Assembly (NCBI RefSeq): GCF_026278345.1
Contig: NZ_CP111085.1
Span: 3,985,501-4,049,500, forward strand
Direction of reading: 5' to 3'
Source of the DNA: Tellurirhabdus rosea
GTDB lineage: Bacteria > Bacteroidota > Bacteroidia > Cytophagales > Spirosomataceae
DNA: 64,000 nt
Under the pieces are notes generated by a model. That model ran no database searches. It saw only the letters and a program-made list of their open reading frames with translations, and was not told where the DNA came from. Numbering within the stretch: position 1 is the stretch's first letter; each line of letters opens with the position of its first letter. Shown piece after piece: positions 1 through 64,000 of the stretch. The translations under genes were made by a program, and so were the position numbers.

Positions 1-75
1 CCCGAAAAAAGTAGTTTTTTGCAGGATAAAGCCTTTCTATTTAAATCGGCCTTAGTGGCTTATCTCTTTATTCGC

Positions 76-1740
76 ATGACGTATTTTTCAGGCCGCCGGG
101 TGCTGGCAGCGGCAGGACTGCTACTGCTGGGGCTGAACGCCGGGGCGCAGACAGGGACCGAGGCGCTGCTTCCGGTCAAAATTTCGGCCACAGCCCTGCC
201 CAAAAGCTGGCGGTGGATCGGAGCCATTTCGGCCGCACCGGATGCTTCCAGCTTCACTACCAAACCCGGTACTGCCTACCTCCTCGGCGGACGGGAACCG
301 CTGAACGTGCTGCAGGTCAACGACGACTTCCGGATGCGCTTCGACGTGATGATGACGCAGGGGGGCGACGTTGAGCTGTCGCTGCCCAACGGGTCGACGC
401 TCAGTCTGCTGCATTCTCCCGATCTGAACCGGATTCTGAAAGCGCCGGGACTGTGGCAGACCGTCGATCTGCGCTACCGGGCGGCTACCGGCGCGCAGCC
501 CGCCCTGCTCGAAAAACTGGTGATCAACGGCGTGACCGTACGCGAAGACCAGCGACTGGCCCCGGCGAAGGCGACCGGCAGCGTGGCGCTTTGGTCGCCC
601 AATGGCTCATTGGCCGTCAGGGACATGGCCTACCAGATTCTGTCGAACCGGCAGGTGGCTCGTCTGGGAAATGTCCGCTATAAACTCTACGAAGGCGAGG
701 CCGAAAAAGCCGCCGATCTGAGCGCCAAAAAGCCGCTGCAGGAAGGCACCCTGCCGGCCATCACGCACGAAGTGGCCTACGGACAGACCAAACGCTATTC
801 CATTGTGTACACCGGCGAACTGGAGGTGCTCCAGGACGGCCCGCTGACCTTCACCGTCCAGCAGGGCGGCATCGCCGGGATTCAGGTGGACGGGAAAGAC
901 GTGATCGCCCCCACCTACGCCGACCTCGGCCAGCCGCAAACCGCCCAAACCACGCTCAAAGCCGGTAAATACCCGGTGACAGTGTTTTTCAGCCGCTCGT
1001 GGCCGCGTCCGGGACTGGGCGTGTTTGTGTCGGGACCGGGCACGCGCCCGCAGGCCCTGCACCCGCAGGCTTCCCTGCCCGAACCGGACCCGGTGGGTCT
1101 GATCGCCGTTCGGGCCGCCGACCGTCCGTCGCTCATCCGGTCGTTTATTCAGTTGCCCAACGAGAAAAAGAAACGGACGCACTGCCTGTCGGTAGGAACA
1201 CCTGCCGGGCAGCACTACACGATGGACCTCAATCAGGGAGCCCTGCTGCAGGTATGGAAAGGTGATTTTGCCGATGTAACCGAAATGTGGCACGAGCGCG
1301 GCGAACCGCAGTTGCTCAAACCCATCGGAACCCTCGTTTCGCTGGGCGGACAGCCTACGCTGGCGGCTCTGAACGATGCCAACCAGGTGTGGCCCGACAG
1401 CCTGAACGACGAAAAGGACTTTCTCTACAAAGGCTGGAAACTCGACGCCGACGGCTATCCAACGCTGCAGTACAGCTACCGCGGGGCCGCCATCAGCGAT
1501 TTCATCAAACCCATTTCCAACGGGCTGTCCCGGACGCTGACGGTAAACGGCGGCCCCGGATTGTACTGCCGACTGGCGGCGGGGAAGGATGTGGAAGAGG
1601 TCCGGAAAGGATTGTATGCCGTAGACAACCACAGCTATTACATCCAGCTGGACCCCAAGGCCAAACCGGTCATTCGCAACAACCGCGAACTGCTGCTGCC
1701 CGTCAGCAATGGTACCATTCAATACTCAATCATCTGGTAA
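76..1740 (+). CDS. Secreted LamG-like/PA14 domain protein
   Basis: Seen: 554 residues from the ATG at 76; a TTG further upstream is in frame, but the ATG puts a clean signal peptide first (hydrophobic core about residues 9-20, AGA-Q cleavage near 24/25). Residues about 45-190 look like a concanavalin/LamG-type sandwich of the DUF1080 kind. Residues about 215-330 look like a PA14 domain, with a stretch about a bound ligand cavity and the segment GGIAGIQVDGKD. The last 200 residues are beta-rich and unassigned. Family knowledge: such modules bind or act on carbohydrate at the cell surface or in the periplasm. It lies 78 bp upstream of the cupredoxin-propeller gene in the same direction, so a two-gene operon for sugar oxidation is inferred. 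No catalytic residue was recognised. Confidence 0.75.
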   Translation: MTYFSGRRVLAAAGLLLLGLNAGAQTGTEALLPVKISATALPKSWRWIGAISAAPDASSFTTKPGTAYLLGGREPLNVLQVNDDFRMRFDVMMTQGGDVELSLPNGSTLSLLHSPDLNRILKAPGLWQTVDLRYRAATGAQPALLEKLVINGVTVREDQRLAPAKATGSVALWSPNGSLAVRDMAYQILSNRQVARLGNVRYKLYEGEAEKAADLSAKKPLQEGTLPAITHEVAYGQTKRYSIVYTGELEVLQDGPLTFTVQQGGIAGIQVDGKDVIAPTYADLGQPQTAQTTLKAGKYPVTVFFSRSWPRPGLGVFVSGPGTRPQALHPQASLPEPDPVGLIAVRAADRPSLIRSFIQLPNEKKKRTHCLSVGTPAGQHYTMDLNQGALLQVWKGDFADVTEMWHERGEPQLLKPIGTLVSLGGQPTLAALNDANQVWPDSLNDEKDFLYKGWKLDADGYPTLQYSYRGAAISDFIKPISNGLSRTLTVNGGPGLYCRLAAGKDVEEVRKGLYAVDNHSYYIQLDPKAKPVIRNNRELLLPVSNGTIQYSIIW

Positions 1741-1818
1741 CCTTTGATTAACTTTGAGATTCCCTGACGCCGCAAACGAGTCTTTTGCCGTCATCGGGAT
1801 TGTCAGAGAGACACAGAG

Positions 1819-3834
1819 ATGAAAAAAACACTCCTATTTATATCTTCTCTCCTCATCGCCGGGGCGACGCTGGCGCAGAATCGCCCGATGACGGAGAACG
1901 ATTATTACCGCCTCGTCACGCTGCCTGTGCCCGAAGGAGTTTCGCTGGAAGTGGGCGGCATGGCTGTCCTGCCCGACGGTCGGCTGGGCGTCAGCACGCG
2001 CCGGGGGGAGGTCTGGCTCATCAGCAACCCTTATATGCAGGGCAGCCGCCAGCCGCAATACAAGCGTTTTGCCTACGGTCTGCACGAACCGCTCGGCCTG
2101 AACTACCGCAACGGTGTCATTATGGCCACACAGCGCGGGGAGGTGACGCGCCTGCTGGATACCGACGGCAACGGCGAAGCGGACGAATACCAGTCGGTGG
2201 TCAAATGGCCGCTGTCGGGCAATTACCACGAGTACAGCTACGGCCCGGTGAACCTGCCCGACGGCGATATGCTGCTGACGCTCAACCTCGACTGGATCGG
2301 CTTTGGCGCCAGTCTGGCCAAATGGCGCGGCTGGATGCTCAAAATGAATGAAAAAGGGGAAATCAAACCCTGGGCCACGGGTCTGCGTTCGCCCGCCGGG
2401 TTCGGTGCCCTGCGCAACGGCGCGATTTTCTACACCGAGAACCAGGGCGACTGGGTCGGCTCGGGCCGGATGACGCACCTCGAAGAAGGCGATTTTGCCG
2501 GAAACCCCGCCGGTCTGCGCTGGTCGTCGGAGCCCGGTTCGCCCCTGAAACTAAAGCCGGAAGACGTGCCGAGCACCGGCAAACCGATGCACGAGGTCGC
2601 CAAGACGATCCCGAATCTGAAGCTTCCGGCGGTCTGGTTTCCGCACACACTGATGGGCATTTCGACTTCGGATATTGTCGAGGACACGACGGCCGCCCGC
2701 TTCGGCCCGTTCGACGGGCAGCTCTTCGTTGGCGATCAGGGGCATAGCAAAATCATGCGCGTATTTCTGGAAAAAGTGGCCGGCAAGTACCAGGGCGCCT
2801 GTTTTCCGTTCCGCGAAGGCTTTATGTCGGGTATTCTGCGCATGCGCTGGGGGCTCGACGGCTCGATGTTCGTCGGACAGACCAGCCGGGGCTGGTCGGC
2901 CACCGGCAAGGCGTCGTACGGCGTACAGCGCCTCGTCTGGACCGGAAAGACGCCGTTTGAGATGAAGGCGGTCCGGTCGATGCCCGACGGCTTTGAGGTG
3001 GAGTTTACGCTGCCGGTAGACAAAACCGCCGCCGCCAATCCGGATGCCTACAGCCTGAACAGCTTTACGTACAAGTACCACAAGACCTACGGCAGCCCGA
3101 TCGAAGATGCCAAAGCGGTGCCCATCCGCGGCGTGGTGGTGTCGGCGGACGGCCTGAAAGCCCGCATCGTGGCCGATACGGCGCTGCGCCAGGGCTATAT
3201 CCACGAGATCAAAGCCGAGGGTGTGAAATCGGCGGACGGTCTGCCGCTGCTGCACACCTTTGCGTATTATACGCTCAACAACATTGCTCCCGGCGAGCCT
3301 ATGGCGATGGCCCCGCGGCCGAAGCACAACCACGACATGATGGCCATGGCCTCGACCAAACCGGCCGTGGCTCCGGCCAAAGGCAAACCGGCGGGCAAGG
3401 CAGGCGCTGCTTCCCCCCAGGCCGCCAAACGGATTACGGCCCAGCCCGCCGACTGGACATCCGGCCCGGATCAGGTCATTACCATCGGCACCAAACCGGG
3501 ACTGAAATTTGACACCGAGCGGGTAGAGGTGAAGGCCGGAAGCCGCGTGAAGTGGGTGTTCAACAACAACGACGACATGCTGCACAACTGCGTCATCGTG
3601 AAGCCGGGCACCGCCGTGAACGTAGGCAATGCCGCCCTCAAGCTGGCCCTGAACGGCCCCAAAATGCAGTACGTCCCGGCGGTGGGCGAGGTGCTGTACC
3701 ATACGAACCTGCTCGAACCGGAAAGGGCCGAAGCCATTTATTTCGTGGCTCCGACCGAACCCGGCGATTACCAGTTCGTTTGCACCTTCCCCGGCCACGC
3801 AGGCCTGATGCAGGGCATTCTGCGGGTACGTTAA
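1819..3834 (+). CDS. Sorbosone-dehydrogenase-like beta-propeller fused to azurin-like cupredoxin
   Basis: Seen: 671 residues with a signal peptide (ending ATLAQ near residue 19). Residues about 30-470 form a PQQ/sorbosone-dehydrogenase-type propeller (repeated blades, GTRSPAGFG-like segments, DGSMFVGQTSRGW). A Pro/Ala/Lys-rich linker at about 490-540 joins a C-terminal cupredoxin. Its type 1 copper ligands are complete: His589, Cys655, His660 and Met664 (CTFPGHAGLM). Family knowledge: auracyanin/azurin-like domains carry single electrons, so the fusion suggests an enzyme with its own electron exit in the periplasm. No PQQ ligands could be verified, so the substrate is unknown. It is probably co-transcribed with the LamG/PA14 gene before it. 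A terminator follows directly. Confidence 0.85.
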   Translation: MKKTLLFISSLLIAGATLAQNRPMTENDYYRLVTLPVPEGVSLEVGGMAVLPDGRLGVSTRRGEVWLISNPYMQGSRQPQYKRFAYGLHEPLGLNYRNGVIMATQRGEVTRLLDTDGNGEADEYQSVVKWPLSGNYHEYSYGPVNLPDGDMLLTLNLDWIGFGASLAKWRGWMLKMNEKGEIKPWATGLRSPAGFGALRNGAIFYTENQGDWVGSGRMTHLEEGDFAGNPAGLRWSSEPGSPLKLKPEDVPSTGKPMHEVAKTIPNLKLPAVWFPHTLMGISTSDIVEDTTAARFGPFDGQLFVGDQGHSKIMRVFLEKVAGKYQGACFPFREGFMSGILRMRWGLDGSMFVGQTSRGWSATGKASYGVQRLVWTGKTPFEMKAVRSMPDGFEVEFTLPVDKTAAANPDAYSLNSFTYKYHKTYGSPIEDAKAVPIRGVVVSADGLKARIVADTALRQGYIHEIKAEGVKSADGLPLLHTFAYYTLNNIAPGEPMAMAPRPKHNHDMMAMASTKPAVAPAKGKPAGKAGAASPQAAKRITAQPADWTSGPDQVITIGTKPGLKFDTERVEVKAGSRVKWVFNNNDDMLHNCVIVKPGTAVNVGNAALKLALNGPKMQYVPAVGEVLYHTNLLEPERAEAIYFVAPTEPGDYQFVCTFPGHAGLMQGILRVR

Positions 3835-3865
3835 GAAGGATTGTCTGAATCGATTGACTCAATGA

Positions 3866-3900
3866 AGCGGTGTTACGTTCTGTGACACCGCTTTTTTTCT
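3866..3900 (+). terminator. Intrinsic terminator
   Basis: Arms AGCGGTGT (3866-3873) and ACACCGCT (3885-3892) pair perfectly and are followed by a run of T to 3898. It ends the cupredoxin-propeller gene 32 bp after its stop codon. Confidence 0.85.
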
Positions 3901-3907
3901 ATCTTAC
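3893..3907 (+). promoter_or_regulatory. Putative -7 promoter element TATCTTAC
   Basis: T-run followed by TATCTTAC at 3900-3907, 22 nt before the ATG at 3930. It resembles the Bacteroidota -7 consensus TAnnTTTG and recurs before other genes here (5113, 6900, 27664, 33639 minus). No clear -33 TTTG is seen. Confidence 0.4.
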
Positions 3908-3929
3908 CGTTTCAACTGTCCATACCTTT

Positions 3930-4475
3930 ATGATACGCAAAGCGACGGAATTCAGCCGGGAAGAAATTCTTTCCCAAAAAGAAAACTACGAGTATCAGCC
4001 TAAATTGACGGCTAAGCTGCAACTGAAAAATGGCCCGTTTTCGCAGGAAACAATCAACGAAATTGCGCTTTGGAAAGTCAACCGGTATGCGCTGCTGGAA
4101 GAAGAATTGATCAGCCAACTGAATGAGCTGGTTAACCTGAAACCCGGACAGCACCGGCAGGCCGAAGGCGTTTTGCGCAAACTTCTCCAAAAAGAGACAA
4201 AGGGAGTGGATTTGCCGATGGCCTCGACGATGCTGCGTTTCCGAAACCCGGAAGTTTTTCAAATCATTGACCGGCGGGCTTATCGGGTACTGATGGTAAA
4301 TGTTGATAAATACAATCTTTACACGGCCAGTTCAGTTGATACAAAAGTGAAGACATATTTTGAATATCTGGATGAGTTAATCCGGTTCTGCGCCGACAAA
4401 GCGATTCCGTTTACCGAAGCCGACATGCTCCTGTATCAGCTCGACAAAAAATACAACACTGAACCCATATATTAA
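3930..4475 (+). CDS. Hypothetical protein, possibly OGG-like helical DNA-glycosylase fold
   Basis: Seen: 181 residues, no signal peptide, mostly helical. The ATG at 3930 is preferred over an in-frame upstream codon because the promoter-like element and terminator lie between. The segment around residues 105-130, with a small-residue helix then LRFRNPEVFQIIDRRAYR, resembles the catalytic stretch of HhH 8-oxoguanine-glycosylase-like (OGG) proteins, where a Lys/Asp pair acts. That resemblance is from memory and weak. The gene stands alone between terminated units, with a gap of 39 bp to the next gene. Alternatively it is an unrelated conserved cytosolic protein. Confidence 0.6.
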   Translation: MIRKATEFSREEILSQKENYEYQPKLTAKLQLKNGPFSQETINEIALWKVNRYALLEEELISQLNELVNLKPGQHRQAEGVLRKLLQKETKGVDLPMASTMLRFRNPEVFQIIDRRAYRVLMVNVDKYNLYTASSVDTKVKTYFEYLDELIRFCADKAIPFTEADMLLYQLDKKYNTEPIY

Positions 4476-4514
4476 GCTTCCGTTCGTTACCCGGGAACAG
4501 CTTATTCCTTTTCC

Positions 4515-5051
4515 ATGAAGTTTACCACTGCTTTACGCATCTGCATTTTTTTTCTGGCGGTCCTCCCGGCCGTCCGCGCCCAAATCCGTCCCGACAGCCT
4601 TGCCAACCGCATTCCGGCCCATCTGCGGGCCATTGAACGGGCGCCCGGTTCCACGGCGCTGGGGGCGGTCTATTACTATGGTGAACAGCGGCTCCGCTCG
4701 CCTTTTTCCCTCGAAATTCCTTTCTACGAACTGGGCGATCCGGAGGTGCGGCGACAGTACCGGGTTTTCAAGACGTTCAACTCCATCAGCCAGCTGACGG
4801 CCCTGGTGCCGCTCGGCTATCTGCTTTTTCAGCCCAAAAACCAGCGCGTCCGGACGCGGGAATACTGGTACGTTTACATCGGCTCCATCGTGGCGTCGGT
4901 GGGGCTTTCCATCGGGGGAAATGTAAAAGTGTCGCAGGCCGTGCGCCGCTACAACAAGGTGCTTCTGGAAAAACGCCTTGGCGTGTCGATGGCCCCGGTT
5001 CCGGCCACGGGCCGGACGGCCGTAGGCCTCGGCGTGAGCGGTCGGTTCTGA
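4515..5051 (+). CDS. Hypothetical exported membrane-associated protein
   Basis: Seen: 178 residues. A signal peptide runs to about residue 22 (core IFFLAVLPAV, then RAQ). Two later hydrophobic stretches, about 95-107 and 118-136, are long enough to span or associate with a membrane; between and after them are Arg-rich, soluble segments. The 39 bp gap to the preceding gene allows co-transcription. The family was not recognised and no motif points to a function. Confidence 0.6.
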   Translation: MKFTTALRICIFFLAVLPAVRAQIRPDSLANRIPAHLRAIERAPGSTALGAVYYYGEQRLRSPFSLEIPFYELGDPEVRRQYRVFKTFNSISQLTALVPLGYLLFQPKNQRVRTREYWYVYIGSIVASVGLSIGGNVKVSQAVRRYNKVLLEKRLGVSMAPVPATGRTAVGLGVSGRF

Positions 5052-5105
5052 CGGACGAACGGGCGGGGTGTCTGTCCGGTTTCGGCGCACTGGCAGATAA
5101 GGCGT

Positions 5106-5120
5106 TTTTTTGTATCTTAC
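5106..5120 (+). promoter_or_regulatory. Putative promoter element TTTTTTTGTATCTTAC
   Basis: T-run, then TTTGTATCTTAC at 5109-5120, 21 nt before the ATG at 5142. The same 12-mer occurs on the minus strand at 33632-33643, upstream of the acetyltransferase gene. Confidence 0.45.
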
Positions 5121-5141
5121 GTTCTCTCAACGCCTTATCCC

Positions 5142-5438
5142 ATGAGCCATACGCACGAAGAAGAAAACACGGACCTGATTTTTCGGGAGTTGTTTCCGCC
5201 TGAGGAGGCCCGGTTCTACACCCGGCCGGTCCGTGGGCTGCCAACCGAACGCATCGCTTACTGGTCAATTGCGGTTTCGGTGCTGTTGGCCGGGGCCCTG
5301 GTAACCTCGTGGTTCGTGGAGAAAAGCCGACCCGTGCAACGTTCGGCGCCCTCCCTGCGTATGGACAGGCAGGTCGGAACGGAGCCGGTGGGAGCGCCGC
5401 CAGCCAAACGAAAACCAGCCGGAGCGTCACAGCTTTGA
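5142..5438 (+). CDS. Small single-pass membrane protein, hypothetical
   Basis: Seen: 98 residues. The first 40 are charged and acidic (HEEENTDLIF). One hydrophobic helix spans about residues 46-64 (WSIAVSVLLAGALVTSWF), followed by a basic, Pro-rich tail, so the N-terminus may face outward by the positive-inside rule. Codon use and GC match its neighbours, and a promoter-like element lies 21 nt upstream, which supports a real gene. Family not recognised; no function proposed. Confidence 0.55.
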   Translation: MSHTHEEENTDLIFRELFPPEEARFYTRPVRGLPTERIAYWSIAVSVLLAGALVTSWFVEKSRPVQRSAPSLRMDRQVGTEPVGAPPAKRKPAGASQL

Positions 5439-5484
5439 AAAAAACGCTATTTTGCTCCTAGTTTTTACGCTTGTTCCCAACTGA

Positions 5485-6852
5485 ATGAACCGATTTGCAG
5501 CATCTTTCCTTCTCAGTACGCTTCCGTTTGCTCTTTCTGCCCAGTCGATCGTGCAGCGTGACCCGGCCATTACCCAACTGGTCAGTGAAGTTTCCGCCGA
5601 CAGCCTGCGGGCGCACGTGCAGGGGCTGGTGAGCTTCGGCACCCGCCACACCCTCAGTACCACGACCGACCCCAAACGGGGCATCGGTGCCGCCCGGCGG
5701 TGGGTCCTCGGCAAGTTTCAGCACTACGCCCGGCAGTCGGGCGGACGCCTGACGGCCACCATCGACACCTGGACGCTGCAGCCCGACGGCAAGCGGGTGG
5801 ATAAGCCCACCGAAATGGGCAACGTCATGGCTACCCTGAAAGGCACCGACCCGGCCGACAACCGCGTTTTTCTGGTGACAGGCCATATCGACAGCCGCGT
5901 CACGAACGTCATGAACCGCGATGCGGATGCTCCGGGGGCCAATGACGACGGCTCGGGAACGGCAGCCGTGATTGAACTCTGCCGGGTGATGAGCAAGGCC
6001 AAGTTCCCGGCTACCATCGTGTTTGTCTGTGTCAGCGGCGAAGAACAGAGCCTGCTCGGCGCGGGCCACCTGGCCGAACGGGCCAAAACCGAAAACTGGA
6101 ACCTCCAGGCCGTGCTCAACAACGACATCATGGGGTCCAACAACAGCAGCGTCACCACGCCCGGCGAAACCAAAATCATCGACAACACCCGCCTGCGCGT
6201 CTTCAGCGAAGGTTTACCGGCTTATCAACTGGCCGACCGGGCGGCGGGCATCCGGCAGCTGGGTTCCGAAAACGACGGACCTGCCCGGCAACTGGCCCGG
6301 TACGTGAAGGAGGTCGGCGAACGGTACGTCGATCATCTGGAAATAGTCATGATCTACCGCAACGACCGCTACCTGCGCGGCGGCGACCATACGCCGTTTG
6401 TCGAGCGGGGCTTCCCGGCCGTTCGTTTCAGCGAAATGAACGAGAATTTCGAGCACCAGCACCAGGACCTGCGCACCCAGGACGGCATCGAGTACGGCGA
6501 TTACACCAAATTCATGGATTTCGAGTACCTGAAGAAGAACACCGCCGTCAACCTGGCGTCGCTGGCGAATCTGGCCAAGGCACCGGGCACGCCCGAGACC
6601 GTCACGATGGACGTTCGTAACCTGACCAACTCTACGGCTCTGTACTGGCAGGCCCCCAAAACCGGCAAAATCAAAGGCTATTACGTGCTGATGCGCGAAA
6701 CCCACTGGCCATTCTGGCAGAAGAAATTTTATACCGAAAAGCTGGGCATGACCGTTCCCTATTCGAAAGACAACTACTTTTTTGCCGTCCAGGCGGTGAG
6801 TGAAGACGGGAACGAAAGCCTGCCGGTCCTGCCCAAAGCCAATCTTCGGTAA
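5485..6852 (+). CDS. M28 family zinc aminopeptidase with C-terminal FN3-like domain
   Basis: Seen: 455 residues with a signal peptide (cleavage near ALSA-Q, residue 19). The M28 set of metal and catalytic residues is complete: His134 in TGHIDSR, bridging Asp154 in PGANDDGSG, Glu186 and Glu187 in SGEEQ, Asp214 in NNDIMG, and His302 in GGDHTPF. Residues about 370-455 form a fibronectin-III-like beta domain. Family knowledge: these are secreted or periplasmic exopeptidases that take residues from peptide N-termini with two zinc ions. It is a single gene, 46 bp after the small membrane protein. Confidence 0.92.
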   Translation: MNRFAASFLLSTLPFALSAQSIVQRDPAITQLVSEVSADSLRAHVQGLVSFGTRHTLSTTTDPKRGIGAARRWVLGKFQHYARQSGGRLTATIDTWTLQPDGKRVDKPTEMGNVMATLKGTDPADNRVFLVTGHIDSRVTNVMNRDADAPGANDDGSGTAAVIELCRVMSKAKFPATIVFVCVSGEEQSLLGAGHLAERAKTENWNLQAVLNNDIMGSNNSSVTTPGETKIIDNTRLRVFSEGLPAYQLADRAAGIRQLGSENDGPARQLARYVKEVGERYVDHLEIVMIYRNDRYLRGGDHTPFVERGFPAVRFSEMNENFEHQHQDLRTQDGIEYGDYTKFMDFEYLKKNTAVNLASLANLAKAPGTPETVTMDVRNLTNSTALYWQAPKTGKIKGYYVLMRETHWPFWQKKFYTEKLGMTVPYSKDNYFFAVQAVSEDGNESLPVLPKANLR

Positions 6853-6892
6853 CTGGGTCAGAAAATGGGTTTTGGTGACCGCTGGCATTTAT

Positions 6893-6907
6893 TTTTTTGT
6901 ACATTAC
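6893..6907 (+). promoter_or_regulatory. Putative promoter element TACATTAC
   Basis: T-run followed by GTACATTACG at 6899-6908, 44 nt before the ATG at 6952. One of a recurring TATCTTAC-like set. Confidence 0.35.
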
Positions 6908-6951
6908 GAGTAATACACACGATTTTGTTCAACCCCCTGATTAGGTTTTTT

Positions 6952-7398
6952 ATGAAAAAGTTGGTTTACCTGTTAAGTCTGGTGCTGGTGATGGCCGGAC
7001 TTAGTTCCTGCGACAAAGATTCCGATCCTACTCCGCCACCGGCCATCGTGGGCCGCTGGGAATTGAACCGTGGGTTGCTCAGCGGTTTTGCGGCCCCTAA
7101 TCAGGGATTGAACGGCAACGCAATCGACCTGTATATGCTCGAAGGCTACGGCTCACGCATCGATATTTTTGAGGACAAAACCTTCAACGTCAACGTCCGC
7201 CAGACGGTCGTGGTGGACTTTCAGGGCACCTGGGAGTTTGCCAATGACAAACTGACCCTTACCTACGACGACGGCACCGATCCGGAAGAATATACGTACA
7301 CCAAAACGGGTAACATCGAGGAACTGTCGAGCACAGTTCAGAACTACGCGCTGGATAGTACAACCCGGGGACGCATTCAGGTTTTCTACCGGAAATAG
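6952..7398 (+). CDS. Lipocalin-like lipoprotein, paralog of the next gene
   Basis: Seen: 148 residues from the ATG at 6952; an in-frame upstream ATG would bury the signal peptide. The lipobox LSSC places the lipidated Cys at about residue 19, followed by DKDSDPTPPP, a typical linker. The body has IVGRWELNRG near its start and FQGTWEFANDKLTLTYDDG later, the pattern of lipocalin-like/DUF4923-type beta-barrel lipoproteins of Bacteroidota. Asp right after the lipidated Cys differs from the acidic export signal of surface lipoproteins only in length, so location (inner face or surface of the outer membrane) is open. It is followed by a terminator and a paralog. Confidence 0.7.
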   Translation: MKKLVYLLSLVLVMAGLSSCDKDSDPTPPPAIVGRWELNRGLLSGFAAPNQGLNGNAIDLYMLEGYGSRIDIFEDKTFNVNVRQTVVVDFQGTWEFANDKLTLTYDDGTDPEEYTYTKTGNIEELSSTVQNYALDSTTRGRIQVFYRK

Positions 7399-7417
7399 GA
7401 AACGGCCCTCAGCGGAC

Positions 7418-7449
7418 AGCCCCGGCACCCAAACGCCGGGGCTTTTTAT
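7418..7449 (+). terminator. Intrinsic terminator
   Basis: Perfect 9-bp stem AGCCCCGGC (7418-7426) with GCCGGGGCT (7435-7443), then TTTTTA. It lies 19 bp after the lipocalin-like gene. Confidence 0.9.
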
Positions 7450-7535
7450 GTCCGGAGAGCGCAAAAATTATTCTGTTTGCTGAGTTGGAATACATTTTGT
7501 GCAGAGTCTGACAGTAACTTGACTTAACACAACGT

Positions 7536-8015
7536 ATGAAAGCTTTAGTGAACGGACTTCTCCTGCTGGTGATGCTGGTGGGGCTTTTTGGCTGTAACCC
7601 GGATAAAGACCTGCTTCCCGCTGAAGAAAAGAAAGATACCATCGCCGGCGAATGGACCCTGGGCCGGATTCGCTTCAGCGGATTTCCTACGCCTTACGAA
7701 ATTGAGAACGGCGACGTAGACCCGGCCCAGTACGGCATCGAAGAACGGATTCGCCTGCATAGCGACAGCACCTTCGTCCTGACCCAGCGCACGGGGGAAA
7801 TCACCGATTTTGACGGAACCTGGAAGTTCACCGGCCAGGACCTGAAACTACAGTACCGGCAGGGCGTTCAGGAGCAACTGACGCTCAACAGCAATAAAAA
7901 CTCCGCCCAGCTGATTTCGACGCCCTACGAGGAGCAGGATACGCTCGTCAATCCGACAACCAAAAAGCCGGAAGTCGTCAAATACCAGGTGCAGTTTGTG
8001 TACGAGCGTAGATAA
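7536..8015 (+). CDS. Lipocalin-like lipoprotein, second copy
   Basis: Seen: 159 residues with a lipobox LFGC (Cys at about residue 20) and a Pro/Glu/Lys linker. IAGEWTLGRIRFSGF aligns with IVGRWELNRGLLSGF of the preceding gene, and ITDFDGTWKFTGQDLKLQY aligns with VVDFQGTWEFANDKLTLTY. The two are therefore tandem paralogs, diverged but with the same order of motifs. A terminator between them suggests separate transcription. Function unknown; ligand binding is only suggested by the fold. The stop codon leads at once into an inverted repeat. Confidence 0.7.
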   Translation: MKALVNGLLLLVMLVGLFGCNPDKDLLPAEEKKDTIAGEWTLGRIRFSGFPTPYEIENGDVDPAQYGIEERIRLHSDSTFVLTQRTGEITDFDGTWKFTGQDLKLQYRQGVQEQLTLNSNKNSAQLISTPYEEQDTLVNPTTKKPEVVKYQVQFVYERR

Positions 8016-8107
8016 TTGAGTGAATGAGTGAATGAGTGATTGGGTGAGCGGAGCGGCTTTTCTATGGAGGCAACGCCACGCAATCGCTCATTCATTCCAT
8101 CACTCAA
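8016..8107. repeat. Short-word inverted repeat (hairpin H1)
   Basis: Left arm 8016-8050 is tandem GAGTGAAT-like 8-mers; right arm 8085-8107 is its complement. The apex has GCGGAGC (8048-8054). It starts at the stop codon of the lipoprotein gene. Confidence 0.85.
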
Positions 8108-8151
8108 CTAAAAAATCTTAACTTGGGCTGCTAACCACCTCCTCACAGCCC

Positions 8152-9315
8152 ATGAACACGCTTTCCCGTCGAAACTGGCTCCGTCACGGGGCCCTCCTGA
8201 CCGCCGGTCTGACCGCCGGCCTTCCCCGCTGGAATCCGGCCGCCGCCAACGCCCGCCGCGAACAGGCTCTTTTTGAGGAGTTTGCCCGCCTCGGCCTTCA
8301 GCCGCCTGCCCTCAAAGCCCGGATTGCCTTTAACGAAAATCCGTACGGTCTTTCGCCGAAAGCCAAAGAAGCCCTGCTGGCCGCCGCCGACGCAGGAAAC
8401 CGCTACGCGATGATGGAAACCGGACAGCTCAAACAGCTTATTGCCGAACGGGAAGGAGTAAAACCGCAGAACGTGCTGCTCTCGCCGGGTTCCTCCGAAC
8501 TGCTGGCGGCTACGGCCGTTTACTACACGGGCAGCGCGGCCAAGGGCGCGGGCGGAAAGATTCTGACCAGCCAGTTTACCTACGACGATCTGCTGGAATG
8601 CGTTCGGGCCTTCGGGGCGCAGGTGGAGGCGCTGCCGCTGAAAAACTTTGGCTTCGACCTGGCGGCGATGCGCGGCAAACTAACGCCCGACACCAAACTC
8701 GTTTACATCTGCAATCCCAACAATCCCACCGGCACCGTGCTGCCTCCGGACGAACTGACGGCCTTCTGCCGCGAAGTGGCCCCCAAAGCGCCGGTCTTCG
8801 TCGACGAGGCGTATATCGATTTTCTGGAGCCGAAAGACCGTCCGCAACTGCCGAAACTCATCAACGAAGGCCTGAACGTGATGGTCGCCCGGACGTTCTC
8901 CAAGATTCACGGCTTCGCAGGACTGCGGCTGGGCTACGCCATCGGACCGGCCAAACTGGTCGAGGACTTCAAGCGGTACAGCCGTTCGGAATGGGATGTG
9001 TCCGTGACAACGATCATGGCCGGCATCGCCAGCCTACAGGACGAAAAATGGCAGATGTACTGCCGCGCCGAGAACACCAAAGGCCGCGAGACGCTTTACA
9101 AAACGCTGAAAGCCTTGGATTACGAGTACGTGCCCTCCGGGGCCAACTTCGTGCTGTTCCCCATTCGCATGAAGCCCAAATCCTTCGAAACCGCCATGTT
9201 CCGGGAAGGCATTATGGTGTCCACGCGCGAACACGACCGCCAGCCCTTCTGCCGCGTCAGCATCGGCAACGAAGCCGAAATGACCGCCTTCGCCAAAGCC
9301 CTTAAGGAATTATAA
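8152..9315 (+). CDS. HisC-like class I/II aminotransferase with Tat signal
   Basis: Seen: 387 residues. The N-terminus SRRNWLRHG followed by an Ala/Leu/Gly-rich stretch is a twin-arginine signal. The rest is a fold-type I PLP enzyme of the histidinol-phosphate aminotransferase group: NENPYG near residue 62, CNPNNPTGT, FVDEAYIDF, and TFSKIHGFAGLRLGY with PLP-binding Lys251. Family knowledge: HisC transfers an amino group from glutamate to imidazole-acetol phosphate in the cytosol. A Tat-exported version cannot be serving histidine synthesis there, so a periplasmic role with another substrate is inferred. There are no his genes nearby. Confidence 0.88.
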   Translation: MNTLSRRNWLRHGALLTAGLTAGLPRWNPAAANARREQALFEEFARLGLQPPALKARIAFNENPYGLSPKAKEALLAAADAGNRYAMMETGQLKQLIAEREGVKPQNVLLSPGSSELLAATAVYYTGSAAKGAGGKILTSQFTYDDLLECVRAFGAQVEALPLKNFGFDLAAMRGKLTPDTKLVYICNPNNPTGTVLPPDELTAFCREVAPKAPVFVDEAYIDFLEPKDRPQLPKLINEGLNVMVARTFSKIHGFAGLRLGYAIGPAKLVEDFKRYSRSEWDVSVTTIMAGIASLQDEKWQMYCRAENTKGRETLYKTLKALDYEYVPSGANFVLFPIRMKPKSFETAMFREGIMVSTREHDRQPFCRVSIGNEAEMTAFAKALKEL

Positions 9316-9320
9316 ATTAG

Positions 9321-9433
9321 GAGTTAAGAGTTAAGAGTTAAGAGTTAAGAGTTAAAAGTTAAAAGTTGCTCCGCTTAGCCAGATTTCTGAATCAGCAGAG
9401 CAACTTTTAACTCTTAACTTTTAACTCTTAACT
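9321..9433. repeat. Short-word inverted repeat (hairpin H2)
   Basis: Left arm 9321-9371 is four GAGTTAA heptamers then AAGTTAA-like copies; right arm 9398-9433 is the complement. Apex GCTCCGCTTAGC. It fills the gap between the convergent aminotransferase and SDR genes. Confidence 0.9.
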
Positions 9434-9435
9434 TT

Positions 9436-10203
9436 TTAAAGTCCAAGAGCCAGGAAGCCTCCGTCTACGGCGAGCGTTTGTCCGGTGATGTAGCCGGCGG
9501 CGGGGAGGCAGAGGAAGGCGGCGGCGGCGGCGACTTCGGCGGGCTCGCCCACGCGGCCCATCGGCGTGCGCTCCAGAATTTTCTGAAGCCGTTCGGGGTT
9601 GGTCAGGACGGGTTCGGCCAGCGGCGTCCGGATGTACCAGGGCGCTACGGCGTTGACCCGAACGCTGTCCGGCGCCCATTCGACGGCGAGGTATCGCACC
9701 AGCTGGTCGAGGGCGGCTTTGGTGAGGCCATAGGGCGAGCCGCTGCCCACGTGCCGGAACCCGGCCACCGACGTGATGAACACCACGCTGGCCTGTCCGG
9801 AAGCCTTCAGCAGCGGGTAGGCGGCCTGCGTGAGGTCGAAGGCGGAGCGGAGGTTGGTGTTCAGGATGTGGTCCAGCTCGCCGGGCGTGTAATCGGCAGT
9901 CGGCTTGCGGATGTTGGTGCCGACGTTATTGACCAGAATATCCAGTCCGCCCCAAACGGTTTTAACCGTTTCCAGCAGGCCCACAGCCACACCCGGCTGG
10001 CTCACGTCGGCGGCCAGACCCTCAACCACAAAGCCCTGTTGCCGGTATTCTTCCACTTGTTTTGCTAAAAGCACAGCGTCGCGGGCGACAAGGAACACGC
10101 TTGCGCCCAGTTCAAACAACTGCCTGACGATTGCCTCGCCAATGCCTTTGGTGCCGCCCGTGACGAGCGCACGGCGGCCGTTTAGTTGCCAGGATGGATT
10201 CAT
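9436..10203 (-). CDS. SDR family oxidoreductase (tropinone-reductase-like)
   Basis: Seen: 255 residues. The Rossmann motif TGGTKGIG is near residue 15 and NNVGTN near residue 90. A catalytic Ser lies in VVFITSVAG, and Tyr-x3-Lys is in SPYGLTKAA, with the C-terminal GQTLAVDGG loop. All classical SDR residues are present. [11 protein letters not shown] is typical of the plant tropinone-reductase-like branch, which is broad in substrates. Probably a cytosolic NAD(P)H-dependent ketone/alcohol oxidoreductase of unknown substrate. The gene is flanked on both sides by short-word hairpins (9321-9433 and 10211-10302), the closest 2 bp from the stop codon. Confidence 0.88.
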
Positions 10204-10210
10204 GAAAATC

Positions 10211-10302
10211 GTTTATGGTTTAAGGTTTAGCGTTTAAAATTGCTCCGCCTCAATGAGAAGTCGGTAAAGAAGCGGAGCAACCTTAAACGCTAAACAATAA
10301 AC
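10211..10302. repeat. Short-word inverted repeat (hairpin H3)
   Basis: Left arm 10211-10248 is GTTTAAG/GTTTAGC-like heptamers ending TTGCTCCGC; right arm 10272-10302 starts GCGGAGCAA and mirrors it. It lies upstream of the SDR start codon. Confidence 0.9.
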
Positions 10303-10350
10303 TCTGAACATTTGCGGGCAAACTTACGAAGAGCCGCCCGTAGAATTGCT

Positions 10351-10382
10351 TTTGGCAAAGCGTCGGGGGTTTGGTAATTTTA
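10351..10382 (+). promoter_or_regulatory. Putative Bacteroidota-type promoter
   Basis: TTTG at 10351-10354, a 20-nt spacer, then TAATTTTA at 10375-10382, close to the TTTG/TAnnTTTG consensus. It would serve the M16 peptidase pair 100 bp downstream. Confidence 0.45.
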
Positions 10383-10485
10383 GCGTTTTGCCGGGGCGGG
10401 GTTTCTTTTTCTCGCAGCGGCGAACCGTCAATCTGCGGGAAAAACAACCCGAAAACCCAACAATAACGTAACTCCTTATCACAAT

Positions 10486-11835
10486 ATGATTAACCTGAAA
10501 AGGCTGCTAACCGGCGCCGCACTGGCCACCACCCTCTGGCAGGGTAGCATGGCCCAGAACAAGTCGCGACCGGAAGACGTCCAGACGTTCACGCTCAAAA
10601 ACGGCATGAAGTTTCTGGTCCTCGAAGATCACTCCATCCCCAACGCCAATTTTTACGTATTCTGGAAAGTCGGCTCCCGCAACGAGGTGCACGGCATTAC
10701 CGGCCTGTCGCACTTTTTTGAACACATGATGTTCAACGGGTCTAAAAAGTACGGCCCGAAGCAGTTTGACCGGGTGATGGAAGCCAACGGCGGCTCCAAC
10801 AACGCCTACACGACTCAGAACGTGACGGTATACACCGACTGGTTCCAGAGCGGGGCTCTCCAGACAATCTTCGACCTCGAAGCCGACCGGATTGCCAACC
10901 TGTCCATCGACCCCAAAATGGTCGAAAGCGAGCGGGGCGTGGTGCTTTCCGAGCGCAGCACGGGCCTCGAAAACAGCAACTACCGGCTGCTGAGCGAACT
11001 GGTTCAGTCCGTGGCGTTTGTCGAACACCCGTACATGTTCCCCGTCATCGGCTTTGAGTCGGACATTAAAAAATGGTCGCAACAGGACCTGGAGACGTAT
11101 TTCCGGACCTATTACGCGCCGAACAACGCCGTGGCGGTCATCGTCGGCGACGTGACGCCTGCGCAGGTCCGGAAGCTGGCCGAGCAGTACATCGAGCCCA
11201 TCCCGACGGGTAAACTGCCCGAGTCGCTGCGGACCGTAGAGCCGCCCCAGAACGGGGAGCGCCGCGCCGTAACGTACAAGGACATCTCGACGCCCAACAT
11301 CCTGCTGGCTTATCATACGCCCGAAAACAGCCATGCCGACTACTACGCCCTCGACCTGCTGAGCAGCGTGCTCACCGCGGGCAACTCGTCCCGACTTGTG
11401 AAATCGCTGGTGATGGACACGACCGTGGCTTCACGGGTATTCAGCAACCTCGGCGAAGGCTTCGACCCGAACCTGTTCACCGTCTACGCCGTAGCGGGCA
11501 GCGGCGTGTCGGCCGAAGCGCTCGAAAAAGCCGTTCTGGACCAGATCGATAAGGTGGTGAAGGACGGCGTGACGGACAAGGAATTGCAGAAGCTGAAAAA
11601 CCAGAAGCTGATGGAATTTTACCGGACGATGGAAACCATCAACGGCAAGGCCAACAGCCTCGGCACCTACGAGCTGTTTTTCGGCGATTACAAAAAACTG
11701 TACGAAGCGCCGTCGCTCTACGAAAAAGTGACGAAAGAAGACATCCAGCGCGTAGCGGCCAAATACCTGACTACCCGCAACCGAACCGTAGGCCACCTTT
11801 TACCCGAAACAAAACCCGCCGCCGGAGCCAATTAA
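10486..11835 (+). CDS. M16 family zinc metallopeptidase, catalytic partner
   Basis: Seen: 449 residues with a signal peptide ending near SMAQ. The inverted zinc motif HxxEH is His76-Phe-Phe-Glu79-His80, with a likely third ligand Glu156, 80 residues after His76 in an ERGVVLSER segment. Two M16 half-domains follow (peptidase and inactive half). Family knowledge: bacterial M16B enzymes act as heterodimers of one catalytic and one non-catalytic chain and degrade peptides in the periplasm. The next gene, 12 bp on, is that partner. Confidence 0.92.
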   Translation: MINLKRLLTGAALATTLWQGSMAQNKSRPEDVQTFTLKNGMKFLVLEDHSIPNANFYVFWKVGSRNEVHGITGLSHFFEHMMFNGSKKYGPKQFDRVMEANGGSNNAYTTQNVTVYTDWFQSGALQTIFDLEADRIANLSIDPKMVESERGVVLSERSTGLENSNYRLLSELVQSVAFVEHPYMFPVIGFESDIKKWSQQDLETYFRTYYAPNNAVAVIVGDVTPAQVRKLAEQYIEPIPTGKLPESLRTVEPPQNGERRAVTYKDISTPNILLAYHTPENSHADYYALDLLSSVLTAGNSSRLVKSLVMDTTVASRVFSNLGEGFDPNLFTVYAVAGSGVSAEALEKAVLDQIDKVVKDGVTDKELQKLKNQKLMEFYRTMETINGKANSLGTYELFFGDYKKLYEAPSLYEKVTKEDIQRVAAKYLTTRNRTVGHLLPETKPAAGAN

Positions 11836-11847
11836 GTCATCCTATTC

Positions 11848-13224
11848 ATGAAAAAAATAGTTTCTCTTTGCATCGCCCTGCTCGTGACCGGGGCGGCCGT
11901 GGCACAGACGTTTAAAGTGCCGCCTTATCAGAAATTTAAGCTTAAAAACGGCCTGACGGTGTACCTGATGGAACAGCACGAAGTGCCGCTGATCAACGTG
12001 TCGGTGGCGTTCGATGCGGGTTCGGTAAAGGACGCGGGCCGCTACGGACTGGCTACCATGACCGCCGAGGCCCTGCTGTTCGGCAGTTCGAAATACACCA
12101 AAGCGCAGATTGAAGAAGAAACCGAATACGTCGGGGCCGACCTGAGCACGTTCGCCGGTCGCGAAGTGGCCAAACTGACGGCCTCGTTTGCGGTGAAAGA
12201 TGCCGATAAACTGCTGAATATCATCCAGGACGTGGTGACGAAGCCCGCTTTCGACCCGGCTGAGTTTGACAAGTACAAACAGCGGCAGATCCTGAGCCTG
12301 ACGCAGCAGAAAGAAAGCCCGCGCTCGGTCATTGGGTCGTACTTCAACCGCTTCATTTACGGCGAACACCCGTACGCCAATCCGCTGTCGGGCACGCAGT
12401 CGACGGTGGAGAAAATCTCGGTGGCCGACGTCCGGGCGTTTTATCAGAAAGAGTACACGGCCGACCGGGCGGCCATTGCCGTCGTGGGCGATTTCAATTC
12501 GGCCGATATGAAAAAGCGGCTCACAGCCCTGTTCGGCGGCTGGAAAACGGCGGCGGCTACCGCCCCGAAGCTGGCCGAGCCGGTGGTGGCGTTCAACGAA
12601 AACCGGCTGCTGCTGGTCAACAAGCCGGACGCGCGGGAAACGACCTTCATGATCGGCGGCAAAGGCATCACGCAAAACAACCCGGACTATATTCCGGTGG
12701 TGGTGGTGAACACGATTCTGGGCGGGCGCTTCACGTCCTGGCTCAACGACGCCCTGCGGGTGAACTCCGGCCTGACCTACGGGGCCAACAGCCGCTTTGC
12801 CACGTTCAAAAACAGCGGTACGTTCGCCATTTCGACCTTTACCAAAACCAGCTCGACCACCGAGGCCGTAGACCTCGCGTTACAGGTCCTGGACAGCCTG
12901 CACCGGACCGGAATTGACGCCAAAACGCTGGAATCGGCCAAAAACTACATCAAAGCCGACTTTCCGCCCCGCTACGAATCCGCTGGCGAACTGGCCAATC
13001 TGCTGACGGACATGTTCAGCCTCGGCTTCGACGAGTCGTTTATCAACAATTTTCAGAAGAATGTTGATGGCCTCACCCTGGAGCGCACCCGGCAGATCAT
13101 CGACACGTATTTTCCGAAAAAAGCCCTGCAATTTGTCCTCATCGGCCGGGCCGACGCGATTCGGGATAAGGTGAAAAAGTATGGCAATCTGACGGAGAAG
13201 GAGATCAAGACGGAAGGGTTTTAA
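11848..13224 (+). CDS. M16 family peptidase-like protein, non-catalytic partner
   Basis: Seen: 458 residues, signal peptide ending AVAQ near residue 20. It has the M16 fold and the same domain order as the gene before it. Where HxxEH should be, it reads GLATMTAEALLFG, so the zinc site is lost. The second-half motif RFTSWLNDALRVNSGLTYGA, an R/Y pair that helps bind substrate, is kept. This split is the usual arrangement of bacterial M16B pairs, so a heterodimer with the preceding gene is inferred. Same operon, 12 bp gap. A terminator-like stem follows. Confidence 0.92.
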   Translation: MKKIVSLCIALLVTGAAVAQTFKVPPYQKFKLKNGLTVYLMEQHEVPLINVSVAFDAGSVKDAGRYGLATMTAEALLFGSSKYTKAQIEEETEYVGADLSTFAGREVAKLTASFAVKDADKLLNIIQDVVTKPAFDPAEFDKYKQRQILSLTQQKESPRSVIGSYFNRFIYGEHPYANPLSGTQSTVEKISVADVRAFYQKEYTADRAAIAVVGDFNSADMKKRLTALFGGWKTAAATAPKLAEPVVAFNENRLLLVNKPDARETTFMIGGKGITQNNPDYIPVVVVNTILGGRFTSWLNDALRVNSGLTYGANSRFATFKNSGTFAISTFTKTSSTTEAVDLALQVLDSLHRTGIDAKTLESAKNYIKADFPPRYESAGELANLLTDMFSLGFDESFINNFQKNVDGLTLERTRQIIDTYFPKKALQFVLIGRADAIRDKVKKYGNLTEKEIKTEGF

Positions 13225-13245
13225 CCCTGCGCAGTCTCCGTAACG

Positions 13246-13290
13246 GGCTTACGCTTTGCTCAGCATCGGGCGAGGCGTAGGCCTTTTTTA
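13246..13290. terminator. Bidirectional terminator
   Basis: Stem GGCTTACGC (13246-13254) with GCGTAGGCC (13275-13283), one G-U pair, then a T-run to 13289. It lies between the convergent M16 and M23-like genes. Confidence 0.75.
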
Positions 13291-13297
13291 TTAGGCT

Positions 13298-14224
13298 TTA
13301 CTTTCCTTTCTGCCGCCGTCGGGCCGCCTCCCGCTTGGATAACTCCTGAAACAGCACGGTTTCGGGCCGCACGGCTTCGTACGTCTGCTGGTTGGTCAGG
13401 GCGGTGCCCTGGTCTTGCCCCTGAACGGCAAAAACGGGCTTTACGTGCTGGAATTTGTAGCTTGTCTCCTGCGTGCCGACCGTTTTACGGGCCAGAAAAT
13501 AAACCGAAAAAAACAGTGAGGGCCCGCCCGTAAAATTCTCTCCGCCAATCAGGCCGATGGGCTGGCCTGATTCCACCACATCGCCCGGTTTGACCCAGAT
13601 CTGGCCTTTTTTCAGCTTGTCGTAGCGGGCAAAAGTGCCGTCGGCCTGGAAAATTTCCACAAAATTGGTCTCGCGCGAAAACCACAGTTCCTGTCCGGCC
13701 GGTTCGACGGCGTCGCGGAGGTCGGAGACCGTGCCCCGGCGGGCGGCAAAAATCGTGTCGCCGGGCTGAAGTTTAAAGGCCAGAGAATAAAAACCCTCGG
13801 CCCGTTCTTTCCCCATCGCCTCACCGATGGGCTTTGTCTCGGAGGCCAGCACCTTTTTCCCGGTCGCTACGGGCAGCAGATAGACGAAGTCGGCGGGGGC
13901 CTTGCTCATGAGCCGACCTTTGTAGGACGTATAGGAATACTGAAAAGACGGCTGGCCGTTCGCGCTGGCTTTCAGGGTGAACAGGCGCCCCTGCCCCGGC
14001 CGGACGGCACCGGTGTAGGGCAGCGAACAGGAACAGGTGAGGCCCTGCAGACTCGAAAAATTGACGACAACCGTATAATCGCAGTAATTCGAATTGACAA
14101 AGGAAGACGTGTGATCGTTGGTCGAGGCGTCCCGCGTGTAACTGATCTGGACGCGGTCGCCCTGGGCGAAGGCCGGAAGCCAACCGGACAGCAGGAAGGC
14201 AAAAAGAAAAGAGAGCAGGCGCAT
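13298..14224 (-). CDS. Exported M23 (LytM)-like protein lacking zinc ligands
   Basis: Seen: 308 residues, signal peptide ending near FAQ (21). The LytM fold is recognisable from about 140 to 245: FAARRGTVSDL, then ARYDKLKKGQIWVKPGDVV, then GQPIGLIGG. The catalytic residues are not there. The usual first His and Asp positions read Tyr146 and Phe150, YxHL reads YDKL (201-204), and PHLHF reads PSLFF (235-239). It is therefore probably an inactive LytM domain. Family knowledge: degenerate LytM proteins such as EnvC activate amidases rather than cutting peptidoglycan. An N-terminal beta domain with three Cys (about 48-66) precedes it. The C-terminus is strongly basic. Confidence 0.78.
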   Translation of the reverse strand: MRLLSFLFAFLLSGWLPAFAQGDRVQISYTRDASTNDHTSSFVNSNYCDYTVVVNFSSLQGLTCSCSLPYTGAVRPGQGRLFTLKASANGQPSFQYSYTSYKGRLMSKAPADFVYLLPVATGKKVLASETKPIGEAMGKERAEGFYSLAFKLQPGDTIFAARRGTVSDLRDAVEPAGQELWFSRETNFVEIFQADGTFARYDKLKKGQIWVKPGDVVESGQPIGLIGGENFTGGPSLFFSVYFLARKTVGTQETSYKFQHVKPVFAVQGQDQGTALTNQQTYEAVRPETVLFQELSKREAARRRQKGK

Positions 14225-14453
14225 GGCGGTAAGGAAAAGTGGTGCTCAAAACTGCAATTATCCCCGAAAATCGAAATTGATAAAAATCATTTTGAGTTAA
14301 CGGTAGCCGTGCTAAACAAAACCGTTCGCGCCAGTCCGGCGGAGGGTTTAAGGCCGTTTTCTGATAATTAGGCCTCCGAACGGTTAAGTATTCTTCCTTT
14401 CTGTCTTTTATGCTAAATTCAGAGGTTATAGCCCATACTTGCCAACTCTACTC

Positions 14454-17400
14454 ATGATGAATTTGCTACCGGTGCGATTCACCCGAAAAGCCGCCCTGCT
14501 GTCGGCCGCGGGTCTGCTTGTGGGAGGAACGCTCATCAGCGCCTACCAGAACACCAATCCGGGGCTGGGGTCCCGGCCTTTTCTGACCGAATTCTTTGCG
14601 GGTCTTTCCGACGATGACAAGCACGACCCGAAATATGCCGTTGCCGCTCTGGACGTAGCGCCCGGCCTCGAAGCCACCCTGTTTGCGGCCGAGCCGATGC
14701 TGACCAACCCGACCAACATCGACGTGGATGCGCGCGGACGGGTCTGGGTTTGCGAAGCCTATAACTACCGCCCCGCGATCACGGGCAACCCGACCCACCA
14801 GGAAGGCGACCGGATCGTGATTCTGGAAGATACGAACGAAGACGGCAAGGCCGAAAAACAGACGATTTTCTACCAGGGGCCCGAACTCCAGTCGCCGCTC
14901 GGCATCTGGGTGCAGGGCAAACGGGTCATCGTCGCCAACAGTCCCAATATCTACGTCTTTACGGACGAAAACGGGGACGATAAAGCCGACAAAAAAGAGA
15001 TTCTGTTTACGGGTCTGAGCGGCGAGCAGCACGACCACGGCATGCACACCTTCGTGTTCGGACCGGATGGCAAATGGTATTTCAACTTCGGGAACGAAGG
15101 CAAACAGATTCGGGATAAAGACGGCAAACCGCTGTTCGACCGCTCGACGGGCCGCGAAATCGACACGAAAAACTACCGGCAGGGCATGGTCTTCCGCTGC
15201 AACCCGGACGGGTCGGAAATGGAAGTGCTGGGCCATAATTTCCGGAACAACTACGAAGTGGCGCTGGACTCGTACGGCACCATGTGGCAGTCGGACAACG
15301 ACGACGATGGCAACAAGGGCGTGCGCATCAACTACGTGATGGAGTACGGCAACTACGGCTACACCGACGAAATGACGGGCGCGGGCTGGCAGGCCAACCG
15401 GACCAACATCGAACCCGAAATTCCGCGCCGCCACTGGCACCTCAACGACCCGGGCGTGGTGCCGAACCTGTTGCAGACGGGCGCGGGCTCACCGACCGGC
15501 ATCATCGTTTACGAAGGAAAATTGCTGCCGAAACAGTTTCAGAATCAGGTGATTCACTGCGATGCCGGTCCCAATGTGGTCCGGGCGTATCCGGTGCAGA
15601 ACGACGGGGCGGGGTACAAGGCGGAGATCGTCAACGTCCTGCACGGTGCCCGCAACCAGTGGTTCCGTCCCTCCGACGTGTGCGTCGCGCCGGACGGTTC
15701 GCTGATGGTATCCGACTGGTACGACCCCGGCGTGGGCGGCCACCAGGCGGGCGATCTGAACCGCGGCCGGATTTTCCGCGTCGCTCCGCCCAACACGCCT
15801 TACCGCATGCCGAAAGTGGACCTGACGACGACGGCGGGCGCCATCGAAGCCCTGCAAAGTCCGAACATGGCGATCCGCTACACCGCCTGGAACAAGCTGC
15901 ATGACCTGGGTGCCGGGGCCGAAAAAGACCTGGCTAAATTTTACAAATCGGCGGCCGATTCGCGCATGAAAGCCCGGGCCCTCTGGCTGCTGAGCAAACT
16001 GGACGAGAAAAAGGCCCGCAAACACGTTGAAGCGGCCCTGAAAGACGCCGACCCCAACCTGCGCATCACGGCTCTCCGCGCCGCCCGCCAGCTGAAAGGC
16101 GACGTGACGCCGTACATCCGGCAACTGGTCAACGATACCGACCCGCAGGTCCGCCGCGAGTGCGCGCTGGCCCTGCACCGCAACAACACCCCCGAAGCGG
16201 CCGACCTCTGGGCCCAGCTGGCGATGCGCCACGACGGCAAAGACCGCTGGTACCTCGAAGCCCTCGGCATCGGAGCCGACGGGCAGTGGGACCGCTTTTA
16301 TTCGGCCTGGCTGAAACGCGCCGGGGCCAACCCCATCGGGACGGAAGCCGGAAAAGATCTGGTCTGGCGCGCCCGGACCAAAGAATCGGTACCGCTGCTG
16401 GCTCGTCTGGCCGGTGATCCTCAGACCGACCTGAGCCAGCGGCTCCGGTACTTCCGGGCGTTCGACTTCAACCCCGGAGCCACCGAGAAATCGAACGCGC
16501 TGCTGAGTATCCTCAACGCCAATCCGAACGACAGCCAGATTACAAAACTGGCCCTGCGGCACCTCGACCCGGCTTTTGTGAAGCAGACGCCCGCGGCAAT
16601 GGCGTCGCTGCAAAAGCTGATGGACGAAGTGTACGGCATGCCGGAGTATATGGAAATGGTAGGGCGCTACGAACCGGCTTCCGAAAACCAGCGGCTGATG
16701 CAGCTGGCCCTCAAAAAATCAATGGAAGGCATGGGTCGGGATGCTTCCCGGCAGTTGCTCAAGCAGAACGGGGCACCGCTGGTGATGGAGGTGATCAACG
16801 GCAGCGACGCCGAAGCAGCCTCCAAAATGGTGATGGCCCTCCGCATGGTCGGCAGCAAAGAATCGCTGGACATGCTGAAAAGTGTGGCGCTGGACGAAAA
16901 ACGGCCCCAGCGGCTCCGGATGGACGCGACCCGCGCCCTCGGTGGCAGCGGCAGCGGCGAAGACCTGGTGATTGCCCTGCTTAAATCGGGCGACATCAAA
17001 GGCGATTACAAAAAGGCGGCCGTGCAGGGCGTGAGCAACGCGTGGCGGCGCTCGATCCGGACCGAGGCGGCATCTTTCCTCGACGTGCCGGCAACGGCGG
17101 AAGGCAAGAAAATGCCCGCCATGACTGAACTGCTCGCCATGAAAGGAGATGCTGGCAAGGGCGTCAGCATTTTCAAGAATAATTGTTCCGTCTGCCACCA
17201 GGTGAACGGGGAAGGCATGGATTTCGGGCCAAAGCTGTCGGAAATCGGCAGTAAATTGCCGAAAGAAGGCCAGTACCTCGCCGTGCTGCACCCGGATGCG
17301 GGCATCAGTTTCGGCTACGAAGGCTGGGAGGTAAAGTTCAAGGATGGCAGCACCGTAACGGGTATTGTTTCCAGCAAGACCGAAACGGACCTGCAGATGA

Positions 17401-17558
17401 AGTTCCCCGGTGGGGTAGTGACCAATTACAAAATGGCTGATGTCAAATCGATGAAGCAGATGGATTCGTCGATGATGCCCTCGGGCCTGCACGAAGCCAT
17501 GTCAACCCAGGAGCTGGTCGATCTGGTGGAGTACCTGGCGACGCTGAAGCGCAAGTAA
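14454..17558 (+). CDS. PVC-type heme-binding CxxCH protein: propeller, HEAT repeats, cytochrome c
   Basis: Seen: 1034 residues from the first of two adjacent ATGs (14454, 14457). After an export signal (about residues 13-33), residues about 60-460 form the membrane-bound-dehydrogenase propeller (NPTNIDVDARGRVWVCEAYNYR, DGSLMVSDWYDPG). Residues about 465-880 are HEAT-like helices. The C-terminal cytochrome c has heme site Cys911-x-x-Cys914-His915 and a later Met-rich stretch. The last part is the 'putative heme-binding' module with GYEGWEVKFKDGSTVTG. Family knowledge: common in Planctomycetes and Cytophagales for periplasmic sugar oxidation. Placed 112 bp before a TIM-barrel isomerase-like gene. 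Confidence 0.92.
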   Translation: MMNLLPVRFTRKAALLSAAGLLVGGTLISAYQNTNPGLGSRPFLTEFFAGLSDDDKHDPKYAVAALDVAPGLEATLFAAEPMLTNPTNIDVDARGRVWVCEAYNYRPAITGNPTHQEGDRIVILEDTNEDGKAEKQTIFYQGPELQSPLGIWVQGKRVIVANSPNIYVFTDENGDDKADKKEILFTGLSGEQHDHGMHTFVFGPDGKWYFNFGNEGKQIRDKDGKPLFDRSTGREIDTKNYRQGMVFRCNPDGSEMEVLGHNFRNNYEVALDSYGTMWQSDNDDDGNKGVRINYVMEYGNYGYTDEMTGAGWQANRTNIEPEIPRRHWHLNDPGVVPNLLQTGAGSPTGIIVYEGKLLPKQFQNQVIHCDAGPNVVRAYPVQNDGAGYKAEIVNVLHGARNQWFRPSDVCVAPDGSLMVSDWYDPGVGGHQAGDLNRGRIFRVAPPNTPYRMPKVDLTTTAGAIEALQSPNMAIRYTAWNKLHDLGAGAEKDLAKFYKSAADSRMKARALWLLSKLDEKKARKHVEAALKDADPNLRITALRAARQLKGDVTPYIRQLVNDTDPQVRRECALALHRNNTPEAADLWAQLAMRHDGKDRWYLEALGIGADGQWDRFYSAWLKRAGANPIGTEAGKDLVWRARTKESVPLLARLAGDPQTDLSQRLRYFRAFDFNPGATEKSNALLSILNANPNDSQITKLALRHLDPAFVKQTPAAMASLQKLMDEVYGMPEYMEMVGRYEPASENQRLMQLALKKSMEGMGRDASRQLLKQNGAPLVMEVINGSDAEAASKMVMALRMVGSKESLDMLKSVALDEKRPQRLRMDATRALGGSGSGEDLVIALLKSGDIKGDYKKAAVQGVSNAWRRSIRTEAASFLDVPATAEGKKMPAMTELLAMKGDAGKGVSIFKNNCSVCHQVNGEGMDFGPKLSEIGSKLPKEGQYLAVLHPDAGISFGYEGWEVKFKDGSTVTGIVSSKTETDLQMKFPGGVVTNYKMADVKSMKQMDSSMMPSGLHEAMSTQELVDLVEYLATLKRK

Positions 17559-17670
17559 CGGTTTGCCTGTCTGATTCGCCTGCCGTAAGTGGCTGAAGTA
17601 ACGGTCAGTCAGGTTGAGCAGATTCGTTTAAAATGAACTAAGTGACTTTTATCCAGAACCCTTTTTTCCC

Positions 17671-18609
17671 ATGATTCGCAGAGATTTTGTAAAAGCAGCT
17701 CTGACGGCTACCGGTGCTTCGCTGACGGGAGCCGTTGCGGCCTCCGATAACTGGCATTCGCAACCGGCCTCGCTTCCCAAAAACAAGTTCAAGCTGGCCT
17801 ACGCGCCGCACTTCGGTATGTTTGAAGGCCATGCCGGAAAAGACCCCATCGACCAGCTGCGATTTATGGCCGATACGGGCTTTACGGCCCTGGAAGACAA
17901 CGGCATGATGGGCCGCACGCCCGAAATGCAGGAGAAAATCGGGAAGGAACTGACCCGCCTCGGCATGAAAATGGGGGTGTTTGTCGTCGATAAAGGCGGC
18001 AACGGCGCCAATACGCTGGCGGCAGGAAAACCCGAATACGTGGACATTTTCCTCAACGGCTGCAAACGGGCCGTCGAAGTGGCCAAACGCTGCGGCGCCA
18101 AATACATGACCGTCGTGCCCGGCGACTTTGAGCGGAACCTGCCCATCGGAATCCAGACCGGGAACGTCATTGATGCCCTGCGGCGCGGTGCCGACATTCT
18201 GGCCCCGCACGGACTCGTCATGGTGCTGGAACCGCTAAGCGACAACCCGAACCTGTTTCTGCGTACCTCCGACCAGACGTACGAAATCTGCCGCGCCGTC
18301 AACAGTCCGGCCTGCAAGATTCTGTTCGATGTCTACCACATGCAGAAAAACGAAGGACACATCATCCCGCACATCAACTGGTGCTGGAACGAGATTGCCT
18401 ATTTTCAGATTGGCGACAATCCGGGCCGGAAAGAGCCGACGACGGGGGAGATCAACTACAAAAATGTCTTCAGACACGTCTACCAGAAAGCCAAAGCCGA
18501 CAACAAGGAGTTCATCTGGGGCATGGAACACGGCAATTCCAAACCCGGCAAGGACGGCGAACTGGCCCTGATTCAGGCGTACGTGGAGTCGGACAGCTTT
18601 GCGGTTTAA
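17671..18609 (+). CDS. Xylose-isomerase-like TIM-barrel protein (sugar isomerase/epimerase, hydroxypyruvate-isomerase-like)
   Basis: Seen: 312 residues. A twin-arginine-like start (IRRDFVKAAL) and an Ala/Gly-rich stretch indicate Tat export. The rest is an AP-endonuclease-2-type TIM barrel. LVMVLEPLSD carries one metal Glu, LFDVYHMQ the Asp and His, and FQIGDNPGRKEP the next; FIWGMEHGNSKPG carries the last Glu. That order is typical of hydroxypyruvate isomerase and sugar 2-epimerases. With the PVC cytochrome upstream, a role in periplasmic oxidised-sugar handling is inferred. The stop codon overlaps the terminator. Confidence 0.85.
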   Translation: MIRRDFVKAALTATGASLTGAVAASDNWHSQPASLPKNKFKLAYAPHFGMFEGHAGKDPIDQLRFMADTGFTALEDNGMMGRTPEMQEKIGKELTRLGMKMGVFVVDKGGNGANTLAAGKPEYVDIFLNGCKRAVEVAKRCGAKYMTVVPGDFERNLPIGIQTGNVIDALRRGADILAPHGLVMVLEPLSDNPNLFLRTSDQTYEICRAVNSPACKILFDVYHMQKNEGHIIPHINWCWNEIAYFQIGDNPGRKEPTTGEINYKNVFRHVYQKAKADNKEFIWGMEHGNSKPGKDGELALIQAYVESDSFAV

Positions 18610-18644
18610 ATAAGAAAACCGGGTGAAAGCCCGGTTTTCTTATT
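18609..18644. terminator. Bidirectional terminator
   Basis: Perfect 15-bp stem (18609-18623 with 18630-18644; core AAAACCGGG/CCCGGTTTT), loop TGAAAG. It exactly fills the space between two convergent stop codons and has A/T flanks that give U-runs in both directions. Confidence 0.92.
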
Positions 18645-18956
18645 TTATAGAACGACTACCGAATTTTCGTCAGCAGAAACGCCGCTGGCCACAAATTTGT
18701 CGGCTTCCTGGTCGTTGGCCCACTTCTCGCCGTCAATCAGGTAGCGGAATTCATATTCCTGACCTACAGGTAGTTCGATGATGGCTTTGTATGAACCATC
18801 TTTCTGTTTCTTCAGCGGAGCTGCCGCCGCGTCCCAGCCATTGAAGGACCCAACCACGGTTACGGTTTTGGCACCATTCACAGTTTCGGCCGGCAGGGAA
18901 AACGTCACTTTGCAAATCGTAGGCTTGCTCTTAAGGTATTGTTTCGTGAGCGGCAT
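18645..18956 (-). CDS. Small CBM48/isoamylase early-set (glycogen-binding-like) protein
   Basis: Seen: 103 residues, no signal peptide, so probably cytosolic. The whole protein is one immunoglobulin-like E-set domain: VTVVGSFNGWD, then APLKKQKDGSYKAIIELPVGQEYEFRY split over strands, then LIDGEKWANDQEAD. This is the glycogen-binding pattern of AMPK beta and CBM48, where the Trp and Lys contact glucan. Stand-alone versions are common in Bacteroidota; their role is unknown, perhaps glycogen-linked scaffolding. It is transcribed alone, sharing a bidirectional terminator with the isomerase-like gene. Confidence 0.88.
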   Translation of the reverse strand: MPLTKQYLKSKPTICKVTFSLPAETVNGAKTVTVVGSFNGWDAAAAPLKKQKDGSYKAIIELPVGQEYEFRYLIDGEKWANDQEADKFVASGVSADENSVVVL

Positions 18957-19142
18957 ATTCAGGAGGTTGTTTGGTTAACGGTTACAAAGTTATACCCCTT
19001 GCCCATACAAGGCAATGTACGTCAGTTGATTAGGGTTTCAACTTGTTGGAATTGTCCAAAGACGTATCAGGCATTCTCCTAATTATGCCTTAATTTACTG
19101 GATTTTGTCATTCGTAAATTTATCAAACGGCCCAGTTATCCA

Positions 19143-19193
19143 ACGGGCAGGCCTGGTGGCGCCACTTCCGGCCGTGCCACCAGGCCTGCCCGT
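19143..19193 (-). terminator. Strong stem-loop, probable terminator
   Basis: Perfect 18-bp arms (19143-19160 and 19176-19193; core GGCAGGCCTGGTGGC) with a 15-nt loop, 8 bp past the TonB receptor stop codon. No U-run follows on the minus strand. The rest of 18957-19142 holds an A/T-rich stretch and no recognisable gene. Confidence 0.65.
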
Positions 19194-19201
19194 CCTTTCT
19201 G

Positions 19202-21637
19202 CTAAAGCCGCCCTTCAAACGGAATAACCAGACGCACGCTGACGTTCCGCCCCATGCCGTAGACGCCCCGCCGACCCGTGGCCGGATTCACGTCCAGGTA
19301 CTTCAGACGGCTCTGGTGGCTCTGGTAGCTCACGTCGAAGAGGTTGGTCGAGGCGACATAGACCGAAAACAGCGTCTGTTTGCTGCGGCCCACCACGTCG
19401 CCGCCAAAACCGAGGCCGAACAGCGTGTAGGCTGGTGTCGGGGTTTCGGTATTGTACGCCAGCAGAACCCGGTTCTGCTGCTGGTTCACTTCAAGGTCTG
19501 CCGAGATGTAGACGTTGCGCAGACCGCCCTCCCCGGTAGCCCCTTTCCAGCGGTCTTTCGTCAGGCGAACCTGCGTAATCCAGCGGGGAGCTGGCATGAA
19601 GGGCAGGAATTTGGCATCGTCCGTGCGGGCGCTCAGGTTGCGGGCGAAAACCGACGAGAAGCTCTGCGTCAGGCTGAACCAGCGCGCTCCGGCCGGATTG
19701 AGCGTAACCGTAGCCTCCAGCCCCTGCAGGCGCGCGTTCCCCTGCGTGTACCGGAAAACCGGCACGCCGTCGATGATCGAGTCGGCACCCATGCGGGTCT
19801 GCACCCGCTCCGAATAAGTGTAGTTCCGGATGGAGTTCTGGAAGATGCTGAAGTCGGCGTACACGCTTTTGCCGTCGTAGGTGGTGCCGAGGTCGCCCTG
19901 AACGGCCACCTCCGGAATGGCCTTCAGATTACCGATTTCGTACCGGAACGTGCCCGCGTGTTCGCCGTTGGACGAAAGTTCGGGCACGGTCGGGGCGCGG
20001 AAACCGCGGGAAATGTTGGCCCGGACGGTCCACTGCGGCGTCAGGTTGTACACCCCGCCGAGGCTGCCTGAGATGTTCTGATAGCTTTTTTCAAAACCGG
20101 CAAACCGGATGGTTGCGCCCGGCGTCGGGCGGGGCTGGAACCGGCCTTCGGTGTCGATGTAAAGCCGGTTGATGTTCAGCATACGCAGATCGTAACGCAC
20201 ACCGCCGCTGATTTTCAGACGCTCGTAGCTTTTCTTGGTAAAGACAAAAACGCCGTTGTCGAACAGTTCGTAATTCGGATACAGCGTTTCAAAACCCCGG
20301 TTGGTCAGCGTCTGGTACATGCCGTTGGTGCCGATAGTAGTCTCCCAGTTCTTGCGGGGCGCCAGGTTGTAGCGGGCGTCGTAATAGCCGGTCTGGAGAT
20401 AAAAGTACAGGTCAGCGACTCCCGGACGGAACACGTTGGCGTATTCGAGGCGGCGGTTCTGGGCGTACGACACGTTCAGCGACATCGAACTTTCGCCCAT
20501 CTGGACGTAATTGTTCAGCGATACCTTGTAGTTGTACAGATTCTGCGAGTTGGCCGGGTTGATGACCCGTCTGTTCAGTTCACTTTCCGAAACCGGCACA
20601 TCGGCTTCCGTCGTGTCGTTTCTGGCGATGGTTTTGGTAAACTGGCCCCGTTCGTTGCGGGTGCCCGTCACGATGTTGAAGCGCTGGAAGGAGCGGAGGA
20701 AATGCAGCCGGGTGTAGCCCCATTTTTTGTTGAGGCCGATGTAGCCGTTAAAATTGAACGGTTCTATGAAGCTCGACCCGTACACGCGGCCGTCTTCCGG
20801 ATTCCGGTAATTTTTGGCGTCTTTCCGGCTGGTCTGCAGCAGCCACACGAAGCCGTTTTTGTTGCCCGCCACCTGAGCCGACAGGCCCAGCATGTTGTTG
20901 TTGGTCAGATACTGGCCCAGCACCCGACCCACGATTTTGCCTTCCTCGACCGGCCGGGGCGACAGAATCGACATCACCCCACCGAGGCCGTCCGAGCCGT
21001 ACATCAGGCTGCCCGCCCCGCGGATGATTTCGTAGCGGTCAATCGAGTATTCGTCCACCTGAATGCTGTGTTCCTCGCCCCACTGGTTGTCTTCCTGCCG
21101 CACGCCGTCGTGCATCGTGATGACGCGGTTGAAGCCCAGGCCGCGGATGATGGGCTTGGAAAGACCCACGCCGGTCGAAATCTGGGACATGCCGGGCAGT
21201 TTGGCCACGGCGTCGATCAGGTTGGTCGAGGGCGTTTGCAGCCACTGGATTTTGGAAAGCGCCGCAATCGGAATCGGGCTTTCCTTGATGATCGTTTTGG
21301 TCGAGGAGCCGGAAACAATCACTTCCTCCAGCGAATTGACCGCATTTTCCATCACAAAATCGACCTTCTGGCTGCCCGTCAGCTGGACTTTCTGAATGAC
21401 GGTCTTGTGGGCCACGTAGGATACCTGCACCGTGAGCGAACCCGACGGCAGATTGGTCAGCCGGAAGTCGCCGTTGACATCGGTGGAAGCACCGGAACGC
21501 AGTTCCGGAATAAAGACGGTCGCCCCGATGACCGGCTCCCGGCTTTCGCCGTGAATGACGCGTCCGGTCAGGGTATGCTGGGCCAGCGCGGAGGAAATGG
21601 CAATGAGGTATAGGCAGAAAAATAGAATCTTTCGCAT
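19202..21637 (-). CDS. TonB-dependent outer-membrane receptor
   Basis: Seen: 811 residues. Signal peptide to about residue 19 (SALAQ). Residues about 22-105 are a carboxypeptidase-regulatory-like (CarbopepD_reg) domain (TGRVIHGESREPVIGATV). A TonB box-like stretch LEEVIVSGSS follows. The plug is about 115-235 (PGMSQISTGVG, IIRGLGFNRV, IIRGAGSLMYGSDGLGG). The 22-strand barrel runs to the C-terminus. Plug features and size are those of siderophore/metal receptors rather than the larger SusC type. The neighbouring His-rich protein and upstream palindrome suggest metal uptake. Likely cotranscribed with that gene (105 bp gap). Confidence 0.92.
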   Translation of the reverse strand: MRKILFFCLYLIAISSALAQHTLTGRVIHGESREPVIGATVFIPELRSGASTDVNGDFRLTNLPSGSLTVQVSYVAHKTVIQKVQLTGSQKVDFVMENAVNSLEEVIVSGSSTKTIIKESPIPIAALSKIQWLQTPSTNLIDAVAKLPGMSQISTGVGLSKPIIRGLGFNRVITMHDGVRQEDNQWGEEHSIQVDEYSIDRYEIIRGAGSLMYGSDGLGGVMSILSPRPVEEGKIVGRVLGQYLTNNNMLGLSAQVAGNKNGFVWLLQTSRKDAKNYRNPEDGRVYGSSFIEPFNFNGYIGLNKKWGYTRLHFLRSFQRFNIVTGTRNERGQFTKTIARNDTTEADVPVSESELNRRVINPANSQNLYNYKVSLNNYVQMGESSMSLNVSYAQNRRLEYANVFRPGVADLYFYLQTGYYDARYNLAPRKNWETTIGTNGMYQTLTNRGFETLYPNYELFDNGVFVFTKKSYERLKISGGVRYDLRMLNINRLYIDTEGRFQPRPTPGATIRFAGFEKSYQNISGSLGGVYNLTPQWTVRANISRGFRAPTVPELSSNGEHAGTFRYEIGNLKAIPEVAVQGDLGTTYDGKSVYADFSIFQNSIRNYTYSERVQTRMGADSIIDGVPVFRYTQGNARLQGLEATVTLNPAGARWFSLTQSFSSVFARNLSARTDDAKFLPFMPAPRWITQVRLTKDRWKGATGEGGLRNVYISADLEVNQQQNRVLLAYNTETPTPAYTLFGLGFGGDVVGRSKQTLFSVYVASTNLFDVSYQSHQSRLKYLDVNPATGRRGVYGMGRNVSVRLVIPFEGRL

Positions 21638-21742
21638 AAATGAGAAGGTGAGTAGGGAAGAAAAGATGGAATCGCAGCGGTAAGCGGGACAGGCGGAAGC
21701 AAATTCCGCTGAACCCGGTCAAACCCTGCAAAATAGCCTTAT

Positions 21743-22108
21743 TCAACCTACCTGGGGTGGTCCGCGAAGCGAAAGAAACCGGACGATGGTCCGGGAAAAG
21801 GGCGGAACATACAGCAGCACGCCCGTTACCGGAGCCGTCATCCGGACGGTAAGGGTCAGCAGCAGAACGGCCGGGGCCTCAAAAAAGAGGTTCGTGACCG
21901 TATCCAGCCAGAAAAGCTCATGCGCCGTGTGCGTGTTGGGCTGGTACGGACTGTTGCCGACCGGCCAGTACGGGTGCGCGTGGGAAATGACCCGTCCATT
22001 AGGAAGTTTGTGCGCGTGCCGGAACACAATACCGTTCACCAGCATCAGGCTGAAGACAATCAGCAGAATGCGGGCAACCAGGCGTCGGTAAGCCGGCAGG
22101 GAAAGCAT
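21743..22108 (-). CDS. Small His-rich membrane protein upstream of the TonB receptor
   Basis: Seen: 121 residues. Two hydrophobic helices, about residues 9-26 and 73-90, enclose a loop rich in His: FRHAHKLPNG, SHAHPYWP and NTHTAHELFW carry eight His within about 43 residues. The loop should face the periplasm. Such a cluster suits transient binding of a transition metal such as zinc or copper. From memory, similar short genes stand before TonB receptors in other Bacteroidota, without an assigned role. It is the first gene of the receptor operon and the closest gene to the palindrome at 22168. Confidence 0.7.
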   Translation of the reverse strand: MLSLPAYRRLVARILLIVFSLMLVNGIVFRHAHKLPNGRVISHAHPYWPVGNSPYQPNTHTAHELFWLDTVTNLFFEAPAVLLLTLTVRMTAPVTGVLLYVPPFSRTIVRFLSLRGPPQVG

Positions 22109-22167
22109 AAGCGGTTTTACAGAATCAGGATGTAACTTTTCTGGTACAACAGCAAAGATATTTAAAA

Positions 22168-22187
22168 AATTTAGACGAGTCTAAATT
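22168..22187. promoter_or_regulatory. Perfect 20-bp palindrome, probable metalloregulator operator
   Basis: Arms AATTTAGAC and GTCTAAATT pair perfectly around a central GA. It lies 60 bp upstream of the His-rich protein start, within A/T-rich promoter-like DNA. Size and symmetry suit a dimeric metal-sensing repressor (DtxR/MntR or Fur/Zur class); which one is inference. Confidence 0.65.
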
Positions 22188-22315
22188 CTGCGATTAAAAG
22201 TAGCAGACGATTCAAAATTACTTTTTCGAATAATGATTCCGGAAAGCAGACCAATGCTTCGGGAAGTGGTTGTATCAAAAGTGCGTAACGATCACACCTA
22301 ACTCACATTCCTACA

Positions 22316-23509
22316 ATGCGAAACATTGCCATGCTCGGCTCCGGCTTTATCGGCCGCTTTTATGCCGAGTCCATCCACGGGCAGCGCGGCCGCGACCGCG
22401 TGGTGGCCATCTACGCCCGCCGCGAAGAATCCGCCCGAAAATTTGCCACTGATTACGGCTGCTCCTTTTACGCGACCGACATGGAGGAGGTCATCGCCCA
22501 CCCGAGTGTCAACATGGTCTGCATTGCCCTGCCGAACAACCTGCACGAACAGGCGGTCATGCTCTGTGCCAAACACCGGAAAGATGTGGTCTGCACCAAG
22601 CCGCTGGGCCGCAACGCCGACGAAGCTCTCCGCATGATGCAGGCGGTGGAAGAAGCCGGTATTTTCGGCGGCTATCTGGAAGACCTCTGCTACACGCCCA
22701 AGTTTCTGAAAGCCCTCGAAAGCGTCCGGAGCGGGTCGCTGGGCCGAATTCTCTGGGCCAAGTCCCGCGAAACGCACCCGGGGCCGCATTCGGACTGGTT
22801 CTGGGACAAGGAGCAGGCGGGCGGCGGCTGCATGCTCGATCTGGGCTGCCACTGCGTCGAGATTTCCCGGAATTTTATCGGAAAAGACATCCGCCCCGTC
22901 GAGGTGATGTGCTGGGCGGCCACCCAGGTGAAGCCCATCGACGCCGAAGACCACGCCATTGCGCTGGTGAAATACGAGAACGGAGCCATCGGCCAGTTTG
23001 AGGTGAGCTGGACCTTCCGGGGCGGCATGGACCTGCGCGACGAGGTGATGGGCACCGAAGGCACCATCTGGATCAACAATTTTCTGCGGACGGGTTTTGA
23101 AATGTTCACCACCGGCAAAGGGGCCGATTACGTGGCCGAAAAGGCCGAATCCAATACCGGCTGGCTGTTTCCGGTCGGCGACGAGGTGAACGATCTGGGC
23201 TACAACCACATGTTTACCGACATGTTCAACGCCGCCGAGACGGGCCGCCGGCCCACCGAGACGTTCTACGACGGCTACGTGGTCAACGCGGTACTGGATG
23301 CGGCCTACCGCTCGGCGGAGTCGAAGCAGTGGGAGCCCGTTCGCCTGCCGGTCTGGCGCGGCCAGGAGGGCCTGAGCCAGCAGTCGACGCTGGTGGACTA
23401 CGACGAGCAGCACTACCTCATCAAGGAGGAGGTGACCCACGACGGTCGCCACAAGATCATCCTGAAGGAAAAAGCCAGCGGGCGCATTGTCGAGCGCGAT
23501 CTGGCCTAG
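22316..23509 (+). CDS. Gfo/Idh/MocA family NAD(P)-dependent oxidoreductase
   Basis: Seen: 397 residues, no signal peptide. The N-terminal Rossmann domain has the nucleotide motif GSGFIGRFYAES at about residues 8-19. VVCTKPLGRN is the family's E/TKP motif, whose Lys contacts nicotinamide and substrate. GGCMLDLGCHCVEISR carries the D-x-G-x-H-type catalytic stretch, here GCHCVE. The C-terminal sheet domain follows. Family knowledge: these enzymes oxidise or reduce sugars, inositols and their 3-keto forms in the cytosol. It is transcribed alone and divergently from the metal-uptake pair, so they share an intergenic region. Substrate unknown. Confidence 0.9.
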   Translation: MRNIAMLGSGFIGRFYAESIHGQRGRDRVVAIYARREESARKFATDYGCSFYATDMEEVIAHPSVNMVCIALPNNLHEQAVMLCAKHRKDVVCTKPLGRNADEALRMMQAVEEAGIFGGYLEDLCYTPKFLKALESVRSGSLGRILWAKSRETHPGPHSDWFWDKEQAGGGCMLDLGCHCVEISRNFIGKDIRPVEVMCWAATQVKPIDAEDHAIALVKYENGAIGQFEVSWTFRGGMDLRDEVMGTEGTIWINNFLRTGFEMFTTGKGADYVAEKAESNTGWLFPVGDEVNDLGYNHMFTDMFNAAETGRRPTETFYDGYVVNAVLDAAYRSAESKQWEPVRLPVWRGQEGLSQQSTLVDYDEQHYLIKEEVTHDGRHKIILKEKASGRIVERDLA

Positions 23510-23513
23510 TATA

Positions 23514-23554
23514 CGTCGGCCGGGTGACTCCGGAAGGAATCTACCCGGCCGACG
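23514..23554. terminator. Terminator-like stem-loop between convergent genes
   Basis: Perfect 12-bp stem CGTCGGCCGGGT (23514-23525) with ACCCGGCCGACG (23543-23554), starting 5 bp after a stop codon. Flanking T-run only on the 3' side as A-rich sequence. Confidence 0.65.
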
Positions 23555-23585
23555 AAAAGAAAAATTGGGGCCAATTGATTGATAA

Positions 23586-24497
23586 TCAATACGTTTTATA
23601 AACGTACTGAAGGTCTTCGGCCCCGCCCGGTATGGCCCGTTTTACGGGCAGTCGGTCGGCATTGTAGGTGTACGTAAACTCGCTTCGGGCCACGAACGCC
23701 TGCGGTATGGGCGTCCAGTCCGCATTGACGTACCCGACCGGGTAGAACTCTCTGCGGACGAGGTTAGCCCGTTCGAAGGCCTCTAGATTGGGGCTGATCA
23801 GATACCGGCCGTAGAACGGGTTTATGTTGGTGTCGTATTCCCGTCGTTCGAGGCCGTAGGTCAGGCTGGCGGGTTCCTGAAGGTAGCAATCCATGCAGGT
23901 AAAGCCGATCTGACCGTTTCGGGAGTAATTCGTGGACCGGATTTCGGTCTTGGTGGGCGAAATCCGGTTTACCTCGCTGACCGTCACGTGCAGCGGGTTG
24001 GGGAAAAAAGTCCGTAAACCGGCAAAGCCGTACTGTTTGAGGCGGATCAGGTTGCCCTCTGCGTCATATTCGTAATTCTCCTGCGAAACCCGGATGGGCT
24101 GCCCCGGTGGAGTGACGGTATAGTACGTCTTCCGACTGACGATCTGCCCTTTGTTGTTAAAGTGAAACTGGTAAAAACTGCCCGTCACGGGCGGCCGGTC
24201 GAGGCCCGGCTGGAGCTGCTCGAACCCACGCACGCTGTCAGCCTGGTAGGTAAATGGCAATACCACGAGCGTCCGCACGCTGTCCGGGAGCGAAAAGCGG
24301 CGGACAGCCACGGGCAGGTCGTCAGGGTTAAATAAATAATGATTGACAAACCGCACGGAATCGCGGGTCTGAATGACCCGATCGATGCGGTACCGGGGTT
24401 GGTTAAAAACGGGTTCGGCGTGGTCACGACAGGCAGGCAGGATGACTGTCAGGCCAATCCAGAAAATGGCGTAGCGGAGGATGGCGTACTTTTTCAT
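23586..24497 (-). CDS. Hypothetical lipoprotein with Rhs/YD-like segments
   Basis: Seen: 303 residues. A hydrophobic start and LPAC give a lipobox with Cys at about residue 23. The body is beta-rich, with YEYDAEGNLIRLKQYGF and FTYTYNADRLPVKR, short YD/Rhs-like strand-turn units found in many Bacteroidota lipoproteins (DUF4595-like). One CxxC pair, CMDC, lies near residue 198. No enzyme motif was recognised. It stands between two plus-strand genes on its own, with a 241-bp upstream gap that holds no further gene. Confidence 0.65.
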   Translation of the reverse strand: MKKYAILRYAIFWIGLTVILPACRDHAEPVFNQPRYRIDRVIQTRDSVRFVNHYLFNPDDLPVAVRRFSLPDSVRTLVVLPFTYQADSVRGFEQLQPGLDRPPVTGSFYQFHFNNKGQIVSRKTYYTVTPPGQPIRVSQENYEYDAEGNLIRLKQYGFAGLRTFFPNPLHVTVSEVNRISPTKTEIRSTNYSRNGQIGFTCMDCYLQEPASLTYGLERREYDTNINPFYGRYLISPNLEAFERANLVRREFYPVGYVNADWTPIPQAFVARSEFTYTYNADRLPVKRAIPGGAEDLQYVYKTY

Positions 24498-24738
24498 GGC
24501 GATGACGTGGATGAGTAGTCAACAGAATAACAACTCAAATGTAGCAGCCGCTCCCCCGGCTCTGTATGATTCCTGTCACCTGGTAGCCTGTTATGCGTTG
24601 AGCAAACGGCTGACCGGGCCCAGTCCTCCCCAGCCTCAAGCCTGTCCCATTCCCTAAAGTTTTAGCGCGGTTTTTAAAGCTCTGGTAAGCAGGCTGTACA
24701 TTCGTACTGGAGCCGACGCCAGCCTCCTGTGAACACTT

Positions 24739-26790
24739 ATGCTTACAGAGCGAAAGCTATCCCTGCTTGATTTTAGTTACTTGCCCGAATTTGCCCGGTT
24801 TGTGTTGACGAACCATCTGGACGAATTTGTGCAGGAACAGATTCAGCTTTCCCGTCAGATTAACCTTTCCATGCTTCGGTACTTCGAAGCCCTGCCGGAA
24901 GCGCAGTTTCAGGCCCTTGCCCGCCAGGGAGCGACCGAGTTTTTGACCTATTTCATTGAGAATCGCGCGGAAGAACAGATTGAAACCGCGCTCCGGCAAT
25001 GGCTGAGCGACAGCCTTCCGATGGTGGGCCGCAACCAGATTGTGGCCGAAGACATCACCCAGGTAAGCTTCGTCCGCAAACAGGCTTTTCTCAAACTGCT
25101 GCCAGCCTATACGTCCGACGTTCAGAAGGCCCTGCGCATTGTCGGCGAACTGGATGTCTTCACGCTGGAAACCGAAACCCGTTCCACCAATTCGTACATC
25201 AACCTCCTCAACAGCAAGCTGCAGGAAAGCGAGCAGACCCTGCGCGAAGGCATCGAACTCTACAAGCAGTCGCAGGCCCTGACCCATATCGGCAACTGGC
25301 GGTGGTATATCACCGAAAATTACGTCCGGTGGTCGGATGAAATGTTCCGCGTCTACGGACTCGAACCCCAGTGCGAGCGGGTGACCTACGAACGTTTTCT
25401 GGAACGGGTCCATCCGGAAGACCGCGACCGGGTACAGACGTATATTCAGAACGCCCTGCAGACGGGCCAGCCGCTGGAATACGTGCACCGGGTGATTCTG
25501 CCCGACGGCCAGGTCCGGTACGTGCAGGCAAAAGGGGAGGTGCTGCTGGACGAAAACGGGGTCGCCGTCGAAATGATCGGCACCGGGCAGGACATTACGG
25601 CGCGGCAGCTGGCCAGCCTCGAAATCGAAGAGAAACAGACGTTTATCCAGAAACTGACCGACGCCGCTCCGTCCATTATCGCGTCCTACAACATCAATAC
25701 CGGCCAGTATGTGTTCATCAACCAGGCCGTTGAAAAACTGCTGGGCTACGCGCCGGAGCAGATTCTGTCGGCGGGGGTGATGTTTCTCCTCCAGCTGGTG
25801 CATCCGGAGGATCTCCGGCCCATGCAGGAGGCGAACGAAAAAGCGCTGGCCGCCGCCCATCAGACCGTGGATGGGCATTACGTAGACCCGATCGAGGAGT
25901 TCCGCTACCGGATGCGGCACCAGAACGGCGAATACCGCTGGTTCGAGACCTACGGAACGGTCTTCGACCGCAACCCCGACGGCACCGTGGCCCACATCCT
26001 CAACATCACGCTCGACATTACCGACAAGGTGGAAGCCGAGCGCAAAATCGCCGAAAAAACGCTCCAGATCGAACAGTCGAATACCAGCCTCCGCGAATTC
26101 GCCTATATCGCCAGCCACGATCTCAAAGAGCCGCTCCGCAAGATTTCGACCTTCGGCGACCGGCTGCGGGCGATGGAACAGGACCGGCTCAGCGAGGAGG
26201 GAAAGGTTATTCTCGACAAAATGATCAGCTCGTCCGGCCGGATGCAGTCCATGATCAGCGACGTGCTTTCGGTTTCGCTGATTTCGGCCGATAAAGCCTT
26301 TGAAATGGCCAGCCTCCAGGTCATCCTCGACGACGTCATCCTCGCCCTGGACCTTCAGCCGGAGCAGCGGGTGCTGGTCGAAAATGGCCCGCTGCCCAAA
26401 GCCTGGATCAACCCGCGGCAGTTCCGGCAGCTGTTCATGAATCTGCTCAACAATTCACTCAAGTTTGTCCGCGATGGCGTACCGCCCGTCATCCGGATCA
26501 GCCATCGCCTGCGCCTGCCGGAAGAGGTCGAAGGGCAGGCGCTGATGGCGGCCGCCCGCTACCACGAACTCACCTTTGCCGACAACGGCATCGGCTTCGA
26601 CAACCGTTTTGCGGGCCGTATTTTTGCCCTTTTCGAGCGGCTGCACGGCAAGAGTGAATTTGAAGGCACGGGCATCGGCCTGGCGGTCTGCCGGCGCATT
26701 CTCGAAAATCATGGCGGCCTCATCCAGGCCAGCGGGGTCGTCAACCAGGGGGCTACCTTTGTCCTCCTGTTTCCGGATCTGCATCCCTGA
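24739..26790 (+). CDS. PAS-domain sensor histidine kinase, soluble
   Basis: Seen: 683 residues without membrane segments. Residues 1-155 are a helical sensor region of unknown type, resembling RsbR N-terminal globin-like domains. A coiled coil at about 155-185 leads to a PAS (about 185-290) and a second PAS (about 300-425), both with PAC-like ends (GTGQDITARQL, ITLDITDKVEAE). HisKA follows with phospho-accepting His460 in ASHDLKEPLRK. The HATPase has ADNGIGFD and GTGIGLAVCRR boxes. No response regulator is adjacent; its partner must lie elsewhere. The 3' end is 20 bp from the convergent GntR gene. Confidence 0.92.
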   Translation: MLTERKLSLLDFSYLPEFARFVLTNHLDEFVQEQIQLSRQINLSMLRYFEALPEAQFQALARQGATEFLTYFIENRAEEQIETALRQWLSDSLPMVGRNQIVAEDITQVSFVRKQAFLKLLPAYTSDVQKALRIVGELDVFTLETETRSTNSYINLLNSKLQESEQTLREGIELYKQSQALTHIGNWRWYITENYVRWSDEMFRVYGLEPQCERVTYERFLERVHPEDRDRVQTYIQNALQTGQPLEYVHRVILPDGQVRYVQAKGEVLLDENGVAVEMIGTGQDITARQLASLEIEEKQTFIQKLTDAAPSIIASYNINTGQYVFINQAVEKLLGYAPEQILSAGVMFLLQLVHPEDLRPMQEANEKALAAAHQTVDGHYVDPIEEFRYRMRHQNGEYRWFETYGTVFDRNPDGTVAHILNITLDITDKVEAERKIAEKTLQIEQSNTSLREFAYIASHDLKEPLRKISTFGDRLRAMEQDRLSEEGKVILDKMISSSGRMQSMISDVLSVSLISADKAFEMASLQVILDDVILALDLQPEQRVLVENGPLPKAWINPRQFRQLFMNLLNNSLKFVRDGVPPVIRISHRLRLPEEVEGQALMAAARYHELTFADNGIGFDNRFAGRIFALFERLHGKSEFEGTGIGLAVCRRILENHGGLIQASGVVNQGATFVLLFPDLHP

Positions 26791-26809
26791 AGGTGAAGCG
26801 GCCACGGCT

Positions 26810-27550
26810 TCAGAAACGACCGTGCAGCGTGTAGTGCTCCGTGTGCGCGAAGAGCGAAGAATAAAAGACAAAATCGGGCCGGTTGGTGTCGATGCGTTTT
26901 TCCAGACGCACCACCGGGCTGCCCTCGGCTACATCCAGCAGTCCGGCAATCCGTTCGTCGGCGGCCAGGGCCCAGATCTTTTGTTCGCCGCCCTTCACCA
27001 GCAGCCCGTATTTGGACCGCAACAGATCGAACAGGGAGCGGTTCTCGAAGCGCTGCCGCGTAAAGCCGGGCAGGTGCCGGTTCGGCAGAATCAGTTGTTC
27101 GAAGAACACCGGCTGGCCGTTGACCGCCCGAACCCGTTCCAGTCCGTAAAAACCCGCCTGCACGTCGCTTTCCGGGGGCGTAAAGAGCATTCCGTCCGGA
27201 AAATTAATGAGCTGCGGCTTGCTCACCAGCGTGGTCGTGATCTGGGTTTCCCGTTTATCGATGTTCCCTGTATTGGCCAGCCGCCCGACAATTGACATCA
27301 CCCCGAGACCAATTGGTAGCGGCTGAACGATGCTTCCCTTGCCCTGGTGCTTGCGGATGTAGCCGTCCTGCACGAGCAGCGCCAGCGCCTGCCGGATGGT
27401 AGGCTGCGTAAGGCGATATTGGTTGTAAAGGTCTTTTTCGGACGGCAATAGGTCTCCCGCCTGAAAATCACCGCGGATAATCTGCTGGCGAAGAATTTCG
27501 TACAGGTGCTGATACTGCGGTATTTTCGTGGGTTTATCGTTCATAAGCAT
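26810..27550 (-). CDS. GntR family regulator with UTRA effector domain
   Basis: Seen: 246 residues; starts at 27550 or the third codon (27544) are both possible. The winged helix spans about 10-78, with the typical LPSEKDLYNQYRLTQPTIRQ and GYIRKHQGKGS. Residues about 95-245 are a UTRA domain, which binds a small ligand, usually a sugar phosphate or amino-sugar derivative (HutC/NagR branch). It is divergent from an SDR-ROK-SIS-MetE-like operon with a 146-bp gap, so it most likely represses that operon and itself until its sugar-derived ligand appears. This is inference from position. Confidence 0.9.
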   Translation of the reverse strand: MLMNDKPTKIPQYQHLYEILRQQIIRGDFQAGDLLPSEKDLYNQYRLTQPTIRQALALLVQDGYIRKHQGKGSIVQPLPIGLGVMSIVGRLANTGNIDKRETQITTTLVSKPQLINFPDGMLFTPPESDVQAGFYGLERVRAVNGQPVFFEQLILPNRHLPGFTRQRFENRSLFDLLRSKYGLLVKGGEQKIWALAADERIAGLLDVAEGSPVVRLEKRIDTNRPDFVFYSSLFAHTEHYTLHGRF

Positions 27551-27623
27551 AAGTTACGCGGACAAGTTATAAAACGAATTACGCATCAAAAAGCAAATTT
27601 GTTGTTGGGTAGATTTCTTTTAT

Positions 27624-27633
27624 TAAGTACTTA
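27624..27633. promoter_or_regulatory. Candidate GntR operator half-site pair
   Basis: Perfect 10-bp palindrome TAAGTACTTA in the divergent region between the GntR gene and its presumed target operon. Short, so chance is not excluded. An AATCTTAC -7-like element lies at 27664-27671. Confidence 0.35.
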
Positions 27634-27696
27634 TTATAAAGAGTTGCCGGGATTTACGGGATAAATCTTACCTTGTATGGCTAATCAGACTGCCTT

Positions 27697-28497
27697 ATGA
27701 ACGCACCGTGGCTGACGCAGAAACGCCTCGTCATCGTCGGGGGCACCACCGGCCTGGGACTTTCGGCCGCCCGCGCTTTCATCGGGCAGGGCGCGCGGGT
27801 GGTGGTCGTGGGCCGCGACCCCGAAAGCTGCCTCGCCGCCGAACAGAGCTTTGACGGGTCCGGACTGGCCCTGTGCGCCGATGCGGTCCATCCCGACACG
27901 GCGGCGGAGGCCATTCGGCTTTGCCGCGAGACGTTCGGCGGCTTCGACGGCCTTTACCACGTGGCAGGCGGCAGCGGACGGCGTTTCGGCGACGGCCCCC
28001 TGCATGACCTGACGCCGGAAGGCTGGACCTATACCCTGAACCTGAACCTGACGTCGCTCATGCTTTCCAACCAGGCGGCGGTGCGGGCATTTCGGGAGCA
28101 GCAGACCGGCGGCACCATCCTCAACATGGGGTCGGTGCTGGGCTTTCGGCCCTCGCCCGGTCATTTTTCCACGCACGCCTACGCCGCGGCCAAGGCAGCC
28201 ATTATTGGATTTACGAAATCGGTCGCGGCTTATTATGCCGATAACAATATTCGGGTCAATGTGCTGGCTCCGGCTCTGGTGGAAACGCCCATGGCGCAGC
28301 GGGCCGCTACCGACGAAGTGATCATGGCCTTTATCCGAACCAAACAGCCGCTTGACGGCGGACGCATCGGCCAGCCCGCCGATCTGGACGGAGCCGCCAT
28401 TTATTTTATGTCCGACTATTCGCGCTTCACCACCGGGCAGGTGCTCGCCATCGACGGCGGGTGGAGCGTCTCGGACGGACAATTCGCCCAACTGTAA
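27697..28497 (+). CDS. SDR family oxidoreductase, first gene of the GntR-controlled operon
   Basis: Seen: 266 residues. The nucleotide motif GGTTGLG lies near residue 13; VVVGRDPES after strand two suits NADP because of the Arg. LYHVAGGSG replaces the usual NNAG. The catalytic Ser is in LNMGSVLG and Tyr-x3-Lys in HAYAAAKAA. The C-terminus has TGQVLAIDGGWS. A cytosolic sugar or polyol dehydrogenase is likely. The operon continues with gaps of 6, 15 and 28 bp to kinase, SIS and MetE-like genes, so it probably oxidises or reduces a sugar in the same route. Confidence 0.88.
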   Translation: MNAPWLTQKRLVIVGGTTGLGLSAARAFIGQGARVVVVGRDPESCLAAEQSFDGSGLALCADAVHPDTAAEAIRLCRETFGGFDGLYHVAGGSGRRFGDGPLHDLTPEGWTYTLNLNLTSLMLSNQAAVRAFREQQTGGTILNMGSVLGFRPSPGHFSTHAYAAAKAAIIGFTKSVAAYYADNNIRVNVLAPALVETPMAQRAATDEVIMAFIRTKQPLDGGRIGQPADLDGAAIYFMSDYSRFTTGQVLAIDGGWSVSDGQFAQL

Positions 28498-28503
28498 ACG
28501 TGT

Positions 28504-29433
28504 ATGCAGACCATCGGAATTGACCTCGGCGGAACCCGCATCAAAGGCGTTCTGATCGACGCCGCCACCGGCGAGGTCCGGCAGAAAACCCTGCTGCCTT
28601 CCGGCGATGAAAACTGGAAAGAACGGGTCGCCGAAGCCGTTCAGGGACTGAAAGCGCTGGCGACCGGCCCCGTGCAGGGAATCGGCCTCTCTGCTCCGGG
28701 CCTGCCCACGCCCGACAATTCGGCCATTGCCTGCATGCCGGGACGGCTGGCGGGGCTGGAAGGGCTGTCGTGGTCGGACTTTCTGCAGGAGCCGGTGCAG
28801 GTGATCAACGATGCCCACGCGGCGCTCATGGCCGAAGCCCGCTACGGAGCGGCCCGCGACGTCCGGCATGCGCTCATGCTCACCCTCGGGACGGGCGTGG
28901 GCGGCGGGTTGCTGCTGAACGGCGAACTTTATCAGGGATTTTATCAGATGGCCGGACACCTGGGGCACCTCACGGTGGACGCCGACAGCGAGCAGCGCGA
29001 CATCACCGGCGTGCCGGGCAGTCTGGAAGACGCCATCGGCAACGCGACGGTCGGGCGGCGGACGTTCGGGCGTTATGGTTCAACCTACGAACTGGTGGAG
29101 GCTTACCGACAGGGCGAACCCATCGCGACGCTGGCCTGGCTGACTTCGGTGCGGCGGCTGGCGGCGGCCCTTGCCTCGCTGGCCAACGCCTTTTCGCCGG
29201 AGGTGATGGTGCTCGGTGGCGGCATCTGTACGGCGGATGAAGCCCTTTTCAAACCGCTGGCAACGTTTATGGATATTTTTGAATGGCGTCCGGCGGGTAA
29301 AAAGACGGACATCCGAAAAGCGTATTTTGGAGAATGGGCCGGGGCCATCGGCGCGGCCGGATTTATCACAAACTCTCCCTCCGCAACCCGCCCCTCATCC
29401 GTCCGAACGGAGATGGAACGGACGGACGACTGA
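28504..29433 (+). CDS. ROK family sugar kinase
   Basis: Seen: 309 residues. IGIDLGGTRIKGVL is the N-terminal phosphate-binding loop, and INDAHAALMAEARYGAA carries the catalytic Asp-type residue after strand five. LTLGTGVGGGLLLNGELYQG is the ROK second phosphate motif, followed by AGHLGHLTV. The usual zinc motif CxCGxxGC is absent: the region reads GVPGSLED. Family knowledge: ROK members phosphorylate glucose, mannose, N-acetylmannosamine or allose with ATP. Directly follows the SDR (6 bp), so it probably phosphorylates that pathway's sugar. Substrate unknown. Confidence 0.9.
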   Translation: MQTIGIDLGGTRIKGVLIDAATGEVRQKTLLPSGDENWKERVAEAVQGLKALATGPVQGIGLSAPGLPTPDNSAIACMPGRLAGLEGLSWSDFLQEPVQVINDAHAALMAEARYGAARDVRHALMLTLGTGVGGGLLLNGELYQGFYQMAGHLGHLTVDADSEQRDITGVPGSLEDAIGNATVGRRTFGRYGSTYELVEAYRQGEPIATLAWLTSVRRLAAALASLANAFSPEVMVLGGGICTADEALFKPLATFMDIFEWRPAGKKTDIRKAYFGEWAGAIGAAGFITNSPSATRPSSVRTEMERTDD

Positions 29434-29448
29434 CAGACCAGAGACTTT

Positions 29449-30252
29449 ATGACAATCATTGAACAATATCTGGAAAAATGCCGACACATTTTGCAGGTGG
29501 TCGGGCAGCAGCAGGCGGCGATTCAGGAAGCGGCACGGTGGTTTGCCGACACGATTCTGGCGGGCCGGATGGTACACGTTTTCGGCTCGGGACACAGCCG
29601 GATCATGGTGGAGGAAATGTGGCCGCGCTACGGTTCCTTTCCGGGTTTCAACCCCATTGTCGAACTGTCGCTGACGTTTCACAACCTCGTCGTCGGCGCA
29701 AATGGTCAGCGACAGGCGATGTTTCTGGAAAACGTGCCCGGATTGGCCGAACGGATTCTTCGCAACTTCGATATTTCGGAGCAGGATTCGGCGCTGGTCA
29801 TTTCTTCTTCGGGCTGCAACGTCGTGCCCGTCGAAATGGCGGAGGAATTCCAGAAACGGGGCGTCAAAGTGGTGGGCCTGATCACGCAGGAACATTCCGA
29901 CCAGAGTACCAGCAAACGGAAAGACGGCCTGAAACTGAGTGATTTTGCTGATCTGGTGCTCGATACCGGCGCGCCCGTAGGCGACGCGATGGTCCATGTG
30001 CCAGGCCTCGATACGCCCGTCGGGCCGGGGAGCACGGTCGGCGGCGCAATGCTGGTCAACTGCCTGAAAGCCGAAGTTGCCCGCCTGCTGACCGAAGCCG
30101 GGCAGCCGCCCAAAGTCCTCACGGCGGGGGCTCTCGTCGGTTCCGAGCGCGCCACCGAACTCTTTGAAGCCGCCTACGACGAACACGCGCACCGGCTGGC
30201 CCGCCTCTACGCCCAGGTCGGCGTTCCGTCCCCCGTCAGCCTCAATTTTTAA
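29449..30252 (+). CDS. SIS-domain sugar-phosphate-binding protein (UPF0309-like)
   Basis: Seen: 267 residues. The SIS fold begins after an N-terminal helical part. VFGSGHSRIMVEEMWPRYG is the phosphosugar loop, and LVISSSGCNVVPVEMAEEF is the second. Family knowledge: SIS domains isomerise or sense phosphosugars, and the UPF0309 branch is uncharacterised. With a ROK kinase before it, the product of phosphorylation is its likely substrate. It lies in the GntR-controlled operon, 15 bp after the kinase. Its stop codon starts a lone short-word repeat arm. Confidence 0.85.
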   Translation: MTIIEQYLEKCRHILQVVGQQQAAIQEAARWFADTILAGRMVHVFGSGHSRIMVEEMWPRYGSFPGFNPIVELSLTFHNLVVGANGQRQAMFLENVPGLAERILRNFDISEQDSALVISSSGCNVVPVEMAEEFQKRGVKVVGLITQEHSDQSTSKRKDGLKLSDFADLVLDTGAPVGDAMVHVPGLDTPVGPGSTVGGAMLVNCLKAEVARLLTEAGQPPKVLTAGALVGSERATELFEAAYDEHAHRLARLYAQVGVPSPVSLNF

Positions 30253-30277
30253 TTCTTCATTCATAATTCTTAATTGT
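30250..30277. repeat. Lone short-word repeat arm
   Basis: Read on the minus strand, four 7-nt units follow one another: AATTAAG, AATTATG, AATGAAG, AATTAAA. No matching second arm is close by. It fills the 28-bp gap between the SIS and MetE-like genes. Confidence 0.6.
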
Positions 30278-30280
30278 CCA

Positions 30281-31306
30281 ATGCAGCCCGTACCCATCCG
30301 CACCACCGTCGTCGGCAGCTACCCGTTTCCCGGCTGGCTGGAATTTGCCACGCAGAATCTGGACAAATTCGGCCCGGCCGATATTGAGGAAATGGTGGAA
30401 GACGCCGTGGTGGCGGCCATTCACGACCAGACCACCGCGGGCCTTGATGTCATTACGGACGGCGAACAGACCCGGCTGGATTTCAACCTGTCGTTCTATG
30501 GCTACCTCAAAGGCATCGAACCCAACCACGCCGAGACCCGCAAGTTCGGCCCGGCGGCCCACGACCAGCGCGGCAAGCATTCCATCGTGGCCGAACTGAC
30601 CGCCCCGGCCGGACTGGGAGCCGTGAAGGAATTTCAGCGGCTGCAAAAACTGGCCCCGTCCGGCCCGACGCTGAAAGCTTCCGTGCCCGGTCCTTACACA
30701 CTCAGCGGCCGGATGTTGCCGAATGCTCACTACAAGGACCGTTACGAAATTACCGAAGCCCTGCTTCCCATCGTCCGGAAGGAACTGGAAGACCTGGTGG
30801 CGGCGGGCTGCACGGAGATCACCGTGGACGAACCGTCGATGTCGTGCTATGCCTACAAGGAGGATACCCGGCGGTTTGTGAATATTTTCAACCGGACGGT
30901 CGCGCCGGTGGTGGGCAAATGCCGCCTGTCGACGCACCTGTGTTTCGGCAATTTCAAAGGCCGCCCGGTAGGATTTCGCAAAATTCATCCAATGCTGCCC
31001 GATTTTCTGGACCTGTCCGTAGACGAAGTGCACGTGGAAATGGCGAACCGGGAATTCGACGAAGTGGAACTGCTTGCCGAATTTGCGCAGAAGATGGACG
31101 TGGCCGTGGGCATTGTGGATGTCAAAAACTATTACATCGAAACCGTGCAGGACGTGGTCGAGCGCATCCGCAAGTGCCTGAAATACGTCCCCGCCGATAA
31201 ACTGGCCGTTGCGCCGGACTGCGGCCTGAGCCAGACCGCCCGCTGGGCCGCCAGGCAGAAACTGGTCAACCTGGTGGCAGGAGCGAGGGAGGTGAGAAAG
31301 GGGTAA
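30281..31306 (+). CDS. Cobalamin-independent methionine-synthase-like (MetE C-terminal domain) protein
   Basis: Seen: 341 residues from the ATG at 30281; an in-frame upstream ATG would overlap the SIS gene and read through the repeat arm. This is the C-terminal MetE barrel only. RTTVVGSYPFP is at the N-terminus, DGEQTR near 69, and DEPSMSCY near 184. The zinc ligands His219, Cys221, Glu253 and Cys314 are present; the 61-residue Glu-Cys spacing equals that of full MetE (665 to 726), and the spacing before the Glu differs. Short MetE-like proteins often do methyl transfer to or from other thiols. Its place after SDR, ROK and SIS genes is unusual; a demethylation step on a methylated substrate is possible but speculative. 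Confidence 0.85.
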   Translation: MQPVPIRTTVVGSYPFPGWLEFATQNLDKFGPADIEEMVEDAVVAAIHDQTTAGLDVITDGEQTRLDFNLSFYGYLKGIEPNHAETRKFGPAAHDQRGKHSIVAELTAPAGLGAVKEFQRLQKLAPSGPTLKASVPGPYTLSGRMLPNAHYKDRYEITEALLPIVRKELEDLVAAGCTEITVDEPSMSCYAYKEDTRRFVNIFNRTVAPVVGKCRLSTHLCFGNFKGRPVGFRKIHPMLPDFLDLSVDEVHVEMANREFDEVELLAEFAQKMDVAVGIVDVKNYYIETVQDVVERIRKCLKYVPADKLAVAPDCGLSQTARWAARQKLVNLVAGAREVRKG

Positions 31307-31396
31307 ATGATTGATTGACTGAATGACTGGCTTCGCAATGCTAAGGTCAGCGAAGCCAACCAATCAGGCATTCAGTCATTCAGTCACTCAATCATT
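31306..31396. repeat. Short-word inverted repeat (hairpin H4)
   Basis: Left arm 31306-31336 is TGATTGACTGAA-type 4/8-nt words ending GGCTTCGC; right arm 31350-31396 begins GCGAAGCC and mirrors it. It starts at the stop codon of the MetE-like gene. Confidence 0.9.
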
Positions 31397-31457
31397 CCCA
31401 CCGAAACCTTATCCATTCGTATTGGTTTTAGTACCAATAGGATAACTCAACGTGAGT

Positions 31458-32222
31458 ATGGACAAGGTTTGTGAAGTTTCCTGCCTGATTCCGTTCTACA
31501 ATGAAGGAGAACGGTTATTTTCTGTTCTGGAAACAGTAACGCAAGTAGAAGATATAGCAAAAATAGTCTGCATCGACGACGGGTCGGAGGACGATAATTA
31601 CCGCATTATTCAGGAACGGTGGCCGCAGATTTCGGTCGTCCGGCAGGAAAACCAGGGTAAAACGGGAGCCATCAAGCGCGGTCTGGCCGAAGTGGATTCG
31701 GAATACGTGCTGATGATGGATGCCGATTTGCAGAATATCCAACTGGATGAACTGCAGCGCATTGTGGCGGCCGTGCGGCAGGGCTGCGACGCCGATATGG
31801 TCATTTTCCGGCGGCTCTACGCCGAGTGGTTCGTCAAGATGAACCGCGGCGACGTGCTGCTTTCGGGCGAACGCATCATCCGGCGCGAGGACCTGACCGA
31901 GATCCTGAAGGAGCCGGTAGAAGGTTTTCAACTGGAAGTAGCCATCAATGAATACATGCAGCAGCACCGCAAGCGGGTTCGCTGGGTGCCCTGGTCGGCG
32001 ACGAATACGTACAAAATGGACAAACGGGGGCCGCTCGAAGGCTTCTGGAAAGATTTCCAGATGTACGCCGATATTCTGCTGTACGTCGGGCTGAAGTCGT
32101 ACTTCCGGCAGGTCGCCACGTTCGCGCGGAAACCGCTGCGGCTGCGCAGTCGCCAGCCGTTTTACAAACGTTTCAGAAATGCTTATCAAACCTCTTCAAC
32201 AGGACGAACCGTTACTGGCTGA
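31458..32222 (+). CDS. Glycosyltransferase family 2 protein
   Basis: Seen: 254 residues from the ATG at 31458 (a GTG two codons earlier is possible). GT-A fold with SCLIPFYNEGERL at the start, CIDDGSEDD for the nucleotide, and MMDADLQN with the DxD-type metal site. A later RREDLTE and WVPWSATNTYKMDKRG segment replaces the usual ED/RRW motif. No membrane helix is visible, so probably a soluble or peripheral enzyme that transfers a sugar to lipid or glycan; exact acceptor unknown. Its end overlaps the next gene by 44 bp, which suggests coupled translation with the UlaG-like hydrolase. Confidence 0.88.
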   Translation: MDKVCEVSCLIPFYNEGERLFSVLETVTQVEDIAKIVCIDDGSEDDNYRIIQERWPQISVVRQENQGKTGAIKRGLAEVDSEYVLMMDADLQNIQLDELQRIVAAVRQGCDADMVIFRRLYAEWFVKMNRGDVLLSGERIIRREDLTEILKEPVEGFQLEVAINEYMQQHRKRVRWVPWSATNTYKMDKRGPLEGFWKDFQMYADILLYVGLKSYFRQVATFARKPLRLRSRQPFYKRFRNAYQTSSTGRTVTG

Positions 32223-33042
32223 TATCGAGGCGGCCCGCAGTGACCGCGATTCCCTGCATATCTGGTGGCTTGGACAAAGCGGCTTTCTGCTGCAATGGTC
32301 GGGCCACCATTTGCTTTTTGACCCCTACCTGTCGGATTCGCTGACGGAGAAATACCACGATACGGACAAACCGCACGTCCGGCTTTCGGAACGCGTCATT
32401 TTTCCCGGCCATCTGGGAATGGTGGACGTGGTGACCTCCAGCCATAACCACACGGACCATCTGGACTACCACACCCTGTATCCGCTGATGGCCGCCAACT
32501 GGCATATGCAGTTTGTCATTCCGGAAGCCAACCGGGAGTTTGTGAAAAAGCGCCTGACGTATCTGGAAAGCGAACCCATCGGCCTGACGGACGGACAAAC
32601 GGCGCCGGTCGGGCCGTTCACGTTTCACGGCGTCCCGGCGGCGCATAACGACATCGAGCGGGACGAACAGGGGCGGTGCCGGTTCATGGGCTTTGTAGCG
32701 GAAATCGGGCCGTACACGGTCTACCATTCCGGCGATACGCTCTGGTACGACGGCATCGTGGAGATGCTGAAACCGTTTGGAATCGATGTCGCTTTTCTGC
32801 CCATCAACGGCAACCGGCCCGAGCGCCGCGTCGCCGGCAACCTGAACGCGGAGGAAGCCGCCCGGCTGGGCCGCGAAATCGGCGCCCGGCTCGTGATTCC
32901 GCACCATTACGACCTCTTTGCGTTCAACACGGCCGACCCGGCGGAGTTTGTACGGGCCTGCGAGTGGGAGGGAACGCCCCACCGGGTGCTGCAACTGGGC
33001 GAGCGCCTGACGTACGCGGCTACACGTCCAGTTGCCGGATAA
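32179..33042 (+). CDS. UlaG-like metallo-beta-lactamase-fold hydrolase
   Basis: Seen: 287 residues. WWLGQSGFLL and LLFDPYLSDS open the fold, followed by SSHNHTDHLDYH, the HxHxDH zinc motif (His-x-His-x-Asp-His). AAHNDIERD and VYHSGDTLWYDG give the third His and bridging Asp, and IPHHYDLFAFN the last. These features match L-ascorbate-6-phosphate lactonase UlaG and relatives, which open sugar lactones. The start overlaps the glycosyltransferase by 44 bp, and the end overlaps the convergent acetyltransferase gene by 23 bp. Substrate not assigned. Confidence 0.87.
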   Translation: MLIKPLQQDEPLLADIEAARSDRDSLHIWWLGQSGFLLQWSGHHLLFDPYLSDSLTEKYHDTDKPHVRLSERVIFPGHLGMVDVVTSSHNHTDHLDYHTLYPLMAANWHMQFVIPEANREFVKKRLTYLESEPIGLTDGQTAPVGPFTFHGVPAAHNDIERDEQGRCRFMGFVAEIGPYTVYHSGDTLWYDGIVEMLKPFGIDVAFLPINGNRPERRVAGNLNAEEAARLGREIGARLVIPHHYDLFAFNTADPAEFVRACEWEGTPHRVLQLGERLTYAATRPVAG

Positions 33043-33577
33043 CCTTGCACGGATTGCCCGCCGCAAAGACATTGGCTGGAATATCCTTTGTGACGACGCT
33101 GCCCGCGCCGATGGTCGTGTTTTCGCCAATCGTCACACCCGGACAAATCACCGCACTGCCGCCCAGCCACACGTTGTCGCCGATGGTGACCGGGGCCGCC
33201 AGCTCAGGGCCTTTGATGCGTTCGGAAGCCAGCAGCGGATGCGTGGCGGCGTAAATCTGGACGTTGGGGCCCATCAGCACGTTGTTGCCAATCCGCACCT
33301 CGGCGCAGTCCAGAATGATGCAGTTGAAATTCATGAACACGTTGTTGCCCAGATAAATATGGCAGCCGTAATCGCAGTGGAACGGGGCCATGATTTCAAC
33401 GCCTTCGCCCAGACTGCCGAGCAGTTGGGTCAGAAGCCGTTTCCGGGCCGCGACGTCGGCATGGTCGAGCTGGTTGTAAGCGCCAAACAGCCGCCGGGCG
33501 CGGCTGCGCATGTGCAGCAACTCAGGATCAGTAGCCAGGTACAACTCCCCGGCCAGCATCTTTTCGCGCTCGGTCAT
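33020..33577 (-). CDS. maa: Maltose O-acetyltransferase-like hexapeptide transferase
   Basis: Seen: 185 residues. An N-terminal helical Mac domain (EKMLAGELYLATDPELLHMR) is followed by a left-handed beta-helix of hexapeptide repeats with the acceptor and catalytic region YAATHPL (catalytic His). It closes with a VVTKDIPANVFAAGNPCKVI signature. These match Maa/NodL sugar O-acetyltransferases, which use acetyl-CoA on maltose, glucose or related sugars in the cytosol. The gene is convergent with, and overlaps by 23 bp, the UlaG-like gene. A minus-strand promoter-like motif is 55 bp upstream. The gene symbol is by family and not certain. Confidence 0.88.
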   Translation of the reverse strand: MTEREKMLAGELYLATDPELLHMRSRARRLFGAYNQLDHADVAARKRLLTQLLGSLGEGVEIMAPFHCDYGCHIYLGNNVFMNFNCIILDCAEVRIGNNVLMGPNVQIYAATHPLLASERIKGPELAAPVTIGDNVWLGGSAVICPGVTIGENTTIGAGSVVTKDIPANVFAAGNPCKVIRQLDV

Positions 33578-33631
33578 GTAAAGGACGAATACAGGTTTTG
33601 CCCTGAAAATGCGTTAGTATTGAAAAGCGAA

Positions 33632-33643
33632 GTAAGATACAAA
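33632..33643 (-). promoter_or_regulatory. Putative promoter element TTTGTATCTTAC (minus strand)
   Basis: Reads TTTGTATCTTAC on the minus strand, identical to 5109-5120, 55 bp upstream of the acetyltransferase start. Confidence 0.45.
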
Positions 33644-33701
33644 TTTGAGTATATACCGGTCGGCCATTCTCTTATTAACTTATCCACAAACCTCATTTGC
33701 C

Positions 33702-34952
33702 ATGCCTTCTCCTGCCCGCTATAAGTCTGTTATCTACAAAGCCACCAGTAGCCTGCTTTTCATTCTTCATTGTTCCTTATTCATCCAAACGTCTCTCGCC
33801 CAGAAGCCGAATTTTAAAGTTCAGGTCGTTGATAACCAGATCAGCATCGGCTACGGACTGGCGATTGGCGATGTGGACGGGGATAAAAAGCCGGATATTC
33901 TGCTGGCCGACCAGAAGGAGTTTGTCTGGTATAAAAACCCCGGCAACCGCACCGGCACCTGGAAACGGCACGTCATGGCCCGCAATCTGACGCCGCAGGA
34001 TAACGTTTGCATTGCCGCCCGCGACCTCGACGGCGACGGCCGGGTAGAGGTGGCCGTCGGCGCGGGCTGGAATCCGGCCGAAACGGGCGATTCAACCAAA
34101 TCCGGGGCCGTATTCTACCTCCTGCGCCCGAAAGATGCCACGCAGCTCTGGGAACCCGTCCGCCTGCCCGCCGAAGTAACGACCCACCGGATGCGCTGGG
34201 CCAAGGTGGGCGGCAATCAGTACCAGTTGATCGTGGTACCGCTGCACGGCTTTGGCAACAAAAACGGCGAAGGCCGGGGTGTACGGGTGTACGGCTACGA
34301 GTTTCCAAAAAATCCGCGCGGTGGCTGGAAACGCCATCTGGTCGACTCCACGCTGCACATGACGCACAACTTCGAAATCTGGGAGGAAGGGTCGTTTACG
34401 GGCGTGATTGTGGCCGGGAAAGAGGGCGGAAAAATTCTCGAATGGAAAAACAACCGCTGGCAGTACCAGCCCGAAGAGGCCGCCCGGCTCGCGCTGGACA
34501 TGCTGACGCCCAACGGCAGCGGAATCGGCGAAATCCGGCGGTTCAACAACGGCAGCGGGATTGCCACCATCCAGCCCATGCACGGCGATATCCTGCAAAT
34601 TGAAACGGGCTATTACTCCGTCAAAACGCCCCGCGCCGACGTTTCCGAAAAGGAAATCAGCGTTCTGAGCGACGAACTAAGCCAGGGCCATGCCTTGGTG
34701 ACGGGCGATTTTCTGAAAATGGGCACCGACCAGATCGTAGCGGGCTGGCGCAATCCGAATAAGAAAAAAGAAGTCGGCATCCGGATGTTTGTGCCGCAGA
34801 AAGATGGTCCCTGGCAGGAATACCCCGTCGATGACAGCGTCCGGATGGCCTGCGAAGACCTCCAGGCCGCTGACCTCGACGGCGACGGCAAACTCGACCT
34901 GATCGCCTCGGGGCGGGCGACGTTGAACGTGCTTGTTTATTGGAATGATTGA
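33702..34952 (+). CDS. Exported FG-GAP/VCBS repeat propeller protein
   Basis: Seen: 416 residues from the ATG at 33702. The signal peptide (core about residues 13-30, ending LAQ) is encoded by DNA that resembles the short-word repeats (see findings). The body is a propeller with calcium-loop repeats of FG-GAP/VCBS type: GDVDGDKKPDILLA, ARDLDGDGRVEVAVGAGWN, and AADLDGDGKLDLIASG. Family knowledge: such proteins are secreted or periplasmic and bind calcium and often glycans or proteins. Catalytic residues are not evident. The stop codon lies inside hairpin H5. Confidence 0.85.
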   Translation: MPSPARYKSVIYKATSSLLFILHCSLFIQTSLAQKPNFKVQVVDNQISIGYGLAIGDVDGDKKPDILLADQKEFVWYKNPGNRTGTWKRHVMARNLTPQDNVCIAARDLDGDGRVEVAVGAGWNPAETGDSTKSGAVFYLLRPKDATQLWEPVRLPAEVTTHRMRWAKVGGNQYQLIVVPLHGFGNKNGEGRGVRVYGYEFPKNPRGGWKRHLVDSTLHMTHNFEIWEEGSFTGVIVAGKEGGKILEWKNNRWQYQPEEAARLALDMLTPNGSGIGEIRRFNNGSGIATIQPMHGDILQIETGYYSVKTPRADVSEKEISVLSDELSQGHALVTGDFLKMGTDQIVAGWRNPNKKKEVGIRMFVPQKDGPWQEYPVDDSVRMACEDLQAADLDGDGKLDLIASGRATLNVLVYWND

Positions 34953-35033
34953 ATTTTGAGTGTTGAATGATTGATTTGCTTCACAAATTCTAACTCAGCG
35001 GAGCAAATCAATCATTCAACATTCAAAATTCAA
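34949..35033. repeat. Short-word inverted repeat (hairpin H5)
   Basis: Arms 34949-34980 and 35002-35033 are 32 nt each with a single mismatch, around a 21-nt loop. The right side of the apex has GCGGAGC. It runs from one stop codon to the other of two convergent genes. Confidence 0.95.
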
Positions 35034-36008
35034 TCAATCTACTGTGCAATCCGTCGGCAGCCGGTACCGGGTTCCGTACTGGTTAATCCAGGCCAGGAGG
35101 CGCTCGACGTCCTGGGGCTGGAAGAGTTCGGTGCCGGGATTCATGGTGGCTGCGCTGCCGCAGGCGACACCCTGCCGAATCATCTGGCGGTAATCCCTGC
35201 CCTGCGACAGGGCCCAGGTCATGCCCGCAACCATGCTGTCGCCCGCGCCGACGGTGCTTAGCTTTTTGACCGATGGGGCCGGGACGTGTTCGCAGAAATC
35301 CCGCGTGACGAGCATGGCGCCCTGCGGGCCCATCGAGACCACGACCACTTCGCAGTCGCCGCGTCCGATGATTTCCCGGGCTGCATCGTCGATGTCCACC
35401 GTTTCCAGCGTTTCCACCCCGACCAGGGCGCATAGTTCATTCAGATTGGGTTTCAGCAGGAAAACGCCGACGTTGGCGGCTTCAAACAGCGGCTGGCCCG
35501 AAGTATCGAGGATGAAACGGGCACCGGCGTTCTGCACCGCCCGGGCAATCCGGGCGTAAAAATCTGTGGACACCCCGTTGGGCAGGCTTCCGCTCGCGAC
35601 CACATAAGCCGGTTTGAAGTCAAGGGACGACAGGGAGTCCAGCCAGCTTTGGGCTTCCGAAGCCGAGAGCGTCGGGCCGGGGAGGTTGAAGCGGTACTGC
35701 GCGTTCGACTCGGTTTCGGTGACGGTAAAATTCTCCCGGGTCCATTCCTGCGTTTCGATGATCCGGTACGAAATACCCGCCTTCCGCACCAGATCCTGCA
35801 AAAGCTGTCCCGGCGGCCCTCCCGCCGAAAACAGGGCCAGCGAATCGCCGCCGAGTCGTCTCAAGGCTTTCGAAACATTGAGTCCGCCGCCGCCTGCGTC
35901 GTAGCGGGGCGGTGCGCAGCGTAATTTTTGTTCAGGAACAAACCGGTCGACGGTCGTACTTTTATCGATAGCCGGATTGAGGGTGATGGTCAGAACGTCG
36001 AAATTCAT
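35034..36008 (-). CDS. PfkB-family (1-phosphofructokinase-type) hexose kinase
   Basis: Seen: 324 residues. ITLNPAIDKST is the N-terminal motif of the FruK/PfkB/LacC branch. GGGGLNVSKALRRLGG is signature 1, VVASGSLPNG the mid motif, and LKPNLNEL and STVGAGDSMVAGMT are the C-terminal anion-hole motif with catalytic Asp (about residue 253). Family knowledge: phosphorylation of fructose 1-phosphate, fructose 6-phosphate or tagatose 6-phosphate. No PTS genes are present here, so a minor phosphofructokinase (PfkB-like) is more likely than FruK. It is flanked by hairpins H5 and H6, and the last codons touch H5. Confidence 0.88.
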   Translation of the reverse strand: MNFDVLTITLNPAIDKSTTVDRFVPEQKLRCAPPRYDAGGGGLNVSKALRRLGGDSLALFSAGGPPGQLLQDLVRKAGISYRIIETQEWTRENFTVTETESNAQYRFNLPGPTLSASEAQSWLDSLSSLDFKPAYVVASGSLPNGVSTDFYARIARAVQNAGARFILDTSGQPLFEAANVGVFLLKPNLNELCALVGVETLETVDIDDAAREIIGRGDCEVVVVSMGPQGAMLVTRDFCEHVPAPSVKKLSTVGAGDSMVAGMTWALSQGRDYRQMIRQGVACGSAATMNPGTELFQPQDVERLLAWINQYGTRYRLPTDCTVD

Positions 36009-36010
36009 TC

Positions 36011-36098
36011 AGTTATGAAGTAGCAGTTAAGAGTTATGAGTTTACTACCGGAGCCGCGAAGCTAATTTATAACTCATAATTCTTAACTCTTAACTCAA
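36011..36098. repeat. Short-word inverted repeat (hairpin H6)
   Basis: Left arm 36011-36044 uses AGTTATG/AGTTAAG heptamers; right arm 36063-36098 is the imperfect complement. Apex GGAGCCGCGAAGC. Lies between the PfkB kinase start and the stop of the first paralog. Confidence 0.85.
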
Positions 36099-36099
36099 T

Positions 36100-36459
36100 T
36101 TATTCCGCCGTAGAAATCTGTCCGCTCACGTTGCGCAGGGCCGTAGCGAGGCTCTGGAGCTGGGTGGTGATTTCGCCTTCCGAGCCGGTGTCGGCGCTGA
36201 ATTCGGCCACGCTGGTCGCCAGCTTTTCGAGAATGTCGTGAATATTTTCCGACTGCGGCGTGGGATTGTCGAGGGCCTGCCGGAGCTGCTCCAGCTGGTC
36301 GGCCATCGCCGTTACGCGCGTGTTTTCACCCTGCCGCAGCGACTGAATCCACTGATCGATGAGGCTGGTGCCTTCCATCGCCGACACCGAAACGCTCCCG
36401 TTGCTCAGGTTGGCGATGGTTTTGTCTAATAAACTGGTTGTTTCTGAATGGCTTTCCAT
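36100..36459 (-). CDS. Tandem-paralog family protein, copy A
   Basis: Seen: 119 residues, no signal peptide or membrane segment, helical and Gln/Ser-rich. It shares with five neighbours an N-terminal LLDKTIANLSNG-type helix, the block EGTSLIDQWIQSLRQG, a helix with LEQLRQALDN, and a C-terminal LQSLATALRNVSGQI helix. The family was not recognised. This is the most downstream member of the array when read on the minus strand. The common pattern is two or three amphipathic helices after a conserved (E/D)Gxx(L/M)(I/V)xxW box. Likely a small cytosolic helical-bundle protein that might pair with its paralogs; function unknown. Confidence 0.72.
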   Translation of the reverse strand: MESHSETTSLLDKTIANLSNGSVSVSAMEGTSLIDQWIQSLRQGENTRVTAMADQLEQLRQALDNPTPQSENIHDILEKLATSVAEFSADTGSEGEITTQLQSLATALRNVSGQISTAE

Positions 36460-36463
36460 GAGT

Positions 36464-36562
36464 TGAATGATTGAATGATTGAATGACTGAATGACTGAAT
36501 GACTGAATGACTGGCAGGCAAAAGATCACTACAGTCATTCGGTCATTCAGTCAATCAGTCAT
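36464..36562. repeat. Short-word inverted repeat (hairpin H7)
   Basis: Left arm 36464-36513 is at least six TGAATGAT/TGAATGAC 8-mers; right arm 36532-36562 is the complement. It begins 4 bp upstream of the start codon of copy A and ends at the stop of copy B. Confidence 0.92.
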
Positions 36563-36564
36563 TT

Positions 36565-36900
36565 TTACAATGAAATCGCAAAAACATGCACCGCTTCGGC
36601 CAGCGGGCGGAGCTGGTCCCGGATGTCGGGCTGGGAATTCTGGGCAACAACGCTGAGCTGGTCCGACATGTCGAGCATGATGGTCCGGACCGTAACGGCG
36701 TCGGGGTTGCCGCTTTCGAGCTGGCTGCGCAGTTCCTGAAGCGAAATCCGCAGCTGCTGCGACTGCGGGGCCTCCGCCAGAACGTCGATCCAGTAGTCGA
36801 TCAACAGCGGCCCGTCCGTCGGAACGATGCTGGTCACCCCGCCGTCGTTCAGCGCCGAAACCGTGTTGTTGATCAGGTCTTGTGTGGGATTGGAGTCCAT
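36565..36900 (-). CDS. Tandem-paralog family protein, copy B
   Basis: Seen: 111 residues. INNTVSALNDGG aligns with the first helix of the array family; TDGPLLIDYWIDVLAEA is the central box with the invariant Trp; LQELRSQLESGNPDAVTVRTIM and LRPLAEAVHVFAISL are the third and last helices. No signal, membrane helix or Cys. It differs from copy A at most positions but keeps the order of motifs, so the copies are old. Read in the same direction as the other five; hairpins lie on both sides (H7, H8). Function unknown. Confidence 0.72.
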   Translation of the reverse strand: MDSNPTQDLINNTVSALNDGGVTSIVPTDGPLLIDYWIDVLAEAPQSQQLRISLQELRSQLESGNPDAVTVRTIMLDMSDQLSVVAQNSQPDIRDQLRPLAEAVHVFAISL

Positions 36901-36906
36901 AAATGA

Positions 36907-36993
36907 CGTTGAAGGTTGAAGATTGAAGGTTGAACGTGAACGAGTGGGAAGCGCCTTTTGCCGCCTTCAACGTTCAACGTTCAACCTTCAACG
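36907..36993. repeat. Short-word inverted repeat (hairpin H8)
   Basis: Left arm 36907-36942 is GTTGAAG heptamers; right arm 36964-36993 is the complement (CTTCAAC/GTTCAAC words). Separates copies B and C. Confidence 0.9.
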
Positions 36994-36995
36994 CA

Positions 36996-37334
36996 TTATA
37001 GCTGATCGCTGAACGTCCGGAGGGCCAGGGCCAGCTCGTCGAGTTCGTTGGTATAACCGCCGCCGAGCGACTGCGAAAGCGAACCGGTCTGGTCGGCAAG
37101 GTTGGCCAGCAGGTATTTGAGCTGATCCGACGGCGGATTCGGCATTTGCAGCAGCGACCGCAGTTGCATCAGGTTATTGGTGACGGAACTGGCCTGGTGC
37201 GAGTCCTGGAGGACCTTCAGCCAGTCGTCGATCAGGTTGACGCCCTCGCGGGGAGCCATATTGTCTACATCAGCAGTTTGCAGCGTATTGAGCGTTCCGT
37301 TGAGCGCATTACGGGTTAACGAATTCGATGGCAT
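36996..37334 (-). CDS. Tandem-paralog family protein, copy C
   Basis: Seen: 112 residues. LNGTLNTLQTAD, then REGVNLIDDWLKVLQDS, then LMQLRSLLQMPNPPSDQLKYLL, then ADQTGSLSQSLGGGY and LDELALALRTFSDQL. This copy has the clearest form of the family pattern: (E/D)G-x2-LID-x-WL-x2-L, then L-x2-LR-x2-L and LA-x-LR-x-F at the end. Small, acidic, soluble. Its ends touch H8 and H9 within a few bases. No known family was recognised. Confidence 0.73.
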   Translation of the reverse strand: MPSNSLTRNALNGTLNTLQTADVDNMAPREGVNLIDDWLKVLQDSHQASSVTNNLMQLRSLLQMPNPPSDQLKYLLANLADQTGSLSQSLGGGYTNELDELALALRTFSDQL

Positions 37335-37342
37335 AAGTCAAA

Positions 37343-37436
37343 ATTGAGTTATGAGTTAAGAGTTATGAGTTAAAAATTAGAAGTTATCGATGGCTCTTTT
37401 CAACAACTCATAACTCTTAACTCATAATTCATAACT
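37343..37436. repeat. Short-word inverted repeat (hairpin H9)
   Basis: Left arm 37343-37380 alternates GAGTTAT and GAGTTAA; right arm 37404-37436 is the complement. Separates copies C and D. Confidence 0.9.
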
Positions 37437-37440
37437 GATT

Positions 37441-37797
37441 TTAGGCGATTTGATTGGCAAAATTGCGCAGGGATTCGGCCAGCGTTTTGAGCCGGGCCGG
37501 AAACTCACCGCCGGCTTCGGGCAGCCAGTGCTCGGTCTGCTGCGACAGGGCCAGCAGAATTTCCCGGAGCTTGCGGTTGTCCAGAAGCGGGTTCTGGAGT
37601 TCATCCCGGAGTTCCTGCAGTTTGTTGGCAATGTTTTCGGCTTCCGACGTTTTGAGGGACCGAAGCCAGTCGTTTATTAGGGAAAGCCCTTCAGGAATAG
37701 ACGTATCGAACGGACCGCCGTCGAAAGCCTGTACGGTTGAGTCAATCAGGGTCGTCGCCGTTGAATGCGGCACCTGTGAATGCGAATGGTTGGACAT
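37441..37797 (-). CDS. Tandem-paralog family protein, copy D
   Basis: Seen: 118 residues from the ATG at 37797. An in-frame upstream start (37914) would translate hairpin H10 and is rejected. LIDSTVQAFDGG, PEGLSLINDWLRSLKTS, LQELRDELQNPLLDNRKLREIL and LKTLAESLRNFANQIA match the family. The N-terminal 15 residues have four His-containing turns (NHSHSQVPHS), not seen in the other copies. LIDSTVQAFDGG is nearly the same as LIDSTVEAFNGE of copy E, so D and E are the most alike at this end. Function unknown. Confidence 0.72.
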   Translation of the reverse strand: MSNHSHSQVPHSTATTLIDSTVQAFDGGPFDTSIPEGLSLINDWLRSLKTSEAENIANKLQELRDELQNPLLDNRKLREILLALSQQTEHWLPEAGGEFPARLKTLAESLRNFANQIA

Positions 37798-37800
37798 AGT

Positions 37801-37930
37801 CGGTTTTCTGTTTTGTGGTTTTCGGTTTTCAGTTGGTGCCTCCCGTTTTGGTTCTTCTCCCGGACTGTAACCCTGCCGGGCCGCGTCAGGGAACGCGAAA
37901 CAGAAAACGGACAACCGAAAACAGACAACT
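37801..37930. repeat. Short-word inverted repeat (hairpin H10)
   Basis: Left arm 37801-37835 is GGTTTTC/TGTTTTG words; right arm 37894-37930 is ACCGAAAAC-like complement. A GC-rich inner part lies between. Its right end meets the stop codon of copy E. Confidence 0.8.
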
Positions 37931-38535
37931 TATTGCTTGCTGCCTCCTTCGTGAACGGACGTTCCGGGTGTGCGGGGATCGGTGCCGGAGTTTTCGGAGC
38001 CTTCTTCCGTGTCGGAGCCGGTGCCGTAGCCCGAACCGTAGGAGCCGCCACCCTGATGCCCTTCCGTATCCTCATCGCCCGGACTGCCGTCCTGGCGGCC
38101 CATCTCCGGGGCGCCCGCGTTTCCGGTGGCGCTGCCCGTATGGGTTTGGGTAAATATCTGGGCCCGGCCTCCTTCAACCCGGCCGTTGCGGCCCGCCAGG
38201 GTATCGCCGAAGCCGCGCAGGGCCCCGGCCAGCTCGCGGAGCCGGGCGTTCACCTTGTCGTCCTCGGCTTTGCCGACGAAGCCTTCCGCCTGGTCCGCCA
38301 GCTCCGCGAGCAGGGCGTCGATCTGGGCCGTATCGGGGTTGCCCGCCTGAAGCTGTAACTTAAGGGCGCTGAGCGTGCTGGCGACCGGATTGGTGGACTC
38401 GTCGCCGCTGCGCAGGACCGTAACCCAGTTGTCGATCATCGAAATGCCGTCCATCGCCGAGACGGACGTAATTTCACCGTTAAAAGCCTCCACCGTAGAG
38501 TCGATGAGGCCCGTTTGTGTCTGTGTAGTTGCCAT
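37930..38535 (-). CDS. Tandem-paralog family protein, copy E, with long disordered tail
   Basis: Seen: 201 residues. The first 115 match the family: LIDSTVEAFNGE, DGISMIDNWVTVLRSG, LSALKLQLQAGNPDTAQIDALL, LRELAGALRGFGDTL. The last 85 residues are a Gly/Ser/Glu/Thr-rich low-complexity tail (GGGSYGSGYGTGSDTEEGSE) with no counterpart in the other copies. A tail of that kind may be flexible and could reach surfaces or partners. Gap to copy F is 77 bp and holds no hairpin, the only internal gap without one. Confidence 0.72.
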   Translation of the reverse strand: MATTQTQTGLIDSTVEAFNGEITSVSAMDGISMIDNWVTVLRSGDESTNPVASTLSALKLQLQAGNPDTAQIDALLAELADQAEGFVGKAEDDKVNARLRELAGALRGFGDTLAGRNGRVEGGRAQIFTQTHTGSATGNAGAPEMGRQDGSPGDEDTEGHQGGGSYGSGYGTGSDTEEGSENSGTDPRTPGTSVHEGGSKQ

Positions 38536-38612
38536 AACGTTGGTTGTAAATGCGGGGCATGCGGAATAACAGGAAAACGGGCCAAGTGGTCGGCCTCCCG
38601 TCGGTCAGTGCA

Positions 38613-38948
38613 TTACTTGGCCATTGCCCTGCTAAAGTCTTTCAGATTGGTGGCTAGATCGGCCAGATGTTGCCGGTAAGAACCCGTAGCGTTCTGGGCC
38701 ACTACTTCCGTCTGGTTGGCCAGATCCCGGAGCAGCAGCTGAACGGCTACCATATCACCGCCGTCGAGGGCATCCCGGAGCTGTTCGAGCGGAGCCACGA
38801 GCGTGGCCCATTCGGGCTGGGTCCGCAGAATGACGATCCAGTCTTCCACGAGGTTGACCCCTTCGTCGGGCGTTGTGCTGGGAGCACCGCCGCCAAGCGA
38901 GTCGTTGGTGTCTTCCAGCATCGTATCTATTTTCTCACGATGTGCCAT
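38613..38948 (-). CDS. Tandem-paralog family protein, copy F
   Basis: Seen: 111 residues. TMLEDTNDSLGGG, PDEGVNLVEDWIVILRTQ, LEQLRDALDGGDMVAVQLLL, LANQTEVVAQNATGSY and LADLATNLKDFSRAM fit the family pattern. NQT is shared with DQT and QQT in copies C and D. It is the first gene of the array in its reading direction, so the promoter for the group should lie upstream at 38949-39066, a short A/T-containing stretch shared with the divergent arfB. Function unknown. Confidence 0.72.
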   Translation of the reverse strand: MAHREKIDTMLEDTNDSLGGGAPSTTPDEGVNLVEDWIVILRTQPEWATLVAPLEQLRDALDGGDMVAVQLLLRDLANQTEVVAQNATGSYRQHLADLATNLKDFSRAMAK

Positions 38949-39066
38949 TTTGCGTATGTTTGTGGTCGTATGTCAGAGAACAGGTCCAGGCTTGGTTTGT
39001 TTATGGATTTAGTAGGTTACTGACAAAAAACTATCAAAAGTCCGCCCCTGCACAACGCCTGATTGT

Positions 39067-39468
39067 ATGGACCCAACCCGTCTGCTTCCGGAAGTACAGT
39101 ACCAGTTCGCCCGCAGCGGAGGCAAAGGCGGTCAGAACGTCAACAAGGTCGCTACCAAAGCCGAACTTTACTTCGATGTGGCCCGCTCGGCCCTGCTCAG
39201 TGAGGACGAAAAGGCGACCCTGCTCCAGAAACTGGCGGGCAAACTGACCACGGAAGGCGTGCTGGTGCTCTACCACCAGACCGAACGGAGCCAGCTTGCC
39301 AACCGCGAGAAAGTGACGGAGAAATTTCTGGACCTCGTGCGGAAGGCGTTCGTCCGGCCGCGTCCCCGAAAAGCGACCAAACCCGGCCGCGCCGCCCAGG
39401 AAGAACGCCGCAGTGAGAAAAAGCGCCGTTCGGATGTGAAAGAAGCCCGACGGCGTATCGACTATTAA
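39067..39468 (+). CDS. arfB: Alternative ribosome-rescue factor ArfB
   Basis: Seen: 133 residues. The release-factor signature SGGKGGQNVNKVATKAEL includes the catalytic GGQ (Gly21-Gly22-Gln23). A basic, Lys/Arg-rich C-terminal tail (from about residue 100, RPRPRKATKPGRAAQEERRS) fits the mRNA entry channel. Family knowledge: ArfB (YaeJ) enters stalled ribosomes that lack a stop codon and frees the peptide by hydrolysis. Length is normal for the family. It is divergent from the paralog array and stands alone; two short gaps separate it from neighbours. Confidence 0.93.
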   Translation: MDPTRLLPEVQYQFARSGGKGGQNVNKVATKAELYFDVARSALLSEDEKATLLQKLAGKLTTEGVLVLYHQTERSQLANREKVTEKFLDLVRKAFVRPRPRKATKPGRAAQEERRSEKKRRSDVKEARRRIDY

Positions 39469-39692
39469 TCGAATCGGCTATACGTCTGACTGTGTTACCT
39501 ATACGTTGACGGACAAGCAAAAAACTGACCTCTCCGGAAAAGTCCGTCCGGTTAGTTTTGCGATACAGTAACATAGGATAAAACGGTATTGAACCGTACC
39601 TATAACTTCTCTCTGTCTTTCCTGAAAATAGCCGGCCATTGAAGGGCCTGGTCTATTCCTGCAATAGTAAATAACATTTTTCACCGTATCCA

Positions 39693-40010
39693 ATGAACGC
39701 GGCTTCTGTTCAAAACCTGCCTACTGCTACCAATCTTGCCATGCGTCCCAACCAGCCCGAATGGGAGCAGGCGATGTCTGTTTTTTACGGTAACTTCTAC
39801 CACATTCAGCTTTTGCTCGAAAAAGCGGATCAATATAAACCCAACCAGGTAAACGAGTTCAGACGGATTCAGGAACTGATGATGATTGCCCTGACCGAAC
39901 TGCACGACGATCTGGACTGCCCGATGTCCTCGGCCCGGATGCTCGTTCGCCATACCGATATTATCAATTCTCTCAACGGTCGTGTGGCCGTTGTTCTGGC
40001 GCACGCCTGA
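39693..40010 (+). CDS. Hypothetical small helical protein
   Basis: Seen: 105 residues, soluble, helical, with MSVFYGNFYHIQLLLEKAD and IQELMMIALTELHDDLD helices and one Cys in DCPMS. No known motif. Upstream, TAGTTTTG at 39553-39560 fits TAnnTTTG but is 133 bp away from the ATG. A terminator follows at 40090. Family not recognised; standing just before the two-component genes gives no firm hint. Confidence 0.5.
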   Translation: MNAASVQNLPTATNLAMRPNQPEWEQAMSVFYGNFYHIQLLLEKADQYKPNQVNEFRRIQELMMIALTELHDDLDCPMSSARMLVRHTDIINSLNGRVAVVLAHA

Positions 40011-40089
40011 TTCCGAATACTCCTGACTACTCAACGTTATAAAAACTTTGTGAAGGCTGCCGCCACCCGGCGGGCACCCAAGCAACTTT

Positions 40090-40125
40090 ATCCCTTTCTG
40101 CCGGAATTGTTCCGCGGAAAGGGAT
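40090..40125 (+). terminator. Terminator-like stem-loop
   Basis: ATCCCTTTC (40090-40098) pairs with GAAAGGGAT (40117-40125), extended by GC-rich bases, then TTTCTGCTTT. It ends the small helical gene. The remaining gap to 40311 holds A/T-rich DNA and no further recognisable gene. Confidence 0.7.
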
Positions 40126-40311
40126 TTCTGCTTTATTACAGCCGCTTAGTCAAAAGCTGGCTTGAAAATTGCCGAAACTGGTATATATTTCTTAGAACAA
40201 CTGAACGACTCTTGCGATAAATATGCTGATTATCAATAGGTTGTATATTTTTCGGCCCCAAAAGGGCTGAAAAACGCACAAGTCGAATATGGAAAACGAT
40301 TACTGGAGTTC

Positions 40312-41076
40312 ATGGCAAAAATTCTCCTGATAGAAGACGAATATCAGCTTCGGGAAAACATCGAAGAGTTACTGGTCCATTCGTACCACGATGTCACGCC
40401 CGTGGGGAATGGGAAGGAAGGACTGGATATGCTCGAAGTGTTTACGCCGGACCTGATCATCTGCGATGTAATGATGCCCGTGATGGACGGCATTGAGTTT
40501 GTGCGTCAGATGAAACACAATCAGCTTTTTCGGCATATTCCCGTTATTTTTCTGACGGCGAAAGTGGCGCAGGAAGACCGCATTACCGGCCTCAAGTCCG
40601 GGGCGATCGATTACATCACCAAGCCTTTTCTGCGGGAAGAACTGTTGCTGAAGGTGGAAAACATCATCCGGCTTAAAGCGGAAGTGACCGCCACGGCCCT
40701 GCAGGAACAAACCGCCGACGACCCCGAACTGTCGGTGCAGTTTGTCAAACGGCTGACGGCGGCGATGGAAAAGCATTACCAGAACGAAGAGTTCCGGCTC
40801 GACGACATGGCCGAGGAACTGAGCATGAGCCGCTCGGCCCTGCAACGGCATCTGAAGCAGTACTACCAGAAGCGATTCCACGATGTACTGACGGATTTTC
40901 GCCTGCGGAAGGCTGCCGAGTACCTGCTCAAAACGGATTACTCGCTGCAGTACATTGCCGAGAAATGCGGCTTCAGCACACCGGCCTATTTCTCAAGGAC
41001 ATTTAAGGAAGCCTATCAGACAGCACCGCTGCGCTACCGGACGCGGCACCTGACCGGCTCCGTTTCGGAAAATTAA
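40312..41076 (+). CDS. Response regulator with AraC-type DNA-binding domain
   Basis: Seen: 254 residues. Receiver domain about 1-120 with acidic pair Glu8/Asp9, phospho-acceptor Asp52 in ICDVMMP, and conserved Thr and Lys in FLTAKV and ITKPF. The C-terminal AraC/XylS double helix-turn-helix spans about 150-250 (LDDMAEELSMSRSALQRHL, LQYIAEKCGFSTPAYFSRTF). No second regulator domain such as a periplasmic sensor is attached. It is followed 30 bp later by a histidine kinase, its most likely phosphodonor, and a single-domain receiver. Confidence 0.93.
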   Translation: MAKILLIEDEYQLRENIEELLVHSYHDVTPVGNGKEGLDMLEVFTPDLIICDVMMPVMDGIEFVRQMKHNQLFRHIPVIFLTAKVAQEDRITGLKSGAIDYITKPFLREELLLKVENIIRLKAEVTATALQEQTADDPELSVQFVKRLTAAMEKHYQNEEFRLDDMAEELSMSRSALQRHLKQYYQKRFHDVLTDFRLRKAAEYLLKTDYSLQYIAEKCGFSTPAYFSRTFKEAYQTAPLRYRTRHLTGSVSEN

Positions 41077-41106
41077 TGTGCCTGGACCCGCTGGTCTTTT
41101 GATTGT

Positions 41107-43815
41107 ATGGTTATTTCGGATGTATGTCGGCAGCTCCTGGATGTCATGGACACCGGGCTGCTGGTTGAGGATGCCGACCGGAAAGTGATTCTGGTCAACG
41201 AAACCTTTTGCCAAATCTTCAACCAGCCGTACCCCGCGGACTGGATTCTGGGCAAAAACCACCTGGACTATCTGGAAAGAAACTCCCTTCGGACGCCGGC
41301 CATGCGGGGCTTTTACGAGCAGGCCCTCGAACTCAGCACCCGTCCGGAGCCGACTACCTGCAAGAACATCGAACTGAAAGTGGGCCGACTGGTCGTGCTT
41401 TTCAGCTACACCCCGCTGTTCGAGGACGGAAAGCCAAAGGCCCATGTCTGGCAGTTCCGCGATATAACCGAAAAAAGCATGCTTCGCTCGGAGCTGCGTT
41501 CCCAGAGCGACTTCTACGAGACGGTGCTGGACAACGCCCCCGTCGATATTACCGTGCTGGACCAGGATTTCCGGTTCCGGTACGTCAACAAGCACGCCAT
41601 CAAAGACAATGCGCTGCGGGAAATGGCCCTGGGCATGACCGAAGGGGAGTACGCCGAGGCCCGCGGACAGGGCCGTGCGTTCGGGGAGCGCCGGACCCAG
41701 TATTTCCGGCAGGCGGCCGTCCAGCGCCAAAGCATCAGCTACCTCGAACAGACGGAGGTCGGCGGGACGGTACGCAATATTTTCCGGCGCGTGATCGCCT
41801 ATTTTGACCACGACAGCCCCCTGCCGCAGTACTACGTCGGGTTTGGACTCGATGTGACGGACCTGACCGAAACCCGGGAAAAGCTGGAACTGCTCAACGC
41901 CGTCCAGGCCAATACCCTGCAGTCACTGCCGATCTGGCCTTATTCCATCGAGTTCCGGGACGGCTCGGCTCCGCGCCTGCTGTTCGTGCGCGACGAAATG
42001 CTGAGCTTCATCTCCGGGGCCAGCAAAAACAAAATGATTCAGCCCATGCGCTGGTTTCGGGGCATCCATCCCGAAGACCGCGCCATCGTCCGCATGGCCA
42101 TTTCGCTCATCAAATCGGGCGAAAAAATGCAGGGAGCGATTGATTTCCGCTGGTATCTGAAGGATTTTGGCTACATCTGGCTGCGCAACTATTACAAGGC
42201 CGTTCCGCAGCCCGACGGCTCGCTGATGCTCTACGGACTGGTCAACGACGAATCGCGGCTCAAAGCGAGAGACCGGAAGCTCGCCCGTACCGAAAGCGAT
42301 TTCCGGATCATGCTCGACAATCTGGACGTGGAGGTCTGCGCTTTCGGCTCGGATCTGCGGCTGATGGCCGCCAATTCGAATTTCAACCAGATTCACCAGC
42401 TGCTCTACAACAAACCGGCCGAAATCGGAAAACACATCTACGATGAAAAAGAGCCGATTTTTGCCGATGAAGAATGGAAAGCCCGCGTCGAGCAGGTCCT
42501 GCGCGGCGAACCGGTAGACCGGAATGTGGTCCGGAACTACGCCGGACGAAGCTATTATTTCAAATGCGAACTGCGCCCGATTTTCTTCGAAGGGGAGGTG
42601 ATCGGCGCCACTTTTGTCCGCTACGACATCACCGATGTCCGCAACTACGCCAGCGAACTGGAGCAACTGCTGGACAAGCTCCGGGTTACCGAATCGCTCT
42701 TCCAGCAGATTTCCAGCAACACCAGCGATTTGATCTGTCTGCACAATCTGGACGGCCGGATTGCCTACGTTTCGCCTTCGTCCACTTTTTTCATCGGTGT
42801 ATCGCCGGAACACCTGATCGGCATTGACCCTTACCAGATGGTTCATCCCGACTTCCAGGAGCAGGTTAAGCGGAGTCACCAGAAGATCGTGCGCGGAGAA
42901 ACGACCGGAGGGACCGGCCAGATCCAGATTCAGCTGGTCCGGGTGGACGGGACGAGCCTCTGGGTGGAAATTCAGTTTACGCTGGTGACCAACGCGAAGG
43001 GCGAGCCGGAAAGTATACTTACCGTCTCCCGCGACATCATGCACCACAAGCGGATTGAGGAAGAAATGAAAATGGCGTTGATGAAAGAACGCGAGCTGAA
43101 CGAGATGAAATCCCGCTTTGTCAACACCATTTCCCACGAGTTCCGGACGCCGCTGGCCACCATGCTGACCAGCGTCGATTTGCTGGAGTTGGTGTCAGAC
43201 TACATCGAAACCCCGCGGACCAAAGACAAGGTGCTGCGGCATTCGGGCATTATCCGGGAGGAAATCCTGCGGATCAACGAGCTCATGAACGAAGTGCTGC
43301 TGCTCGGACGCCAGCAGGCCAACACCATCGTTTTCCGGCCCGAGCAGGTAGAGGTGGTGAGTTTGTGCAAAGAGGTCATTGCCAAGACGTTCCGCCACAA
43401 GAAGCTTCAGGTCCGGCTGGATTTCAACTCGCCTGTCACCGAATTGCCCTGGCGGCTGGACCGGACGCTGATGACCCACGTCATCCGGAACCTGCTTTCC
43501 AATGCGGTCAAATATGGGGGAGGTGCAGATAAAAACATCCTCTTTGAGCTGGCCGTTAAAGACAAATCGCTGATCCTTTCCATCACGGATTTTGGCATCG
43601 GTATTCCACCCGAAGAGATCGACCGTCTTTTCGAACCGTTTTTTCGGGCCTCCAACACGGGAACTATTTCCGGAACAGGAATCGGACTTTCGCTGATCAG
43701 GCAGTTTGTGAAGATGCATGGGGGCGAAGTAAGTGTTCGGAGCCGGTTAAATGAATCGACAACATTTACTGTGACCTTACCCGTGCTATCCCATGAATCG
43801 TATCCTGTTGATTGA
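41107..43815 (+). CDS. Multi-PAS sensor histidine kinase
   Basis: Seen: 902 residues, no membrane segments, so cytosolic sensing. Five PAS-like regions can be traced: about 1-125, 135-255, 260-385, 395-515 and 525-650, with PAC-like ends such as FRDITEKS, GLDVTDLTETREK and TVSRDIMHHKRIE. HisKA has phospho-accepting His677 in NTISHEFRTPLATM. The HATPase has NLLSNAVKYGG (N box), ITDFGIGIPPEEIDRLFEPF (G1), and GTGIGLSLIRQ (G2). It lies between two response regulators. Overlap of 23 bp with the following receiver suggests tight coupling. Confidence 0.93.
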   Translation: MVISDVCRQLLDVMDTGLLVEDADRKVILVNETFCQIFNQPYPADWILGKNHLDYLERNSLRTPAMRGFYEQALELSTRPEPTTCKNIELKVGRLVVLFSYTPLFEDGKPKAHVWQFRDITEKSMLRSELRSQSDFYETVLDNAPVDITVLDQDFRFRYVNKHAIKDNALREMALGMTEGEYAEARGQGRAFGERRTQYFRQAAVQRQSISYLEQTEVGGTVRNIFRRVIAYFDHDSPLPQYYVGFGLDVTDLTETREKLELLNAVQANTLQSLPIWPYSIEFRDGSAPRLLFVRDEMLSFISGASKNKMIQPMRWFRGIHPEDRAIVRMAISLIKSGEKMQGAIDFRWYLKDFGYIWLRNYYKAVPQPDGSLMLYGLVNDESRLKARDRKLARTESDFRIMLDNLDVEVCAFGSDLRLMAANSNFNQIHQLLYNKPAEIGKHIYDEKEPIFADEEWKARVEQVLRGEPVDRNVVRNYAGRSYYFKCELRPIFFEGEVIGATFVRYDITDVRNYASELEQLLDKLRVTESLFQQISSNTSDLICLHNLDGRIAYVSPSSTFFIGVSPEHLIGIDPYQMVHPDFQEQVKRSHQKIVRGETTGGTGQIQIQLVRVDGTSLWVEIQFTLVTNAKGEPESILTVSRDIMHHKRIEEEMKMALMKERELNEMKSRFVNTISHEFRTPLATMLTSVDLLELVSDYIETPRTKDKVLRHSGIIREEILRINELMNEVLLLGRQQANTIVFRPEQVEVVSLCKEVIAKTFRHKKLQVRLDFNSPVTELPWRLDRTLMTHVIRNLLSNAVKYGGGADKNILFELAVKDKSLILSITDFGIGIPPEEIDRLFEPFFRASNTGTISGTGIGLSLIRQFVKMHGGEVSVRSRLNESTTFTVTLPVLSHESYPVD

Positions 43816-44185
43816 AGATGAAGCCCAGTTGTCAGAAAATATAGCCGAACTGCTCGAACTGACCGGATACGACGTCCAGGTGACCGACCGGGCTGAGCAG
43901 GGAGTGGAAATGCTGTTTCAGAATCCGCCGGATCTGATTCTCTGCGATGTGTCGCTGCCCGACCGGGAGGGCTATTATGTCCTTGAGCAGCTGAATGCTT
44001 CGAGTCTGGTTATTCCGTTTATTTTCGTCTCCGCCCGCGTCGATACCCAGGACATTCGCCGGTCGATGGAACTCGGAGCCGATGACTACATCATGAAACC
44101 GTTCAATACACCAGACCTGCTGGCGGCCGTGAAGGCCCGTCTGCTGAAGTACGGGCGCATCCGCCGAATCCTGCTGGGCGAGTAG
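43793..44185 (+). CDS. Single-domain response regulator (receiver only)
   Basis: Seen: 130 residues that are nothing but a receiver. Glu8/Asp9, Asp52 in LCDVSLP, Ser in FVSARV in place of Thr, and Lys in YIMKPF are all present. The first 22 residues (ILLIEDEAQLSENIAELLE) resemble ILLIEDEYQLRENIEELLV of the AraC-type regulator two genes back, so the two receivers are related copies. A receiver without output usually passes phosphate on or works by binding a partner. Start overlaps the kinase by 23 bp. Its stop is adjacent to the convergent next gene, with no gap. Confidence 0.9.
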   Translation: MNRILLIEDEAQLSENIAELLELTGYDVQVTDRAEQGVEMLFQNPPDLILCDVSLPDREGYYVLEQLNASSLVIPFIFVSARVDTQDIRRSMELGADDYIMKPFNTPDLLAAVKARLLKYGRIRRILLGE

Positions 44186-45220
44186 CTACTTGCGGTGCTG
44201 TGTCCGGTAATGGGCTTCCAGCAGGTCCATGCCGAAGTCGTTGGTCAGATCCCGCACGACGGTATGGACGTGATTGGCCGCGTTCTGGCTGTTGTCGTAT
44301 TCAATCAGAATCGTAGGGCCGTGAATGCGGTAATACTGCCCCTTGCCGGGTCCGTAACCCGGTTCGCGGTCGCCCAGCCAGGCGAAGGTCAGGGCGTCGA
44401 GTCCGGCCTGCCGGAGCTTTTCCAGCTGCTGGTTTTTGAGGGTGACGTGGTAGTTGTTCAGATAGGTGGTCAGGAGGTTCAGAAACAATTCCTGCTGTTT
44501 TCGGGTCAGTTCGCCGTACGAAATACCTTCCCGTTTTTCGAGGGAAACTTTGCGGCTGTTGCCGGTCAGAATGTCCGCCGGGCAGCTGGCCGAGAGCACC
44601 GCTTTCTTCAATTGTTCCTCGGTCAGCGCCTGAAGCAGGCTGTACGCCCGGGCCGTTTCCTCACTTAAGGTCTCTTTTCCCTTCTGCGGCACCTCCGCCC
44701 GGACAATCCCCGGATTGCTGCCCAGAAAGGTGGGGGTAAGTCCCGCCACCTGGTTGTTCACCGACGAAAAGTTAAGCGAAATATGGTGCCCTTCGAGCCG
44801 CCAGCCCCAGGGTTCCGTGCCTGCCGGATCGCCGAAAATCGTGACGAAATAGTTGTCCGGATCGCGGTATGTATCGTCGGTTCCCCGCTTTTCGACGACC
44901 CGCAGCACGTTTTCCAAATCCATAATGGACGTGATTTTCCCGTAACCCTGCTCGCTGAGAGTCGTCTGCACGAGGTTCAGCGCCGCTTTTCGCTGGGCGT
45001 CGGTCATGTTTTTCATGGTGAGGCCGTTGCGGGCGCGGGGCACAAAAAACCAGTTGAACCGTTCTTCGTCCGTGAAGGCGTAGGTGACTTTCTGCCGCTG
45101 TTCGGGCGAAAGCGTTTGCAGAAACTGCCGGGCAGCCCCGGCCATGCGCGGGACAACGGACTGGGCCAGCGTGCTCATACTCAGCAGCAGGAAGGAAAAG
45201 AGAAGACACCGGGTTTTCAT
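44186..45220 (-). CDS. DUF3500 domain protein, exported
   Basis: Seen: 344 residues from the ATG at 45220; the in-frame upstream start would cross a terminator-like stem. Signal peptide to about residue 19 (STLAQ). The body shows the DUF3500 pattern: FTDEERFNWFFVPRARNGL, WGWRLEGHHISLNF, YYRIHGPTILIEYDN and HVHTVVRDLTNDFG. Family knowledge: DUF3500 has no proved activity; the conserved His and acidic residues (GHHIS, HVH) hint at a hydrolase-like or metal site. It ends back-to-back with the receiver gene, and it may be cotranscribed with the BNR gene behind it despite the stem between them. Confidence 0.85.
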   Translation of the reverse strand: MKTRCLLFSFLLLSMSTLAQSVVPRMAGAARQFLQTLSPEQRQKVTYAFTDEERFNWFFVPRARNGLTMKNMTDAQRKAALNLVQTTLSEQGYGKITSIMDLENVLRVVEKRGTDDTYRDPDNYFVTIFGDPAGTEPWGWRLEGHHISLNFSSVNNQVAGLTPTFLGSNPGIVRAEVPQKGKETLSEETARAYSLLQALTEEQLKKAVLSASCPADILTGNSRKVSLEKREGISYGELTRKQQELFLNLLTTYLNNYHVTLKNQQLEKLRQAGLDALTFAWLGDREPGYGPGKGQYYRIHGPTILIEYDNSQNAANHVHTVVRDLTNDFGMDLLEAHYRTQHRK

Positions 45221-45283
45221 GCCTGAGAAAGAAGGCGTTGGCCGAAAACTACCGGGAGAAAAGCGGAAAGTTAGACGGAGGAA

Positions 45284-45313
45284 CGTTCGTCCGCGAGGGC
45301 TCGCGGACGAACG
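45284..45313 (-). terminator. Perfect stem-loop, probable terminator or attenuator
   Basis: 14-bp perfect stem CGTTCGTCCGCGAG (45284-45297) with 45300-45313, loop GG. It lies 13 bp beyond the stop of the BNR protein gene on the minus strand. No U-run follows. Confidence 0.6.
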
Positions 45314-45326
45314 GCAGTAACGGGCA

Positions 45327-48300
45327 TTACCGCACCTCCGCAAGTTCCTTCACGACCGCCATCGGCGTTGACTCGACCTTACGCCGGTACTCCGCCCAGT
45401 CTGATTTGAAGAATTTGTTCACCTTCGTCAGCGTGTCGCGGGTCAGGGTTTCAGCCTGCTCGATGAGTTCGTTTTCCGTGCGCGTCGGCGTCTCGGCAAG
45501 GCGACCCAGCACGTACGTACGGGCTTCCTGCAGTTTGCCGGTGGGCGTCAGCATGTACGGCGTGCCGTAGCCCTGTTTTTCGGCCCTTTTGCCCAGAATC
45601 GACTCGCGGACCACTTTGATGGAATCCTGAACCGACTTCGTGGCTTTTTGCAGGGCTTCAAACTCCTTACCCGGACGGTCTTTCAACTGAGCCGTCATCA
45701 GGTCGGTGGCCTCCTGGGCTTCCTGCAGGCGGTCGGTGGCCTCGGTCAGCTGCCGGGCGACGGTGTTCAGCCGTTCGGCCAGGGTGCGGCGGGCCAGCAC
45801 ATTTTCGCGGTTGAACGGCACGCGCGGGTCCGGATTGACCGTCAGGAAAGTGGAATCTCTGGCCCCGGCGTAGGCAAACACGAGTTTGTAACGCCCCGGC
45901 AGCACACTTCCGCCTCCAGGCTCAGCGGCGTTCGGTTTGGGTTTGGCACTGCCCGGCTGACGGACGCCCCGTTCGCTGAGGTTCCAGGTCAGGCGCTGCA
46001 TGCCGAGGGCCGAATCGGGCACCTGTTGCAGCGTGCGCACGAGCCGGTTGCTCTCGTCAAAAATCCGAACGTATAGGGTATCCGTTTTGGCGGCCGGTTT
46101 TTTGGCCGAATCCGCTTTGGCGGTTGCCGTTGCCGTGGCGCTGGCCGGAAGAGTCGTCGGGAGCGTGGCCCCGGTTTCCTTGTTCTGGGTGGTGGCGCGG
46201 CGGGGCTTCCGTTCGGTGGTGGTCGTCACGGTCGGCGTCGGCTTGATCGGCGTTTTGGGCCGGATGTAATACGTCAGGTTTGCTCCCTGCGGGCGATTGG
46301 TGGCCTGGTACATATTGTCCGTGTCGTTGACGTAACCCGGCGCCATGCGGTAGTTGACCAGATAGGCTGGGGCCGGTTCGAAGGCCAGCAGCGGTTTGTC
46401 GAGCGTCGTCACTCCCTCTTTGGCCAGCTTACGGAGCGGCCGGATGTTGTCGAGGACAAACAGCGCGCGGCCGAACGTCCCGATCACCAGATCCGCTTCG
46501 CGTTCCTGAATGGCGAGGTCCATGACCGATACCGACGGCACGCCTTCTTTCCACTGCGACCACGTTTTGCCTTCGTCAACGCTCACCCATAGGCCGTGCT
46601 CGGTTCCGGCAAACATCAGGCGCGGTTCGGTTGGGTCCTGCAGAAAGCAGAGCGCATAGCCGTTCACGTCCTTGTCGTCCACCAGCCGCGTCCAGGTCTG
46701 GCCGAAGTCCGTCGTGCGGTAGATGTACGGAGCCATGTCGAGGGTATTGCGGTAGTTATTGGCCACCACAAATGCTTCCCCGGCCCGGTGGCGGGAGGCG
46801 GTAATCTGCGGAATCCAGGCTTCTTTGGGCAGGCCCGGCAGGCGGTCGCGGAGGTTGTTCCAGGTTTTGCCACCGTCGCGGGTCAGTTGCACGTTGCCGT
46901 CGTCGGTGCCGACCCAGATCACGCCCCGTTCGAGCGGGCTCGGGGCAATCGTCAGAATGGTGTTGTGGTTTTCAGCGGACGTGATGTCGAGCGTCAGGCC
47001 GCCGCTCTGGTCCTGCTTCTGCTGGTTCGGGTCGTTCCGGGTGAGGTCCGGCGAAAGCGTTTCCCAGGTCATTCCCTTGTCGCCCGACCGGTGCAGGTGC
47101 TGACTGCCGTAGTAAATGCTTTTCTTGTTGAAGGGGTCGAGGGCAATGCCGGAGTTCCAGTTGAAGCGCAGACGGGTTTTGGCGTCCGGTGCCGTGGGTT
47201 TGATAAACGTAGAACGGCCGGTCTGCTTGTCGTAGCGGGCCAGACTTCCGCCTTGCGACATGGCGTACCCGTACCGGCTGTCCTCCGGGTCGGGAATCAC
47301 GTCGAAGCCGTCGCCGTACAGCACCACGTTCCAGTAGTAATTGCGGATGCCGCCGTCGGAGAAAGTGTAGGCCGGGCCGGTCCACGAACCATTGTCCTGC
47401 AAGCCGCCGTAGATGTTGTACGGAACGTCGTTATCGACGTTGATGTGGTAGAACTGCCCGATGGAAATGCCGTCCGGGAACGCCCAGGTTCTGCCCCGGT
47501 CGCGGCTGATGGTCACCCCGCCGTCGTTGCCGTCGATGATGAAGTTCGGGTTTTCCGGGTGAATCCAGAACGCGTGGTGGTCGGCGTGGACCTGTTCCAG
47601 CGTCGCGATGACTTTGAACGACTTCCCGGCGTCTTCCGAGACGGCAATGGGCTGGTAGATCATGTACAGCCGGTTTTCGTTTTTCGGATCGACAAATATT
47701 TCGTTGAAATAAAACGGACGGTTGGTCACGATGGACGGCTCTTCCGTCACTTTTTCCCATTTTTCGCCCCCGTCATCCGAGCGGTAAAGTCCGTTTTTCT
47801 TAGCTTCGACCAGCGCGTAGATCCGGTTGGGCATGCTGCGGGACACGGCGAGGCCGAGCCGACCAAAATCGCCTTCTGGCAGGCCTTCCGCCTTGCCTTT
47901 CTTCGACCACGTTTTGCCGCCGTCGTAGGTGATGTAGAGGCCCGAACCCGGTCCGCCCGAGGTGAAGTCGTGCGAAGTACGCCGGTGTTCCCACATGGCT
48001 ACGACGAGTTTCTGCGGGTTGGAAGGGTCCATAAACATGTCGGCAACCCCAGACCGTTCGTTAGTGAACAGGACCTTTTCCCAGGTGAGACCGCCGTCGG
48101 TTGTCTTGAAAACGCCGCGTTCCGGATGGCCGGCAAACGGATACCCGATCACCCCGGCATACACCACGTTCGGGTTGGTGGGGTCGATCAGGATGCGGTG
48201 GATGTTCATGGTCTTGTCCAGGCCCATTTTCTTCCAGGTCCGGCCGCCGTCGATGGATTTATAGATGCCGTGGCCGATGTTGATCGAGTTCCGCGGATTG

Positions 48301-48629
48301 CCTTCGCCGGTTCCGGCCCAGACCACGCTCGGGTTGCTCTGCTGGACGGCGATGGAGCCGATGTTGATGTTCGGCTGGTCATCGAAGACGGGCCGGAAGG
48401 AGACGCCGCCGTTCTCGGATTTCCAGACACCACCCGAGGCGGCTCCGACGTAAATAATGTCCGGGTTGCTGACCACCGCGTCGATGGCCGTGATCCGCCC
48501 CGACATGACGGCAGGACCGATACTTCGGGCTTTTACCTGCTTGAACACGCCGGGAGGCAGCGTCTGGGCCATAACCGGGGAGAGGGACAGCCCCATTAAA
48601 AGAAGGGGATGAAGTAGTCGTTTAAGCAT
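45327..48629 (-). CDS. VPS10/sortilin-like BNR (Asp-box) propeller protein, exported
   Basis: Seen: 1100 residues from the ATG at 48629. Signal peptide to about residue 21 (PVMAQ). Many Asp-box repeats follow (TDGGLTWEKV, YDGGKTWSKK, DGGKTWNNL, DEGKTWSQW), which fold as one or two seven- or ten-bladed propellers, as in sortilin and xyloglucanase-like GH74 proteins. A Thr/Ala/Lys linker at about 810-860 is followed by a beta domain and a coiled coil with an RRTLAERLNTVARQL-type stretch to the end. Catalytic acids of GH74 could not be assigned. It is secreted or periplasmic; function unknown. Confidence 0.88.
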   Translation of the reverse strand: MLKRLLHPLLLMGLSLSPVMAQTLPPGVFKQVKARSIGPAVMSGRITAIDAVVSNPDIIYVGAASGGVWKSENGGVSFRPVFDDQPNINIGSIAVQQSNPSVVWAGTGEGNPRNSINIGHGIYKSIDGGRTWKKMGLDKTMNIHRILIDPTNPNVVYAGVIGYPFAGHPERGVFKTTDGGLTWEKVLFTNERSGVADMFMDPSNPQKLVVAMWEHRRTSHDFTSGGPGSGLYITYDGGKTWSKKGKAEGLPEGDFGRLGLAVSRSMPNRIYALVEAKKNGLYRSDDGGEKWEKVTEEPSIVTNRPFYFNEIFVDPKNENRLYMIYQPIAVSEDAGKSFKVIATLEQVHADHHAFWIHPENPNFIIDGNDGGVTISRDRGRTWAFPDGISIGQFYHINVDNDVPYNIYGGLQDNGSWTGPAYTFSDGGIRNYYWNVVLYGDGFDVIPDPEDSRYGYAMSQGGSLARYDKQTGRSTFIKPTAPDAKTRLRFNWNSGIALDPFNKKSIYYGSQHLHRSGDKGMTWETLSPDLTRNDPNQQKQDQSGGLTLDITSAENHNTILTIAPSPLERGVIWVGTDDGNVQLTRDGGKTWNNLRDRLPGLPKEAWIPQITASRHRAGEAFVVANNYRNTLDMAPYIYRTTDFGQTWTRLVDDKDVNGYALCFLQDPTEPRLMFAGTEHGLWVSVDEGKTWSQWKEGVPSVSVMDLAIQEREADLVIGTFGRALFVLDNIRPLRKLAKEGVTTLDKPLLAFEPAPAYLVNYRMAPGYVNDTDNMYQATNRPQGANLTYYIRPKTPIKPTPTVTTTTERKPRRATTQNKETGATLPTTLPASATATATAKADSAKKPAAKTDTLYVRIFDESNRLVRTLQQVPDSALGMQRLTWNLSERGVRQPGSAKPKPNAAEPGGGSVLPGRYKLVFAYAGARDSTFLTVNPDPRVPFNRENVLARRTLAERLNTVARQLTEATDRLQEAQEATDLMTAQLKDRPGKEFEALQKATKSVQDSIKVVRESILGKRAEKQGYGTPYMLTPTGKLQEARTYVLGRLAETPTRTENELIEQAETLTRDTLTKVNKFFKSDWAEYRRKVESTPMAVVKELAEVR

Positions 48630-48677
48630 TGCGAAAAGGATACATTTTGGTAAATGTACTAAATAAAGGGGCAACTA

Positions 48678-48728
48678 AAACGGAAAAGCGCCGGAAGAAT
48701 GCAGTGCTTCTCCGGCGCTTTTCCGTTT
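48678..48728. terminator. Bidirectional terminator-like stem
   Basis: Perfect 18-bp stem (48678-48695 with 48711-48728; core GGAAAAGCGCCGG), 15-nt loop. It separates the T9SS cargo gene's end from the BNR gene's start. Both are on the minus strand, so it serves the T9SS gene's downstream side. Confidence 0.8.
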
Positions 48729-48746
48729 GGAAAATCGTCAATAGAC

Positions 48747-49754
48747 TTACTTCTGGATGGCCAGCTTGGTGCTCTTCCGAACGTTCTCGCCCTGCAGGAC
48801 GATCATGTACATACCGGCCACATGCCCCTGGTCCAGCGTTACTTTGGTTTTGTAGATGCCGATTTCGTGATGCTTGTTCTCGACCAGCGTTTGTTTGTGC
48901 TGGCCCTGCAGATCGACGAGCGCCACGCCGGCGCGTCCGGGCGTCAGAATGCGGTAGGTAACCTCAATGGGGCCACTGGCCGGATTCGGCCGGACGGCCA
49001 GACTCTCGTTGGCCGACAGGGCATTGTCGAGGCCGATGAGCTGGCCGTTGCTGGCGGCTACGGCCTGTTTTTGCTGGTTCAGCGCGTCGACCAGTTGCGG
49101 CGCGACAAACTTGACCACGCTCTGAAGGCTGTTCTTGCAGTAGCGCTGCCGGGCCTGAACGTACGCTTTGACCGGAGACTGGATGGACATCTCGTTGTTA
49201 ATGTTGCTCCCGTAACGCGTCAGAATTTCCTTCTGAATCTGCTCGTTGGTGGCCACAATCCGGACTTCGCCAGGCTTGTCGGTTGCCGGAAACGAAAACA
49301 GCGGAACCGGAACGCCCGCGCTGACGGAACCTACTTCTACCGCCTGCGGGGCCATGCCGACCTGGTGTACGGCCAGACCTTCCAGAGAAGCGAGCGGGGA
49401 TTTGCCGTGGGAAAGGAAGAGGTCGTTGTCAAAGACGAAATCCGTCCAGACCCCGTTGATGTTGGTAATCTGCAGTTTTGAATCGCGGCCCGCGCCGGGT
49501 TCGGGGGCGGTGTAGCCCTTGGGAGCGACAATGCTGAACTGGGCGGTAACCAGCCGGTGGGTAGAACTGGTCGAGGGAATGTACCAGGCCGTCATCCGAT
49601 TCGTCGCTTTGTCGAAAGTGAGCTGAAATTCAACGGGTTGATCCGCTACGTTGACGCCCACACATTGGGCTTGGGCACTCGTTCCAACTCCCGAAAAGGC
49701 GGCAATCAGCAGCGATTGTCCCAGAAGGAGCGCCAGGGTGTACAATTTTTTCAT
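48747..49754 (-). CDS. Secreted protein with T9SS type A C-terminal sorting domain
   Basis: Seen: 335 residues. Signal peptide to about residue 30 (TSAQAQ). Residues about 35-250 are a beta-sandwich, possibly cohesin-like. The C-terminal 85 residues fit the T9SS type A CTD: LAVRPNPASGPIEVTYRI, VALVDLQGQHKQTLV, and GMYMIVLQGENVRKSTKLAI. Family knowledge: the CTD targets cargo through the type IX secretion system, is removed, and cargo is often attached to A-LPS at the cell surface. It marks the organism as T9SS-positive. Function of the cargo part is unknown. Ends at a bidirectional stem. Confidence 0.85.
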   Translation of the reverse strand: MKKLYTLALLLGQSLLIAAFSGVGTSAQAQCVGVNVADQPVEFQLTFDKATNRMTAWYIPSTSSTHRLVTAQFSIVAPKGYTAPEPGAGRDSKLQITNINGVWTDFVFDNDLFLSHGKSPLASLEGLAVHQVGMAPQAVEVGSVSAGVPVPLFSFPATDKPGEVRIVATNEQIQKEILTRYGSNINNEMSIQSPVKAYVQARQRYCKNSLQSVVKFVAPQLVDALNQQKQAVAASNGQLIGLDNALSANESLAVRPNPASGPIEVTYRILTPGRAGVALVDLQGQHKQTLVENKHHEIGIYKTKVTLDQGHVAGMYMIVLQGENVRKSTKLAIQK

Positions 49755-49853
49755 GGAGAAAGTGTCTTAAACTGTGTTACTTGTACACGCAATATAGGTA
49801 GTTTGCCTAATTCTCCAAAAAAAAATAGCAACAACTAAAGGAAGGGTATAAAA

Positions 49854-49879
49854 AATCCCGATCAGGGGCGATCGGGATT
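49854..49879 (-). terminator. Intrinsic terminator
   Basis: Perfect 10-bp stem AATCCCGATC (49854-49863) with GATCGGGATT (49870-49879); on the minus strand a T-run follows. It lies 8 bp after the DUF1080 gene. Confidence 0.9.
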
Positions 49880-49886
49880 GGGTTGG

Positions 49887-50585
49887 CTAGAGTTCGCGGA
49901 GCCGAATGTTGCGGTACCAGACCTTTTCTTTAGGGTTGTGACTCTGCAATGCAATCTTTCCCCTGGCGTGTGGCGTAGCGTACGCGAGGCTGGCAAATTT
50001 GCTTTTGGCGACCCGGGCCTTCCAGTCGTCGCTGCCGTAGTGGTACTCCACCACTTTGATGCCGTTGAGGTAGTGCTCCACGTGGTTGTTGTTGACCACA
50101 ATCCGGCCCCGGTTCCACTCGCCGGGCGCTTTGGAGGCGTTCATATCCAGAGGGTCATGCATGTCGTAGTTGGCCCCGGAAAGCTGGTTGTTGTTCAGCT
50201 TCATGAGCTTGCCGCTTGCATCGCGCCACTCAAATCCTTTGTCGTCAATGATCTGATATTCAGGTCCGGAATGGTAGGTTCGTTCGTAGTTCGGCGACTC
50301 GATGATTTTGTACAGGACACCGCTGTTGCTCTTGGGCGGAATTTTGAAGTCGAATTCCAGCTCAAAATTTTCGTAATCCTTGTCCGTCACCAGATCGCCG
50401 CCGGAGCCGTCGGAGGTCAGGGTGCCGTCTTCAATCATCCAGCCGATCACTTTGTCTTTCTGGTAGCTGTGCCAGCCCGAAATCGCTTTGCCGTCGAAGA
50501 GGCTTACCCACTTGCCGGGCTTTTTACCCGGACCGGTAAAGGCAAACGTGACGGCTAAAAGAAGGGAAAAGGTCAATTTTCTCAT
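49887..50585 (-). CDS. DUF1080 protein (3-keto-disaccharide hydrolase-like)
   Basis: Seen: 232 residues from the ATG at 50585 (a TTG three codons earlier is less likely). Signal peptide to about residue 17. One LamG/concanavalin-type sandwich follows: GKWVSLFDGKAISGWHSY, then FELEFDFKIPPKSNSGVLYK, then YHSGPEYQIIDD, then NRGRIVVNNNHVEHYLNG. This is the DUF1080/3KH pattern; family knowledge is that such proteins bind or hydrolyse 3-keto-disaccharides in the periplasm. It stands alone between a terminator and hairpin H11. Together with other genes here it fits a 3-keto sugar route. Confidence 0.88.
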   Translation of the reverse strand: MRKLTFSLLLAVTFAFTGPGKKPGKWVSLFDGKAISGWHSYQKDKVIGWMIEDGTLTSDGSGGDLVTDKDYENFELEFDFKIPPKSNSGVLYKIIESPNYERTYHSGPEYQIIDDKGFEWRDASGKLMKLNNNQLSGANYDMHDPLDMNASKAPGEWNRGRIVVNNNHVEHYLNGIKVVEYHYGSDDWKARVAKSKFASLAYATPHARGKIALQSHNPKEKVWYRNIRLREL

Positions 50586-50625
50586 ATTGCGCAACGGTTT
50601 AGATCTGCCGCTAAGCTATGAAAAA

Positions 50626-50749
50626 ATTGAATGATAGGTAGACCGATGGGTTGAATGGTTGATAGGTTGAACGGTTGAATGATTGAATAAGCTCCGCAAA
50701 GTCCGTGTAGGGCTAAGCCTGATTAATCATTCAATCATTCAATCATTCA
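50626..50749. repeat. Short-word inverted repeat (hairpin H11)
   Basis: Long left arm of GGTTGAA/TGAATGAT-like words (50626-50690), apex GCTCCGC, shorter right arm 50725-50749 of AATCATTC units. The right arm covers the stop codon of the acidic protein gene. Confidence 0.85.
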
Positions 50750-51112
50750 GATCACATCTCCCCGCGCGGCTTCCGGATCGTTGTATTTCAGATCCAGCTG
50801 GTCCGTCGATTTCATGTCCGACGGGGCTTCGGCGGTGCTGTGTTCCTGCATCGGGCCTTTCTTGATCGAACTTTCGTCCATCGTTTCGCGCGGCTGGTTT
50901 TCCATCTGGGCGGCTTCCTGAGGCCGTTCGCCGGGCTGGTAATCCGAGTCAACCGCGTCGGTGTCGTACGGGCGGGCCGAGGGGCCTACGATGCCGTCTT
51001 CCACCATGTTTTCGTCCGCACCCGGATCGGAGGGCGGCCCCGGCTGCAGACCCGAATAGATCGACGCCTGGGGTTGCTTGCTTTCCTCGGGGGAAGTGTT
51101 TTCGGGTGCCAT
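50747..51112 (-). CDS. Hypothetical disordered acidic protein 1
   Basis: Seen: 121 residues, rich in Glu, Asp, Pro, Gln and Ser, with no hydrophobic segment, so mostly disordered. Short repeats of acidic turns occur (DENMVEDGIVG, DESSIKKGPM). No signal peptide. It is flanked by two hairpins and followed upstream by another disordered acidic gene in the same direction. Low sequence complexity makes a chance reading frame possible, but the length, start and flanks support a real gene. Function unknown; stress-type or scaffold roles of such proteins are guesses only. Confidence 0.55.
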   Translation of the reverse strand: MAPENTSPEESKQPQASIYSGLQPGPPSDPGADENMVEDGIVGPSARPYDTDAVDSDYQPGERPQEAAQMENQPRETMDESSIKKGPMQEHSTAEAPSDMKSTDQLDLKYNDPEAARGDVI

Positions 51113-51133
51113 GAGAATGTGTTTTTAGCGTGT

Positions 51134-51260
51134 AAGGTTGGGGGTTGAACGTTCAAAGTTTAACGTTTAACGCGGTTCGTCGCTGCGTGACACGGCCTCA
51201 TTGCTGACTTATCGAATGAGGCGGAGCAGCGGCAGCGTTCAACCTTAAACGTTCAACCTT
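51134..51260. repeat. Short-word inverted repeat (hairpin H12)
   Basis: Left arm 51134-51173 has GTTTAAC/GGTTGAA words; right arm 51235-51260 is the complement. The centre has GCGGAGC in GAATGAGGCGGAGCAGC. Lies between the two disordered genes. Confidence 0.8.
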
Positions 51261-51267
51261 CCACCGA

Positions 51268-51765
51268 TTATCCATTGTTTACTTCATGCGAGCGGCCGGG
51301 TTGCGTCGGGTCCGTAATTTCCGGCTGGCCCGGTTGGTTGGTGCCGGGCAGCGGCGTGATTTCGGGCTGCGGCGGCACGGGAGCCGGGGGCGTCGGCGCG
51401 TCCGGGGCACCGGGAATCGGCTGGCTCGGGTCCGGCGGCGTCGGAATCATCTCGCCCGTCGGTACATCCGGATTTGGATTGCCGTAATCCGTCATGTCCA
51501 TCGTCGGCGGGCCCATCGCCGGGTCGCGTTCGAAGGTGTCGTAGGTGCGGCCCATCGGACCATTGACGGCCATTTCTTCATCGTTGGCGAACTGGTCCAT
51601 CAGGGAATCCGGACCAATGCTTTCGGTGTTGGCTGTCGGGACCAGTTTACCGTCCACGAGTTTTACCATGTGGGTTTCGGCCTGATCGCTGCTGAATTTA
51701 TCGTCGGCGTGTTCGGGATTCATCAAACCCGCCTGTCGGCTATCATGAAATACGTTGCCTTCCAT
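51268..51765 (-). CDS. Hypothetical disordered acidic protein 2, Pro-rich tail
   Basis: Seen: 165 residues. The first 90 are acidic and Asp/Glu/Met-rich (DDKFSSDQAETHMVKLVDGK), the rest Pro-rich with PPDPSQPIPGAPDAPTPPAP-like stretches and a second TxPGQPEIT repeat. No signal peptide or membrane segment. It resembles the neighbouring disordered gene only in composition. Pro-rich tails serve as linkers or as ligands of other domains. Function unknown. Flanked by hairpins H12 and H13. Confidence 0.5.
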   Translation of the reverse strand: MEGNVFHDSRQAGLMNPEHADDKFSSDQAETHMVKLVDGKLVPTANTESIGPDSLMDQFANDEEMAVNGPMGRTYDTFERDPAMGPPTMDMTDYGNPNPDVPTGEMIPTPPDPSQPIPGAPDAPTPPAPVPPQPEITPLPGTNQPGQPEITDPTQPGRSHEVNNG

Positions 51766-51780
51766 ACGTTTTGTAAAAAC

Positions 51781-51881
51781 AGTTATGAGTTAGGAGTTAA
51801 GAGTTAGGAGTTAAGAGCGGTTCACCGCAACGGCTGGCTCATTACTCATAATTCATAACTCTTAACTCATAACTCATAACT
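51781..51881. repeat. Short-word inverted repeat (hairpin H13)
   Basis: Left arm 51781-51819 alternates GAGTTAG and GAGTTAA; right arm 51843-51881 is the complement. Apex has GCGGTTCACCGC. Lies 16 bp upstream of the acidic protein 2 start. Confidence 0.9.
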
Positions 51882-51905
51882 GTTCCAAAGGTTTGTCGGA
51901 CCCCT

Positions 51906-52475
51906 TCAGCCCAGCCGCCGGACGATCAACCCGTTGACCAGTTCGAAGAGAGCGACGGGCTTGAGCGTCCGCCAGTTGTCGAGGTCGTCCAGGGTGCCGC
52001 CGAAATTCATGTAGTAGTCCAGACGGTATTTTTTCCATTCCCGTTCGACAAAATCGCGGGTCATGATGGCCGCAATCCAGCCGTCTTCCACGTCTTCAAA
52101 CCATTCTTCGTAGTAGCTGTCGTCCGAGCCGTGGAAATTCAGAATGTTCTCACCTACCAGGATAAATTTATTGATATTCTTGTCTACCAGATGGTCGATC
52201 ACGTGCCGTTTGAGGTACATGATGTCGTTGTGCAGCGTATCGTTCCATTCGCCGAAGAGTTCGATGACGACAAAACGGCGCTCGTAGTCGGCAAACAGAA
52301 TCTTGATGTACAGCGTTTCCGAACCAATCTCGTCCCAGAGGGGATGAATGTAATAGCCGTAAATGTCATTTTCGTACTGATTCATGTTGTACGTACGGCC
52401 GAAAAACGGCGATTGGGGGTCGTCGGCCGCGACGTAATATTTTTCCCAGTTGTAAAACGGCTCGATGTCCTGCAT
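51906..52475 (-). CDS. Hypothetical protein, soluble
   Basis: Seen: 189 residues from the ATG at 52475; an in-frame upstream codon would add residues unlike the rest. Aromatic and acidic, with FYNWEKYYVAADDPQSPFFG, YERRFVVIELFGEWNDTL and KFILVGENILNFHGSDDSYY. Alternating strands and helices suggest an alpha/beta fold. No known motif and no signal peptide. It shows no likeness to the disordered genes before it. The 157 bp between it and the divergent Crp/Fnr gene should hold both promoters. From memory, such a protein is found in Cytophagales but not characterised. Confidence 0.65.
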   Translation of the reverse strand: MQDIEPFYNWEKYYVAADDPQSPFFGRTYNMNQYENDIYGYYIHPLWDEIGSETLYIKILFADYERRFVVIELFGEWNDTLHNDIMYLKRHVIDHLVDKNINKFILVGENILNFHGSDDSYYEEWFEDVEDGWIAAIMTRDFVEREWKKYRLDYYMNFGGTLDDLDNWRTLKPVALFELVNGLIVRRLG

Positions 52476-52632
52476 GACAGCTAATCCTTGATTTATTTTA
52501 CCCGAAAGGCGGGGCCACTGCCATTTCGCTTTCGTAGTAGATAACGAGCCCCGGCGCATCCTGTTTCGAAAAGTGGTTTAGGATTCTGTGAAAGAATGCG
52601 CTAATTACGGTTCTTCCGCCCTGACTTAGTGT

Positions 52633-53223
52633 ATGGAAAGACTGCTAAAGTTGATCGAACAGGTTTCGCCCCTGCCGGAAGCGGCCCGGCACGACCTGCA
52701 GGCCTGTTTTCACCCGGTCCGTTTGCCGAAAGGCGAATACTTCGTGCGGGCCGGCGAACTGACCTATGCCGTTGCGTTTGTGCAGGAGGGCGTGCTGCGG
52801 GCGTTCATCACGACCGGCGACGGAACCGAATACAACAAGACCTTTTTTGCCGAGGACGACCTGCTGGCCGTTTATTATTCTTTCCTCCAGTCCCGGCCCA
52901 GCCATCTTTCCGTTCAGGCCCTGACCGCCTGTACACTGCTGGTTGCCGACTACCGGCACCTGGAAGCGCTCTACGACCGCCACCCGGCTCTGGAACGGTT
53001 TGCCCGGCGGCAGGCCGAATGGCTGTTTGTGCTGAAAGAACAGCGGGAAATTGATCTGGTCCTGCTGGATGCCGCCGCGCGCTACGAAAAATTTCGCGCC
53101 GAAAACCCGGACCTGGAGCAGCGCATTCCGCAATATCACATTGCCTCGCACCTCGGCATTACGCCTACGCAGTTGAGCCGCATCCGGGCGGGGCGGCTCC
53201 GGCCGGAAAACACTGCGCAGTAA
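52633..53223 (+). CDS. Crp/Fnr family transcriptional regulator
   Basis: Seen: 196 residues. N-terminal cyclic-nucleotide-binding-type beta roll (KGEYFVRAGELTYAVAFVQEG, FFAEDDLLAVYYSFLQSRPS), central dimer helix (about 110-140), and a short C-terminal HTH (IPQYHIASHLGITPTQLSRIR). The cAMP-binding Arg/Ser pair is not evident, as in most Bacteroidota members, which sense other signals. The SDR gene follows in the same direction after 83 bp and may be its target. Confidence 0.88.
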   Translation: MERLLKLIEQVSPLPEAARHDLQACFHPVRLPKGEYFVRAGELTYAVAFVQEGVLRAFITTGDGTEYNKTFFAEDDLLAVYYSFLQSRPSHLSVQALTACTLLVADYRHLEALYDRHPALERFARRQAEWLFVLKEQREIDLVLLDAAARYEKFRAENPDLEQRIPQYHIASHLGITPTQLSRIRAGRLRPENTAQ

Positions 53224-53306
53224 CCGAATTTCTTTACCTATGTAAATGCCCGTCGAAAGAGCAACGCCTTCTTTTGCTGCCTGAACGACAATAATTTATT
53301 TAGACG

Positions 53307-54041
53307 GTGAAACTGACAGGCAATAAAATCATTTTGACCGGAGCTACCTCGGGCGTCGGGCTGGCGCTCCTCGAACGGCTTCGGGCCGAGGGAAACCGGC
53401 TTGTCGCCATCGGGCGCAACCCGGAACGAATCGAAGCGCTGCGGCGGCAGTATCCGGACGTTACGTTTTTGCGCGGTAATCTGGCGCTGGCGAGTGAAGT
53501 CGCGGCTTTGGCGGACGAACTCCGGCGCCATCATGCCGATGCCAACTGGCTCATCAACAACGCGGGCGTGCAATACAACTACGTTCTGGGCGAGACACCG
53601 GCTGACCCGCAGCGCATTCCGGGCGAAATCGGCACGAACCTGACCGCCGCCATCCAGCTCTGCGAAGCGTTGATCCCGTCGCTGAAAACCAAAAACGAGG
53701 CGCTGATTGTCAACGTCACCTCTGGACTGGCGCTGTCGCCGAAACGTTCGGCGCCGGTGTACTGCGCCACCAAGGCGGGCCTGCGCCTTTTCACCAAAGC
53801 CCTGCGCTACCAGCTGGAAGGCTCGTCGGTGCGGGTGGTGGAACTGATGCTTCCGCTGGTGGACACGCCCATGACGGCGGGCCGCGGACGGGGCAAGCTC
53901 AGTCCCGAGGCCGTTGCCGAGGCTTTGATGGATGGACTGCGAAAAAACAGGAACGAAATTTATCCGGGTAAGGCCGCCATTTTTCGGCATCTGCACCGGT
54001 GGCTGCCGGGGCTGGCCGACCGGATGCTAAAGAACGGCTGA
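53307..54041 (+). CDS. DltE-like SDR oxidoreductase
   Basis: Seen: 244 residues from a GTG start at 53307. TGATSGVGLALLERL gives the nucleotide loop; NNAGVQYNY follows near 80; catalytic Ser in VNVTSGLAL and Tyr-x3-Lys in PVYCATKAGL. These match the DltE/YqjQ-like group of SDRs. Cytosolic, unknown carbonyl or alcohol substrate. It lies 83 bp after the Crp/Fnr gene and overlaps the convergent MFS gene by 15 bp at the 3' end. Confidence 0.88.
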   Translation: MKLTGNKIILTGATSGVGLALLERLRAEGNRLVAIGRNPERIEALRRQYPDVTFLRGNLALASEVAALADELRRHHADANWLINNAGVQYNYVLGETPADPQRIPGEIGTNLTAAIQLCEALIPSLKTKNEALIVNVTSGLALSPKRSAPVYCATKAGLRLFTKALRYQLEGSSVRVVELMLPLVDTPMTAGRGRGKLSPEAVAEALMDGLRKNRNEIYPGKAAIFRHLHRWLPGLADRMLKNG

Positions 54042-55268
54042 GTCGGGTTCGGCCACGGGCTGTTTCTGGTACCGCCGCCACGCCAGCCAGCCGACAACCC
54101 CGATGCAGGCCGCGAACCAGTAGAACGGCAGCCGCAGATCGATCAGCGACAGCCCGCCAAAAACGAGCGTCGTGACGAGGCTGGCAAAGCCGTTGAGCGC
54201 CTGGTTAATGCCGAAGATTTCGCCCCGGTCTTCGTCGGTGGTCTGGTGAGCCAGCAGCCCTTCGAGCAGGCCCCAGATGAGCGAAATTGTCAGACAGTCA
54301 ATTGTGATGACGATATAAAGCCAGACCAGCGAACCGCCTACGTTGGCATACGCCAGATGAACGAACACACCGACGATGGCGAAGACGATCACCCAACGCC
54401 GCTGGTTGATGCGGTCGGCGAGGTAAGCGTAGAAGATGAAGTTGATAAAAACGCTCAGCAGCCCGAAATACATGAAAAAGTAGGCGATGGCCCGGGCATC
54501 CATCCGTAGTTCGCCGAGGCTGGCAAAGGTCACAAAGTAGTTGTAATAGCCCTGACTCATCATCAGGACGTTCTGCATCAGGATCAGAATCAGGATGCCC
54601 GGCCGGGTGCGGTCTTTGGCCACGAGCCGCTGCCAGAGGGCGGCCACGTTCAGCGATTGCCGGACTTCCGCCCGTAGCTGGGCCGGGTCGGCCGGGGTCC
54701 GGTTGTGATGCGTTTCTCCCAGCAGGAAAGTCAGCAGGATGTTTACGGCCGACAGCAGAACGGCCATCCGCACGATGACCGTCGCCTGGTTGGGGCCCGC
54801 CACATCGAAAACCGTCAGGACAATGCCCGCGACCATCGGCCCCAGCACGAAGCCGAACGAGACGATGGTGCCCTCGATGCCCATGTTCCGAAACAGATGC
54901 TCTTTGGGCGAAATATCCGTGATGGCCGAGCGGACGGTGGCGTACATGCCGTTGGTCAGGCCGTCGGTCAGGCGGTTGCCGAAAAAGCCCCAGGCCCGGA
55001 CCGGCAGGAGCAGCATGTCGGCCAGAAACGTTCCGAGGGCCGACAGCCGGAAGATGGGTCGCCGCCCGTAACTATCCGACAATTTGCCCAGCAGGGGAGC
55101 CGAAAACAACTGAACGCCCAGAAATACGGCCGTACCCAGCGACAGCCAGAGCTGCGGCCGGGGAAGACCTTTCACGAATTCCGGCATAATGGGAGCAATC
55201 GCCGACCCGACAATAACGTCGAACAGGATGATGGCGTAAATCAGGTAAAGGCGGCGGTCGTTCAGCAT
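54027..55268 (-). CDS. MFS drug-efflux-type transporter (TetA-like)
   Basis: Seen: 413 residues with 12 hydrophobic segments. Loop 2-3 carries GKLSDSYGRRP, the MFS motif A (G-x3-D-x-G-R-[RK]). The TetA/drug:H+ antiporter 12-helix branch is the closest type. Start ATG overlaps the MarR stop codon by one base (TGATG on the minus strand), so translation is coupled. The MarR protein probably represses both, with the substrate being its inducing ligand. The 3' end overlaps the SDR gene by 15 bp. Confidence 0.88.
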   Translation of the reverse strand: MLNDRRLYLIYAIILFDVIVGSAIAPIMPEFVKGLPRPQLWLSLGTAVFLGVQLFSAPLLGKLSDSYGRRPIFRLSALGTFLADMLLLPVRAWGFFGNRLTDGLTNGMYATVRSAITDISPKEHLFRNMGIEGTIVSFGFVLGPMVAGIVLTVFDVAGPNQATVIVRMAVLLSAVNILLTFLLGETHHNRTPADPAQLRAEVRQSLNVAALWQRLVAKDRTRPGILILILMQNVLMMSQGYYNYFVTFASLGELRMDARAIAYFFMYFGLLSVFINFIFYAYLADRINQRRWVIVFAIVGVFVHLAYANVGGSLVWLYIVITIDCLTISLIWGLLEGLLAHQTTDEDRGEIFGINQALNGFASLVTTLVFGGLSLIDLRLPFYWFAACIGVVGWLAWRRYQKQPVAEPDSAVL

Positions 55269-55969
55269 CAGGAAATAATTTGACCGTAAAGTTCCCGAAA
55301 ATCCTGGTTCCGTCCGCTTTTGTAATAGTCGGCATGGTAGCGGTCCAGGCGGGTAAAGACGCTGATGAGCATCTGCTTTTCGGCTTCGGTCAGAATATGA
55401 AACCCGATTTGCGCCACTTTGTCCATCTCGGGTAGGCAGGTTTGTAAGGTTTCGATCCCTTTTTCGGTAATCCGGACCCGTTTGGAGCGCCGGTCGTGCT
55501 CGTCGGGAAACTCCTCGGCCAGCCCTTTGGCCATAAGTCGTTTGATGATGTCGATGCCCGACGGGAATTCCGACAGCATTTCATGAATCAGCTCGCTTTT
55601 CTTGGGCGTCCCCATCTGAGCCAGCACGATCAGGTACACCGCATCATCGATATTGGACAGTTCCAGCGGCTGCATGGCCTTTTTGGAATAGAAAGACATG
55701 TACCGGATCAACCGGCCGAGCAGCGCACTGATGCGCGATTCGGGCTTCATCACAATGGCATCCGTGACGGTAGCAGTCAGCTCCTTCGGTTCGGTCACCA
55801 GCTCCACCCACTTGGCATTGACCGGATTACCGCCCGGCTCCGGCGAATTACCCGTCCGGTTGGTTAAATAATAGGTGCAAAAAGCGGTCAGGTCGCCCTC
55901 CGGTTGTTCCCGGTCGAAGGCGGCCCATTCCTGTATAAGGTGCAGAAGTTTATCTTTTCCACTGTCCAT
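55268..55969 (-). CDS. MarR family transcriptional regulator
   Basis: Seen: 233 residues, longer than the usual 140-160 because of an N-terminal extension of about 85 residues. The winged-helix core is about 100-200: VYLIVLAQMGTPKKSELIHEM (helices 2-3), IDIIKRLMAKGLAEEFPDEHDRRSKRVRITEKG (recognition helix and wing, DDRRSK-like). Family knowledge: MarR dimers bind palindromes and are released by phenolic or oxidant ligands. Divergent from the ABC operon with a 128-bp gap that holds an inverted repeat; first gene of an MFS operon. Confidence 0.88.
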   Translation of the reverse strand: MDSGKDKLLHLIQEWAAFDREQPEGDLTAFCTYYLTNRTGNSPEPGGNPVNAKWVELVTEPKELTATVTDAIVMKPESRISALLGRLIRYMSFYSKKAMQPLELSNIDDAVYLIVLAQMGTPKKSELIHEMLSEFPSGIDIIKRLMAKGLAEEFPDEHDRRSKRVRITEKGIETLQTCLPEMDKVAQIGFHILTEAEKQMLISVFTRLDRYHADYYKSGRNQDFRELYGQIIS

Positions 55970-56042
55970 ATTACTACGAAACTATACTTTATGCCTTAAA
56001 TTTAACCACAAAAGTTACGAAAATAAAATAAATATTGTGAAA

Positions 56043-56057
56043 AACTTGACACAAGTT
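56043..56057. promoter_or_regulatory. Candidate MarR operator AACTTG-ACA-CAAGTT
   Basis: Perfect 6-bp inverted arms with a 3-nt spacer, 41 bp before the ABC ATPase start and 74 bp before the MarR start. TTGACA overlaps it, resembling a -35 box. It could control both directions. Confidence 0.55.
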
Positions 56058-56097
56058 ATGGATACATAGTTTATTTGTAACGAAATCATACAAAATT

Positions 56098-56781
56098 ATG
56101 GTGGCTGAACTGAAAGGGGCCGGGAAGGAATACAAAATGGGCGATCAGACCATTGTCGCCCTGCAACCCACCACGCTCCAGCTGCACGAAGGGGAACTGC
56201 TGCTCATCATCGGGCCGTCCGGTTCGGGCAAAACGACGCTTCTGTCGCTGCTGGGCTGCGTCATCTATCCGAGTTACGGGGACTTGTGGGTCGATGGGCA
56301 GCATGTCAACCGGCTGAAAGAAAGCGAACTGGCGCGGCTCCGGCTGAATACCATCGGCTTTGTATTCCAGAATTTCAACCTGCTGGCCCCGCTGACGGCC
56401 GAACAGAATGTGCTGATGCCGCTTCAGCTTCAGGGCGTTCCGGCCGCCGATGCCCGCCAGCGCACCGAACGGGCCCTGGCGACGGTGGGCATGACCGACC
56501 GGCGTCGCAACCTGCCCCGCGAACTGTCGGGCGGACAGCAGCAGCGCATTGCCATCGCCCGGGCGCTGGTCACCAATCCGAAACTAGTGCTCTGCGACGA
56601 ACCGACGGCTTCGCTCGACAAAGATTCGCTCGGGGTGGTCATGCACGAACTCCGGCAACTGGCCGACGGCGGGAAATCGGTAGCCGTGGTCACCCACGAC
56701 CCGCGCCTGAAAGAGTACGCCCACCGCATTGTGGAGGTGGACAACGGGGCGGTGCGGGAAGTGAGCGGCTTTCACGATTAG
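56098..56781 (+). CDS. DevA/MacB-type ABC transporter ATP-binding subunit
   Basis: Seen: 227 residues, complete. Walker A GPSGSGKTT at 39-47, Q-loop in NFNLL, signature LSGGQQQR, Walker B LVLCDEPTASLD, and switch His in VVTHDPR. It matches the MacB/DevA/LolD branch that drives mechanotransmission or lipid and small-molecule export, not classic import. First gene of a four-gene export operon (ATPase, adaptor, permease, TolC), 54 bp before the adaptor gene. The start lies 41 bp after a candidate MarR operator. Confidence 0.92.
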   Translation: MVAELKGAGKEYKMGDQTIVALQPTTLQLHEGELLLIIGPSGSGKTTLLSLLGCVIYPSYGDLWVDGQHVNRLKESELARLRLNTIGFVFQNFNLLAPLTAEQNVLMPLQLQGVPAADARQRTERALATVGMTDRRRNLPRELSGGQQQRIAIARALVTNPKLVLCDEPTASLDKDSLGVVMHELRQLADGGKSVAVVTHDPRLKEYAHRIVEVDNGAVREVSGFHD

Positions 56782-56835
56782 CCAAAGCCCAAACCTGACA
56801 ATGATTACCAGCACGATGACTCAATCAATTCACGC

Positions 56836-57801
56836 ATGAAAAAGCTATGTATCGGGGCGCTCGCCACTCTGTTGCTGACGGGCTGCGGCGGGGAGGCTGA
56901 AAAACAGGACCAGCCGGACTCGACGCGCACCGTCCGGACGCCCGCCCGCGTCGATCAGGTGCTCGGCATCGCCGTTATCGAGCCGCAGAACCGCATTGCC
57001 GCCCTGTCGGCCGAAACCGGCGGACTGGTTCGGGAGGTACGGGTGAACATCGGCGAAAAGCTCACCAAAGGTCAGGTGATTCTGACGATGGACAAGGCCC
57101 TCGAAGCCGCCCAGCTCAAACAGGCCACCAGCAAAATCAGGACCCAGGAGGATGCCGTTGAAACGGCCCGGCAAAACGTCCAGACCCTGCGCGTTCAGCT
57201 CGATAAGGCCCGCGCTGACCACCAGCGCAACGAAACGCTGTTTCGCGGCAATGCTCTGACGCAGAAGGAACTGGACGATTCCCGTTACCAGATCACCAAC
57301 CTGGAACAGCAGGTCCGGGCGGCCGACGCGCAGGTAAAGCAGGCCCAGGCGCGCATCGGCGAGCTGCGGGCCGACATCAATTATTTCAACACCTCGGAAA
57401 GCAAGAAAGTGGTGCGCGCCCCGGCCGACGGAACGCTGCTGTCGCTGGATGCGAAGGTGGGGCAGTACCTGTCCGGAAACCAGTCCATCGGCGATTTTGC
57501 CCCCGCCGGACCGATTGTGGCCGTAACCGAAATCGACGAGCTGTTTGCGCTGCGGGTAAAAGTGGGGCAGAAGGCCGTTATCCGGCCGCAGGGCAGCGAC
57601 GAGACGCTGAGCACCGGGACGGTCGTTCTGGCCTCGCCCTATCTCCGCAAAAAATCCCTTTTCGCCGACAACGCCGCCAACCTTGAAGACCGCCGCGTCC
57701 GCGAAGTACGCGTCCGCCTCGACAACCCGGAAAAAGTCCTGCTGGGAGCGAGAGTGGAATGTTTGATAGATACAAAAATGAATTCAGACAGAAATGAATA
57801 A
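56836..57801 (+). CDS. DevB/HlyD-type periplasmic adaptor, lipoprotein
   Basis: Seen: 321 residues. Lipobox LLTGC (Cys at about residue 16) so it is anchored in the inner membrane. Biotinyl-lipoyl-like domain (GGLVREVRVNIGEKLTKGQV), then a long coiled coil at about 95-180 (TARQNVQTLRVQLDKARADH, LEQQVRAADAQVKQAQ), then a beta-barrel. Family knowledge: the adaptor links permease and TolC through its hairpin. Lies between ATPase and permease genes. The 3' end enters the left arm of hairpin H14. Confidence 0.9.
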   Translation: MKKLCIGALATLLLTGCGGEAEKQDQPDSTRTVRTPARVDQVLGIAVIEPQNRIAALSAETGGLVREVRVNIGEKLTKGQVILTMDKALEAAQLKQATSKIRTQEDAVETARQNVQTLRVQLDKARADHQRNETLFRGNALTQKELDDSRYQITNLEQQVRAADAQVKQAQARIGELRADINYFNTSESKKVVRAPADGTLLSLDAKVGQYLSGNQSIGDFAPAGPIVAVTEIDELFALRVKVGQKAVIRPQGSDETLSTGTVVLASPYLRKKSLFADNAANLEDRRVREVRVRLDNPEKVLLGARVECLIDTKMNSDRNE

Positions 57802-57877
57802 TGAATAATGAATGAGAGCGGCAGACTGCAACGAAAGCATTGCCGACAGCTTAAAGACCAGCCTTTCATTATTCATT
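57793..57877. repeat. Short-word inverted repeat (hairpin H14)
   Basis: Left arm 57793-57816 has AATGAAT heptamers in three copies and ends AATGAG, overlapping the adaptor stop codon; right arm 57863-57877 is the complement. It sits inside the export operon, between adaptor and permease. Confidence 0.75.
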
Positions 57878-57888
57878 AAAAAAACGTC

Positions 57889-59013
57889 ATGCTACGAACC
57901 GCTTTCAACTTCATCAGATACGACCGGCCGAAATCCATCGGCGCGCTGGCGGGCATCGTGATTTCGGTGTTTCTGGTCGGGCAGCAGGCGGGGATTTTCA
58001 TCTTCCTGACCGATGCCATGAAAAGCATTGTCGCCAACAACAGCGGCTACATCTGGGTGACCGACGAAACCACGACCAACGCCAACCAGGTGTCGCCGCT
58101 GGACGTACGCATCGGGCAGGAAATCGCCTCGCTGCCCGGCGTGGAGCGGGTGTACCCCGTGGTGATCGGAGCCGGCGGGGCCAAGTTTGCCAACGGCACG
58201 ACCGGCGGTTTTTCGGTCGTGGGCTCGCAGGCCCCGGATTTTGTCGGCGGTCCGTGGCGGCTTTATACGGCCAAACCCGGCGACATGCTGCCGGAGGGCG
58301 CGGTCATCACCGACTTCTACGATTCCAAAGCCCTCGGCGGTCTGCAGCCCGGCGACTATTTTGAAATCAACGGCAAAAAGGTGTACAACGCCGGACTGAC
58401 CCGCGGAACCCGCAGTTTCGGAGGCGGCCTGCTGGCGTTCACAACGATCGAACGGGCGCGCTACCTGACCAATTTCCGCAGCGACCGGGTGTCGTTTTAC
58501 CTCGTCAAACAAAAAGCGGGCATCGTGCCGGACAGCGTCATCCGGGCCATCAACCGCAGCATCAACGGCGTGCGGGCGTGGGAAGCCGCCGTGCTGGCCG
58601 AAACGACGGTCAACACGGTGCTGGCGACCAACGGCATTGCGGCCTCTTTCGGAAGCCTGATCGGGTTTGCCATTATTTCCGGACTGGTGATTATCGGCCT
58701 GACGCTTTATTCCGCCGCCATCGACCGCATCAAGGATTACGGCACCCTGAAGGCCATCGGAGCCACAAACGGGTACGTGAGCAAGCTCATTCTGTCGCAG
58801 GCGCTGCTGTTTGCGCTGGTGGGTTACGCCGTCGGGCGGGGCATGGTGGAAGGGTTCCGGCAGGGCATCGCCCAATCCGGCACGCTGTTCTTTTTTCCGC
58901 TCTGGTTCGAATTCGCCCTCTTTTTCGTGACCCTCTTTATCGCGCTGGGCGGCAGTCTGTTTGCCATCCGCCGCATCAATTCGCTGGAACCCGCAACGGT
59001 ATTCCGGGGCTGA
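57889..59013 (+). CDS. DevC/FtsX-type ABC transporter permease
   Basis: Seen: 374 residues. Four helices: about 21-42 at the N-terminus, and three towards the C-terminus (about 252-276, 300-320, 345-365). A large periplasmic domain of about 210 residues lies between the first and second, as in MacB/DevC. The C-terminal FtsX segment has DRIKDYGTLKAIGATNGYV. Family knowledge: the permease and its ATPase push substrates or mechanical force across the periplasm through adaptor and TolC. Third gene of the export operon. Confidence 0.9.
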   Translation: MLRTAFNFIRYDRPKSIGALAGIVISVFLVGQQAGIFIFLTDAMKSIVANNSGYIWVTDETTTNANQVSPLDVRIGQEIASLPGVERVYPVVIGAGGAKFANGTTGGFSVVGSQAPDFVGGPWRLYTAKPGDMLPEGAVITDFYDSKALGGLQPGDYFEINGKKVYNAGLTRGTRSFGGGLLAFTTIERARYLTNFRSDRVSFYLVKQKAGIVPDSVIRAINRSINGVRAWEAAVLAETTVNTVLATNGIAASFGSLIGFAIISGLVIIGLTLYSAAIDRIKDYGTLKAIGATNGYVSKLILSQALLFALVGYAVGRGMVEGFRQGIAQSGTLFFFPLWFEFALFFVTLFIALGGSLFAIRRINSLEPATVFRG

Positions 59014-59016
59014 TGT

Positions 59017-59197
59017 CAATTGAGTGAATTGGGATTGAGCGGTCTGCGTGGCGGCGATTGGAAAACGCGCGAAATGAGTTTAACACGAATCCAAAGGTGG
59101 TATGATGTACAGAATCGATAAAATTTTGGTGTTGATGGGCTTAACAAGTCTGCTGGCGGCCTCTCTCAACCTCTCAATCGCTCAATCGCTCAACCGG
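59017..59197. repeat. Weak, long-range inverted repeat spanning the TolC start
   Basis: Left part (59017-59044) is ATTGAGTGAATTGGGATTGAG-like; right part (59161-59197) has CTCAATCG words inside the TolC signal peptide coding. Partly complementary, less regular than the other hairpins. Confidence 0.4.
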
Positions 59198-60436
59198 CTT
59201 TCCCTCGCCGACGCCCTCCGCCTCGCCGAACAAAACCGGATTGAGGTGAAAGTCCAGCAGACGCAGGTTCAGCTGGCGGGCAATCAGGAAGCGATTCGCC
59301 GGGCGGCCTGGCTACCACAGGTTAATGCCGGGGCGGACATCCGCTGGAACACGCAGATTCAGCGGAACATCATTCCGAATGCGCCGTTCGCCAACGGGCA
59401 GGACGTGGTGCTGCGTTTCGGCACGCCCATCAACAACCTGCTGAACGCCCAGGCCGAACAGAAAATCTACGACGCGCAGTCGCGTATCGACCGGCAACTG
59501 AACCAGACGGCCGTACAAACGCAGGAAGTCATTCTCGAACGGCAGCGGCAGGACATCCGGTCGCAGGTGACGGAGGCGTACTACGGAGCGGTTTTCAACC
59601 GGGAGAAACTGCGGCTTTCGGAAGCGGCCCGGCAGCGGGCGGAAGGCTACCTCGAACAGGCACGCACCCGCTACGGCGCCGGAACGCTGCTGCAAACGGA
59701 CCTGAGCCGGTTTGAGTTGGATTTGCGAAACGCCGACCTGAGCCGACGCAACGACCAGCGGGACTACACGCTTAGTCTGGAAACGCTCCGCTACCGCCTG
59801 AACCTGCCCGACGGTCAGACGGTGGTGCCCGCCGACTCGCTGCGGCAGTTGTTCGGCCAGCCCACGCCGGTAGACGCGAATACCGCCGCCCGGCTGGAAC
59901 TGAAGCAGGAAGACCTTACCCGGCAAACGGCCCTGCTCAACGGTCGGCGGCAACGGGCGCAGCTTTCGCCGGTGGTGTCGGCCTACGGAGCGTATTTTTT
60001 GCAACAACTGCACGACACGTTCAACCCGTTTGCTTCCGGGACGTGGTTTCCGTACAATTATCTGGGCGTGCGGTTGAATGTGCCGCTTTTCGACGGTCGG
60101 CAGGCCCGGCTGAACGAGCGTCAGAACGGGCTTCAGGCGCAGATCAGCCAGCAGAATCGCCAGCGACTGCAAAACGATTTCGACTATGAACTAAAAACGG
60201 CGCAGAACACTCTGGCCCAGGCCCGCGACAATCTGGCCGAAACGGAGCGCAACATCGCCCAGGCCCGCGCCATCCTGGCTATCGACCGCGTCCGTTTCGA
60301 TGCCGGAACGCTGCTGCTGGCCGACTTCCGCAACAGCGAGTACACCCTGCAACAGGCGGAGAACAATTACCTCCAGGCCGTCTACAACGTGCTGTCCGGA
60401 CAACTGGCGGTGCGCCGGGCAACAGGCAACCTGTAA
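59102..60436 (+). CDS. TolC-like outer-membrane efflux protein
   Basis: Seen: 444 residues from the ATG at 59102 (two adjacent Met). Signal peptide to about residue 28; its coding DNA contains 8-nt repeat words. Two TolC halves follow: LSLADALRLAEQNRIEV to about 220, and RLELKQEDLTRQTALLNGRR to the end, each with coiled coils and beta strands. GAGTLLQTDLSRFELDLRNAD and RFDAGTLLLADFRNSEYTLQQA are the two typical helical repeats. It makes the outer-membrane channel of the export operon, completing ATPase-adaptor-permease-TolC. Confidence 0.9.
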   Translation: MMYRIDKILVLMGLTSLLAASLNLSIAQSLNRLSLADALRLAEQNRIEVKVQQTQVQLAGNQEAIRRAAWLPQVNAGADIRWNTQIQRNIIPNAPFANGQDVVLRFGTPINNLLNAQAEQKIYDAQSRIDRQLNQTAVQTQEVILERQRQDIRSQVTEAYYGAVFNREKLRLSEAARQRAEGYLEQARTRYGAGTLLQTDLSRFELDLRNADLSRRNDQRDYTLSLETLRYRLNLPDGQTVVPADSLRQLFGQPTPVDANTAARLELKQEDLTRQTALLNGRRQRAQLSPVVSAYGAYFLQQLHDTFNPFASGTWFPYNYLGVRLNVPLFDGRQARLNERQNGLQAQISQQNRQRLQNDFDYELKTAQNTLAQARDNLAETERNIAQARAILAIDRVRFDAGTLLLADFRNSEYTLQQAENNYLQAVYNVLSGQLAVRRATGNL

Positions 60437-60439
60437 CCC

Positions 60440-60570
60440 CGGAACCTGTATCCCCGAAATTTATTCCGGGTGATTTTTAAAGCTCAACAGCTTGAGAACC
60501 AACCAGGGTAAGTTCTTGGGTACAAGCAATTCAAAGACTACCCGGAATAAATTCCGGGGGTACAGATTCC
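60440..60570. repeat. Long GC-rich inverted repeat
   Basis: Arms about 60440-60470 and 60540-60570 match at about 28 of 31 positions (CCCCGGAA-type words), with a small inner stem (AAGCT/AGCTT). It ends the TolC operon and the convergent propeller gene. Confidence 0.8.
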
Positions 60571-60577
60571 GGGGCGG

Positions 60578-61900
60578 TCATTTTTCAAACTCAATGATAT
60601 GCTCCGACTTGTACTCGCTCCGTTCGGGCCGGATGTTCTTCACAAACAGCCGCGCCCGTTTGCCCAGACGCAGGCAGGTGTGCCTGTTTTTGATGTCTTC
60701 CGGCGTATTCATCGGCTGGAGGGACGGATACCAGAGGGTGTACCCCGGCCGGTCGAGCAGGAGCCGCGGCCGGGTCCAGTCCTGCGAGTTGTTGCCCGCT
60801 CCTAAATCCTTGTGCGGGTTGAAGGAAATATAGATACTGCTGCCTTTCCAGGACGTGCCCGTCACCTTACCCATCAGCATCACCCAGCAGTTGAGGTAGG
60901 TGTTCCAGCTAACGGACGGACCCCAGTGAAAGCCGCCGGTGGGCGAGGACGCCGGTCCGCCGCCTTCCGCCGCCGGGATTTGGAGCGCCGCCACCGGAGC
61001 GCCGATGCGGTCGTGGGCGGCGTTGAAGCCTTGGCCGTCCCAGCGGCGGGCTTTGCCGGACGGATTGTCCAGGTCGCTCAGGCGGATGCGGGCGATGCTG
61101 ATGCACTGGCCGCTGGCCTCCTTTTCCCGGTTGTACTGCGCTTCGTTGTAGTCGCCCGGATACCCGTATTCTCCGTAAAACAGATACAGATAGTCGCCGC
61201 TGGCAACGGCTGAAGGGTCACCGACACCGCCCGCGAAGGTTTCGGAGGTATTGTGCGGTTTCAGAATAAGGCGGGGCTGATGATCTTCCAGAAACAGGCC
61301 CCGGTTCGACCAGCTCCGGCCGCCGTCGGTGGACTTCATGATTCCGATGCGCGGTACGGCGGCGGGCGAAGTCGGCCCTTTGAGGCCCTGAGGCCATTTT
61401 TCGTCCCTGTACCCGTGGCCTGTTTTGGGGTCGTAAGGCAGGGTAGAAGGGTAGTTTTCATTGTGGTAAACGGCGTAAAGCGTGCGGCCGGAGCTGTCGG
61501 CGGGCGACTGGTAGACCGTTTCGAACCAGACCGCCCCGTGCAGGCCCGGTTGACCGATGGGCGCGTTGGCGGGCATCCGGGGTTCTGTAAAATCGTCGGG
61601 TTTGCTCAGAAACGCCTCGTCGGCATTGCGGCCGTCGGCAAACTTCAGGTCGCGGGCGTTGCCCCAGAGCGGGTCTTCGCCGTATTTGCCCGGAAAAATC
61701 CGGAACGTATCGCCCACCCAGGCTTCGGCCATGTTGCAGTCCACGAACGAATTGAACAGAAATTTTTCGGCCGGAATGAGTTTGAACCGGGGATTGAAAT
61801 CGTCGCTTTGGGCTTCTTGTTTGCCGGAACAGCCCGTCAGAGAAACGGCACCCGCCACAATCGAGGAGGCAAGCAGCGCGCGCAGAAAAGTACGAGGCAT
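60578..61900 (-). CDS. Propeller-type glycosidase/sialidase-like lipoprotein
   Basis: Seen: 440 residues. Lipobox SLTGC (Cys at about residue 24). Residues about 45-435 form a beta-propeller with Asp-box-like MKSTDGGRSWSNRG and propeller turns GVGDPSAVASGDYLYLFYGEYG and GGFHWGPSVSWNTYLNCWVM. This is the pattern of DUF4185/GH-like five-bladed propellers. Acidic catalytic residues cannot be assigned from memory. Probably surface- or periplasm-anchored and glycan-directed. It lies convergent with TolC across a large inverted repeat. A nearby DoxX-like gene is divergent. Confidence 0.75.
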   Translation of the reverse strand: MPRTFLRALLASSIVAGAVSLTGCSGKQEAQSDDFNPRFKLIPAEKFLFNSFVDCNMAEAWVGDTFRIFPGKYGEDPLWGNARDLKFADGRNADEAFLSKPDDFTEPRMPANAPIGQPGLHGAVWFETVYQSPADSSGRTLYAVYHNENYPSTLPYDPKTGHGYRDEKWPQGLKGPTSPAAVPRIGIMKSTDGGRSWSNRGLFLEDHQPRLILKPHNTSETFAGGVGDPSAVASGDYLYLFYGEYGYPGDYNEAQYNREKEASGQCISIARIRLSDLDNPSGKARRWDGQGFNAAHDRIGAPVAALQIPAAEGGGPASSPTGGFHWGPSVSWNTYLNCWVMLMGKVTGTSWKGSSIYISFNPHKDLGAGNNSQDWTRPRLLLDRPGYTLWYPSLQPMNTPEDIKNRHTCLRLGKRARLFVKNIRPERSEYKSEHIIEFEK

Positions 61901-62001
61901 GCGGAGGGTTGCGGTTTAAGAGTTTTTGATAAACGGTCGCTATAAATCTAACAAAAACCCGAAGTTTGCAACCATCAAGCCAAGCCGAATCTCCGCCCTG
62001 T

Positions 62002-62766
62002 ATGCCCCAGAAAGATTTTCTTGCCCTGCTGACCCGCCTGTTTCTCGGCTACCTTTTTCTGTCCGCCGGACTCTGCAAACTGACCGACGGCCATTTCGGA
62101 CAACTGATGGGCCCGCCCGGATTCATCAAAATGCTGGAGCCGCACGGTCTGGGCGGGTTCGGGGTGTTTGTGGCCGTAACGCAGGTCATCACCGGCGCGC
62201 TCGTTCTTTCGCAGCGGTACAGCCTCCTCGGACTGGTGGCGCTCGTGCCGATGAACCTGAGCATGCTGGCCGTGACGATTTCGCAGAACTGGCAGGGTAC
62301 GCCCTACGTCGATGCTGTATTTACACTGATGAACGGGCTGGTGCTGCTTTACGAGTGGAACACGCTGAAGGTTTTTGTGCTGCCGGACGCCGAGCGGCAA
62401 CCCCTGCCGCCGCGCACAAACCAGTTTTTCCCGAATTTTCCGCTGGCTTTGGGCGTCGTCGGAGCCGCGGCGGTGGCGAGTGCCGTTGCCCGCTTCGATG
62501 CGACGCTGACGCTTTTTCCGGCCGTGGCCTGTTTTCTGCTGACCTACGCCAACGTGCTGACGTTCCGGTCGTTTACTGTTCTCGATAAAACGATTGTGCT
62601 GCTGTCACTGCTGGCGATTCTGTCGATCACCTTCGGGCACCAGCTCAAAGGGTTCCGGATTAATCCCATGCTGGTTTTTGCCGTCATGTGCTTATTGATT
62701 GTGGGCCTGCTCGGTCTGCGTCAGGTTGGCTTTTTTCGCCGGAAAATAGCGGCGCATCGCCCATAG
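62002..62766 (+). CDS. DoxX-like integral membrane protein
   Basis: Seen: 254 residues from the ATG at 62002 (an upstream TTG is in frame). About seven hydrophobic helices. The first four have the DoxX pattern: LTRLFLGYLFLSAGLCKLTD, then PGFIKMLEPHGLGG, then VFVAVTQVITGALVL, then LGLVALVPMNLSMLA. The last 75 bp overlap the convergent MFS gene, so C-terminal residues 230-254 are coded on the strand opposite to MFS codons. Family knowledge: DoxX/DoxD proteins are small redox- or quinone-linked membrane proteins; role here unknown. Confidence 0.8.
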   Translation: MPQKDFLALLTRLFLGYLFLSAGLCKLTDGHFGQLMGPPGFIKMLEPHGLGGFGVFVAVTQVITGALVLSQRYSLLGLVALVPMNLSMLAVTISQNWQGTPYVDAVFTLMNGLVLLYEWNTLKVFVLPDAERQPLPPRTNQFFPNFPLALGVVGAAAVASAVARFDATLTLFPAVACFLLTYANVLTFRSFTVLDKTIVLLSLLAILSITFGHQLKGFRINPMLVFAVMCLLIVGLLGLRQVGFFRRKIAAHRP

Positions 62767-63885
62767 ACCCAGCACCGGCCCCGGCAGCAGCGCCCAGAAC
62801 GAATACGCCGAGCGCGCCGGACCTTCCAGCAGCCACGCCATCAGTTGAATGGACGCAATGGTGATCGAAAAGCCGAGGCAGGTCACCAGCGTCAGGATGC
62901 TGCCGCGCACTTCCGACGGGGCGTGGGCCGAAACCAGGGTGGAAAACTGCGGTGAATCGCCCGCCGCCGCCGCCCCCCAGACGAGCAGGAAGGTCAGAAA
63001 AACCACCGGCGGCTGGTCGATAAACAAAGGCAGCGTCAGGATGCACAGCCCGGAAAGGAGCAGTTGGCCCGCCGCCACCCGGTGACTGCCCCATCGGAGG
63101 GCCAGCAACCCGCCGCCCGCACAGCCGACAAAGCCCGCCGCAATGCCCGCAAAAGACCAGAGCGACACGTTCAGCCCGGCGGCGGGATGAAGCGCCAGAT
63201 ACAGCGCCAGCAAAGTTGGCAGAAACGCCCAGACGGTGTACAGTTCCCACATGTGCCCGAAATACCCCAGTGCCGCCGAACGCAGCCGCGAGGGCCAAAA
63301 GAGCGTCCGGAGCACGTTTCGGTCGAGTTGCACGGACAGCCCGGCGGGCGGCCTGGAAGGAATGGCCGCGAACAGCAGAACTCCGCCCGTCACCGCCAGC
63401 AGACTGACGCCCAGCAGCACCGTCCGGTACGGCAGCGTAGCTCCGAGACCCCGCAGCAGATGCGGAAAAGCCGTTCCCAGCACCAGCGCCCCGACCAGAA
63501 ACCCCATTGCCCGCCCCAGCACCGGCCGGAACCAGTCCGCGGCAATCTTCATCCCGACCGGATAAACGCCCGCCAGAAAGAATCCTGTCCCAAACCGGCT
63601 CAGCAGCAACGTCTCCGTTTGGAGCGGCCCAATCAAAATTGCGGCATTGGCGCCCGCTGCCAGAAGGACAGAAACGAGGAAAACCGCCGAAGCGGGGTAC
63701 CGGTCCGACAGCGTCAGCAGGGCGTAAACCAGCGTCCCGGCGATAAAACCGAGCTGAACCGCCGAAGTGATCCACCCGCTGCCCGGCATCATCGGCAAAT
63801 CCCGAAGAACCGCATTCCCCGCAAACCAAAGCGAAGTCCCGGCAAACTGGGCAAAAACAAGAATCAGAAGGCGGGAGGTAGTCAA
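62692..63885 (-). CDS. MFS transporter (cyanate/nitrate-type family)
   Basis: Seen: 397 residues with 12 hydrophobic segments; MFS motif A region reads ALLTLSDRYPAS, a degenerate form. GTGFFLAGVYPVGMKIAADWF is close to the CynX/NNP-type helix 4 and 5 segment. The substrate is unknown. The gene's 3' end overlaps the convergent DoxX-like gene by 75 bp. Its start lies 1 bp from a short-word hairpin that runs to the window end. Confidence 0.85.
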   Translation of the reverse strand: MTTSRLLILVFAQFAGTSLWFAGNAVLRDLPMMPGSGWITSAVQLGFIAGTLVYALLTLSDRYPASAVFLVSVLLAAGANAAILIGPLQTETLLLSRFGTGFFLAGVYPVGMKIAADWFRPVLGRAMGFLVGALVLGTAFPHLLRGLGATLPYRTVLLGVSLLAVTGGVLLFAAIPSRPPAGLSVQLDRNVLRTLFWPSRLRSAALGYFGHMWELYTVWAFLPTLLALYLALHPAAGLNVSLWSFAGIAAGFVGCAGGGLLALRWGSHRVAAGQLLLSGLCILTLPLFIDQPPVVFLTFLLVWGAAAAGDSPQFSTLVSAHAPSEVRGSILTLVTCLGFSITIASIQLMAWLLEGPARSAYSFWALLPGPVLGLWAMRRYFPAKKANLTQTEQAHNQ

Positions 63886-63886
63886 G

Positions 63887-63999
63887 GGAGGTAGGAGGTG
63901 GTTAGGTATGAGGTAGGAGGTATAAGGTAGGAGGTATAAGGTGGGAGGTAGGAGAGGGCTTTCAGGTTATAACCTCATACCTATCACCTCATACCTCCC
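63887..63999. repeat. Short-word inverted repeat (hairpin H15), reaches window end
   Basis: Left arm 63887-63955 is repeated AGGTAGG/AGGTATA/AGGTGGG heptamers; right arm 63969-63999 is the complement. The arm probably continues beyond the window. Confidence 0.9.
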
Positions 64000-64000
64000 A

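Follow-up and report, generated by a model that had tools for sequence, protein, structure and literature searches.

In Alphaproteobacteria, promoters of the EcfG general stress regulon read GGAAC-N16-CGTT, and csbD is a direct target (PMC7083833). The promoter-like motif upstream of the gene array analyzed here has the same invariant AAC and GTT at equal spacing, and CsbD genes of related genomes carry it. However, the host family, Spirosomataceae, belongs to Bacteroidota, the upstream box is longer here (RAACAWTC), and the likeness is one of promoter motif and target genes. CsbD, YtxH, DUF2383, LysM-BON and DUF937 proteins, which are small soluble or membrane-proximal stress proteins, have this promoter-like motif in common with the array, and DUF2383 and CsbD genes adjoin an orphan copy and a fusion copy of the array family, respectively. 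In contrast with the array family, which in the sampled genomes is restricted to Cytophagales plus one outlier, they are widespread, and they have no sequence similarity to it. LEA-like or apolipoprotein-like stress proteins resemble the family in being acidic, hydrophilic and helix-rich, whereas they form extended amphipathic repeats and the model of copy F shows five helices packed into a compact globular bundle, Trp being invariant in the family and the tail of copy E its only disordered-like part. The CATASP domain (PF20271) is likewise small and helical, and 3 of 146 family members matched it weakly (best E 0.001); however, wherever the match of a copy was shown it did not reach the curated cut-off, and no CATRA or conflict-system genes were noticed around the array. 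Our targeted literature searches found no description of the family, nor of a general stress regulon in this soil/water bacterial group.

The array and its protein family

All six minus-strand ORFs (copies A-F) were re-located within 36100-38948 of the window, i.e., the whole 64-kb stretch of DNA analyzed, and their place, strand and lengths agreed with the earlier note, which had described six tandem copies of 111-201 residues (Table 1). The motif it had read from them, (E/D)G-x2-(L/M)(I/V)-x2-W-x3-L, occurs in every copy; the W, the G, T14 and several Leu residues do not vary. Identity between copies was indeed low (26-36% pairwise), and single-sequence phmmer comparisons gave E-values from 6e-15 to 2e-6 in all 30 cases (database size set to 5000). 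A profile built from one Larkinella-genus array alone returned exactly six matches, which were the window copies. Judged by sequence comparison, copies A-F are true paralogs, chance similarity being excluded by E <=2e-6 for each pair. Copy F showed 77% identity to locus L045 (86% inside the L044/L045 genus) and copy A 47-48% to its orthologs. The tail of copy E comprises approximately 87 Gly/Ser/acidic, disordered-looking residues and contains the block GGGSYGSGYGTGS, which occurs once genome-wide. The divergent ArfB-like gene is a syntenic marker and lies outside the array system.

Table 1. Positions in the window of the array genes and of the elements around them.
Feature	Positions	Strand	Description
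Copy F	38613..38948	-	111 aa; first gene, highest conservation
Copy E	37930..38535	-	201 aa; helical core plus tail
Copy D	37441..37797	-	118 aa from ATG at 37797; alternative start TTG at 37914 gives 157 aa
Copy C	36996..37334	-	112 aa
Copy B	36565..36900	-	111 aa
Copy A	36100..36459	-	119 aa; last gene, lowest conservation
ArfB-like peptidyl-tRNA hydrolase	39067..39468	+	divergent neighbor; GGQ motif recognized by eye
Promoter-like motif	38979..39002	-	AAACAAACCAAGCCTGGACCTGTT; 30 nt upstream of F; AAC-N17-GTT, a geometry of ECF type
Hairpin beyond A	36016..36097		judged incidental
Hairpin A/B	36464..36563		8-nt repeat units; judged incidental
Hairpin B/C	36907..36993		judged incidental
Hairpin C/D	37345..37439		motif type with 153 genome matches; judged incidental
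Hairpin D/E	37818..37922		weak, 17-nt arms, 88%; judged incidental

The earlier note had recognized no known family, and the searches bear this out. For the six copies, the best Pfam and NCBIfam profile scores were far under the curated cut-offs; a Pfam scan of 146 family members gave scattered weak matches, with at most four members per Pfam family; and Pfam, NCBIfam, PADLOC, PHROGs and PDB profile or sequence searches yielded nothing beyond weak helical-bundle noise, the weak profile matches including apolipoproteins and designed helical bundles. The supposed helical nature was supported by a confident AlphaFold2 model of copy F, a five-helix bundle (pLDDT 88.8, pTM 0.80). When this model was compared with PDB by Foldseek, as the earlier note had proposed, no significant match appeared and no PDB sequence or fold explained the family: against a known-fold threshold of E <=0.001 or TM >=0.5 among the hits listed, the best E was 0.39 and the best listed TMq 0.47, and PDB and viral BFVD searches gave no match below E of about 0.3. 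Family proteins have a pI of 4.1-5.1 and contain neither Cys nor a transmembrane-like stretch, and the array products are best read as small, acidic, soluble and Cys-free predicted helix bundles. The array family is an undescribed group of small helical proteins, nearly confined to Cytophagales.

The distribution of the family was analyzed in Bacteroidota genomes (host family, order and phylum sets). Of 151 genomes in the family set, 52 carried it, as did 44 of 242 in the order set and 7 of 396 in the phylum set, and its range in these sampled genomes is Cytophagales plus one outlying genome. Arrays contained 3-9 genes, and copy number varied from 1 to 9 across related genomes. Positional orthologs span several genera (Larkinella, Spirosoma and Fibrisoma), with mostly strongly supported tree nodes, and the usual site is adjacent to arfB; 14 of the 21 loci inspected had the same cluster of neighbor genes. 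Of the two descriptions suggested for the array, old or diversifying, the former holds, the array being an old, ordered gene set, and dN/dS values of 0.06-0.27 where measurable indicate purifying selection rather than diversification. A single long-tailed ortholog of copy E was found in 14 of the 16 multi-gene arrays fetched (window excluded). Arrays of relatives were tight or overlapping (intergenic spacing of -17 to 45 nt in L045), which implies co-transcription. Two neighboring array groups are joined in a natural two-domain fusion (L061 and L224), which hints at hetero-oligomers; its single-sequence model (pLDDT 60) was too poor for a domain interface. A LEA-like neighbor gene (apolipoprotein-like, E 6.5e-4) was close to some arrays.

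The own genome contains seven family copies, six in the array and one orphan. The orphan sits between a histidine kinase gene of LytS type and DUF2383 genes, and a LytTR regulator lies farther out; neighborhoods of orphan copies vary from genome to genome.

The hairpins previously noticed in four of the five internal gaps and beyond copy A are present, the one between D and E being weaker, and the E/F gap has none. Comparable long inverted repeats (7-8-nt units) occur in at least eight further places in the window, one hairpin motif has 153 matches genome-wide (0 for its reversed control), hairpins are absent from the array gaps of L043, L047, L049 and L052, and an RNA family search gave no match above cut-off. 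Therefore, we rejected them as a component of the system.

A promoter-like motif common to the array and stress genes

A new result of this analysis is a stress-type promoter-like motif that the array has in common with stress genes. The site upstream of copy F is the sole match to RAACAW[TA]-N14-GTT (equivalent to RAACAWW-N14-GTT) in the window. All 19 array or fusion loci had at least one same-strand site, a presence that is partly circular for array-first genes, since it was in these that the motif had originally been spotted by eye. Array regions contained 26 same-strand and 2 opposite-strand sites; outside them, 2 sites fell in the approximately 320 kb covered, the DUF2383 site being one. 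Independent sites are those at CsbD genes, inside arrays and at other genes only; Spirosoma and Fibrisoma loci have such an internal site before the D ortholog or the next gene. Genome-wide, the motif exceeded its reversed-pattern control in the own genome (19 vs 2), G107 (17 vs 8), G088 (8 vs 4), G113 (7 vs 2), G018 (7 vs 5) and G057 (4 vs 1), whereas G004 showed no excess (9 vs 10). Orphan copies in other families lacked it.

Outside arrays, the motif occurred at CsbD genes of related genomes: 8 of the 9 tested carried it in a fixed position, between -67 and -76 relative to the start of the domain, whereas shuffled sequences gave an expectation of 0.014. No CsbD match was found in the own genome, in which the motif lies upstream of a YtxH gene and of one DUF2383 gene that adjoins the orphan seventh copy. 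As classes, neither YtxH (1 of 30 high scoring) nor DUF2383 (1 of 4 genes in the own genome) was enriched. Single sites were located at LysM-BON and DUF937 genes in G088 and at a LysM-BON gene in G018, and in G038 the two-domain fusion gene carries the motif, with CsbD adjoining on the other strand. Two AAC...GTT boxes at constant spacing and the same promoter-like motif on canonical stress genes are the ECF/EcfG-type features found. Since this geometry is common to CsbD and to individual DUF2383, YtxH, LysM-BON and DUF937 genes, membership of the array in a general-stress regulon is well supported at the sequence level, and we infer that the array would be induced by stress under the control of an ECF-type sigma factor.

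An apparent sigma-adjacent motif site was seen only once (G107, 4863284).

Alternative readings of the motif and the array

The motif might instead be the site of another regulator, with only a few shared genes linking the array to general stress. In its favor, -35 elements are usually shorter than the conserved AACAATC block, and no cognate sigma factor was found, none of the 30 sigma-r4 loci checked among 130 listed matches in three genomes having the motif that autoregulation would imply. However, two separate boxes with fixed spacing and a variable middle of 13-14 nt, an ATG typically 25-70 nt downstream, and AAC/GTT boxes that are those of ECF promoters (PMC7083833) make us regard this as rather unlikely. 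A role of the proteins themselves as regulators tuning the stress response (anti-sigma or anti-anti-sigma factors, kinase partners, decoys or adaptors) appears more improbable. Small soluble helical bundles inside a stress regulon would suit it, as would the kinase, DUF2383 and LytTR genes near the orphan copy, but those surroundings differ among genomes, many paralogs with a long disordered tail would be unusual for such factors, and neither sequence nor fold matched known anti-sigma or adaptor families.

With regard to the products, a diversifying conflict array, corresponding to the toxin- or immunity-like sets suggested in the earlier note, is very improbable. Small tandem paralogs of low identity are what it would predict, copy F matched CATASP very weakly (E 0.007, under cut-off), and the immunity protein PisI appeared in the fold list (TM 0.45, rank 36, E 1.9). 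Orthology largely refutes it: the copies are positional orthologs under purifying selection at a conserved, syntenic chromosomal site, no toxin partner, effector or mobile location was found, PADLOC gave low-scoring partial matches for copy A only, and the promoter is of stress type. More plausible, although still doubtful, are position-specific subunits of a structural assembly such as a shell, granule coat or filament scaffold, stress expression being incidental. That most arrays have exactly one tailed member and that positional orthologs are stable argues for non-interchangeable subunits, and the fusion of neighboring groups is compatible with a heterodimer; on the other hand, the variable copy number is awkward for a fixed stoichiometry, no known assembly was matched by fold, and the fusion model is poor.

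Proposed role in the stress response

We favor, with a probability of about 0.6, a co-transcribed stress operon with an ECF-type promoter whose products form a mixed protective assembly. A single promoter upstream of F would read all six genes and would be turned on by an ECF-type sigma factor under osmotic, desiccation or stationary-phase type stress. The paralogs, made together, could then join via their conserved helical cores into cytoplasmic mixed oligomers, to which copy E would contribute its disordered acidic Gly/Ser/Tyr tail, the assembly acting as a protective or scaffolding shield. Hetero-oligomers are possible, and both they and the protective role are inferences of ours. A broader proposal, which we advance only tentatively, is that Spirosomataceae may have an undescribed ECF general-stress regulon with a geometry convergent with EcfG, of which the array might be a major lineage-specific output forming a mixed particle or condensate with one tailed subunit. 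Our results give an uncharacterized protein family a testable function, and the motif may outline a general stress regulon; if the copies co-assemble, a stress protein complex built from so many paralogs would be of a new kind.

Family membership and predicted fold of copies A-F

We recovered the six minus-strand ORFs of an earlier note, A-F, at exactly the coordinates it had given, in an operon-like layout. Their alignment (about 111 columns) had invariant Thr14, Gly30, Trp37 and several Leu residues, and pairwise identity was as low as proposed (26-36%). All single-sequence comparisons among them were significant (E 6e-15 to 2e-6), and a profile built from another genus's array alone retrieved exactly A-F out of all window ORFs. 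Judged by sequence, A-F are a genuine family and chance similarity is excluded, which upholds the proposed paralogy.

No Pfam or NCBIfam model matched A-F at its cut-off, and a scan of 146 family members gave nothing but scattered weak coiled-coil-like matches. PDB sequence matches were to designed bundles and apolipoproteins, which is a composition effect. The AlphaFold2 model of copy F (146 homologs; pLDDT 88.8, pTM 0.80) has five predicted helices (2-18, 27-41, 45-63, 66-86 and 90-110), consistent with the helical nature noticed before, and helix 2 carries the shared EG-x2-LI-x2-W-x3-L motif. A fold search with this model found no PDB match (best E 0.39) and no viral match (best E 0.28), in line with the earlier note, which named no known family. 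The proteins have acidic pI values (4.1-5.1), lack Cys and show no transmembrane-like stretch, and are thus probably cytosolic.

Features of the array and intergenic hairpins (window positions)
Feature	Position	Strand	Remark
Promoter-like motif AAACAAACCAAGCCTGGACCTGTT	38979-39002		30 nt before F; sole match in 64-kb window
Copy F	38613-38948	minus	ORF, first in transcription order
Copy E	37930-38535	minus	ORF, second
Copy D	37441-37797	minus	ORF from ATG; TTG at 37914 possible start
Copy C	36996-37334	minus	ORF, fourth
Copy B	36565-36900	minus	ORF, fifth
Copy A	36100-36459	minus	ORF, last
Hairpin	9302-9436		arms of tandem 7-8-nt units
Hairpin	10211-10309		same
Hairpin	31306-31396		same
Hairpin	34943-35039		same
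Hairpin	50660-50749		same
Hairpin	51136-51265		same
Hairpin	51778-51884		same
Hairpin	63904-63996		same

Distribution, age and hairpins

The gene family was present in 52 of 151 sampled genomes of the taxonomic family, 44 of 242 of the order and 7 of 396 of the phylum, six of these seven belonging to the same order. The remaining one, G585 (L109 6473-7045; L110 4981-6254), includes a tandem of three genes, possibly reflecting transfer or a deeper origin. Relatives of copy F from named organisms occurred in Larkinella, Spirosoma and Fibrisoma, and the arrays sought in relatives were found across genera, with up to 9 or 10 genes. The gene tree clustered by array position across genera; 14 of 21 loci shared an arfB-like divergent neighbour, and their opposite flank often carried genes for a metallo-hydrolase and an FG-GAP protein. 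In most arrays a long Gly/Ser-rich tail was found on one copy and no other, the ortholog of E; the tail block GGxYGSGYGTGS recurred in several genera and occurred once in the own genome. Ortholog dN/dS was 0.06-0.27 where dS, near saturation, was measurable, indicating purifying selection. Positional grouping, shared neighbours and dN/dS therefore favour the first of the two proposals, "old or diversifying", and speak against the second: the array is ancient and evolves under constraint.

The hairpins between the copies do exist, but their membership in the array system did not hold. Similar elements lie at many other intergenic sites in the window (example arm units AACTCAT/AACTCTT and TGAATGAC), one motif type had 153 genome matches (75 forward, 78 reverse) versus none in the control, and several relatives' arrays lacked a strong hairpin. 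Thus, on this sequence evidence, the hairpins are judged incidental.

The own genome also has a seventh copy outside the array (L057 7996-9514; genome 903995-905514), tail-to-tail with two DUF2383 genes and flanked by histidine kinase and LytTR regulator genes; the stress-type motif is at the DUF2383 pair and absent from this copy. Two-domain fusions occur off the array site (L061 7133-7855; L224 4350-5075), both with the promoter-like motif; L061 joins array group 1 to group F, and L224, in G038, has CsbD as divergent neighbour. The fusion protein model was of poor quality. Natural fusion of two neighbouring groups hints that copies may pair.

A shared promoter-like motif

Reading the DNA 5' of array-first genes revealed a two-box motif with the core RAACAW[TA]-N14-GTT. 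The survey covered 20 loci: 19 with arrays, lone genes at the array site or fusions, plus one orphan locus. Each of the 19 array/fusion loci had one or more same-strand sites within the array or immediately 5' of it. In array regions, 26 sites lay on the same strand as the genes and 2 on the other strand, and about 320 kb elsewhere held 2 more; these counts are partly circular as support because the motif was read from array-first genes. A second site before an internal gene in Spirosoma/Fibrisoma arrays is independent of the derivation.

ECF sigma factors have a near-invariant AAC in the -35 box, and EcfG, the alphaproteobacterial general stress sigma factor, recognizes GGAAC-N16-CGTT, with csbD as a direct target (PMC7083833). 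Since its AAC-to-GTT spacing is identical, the array motif would by analogy work like a general stress promoter; EcfG-family membership is not claimed, because no cognate sigma factor was identified among 30 sigma-r4 loci checked for their own motif in three genomes.

Genes outside the array gave further independent support. Eight of nine CsbD genes, from nine genomes, had the core 67-76 nt before the domain (0.014 expected). Own-genome sites also preceded the DUF2383 gene adjoining the orphan copy, a YtxH gene (YtxH genes as a class were not enriched) and a secreted-protein gene, which has probable orthologs with a site of their own in two further genomes; G088 had one site each at LysM-BON and DUF937 genes, and G018 one at a LysM-BON gene. 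Genome-wide, some genomes had clearly more matches to the motif than to its reversed-pattern control (19 versus 2 in the own genome), some had slightly more, and G004 showed no excess (9 versus 10). In three genomes the motif also lay upstream of a gene for a conserved small membrane protein (HxEGPVAEAIEEQTAKLPSD; no Pfam family; L218 3592-3919, L219 4159-4458, L220 4469-4762, L233); this gene follows those of a two-component system and a peroxiredoxin. Other small hydrophilic proteins without a description (L225 2044-2238, L234, L250, L140, L242), some of them present in more than one genome, are also encoded behind the motif and are regulon candidates.

Proposed role

A toxin or immunity role, suggested earlier, was not supported. 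We consider that the array belongs to a stress regulon (probability about 0.8): osmotic, desiccation or stationary stress would cause A-F to be expressed together. More doubtful is what follows: the paralogs may associate via their helical cores, with copy E supplying a disordered acidic tail, and the assembly could be protective or scaffolding. The family is real, conserved and apparently undescribed, and its promoter provides a new functional handle.
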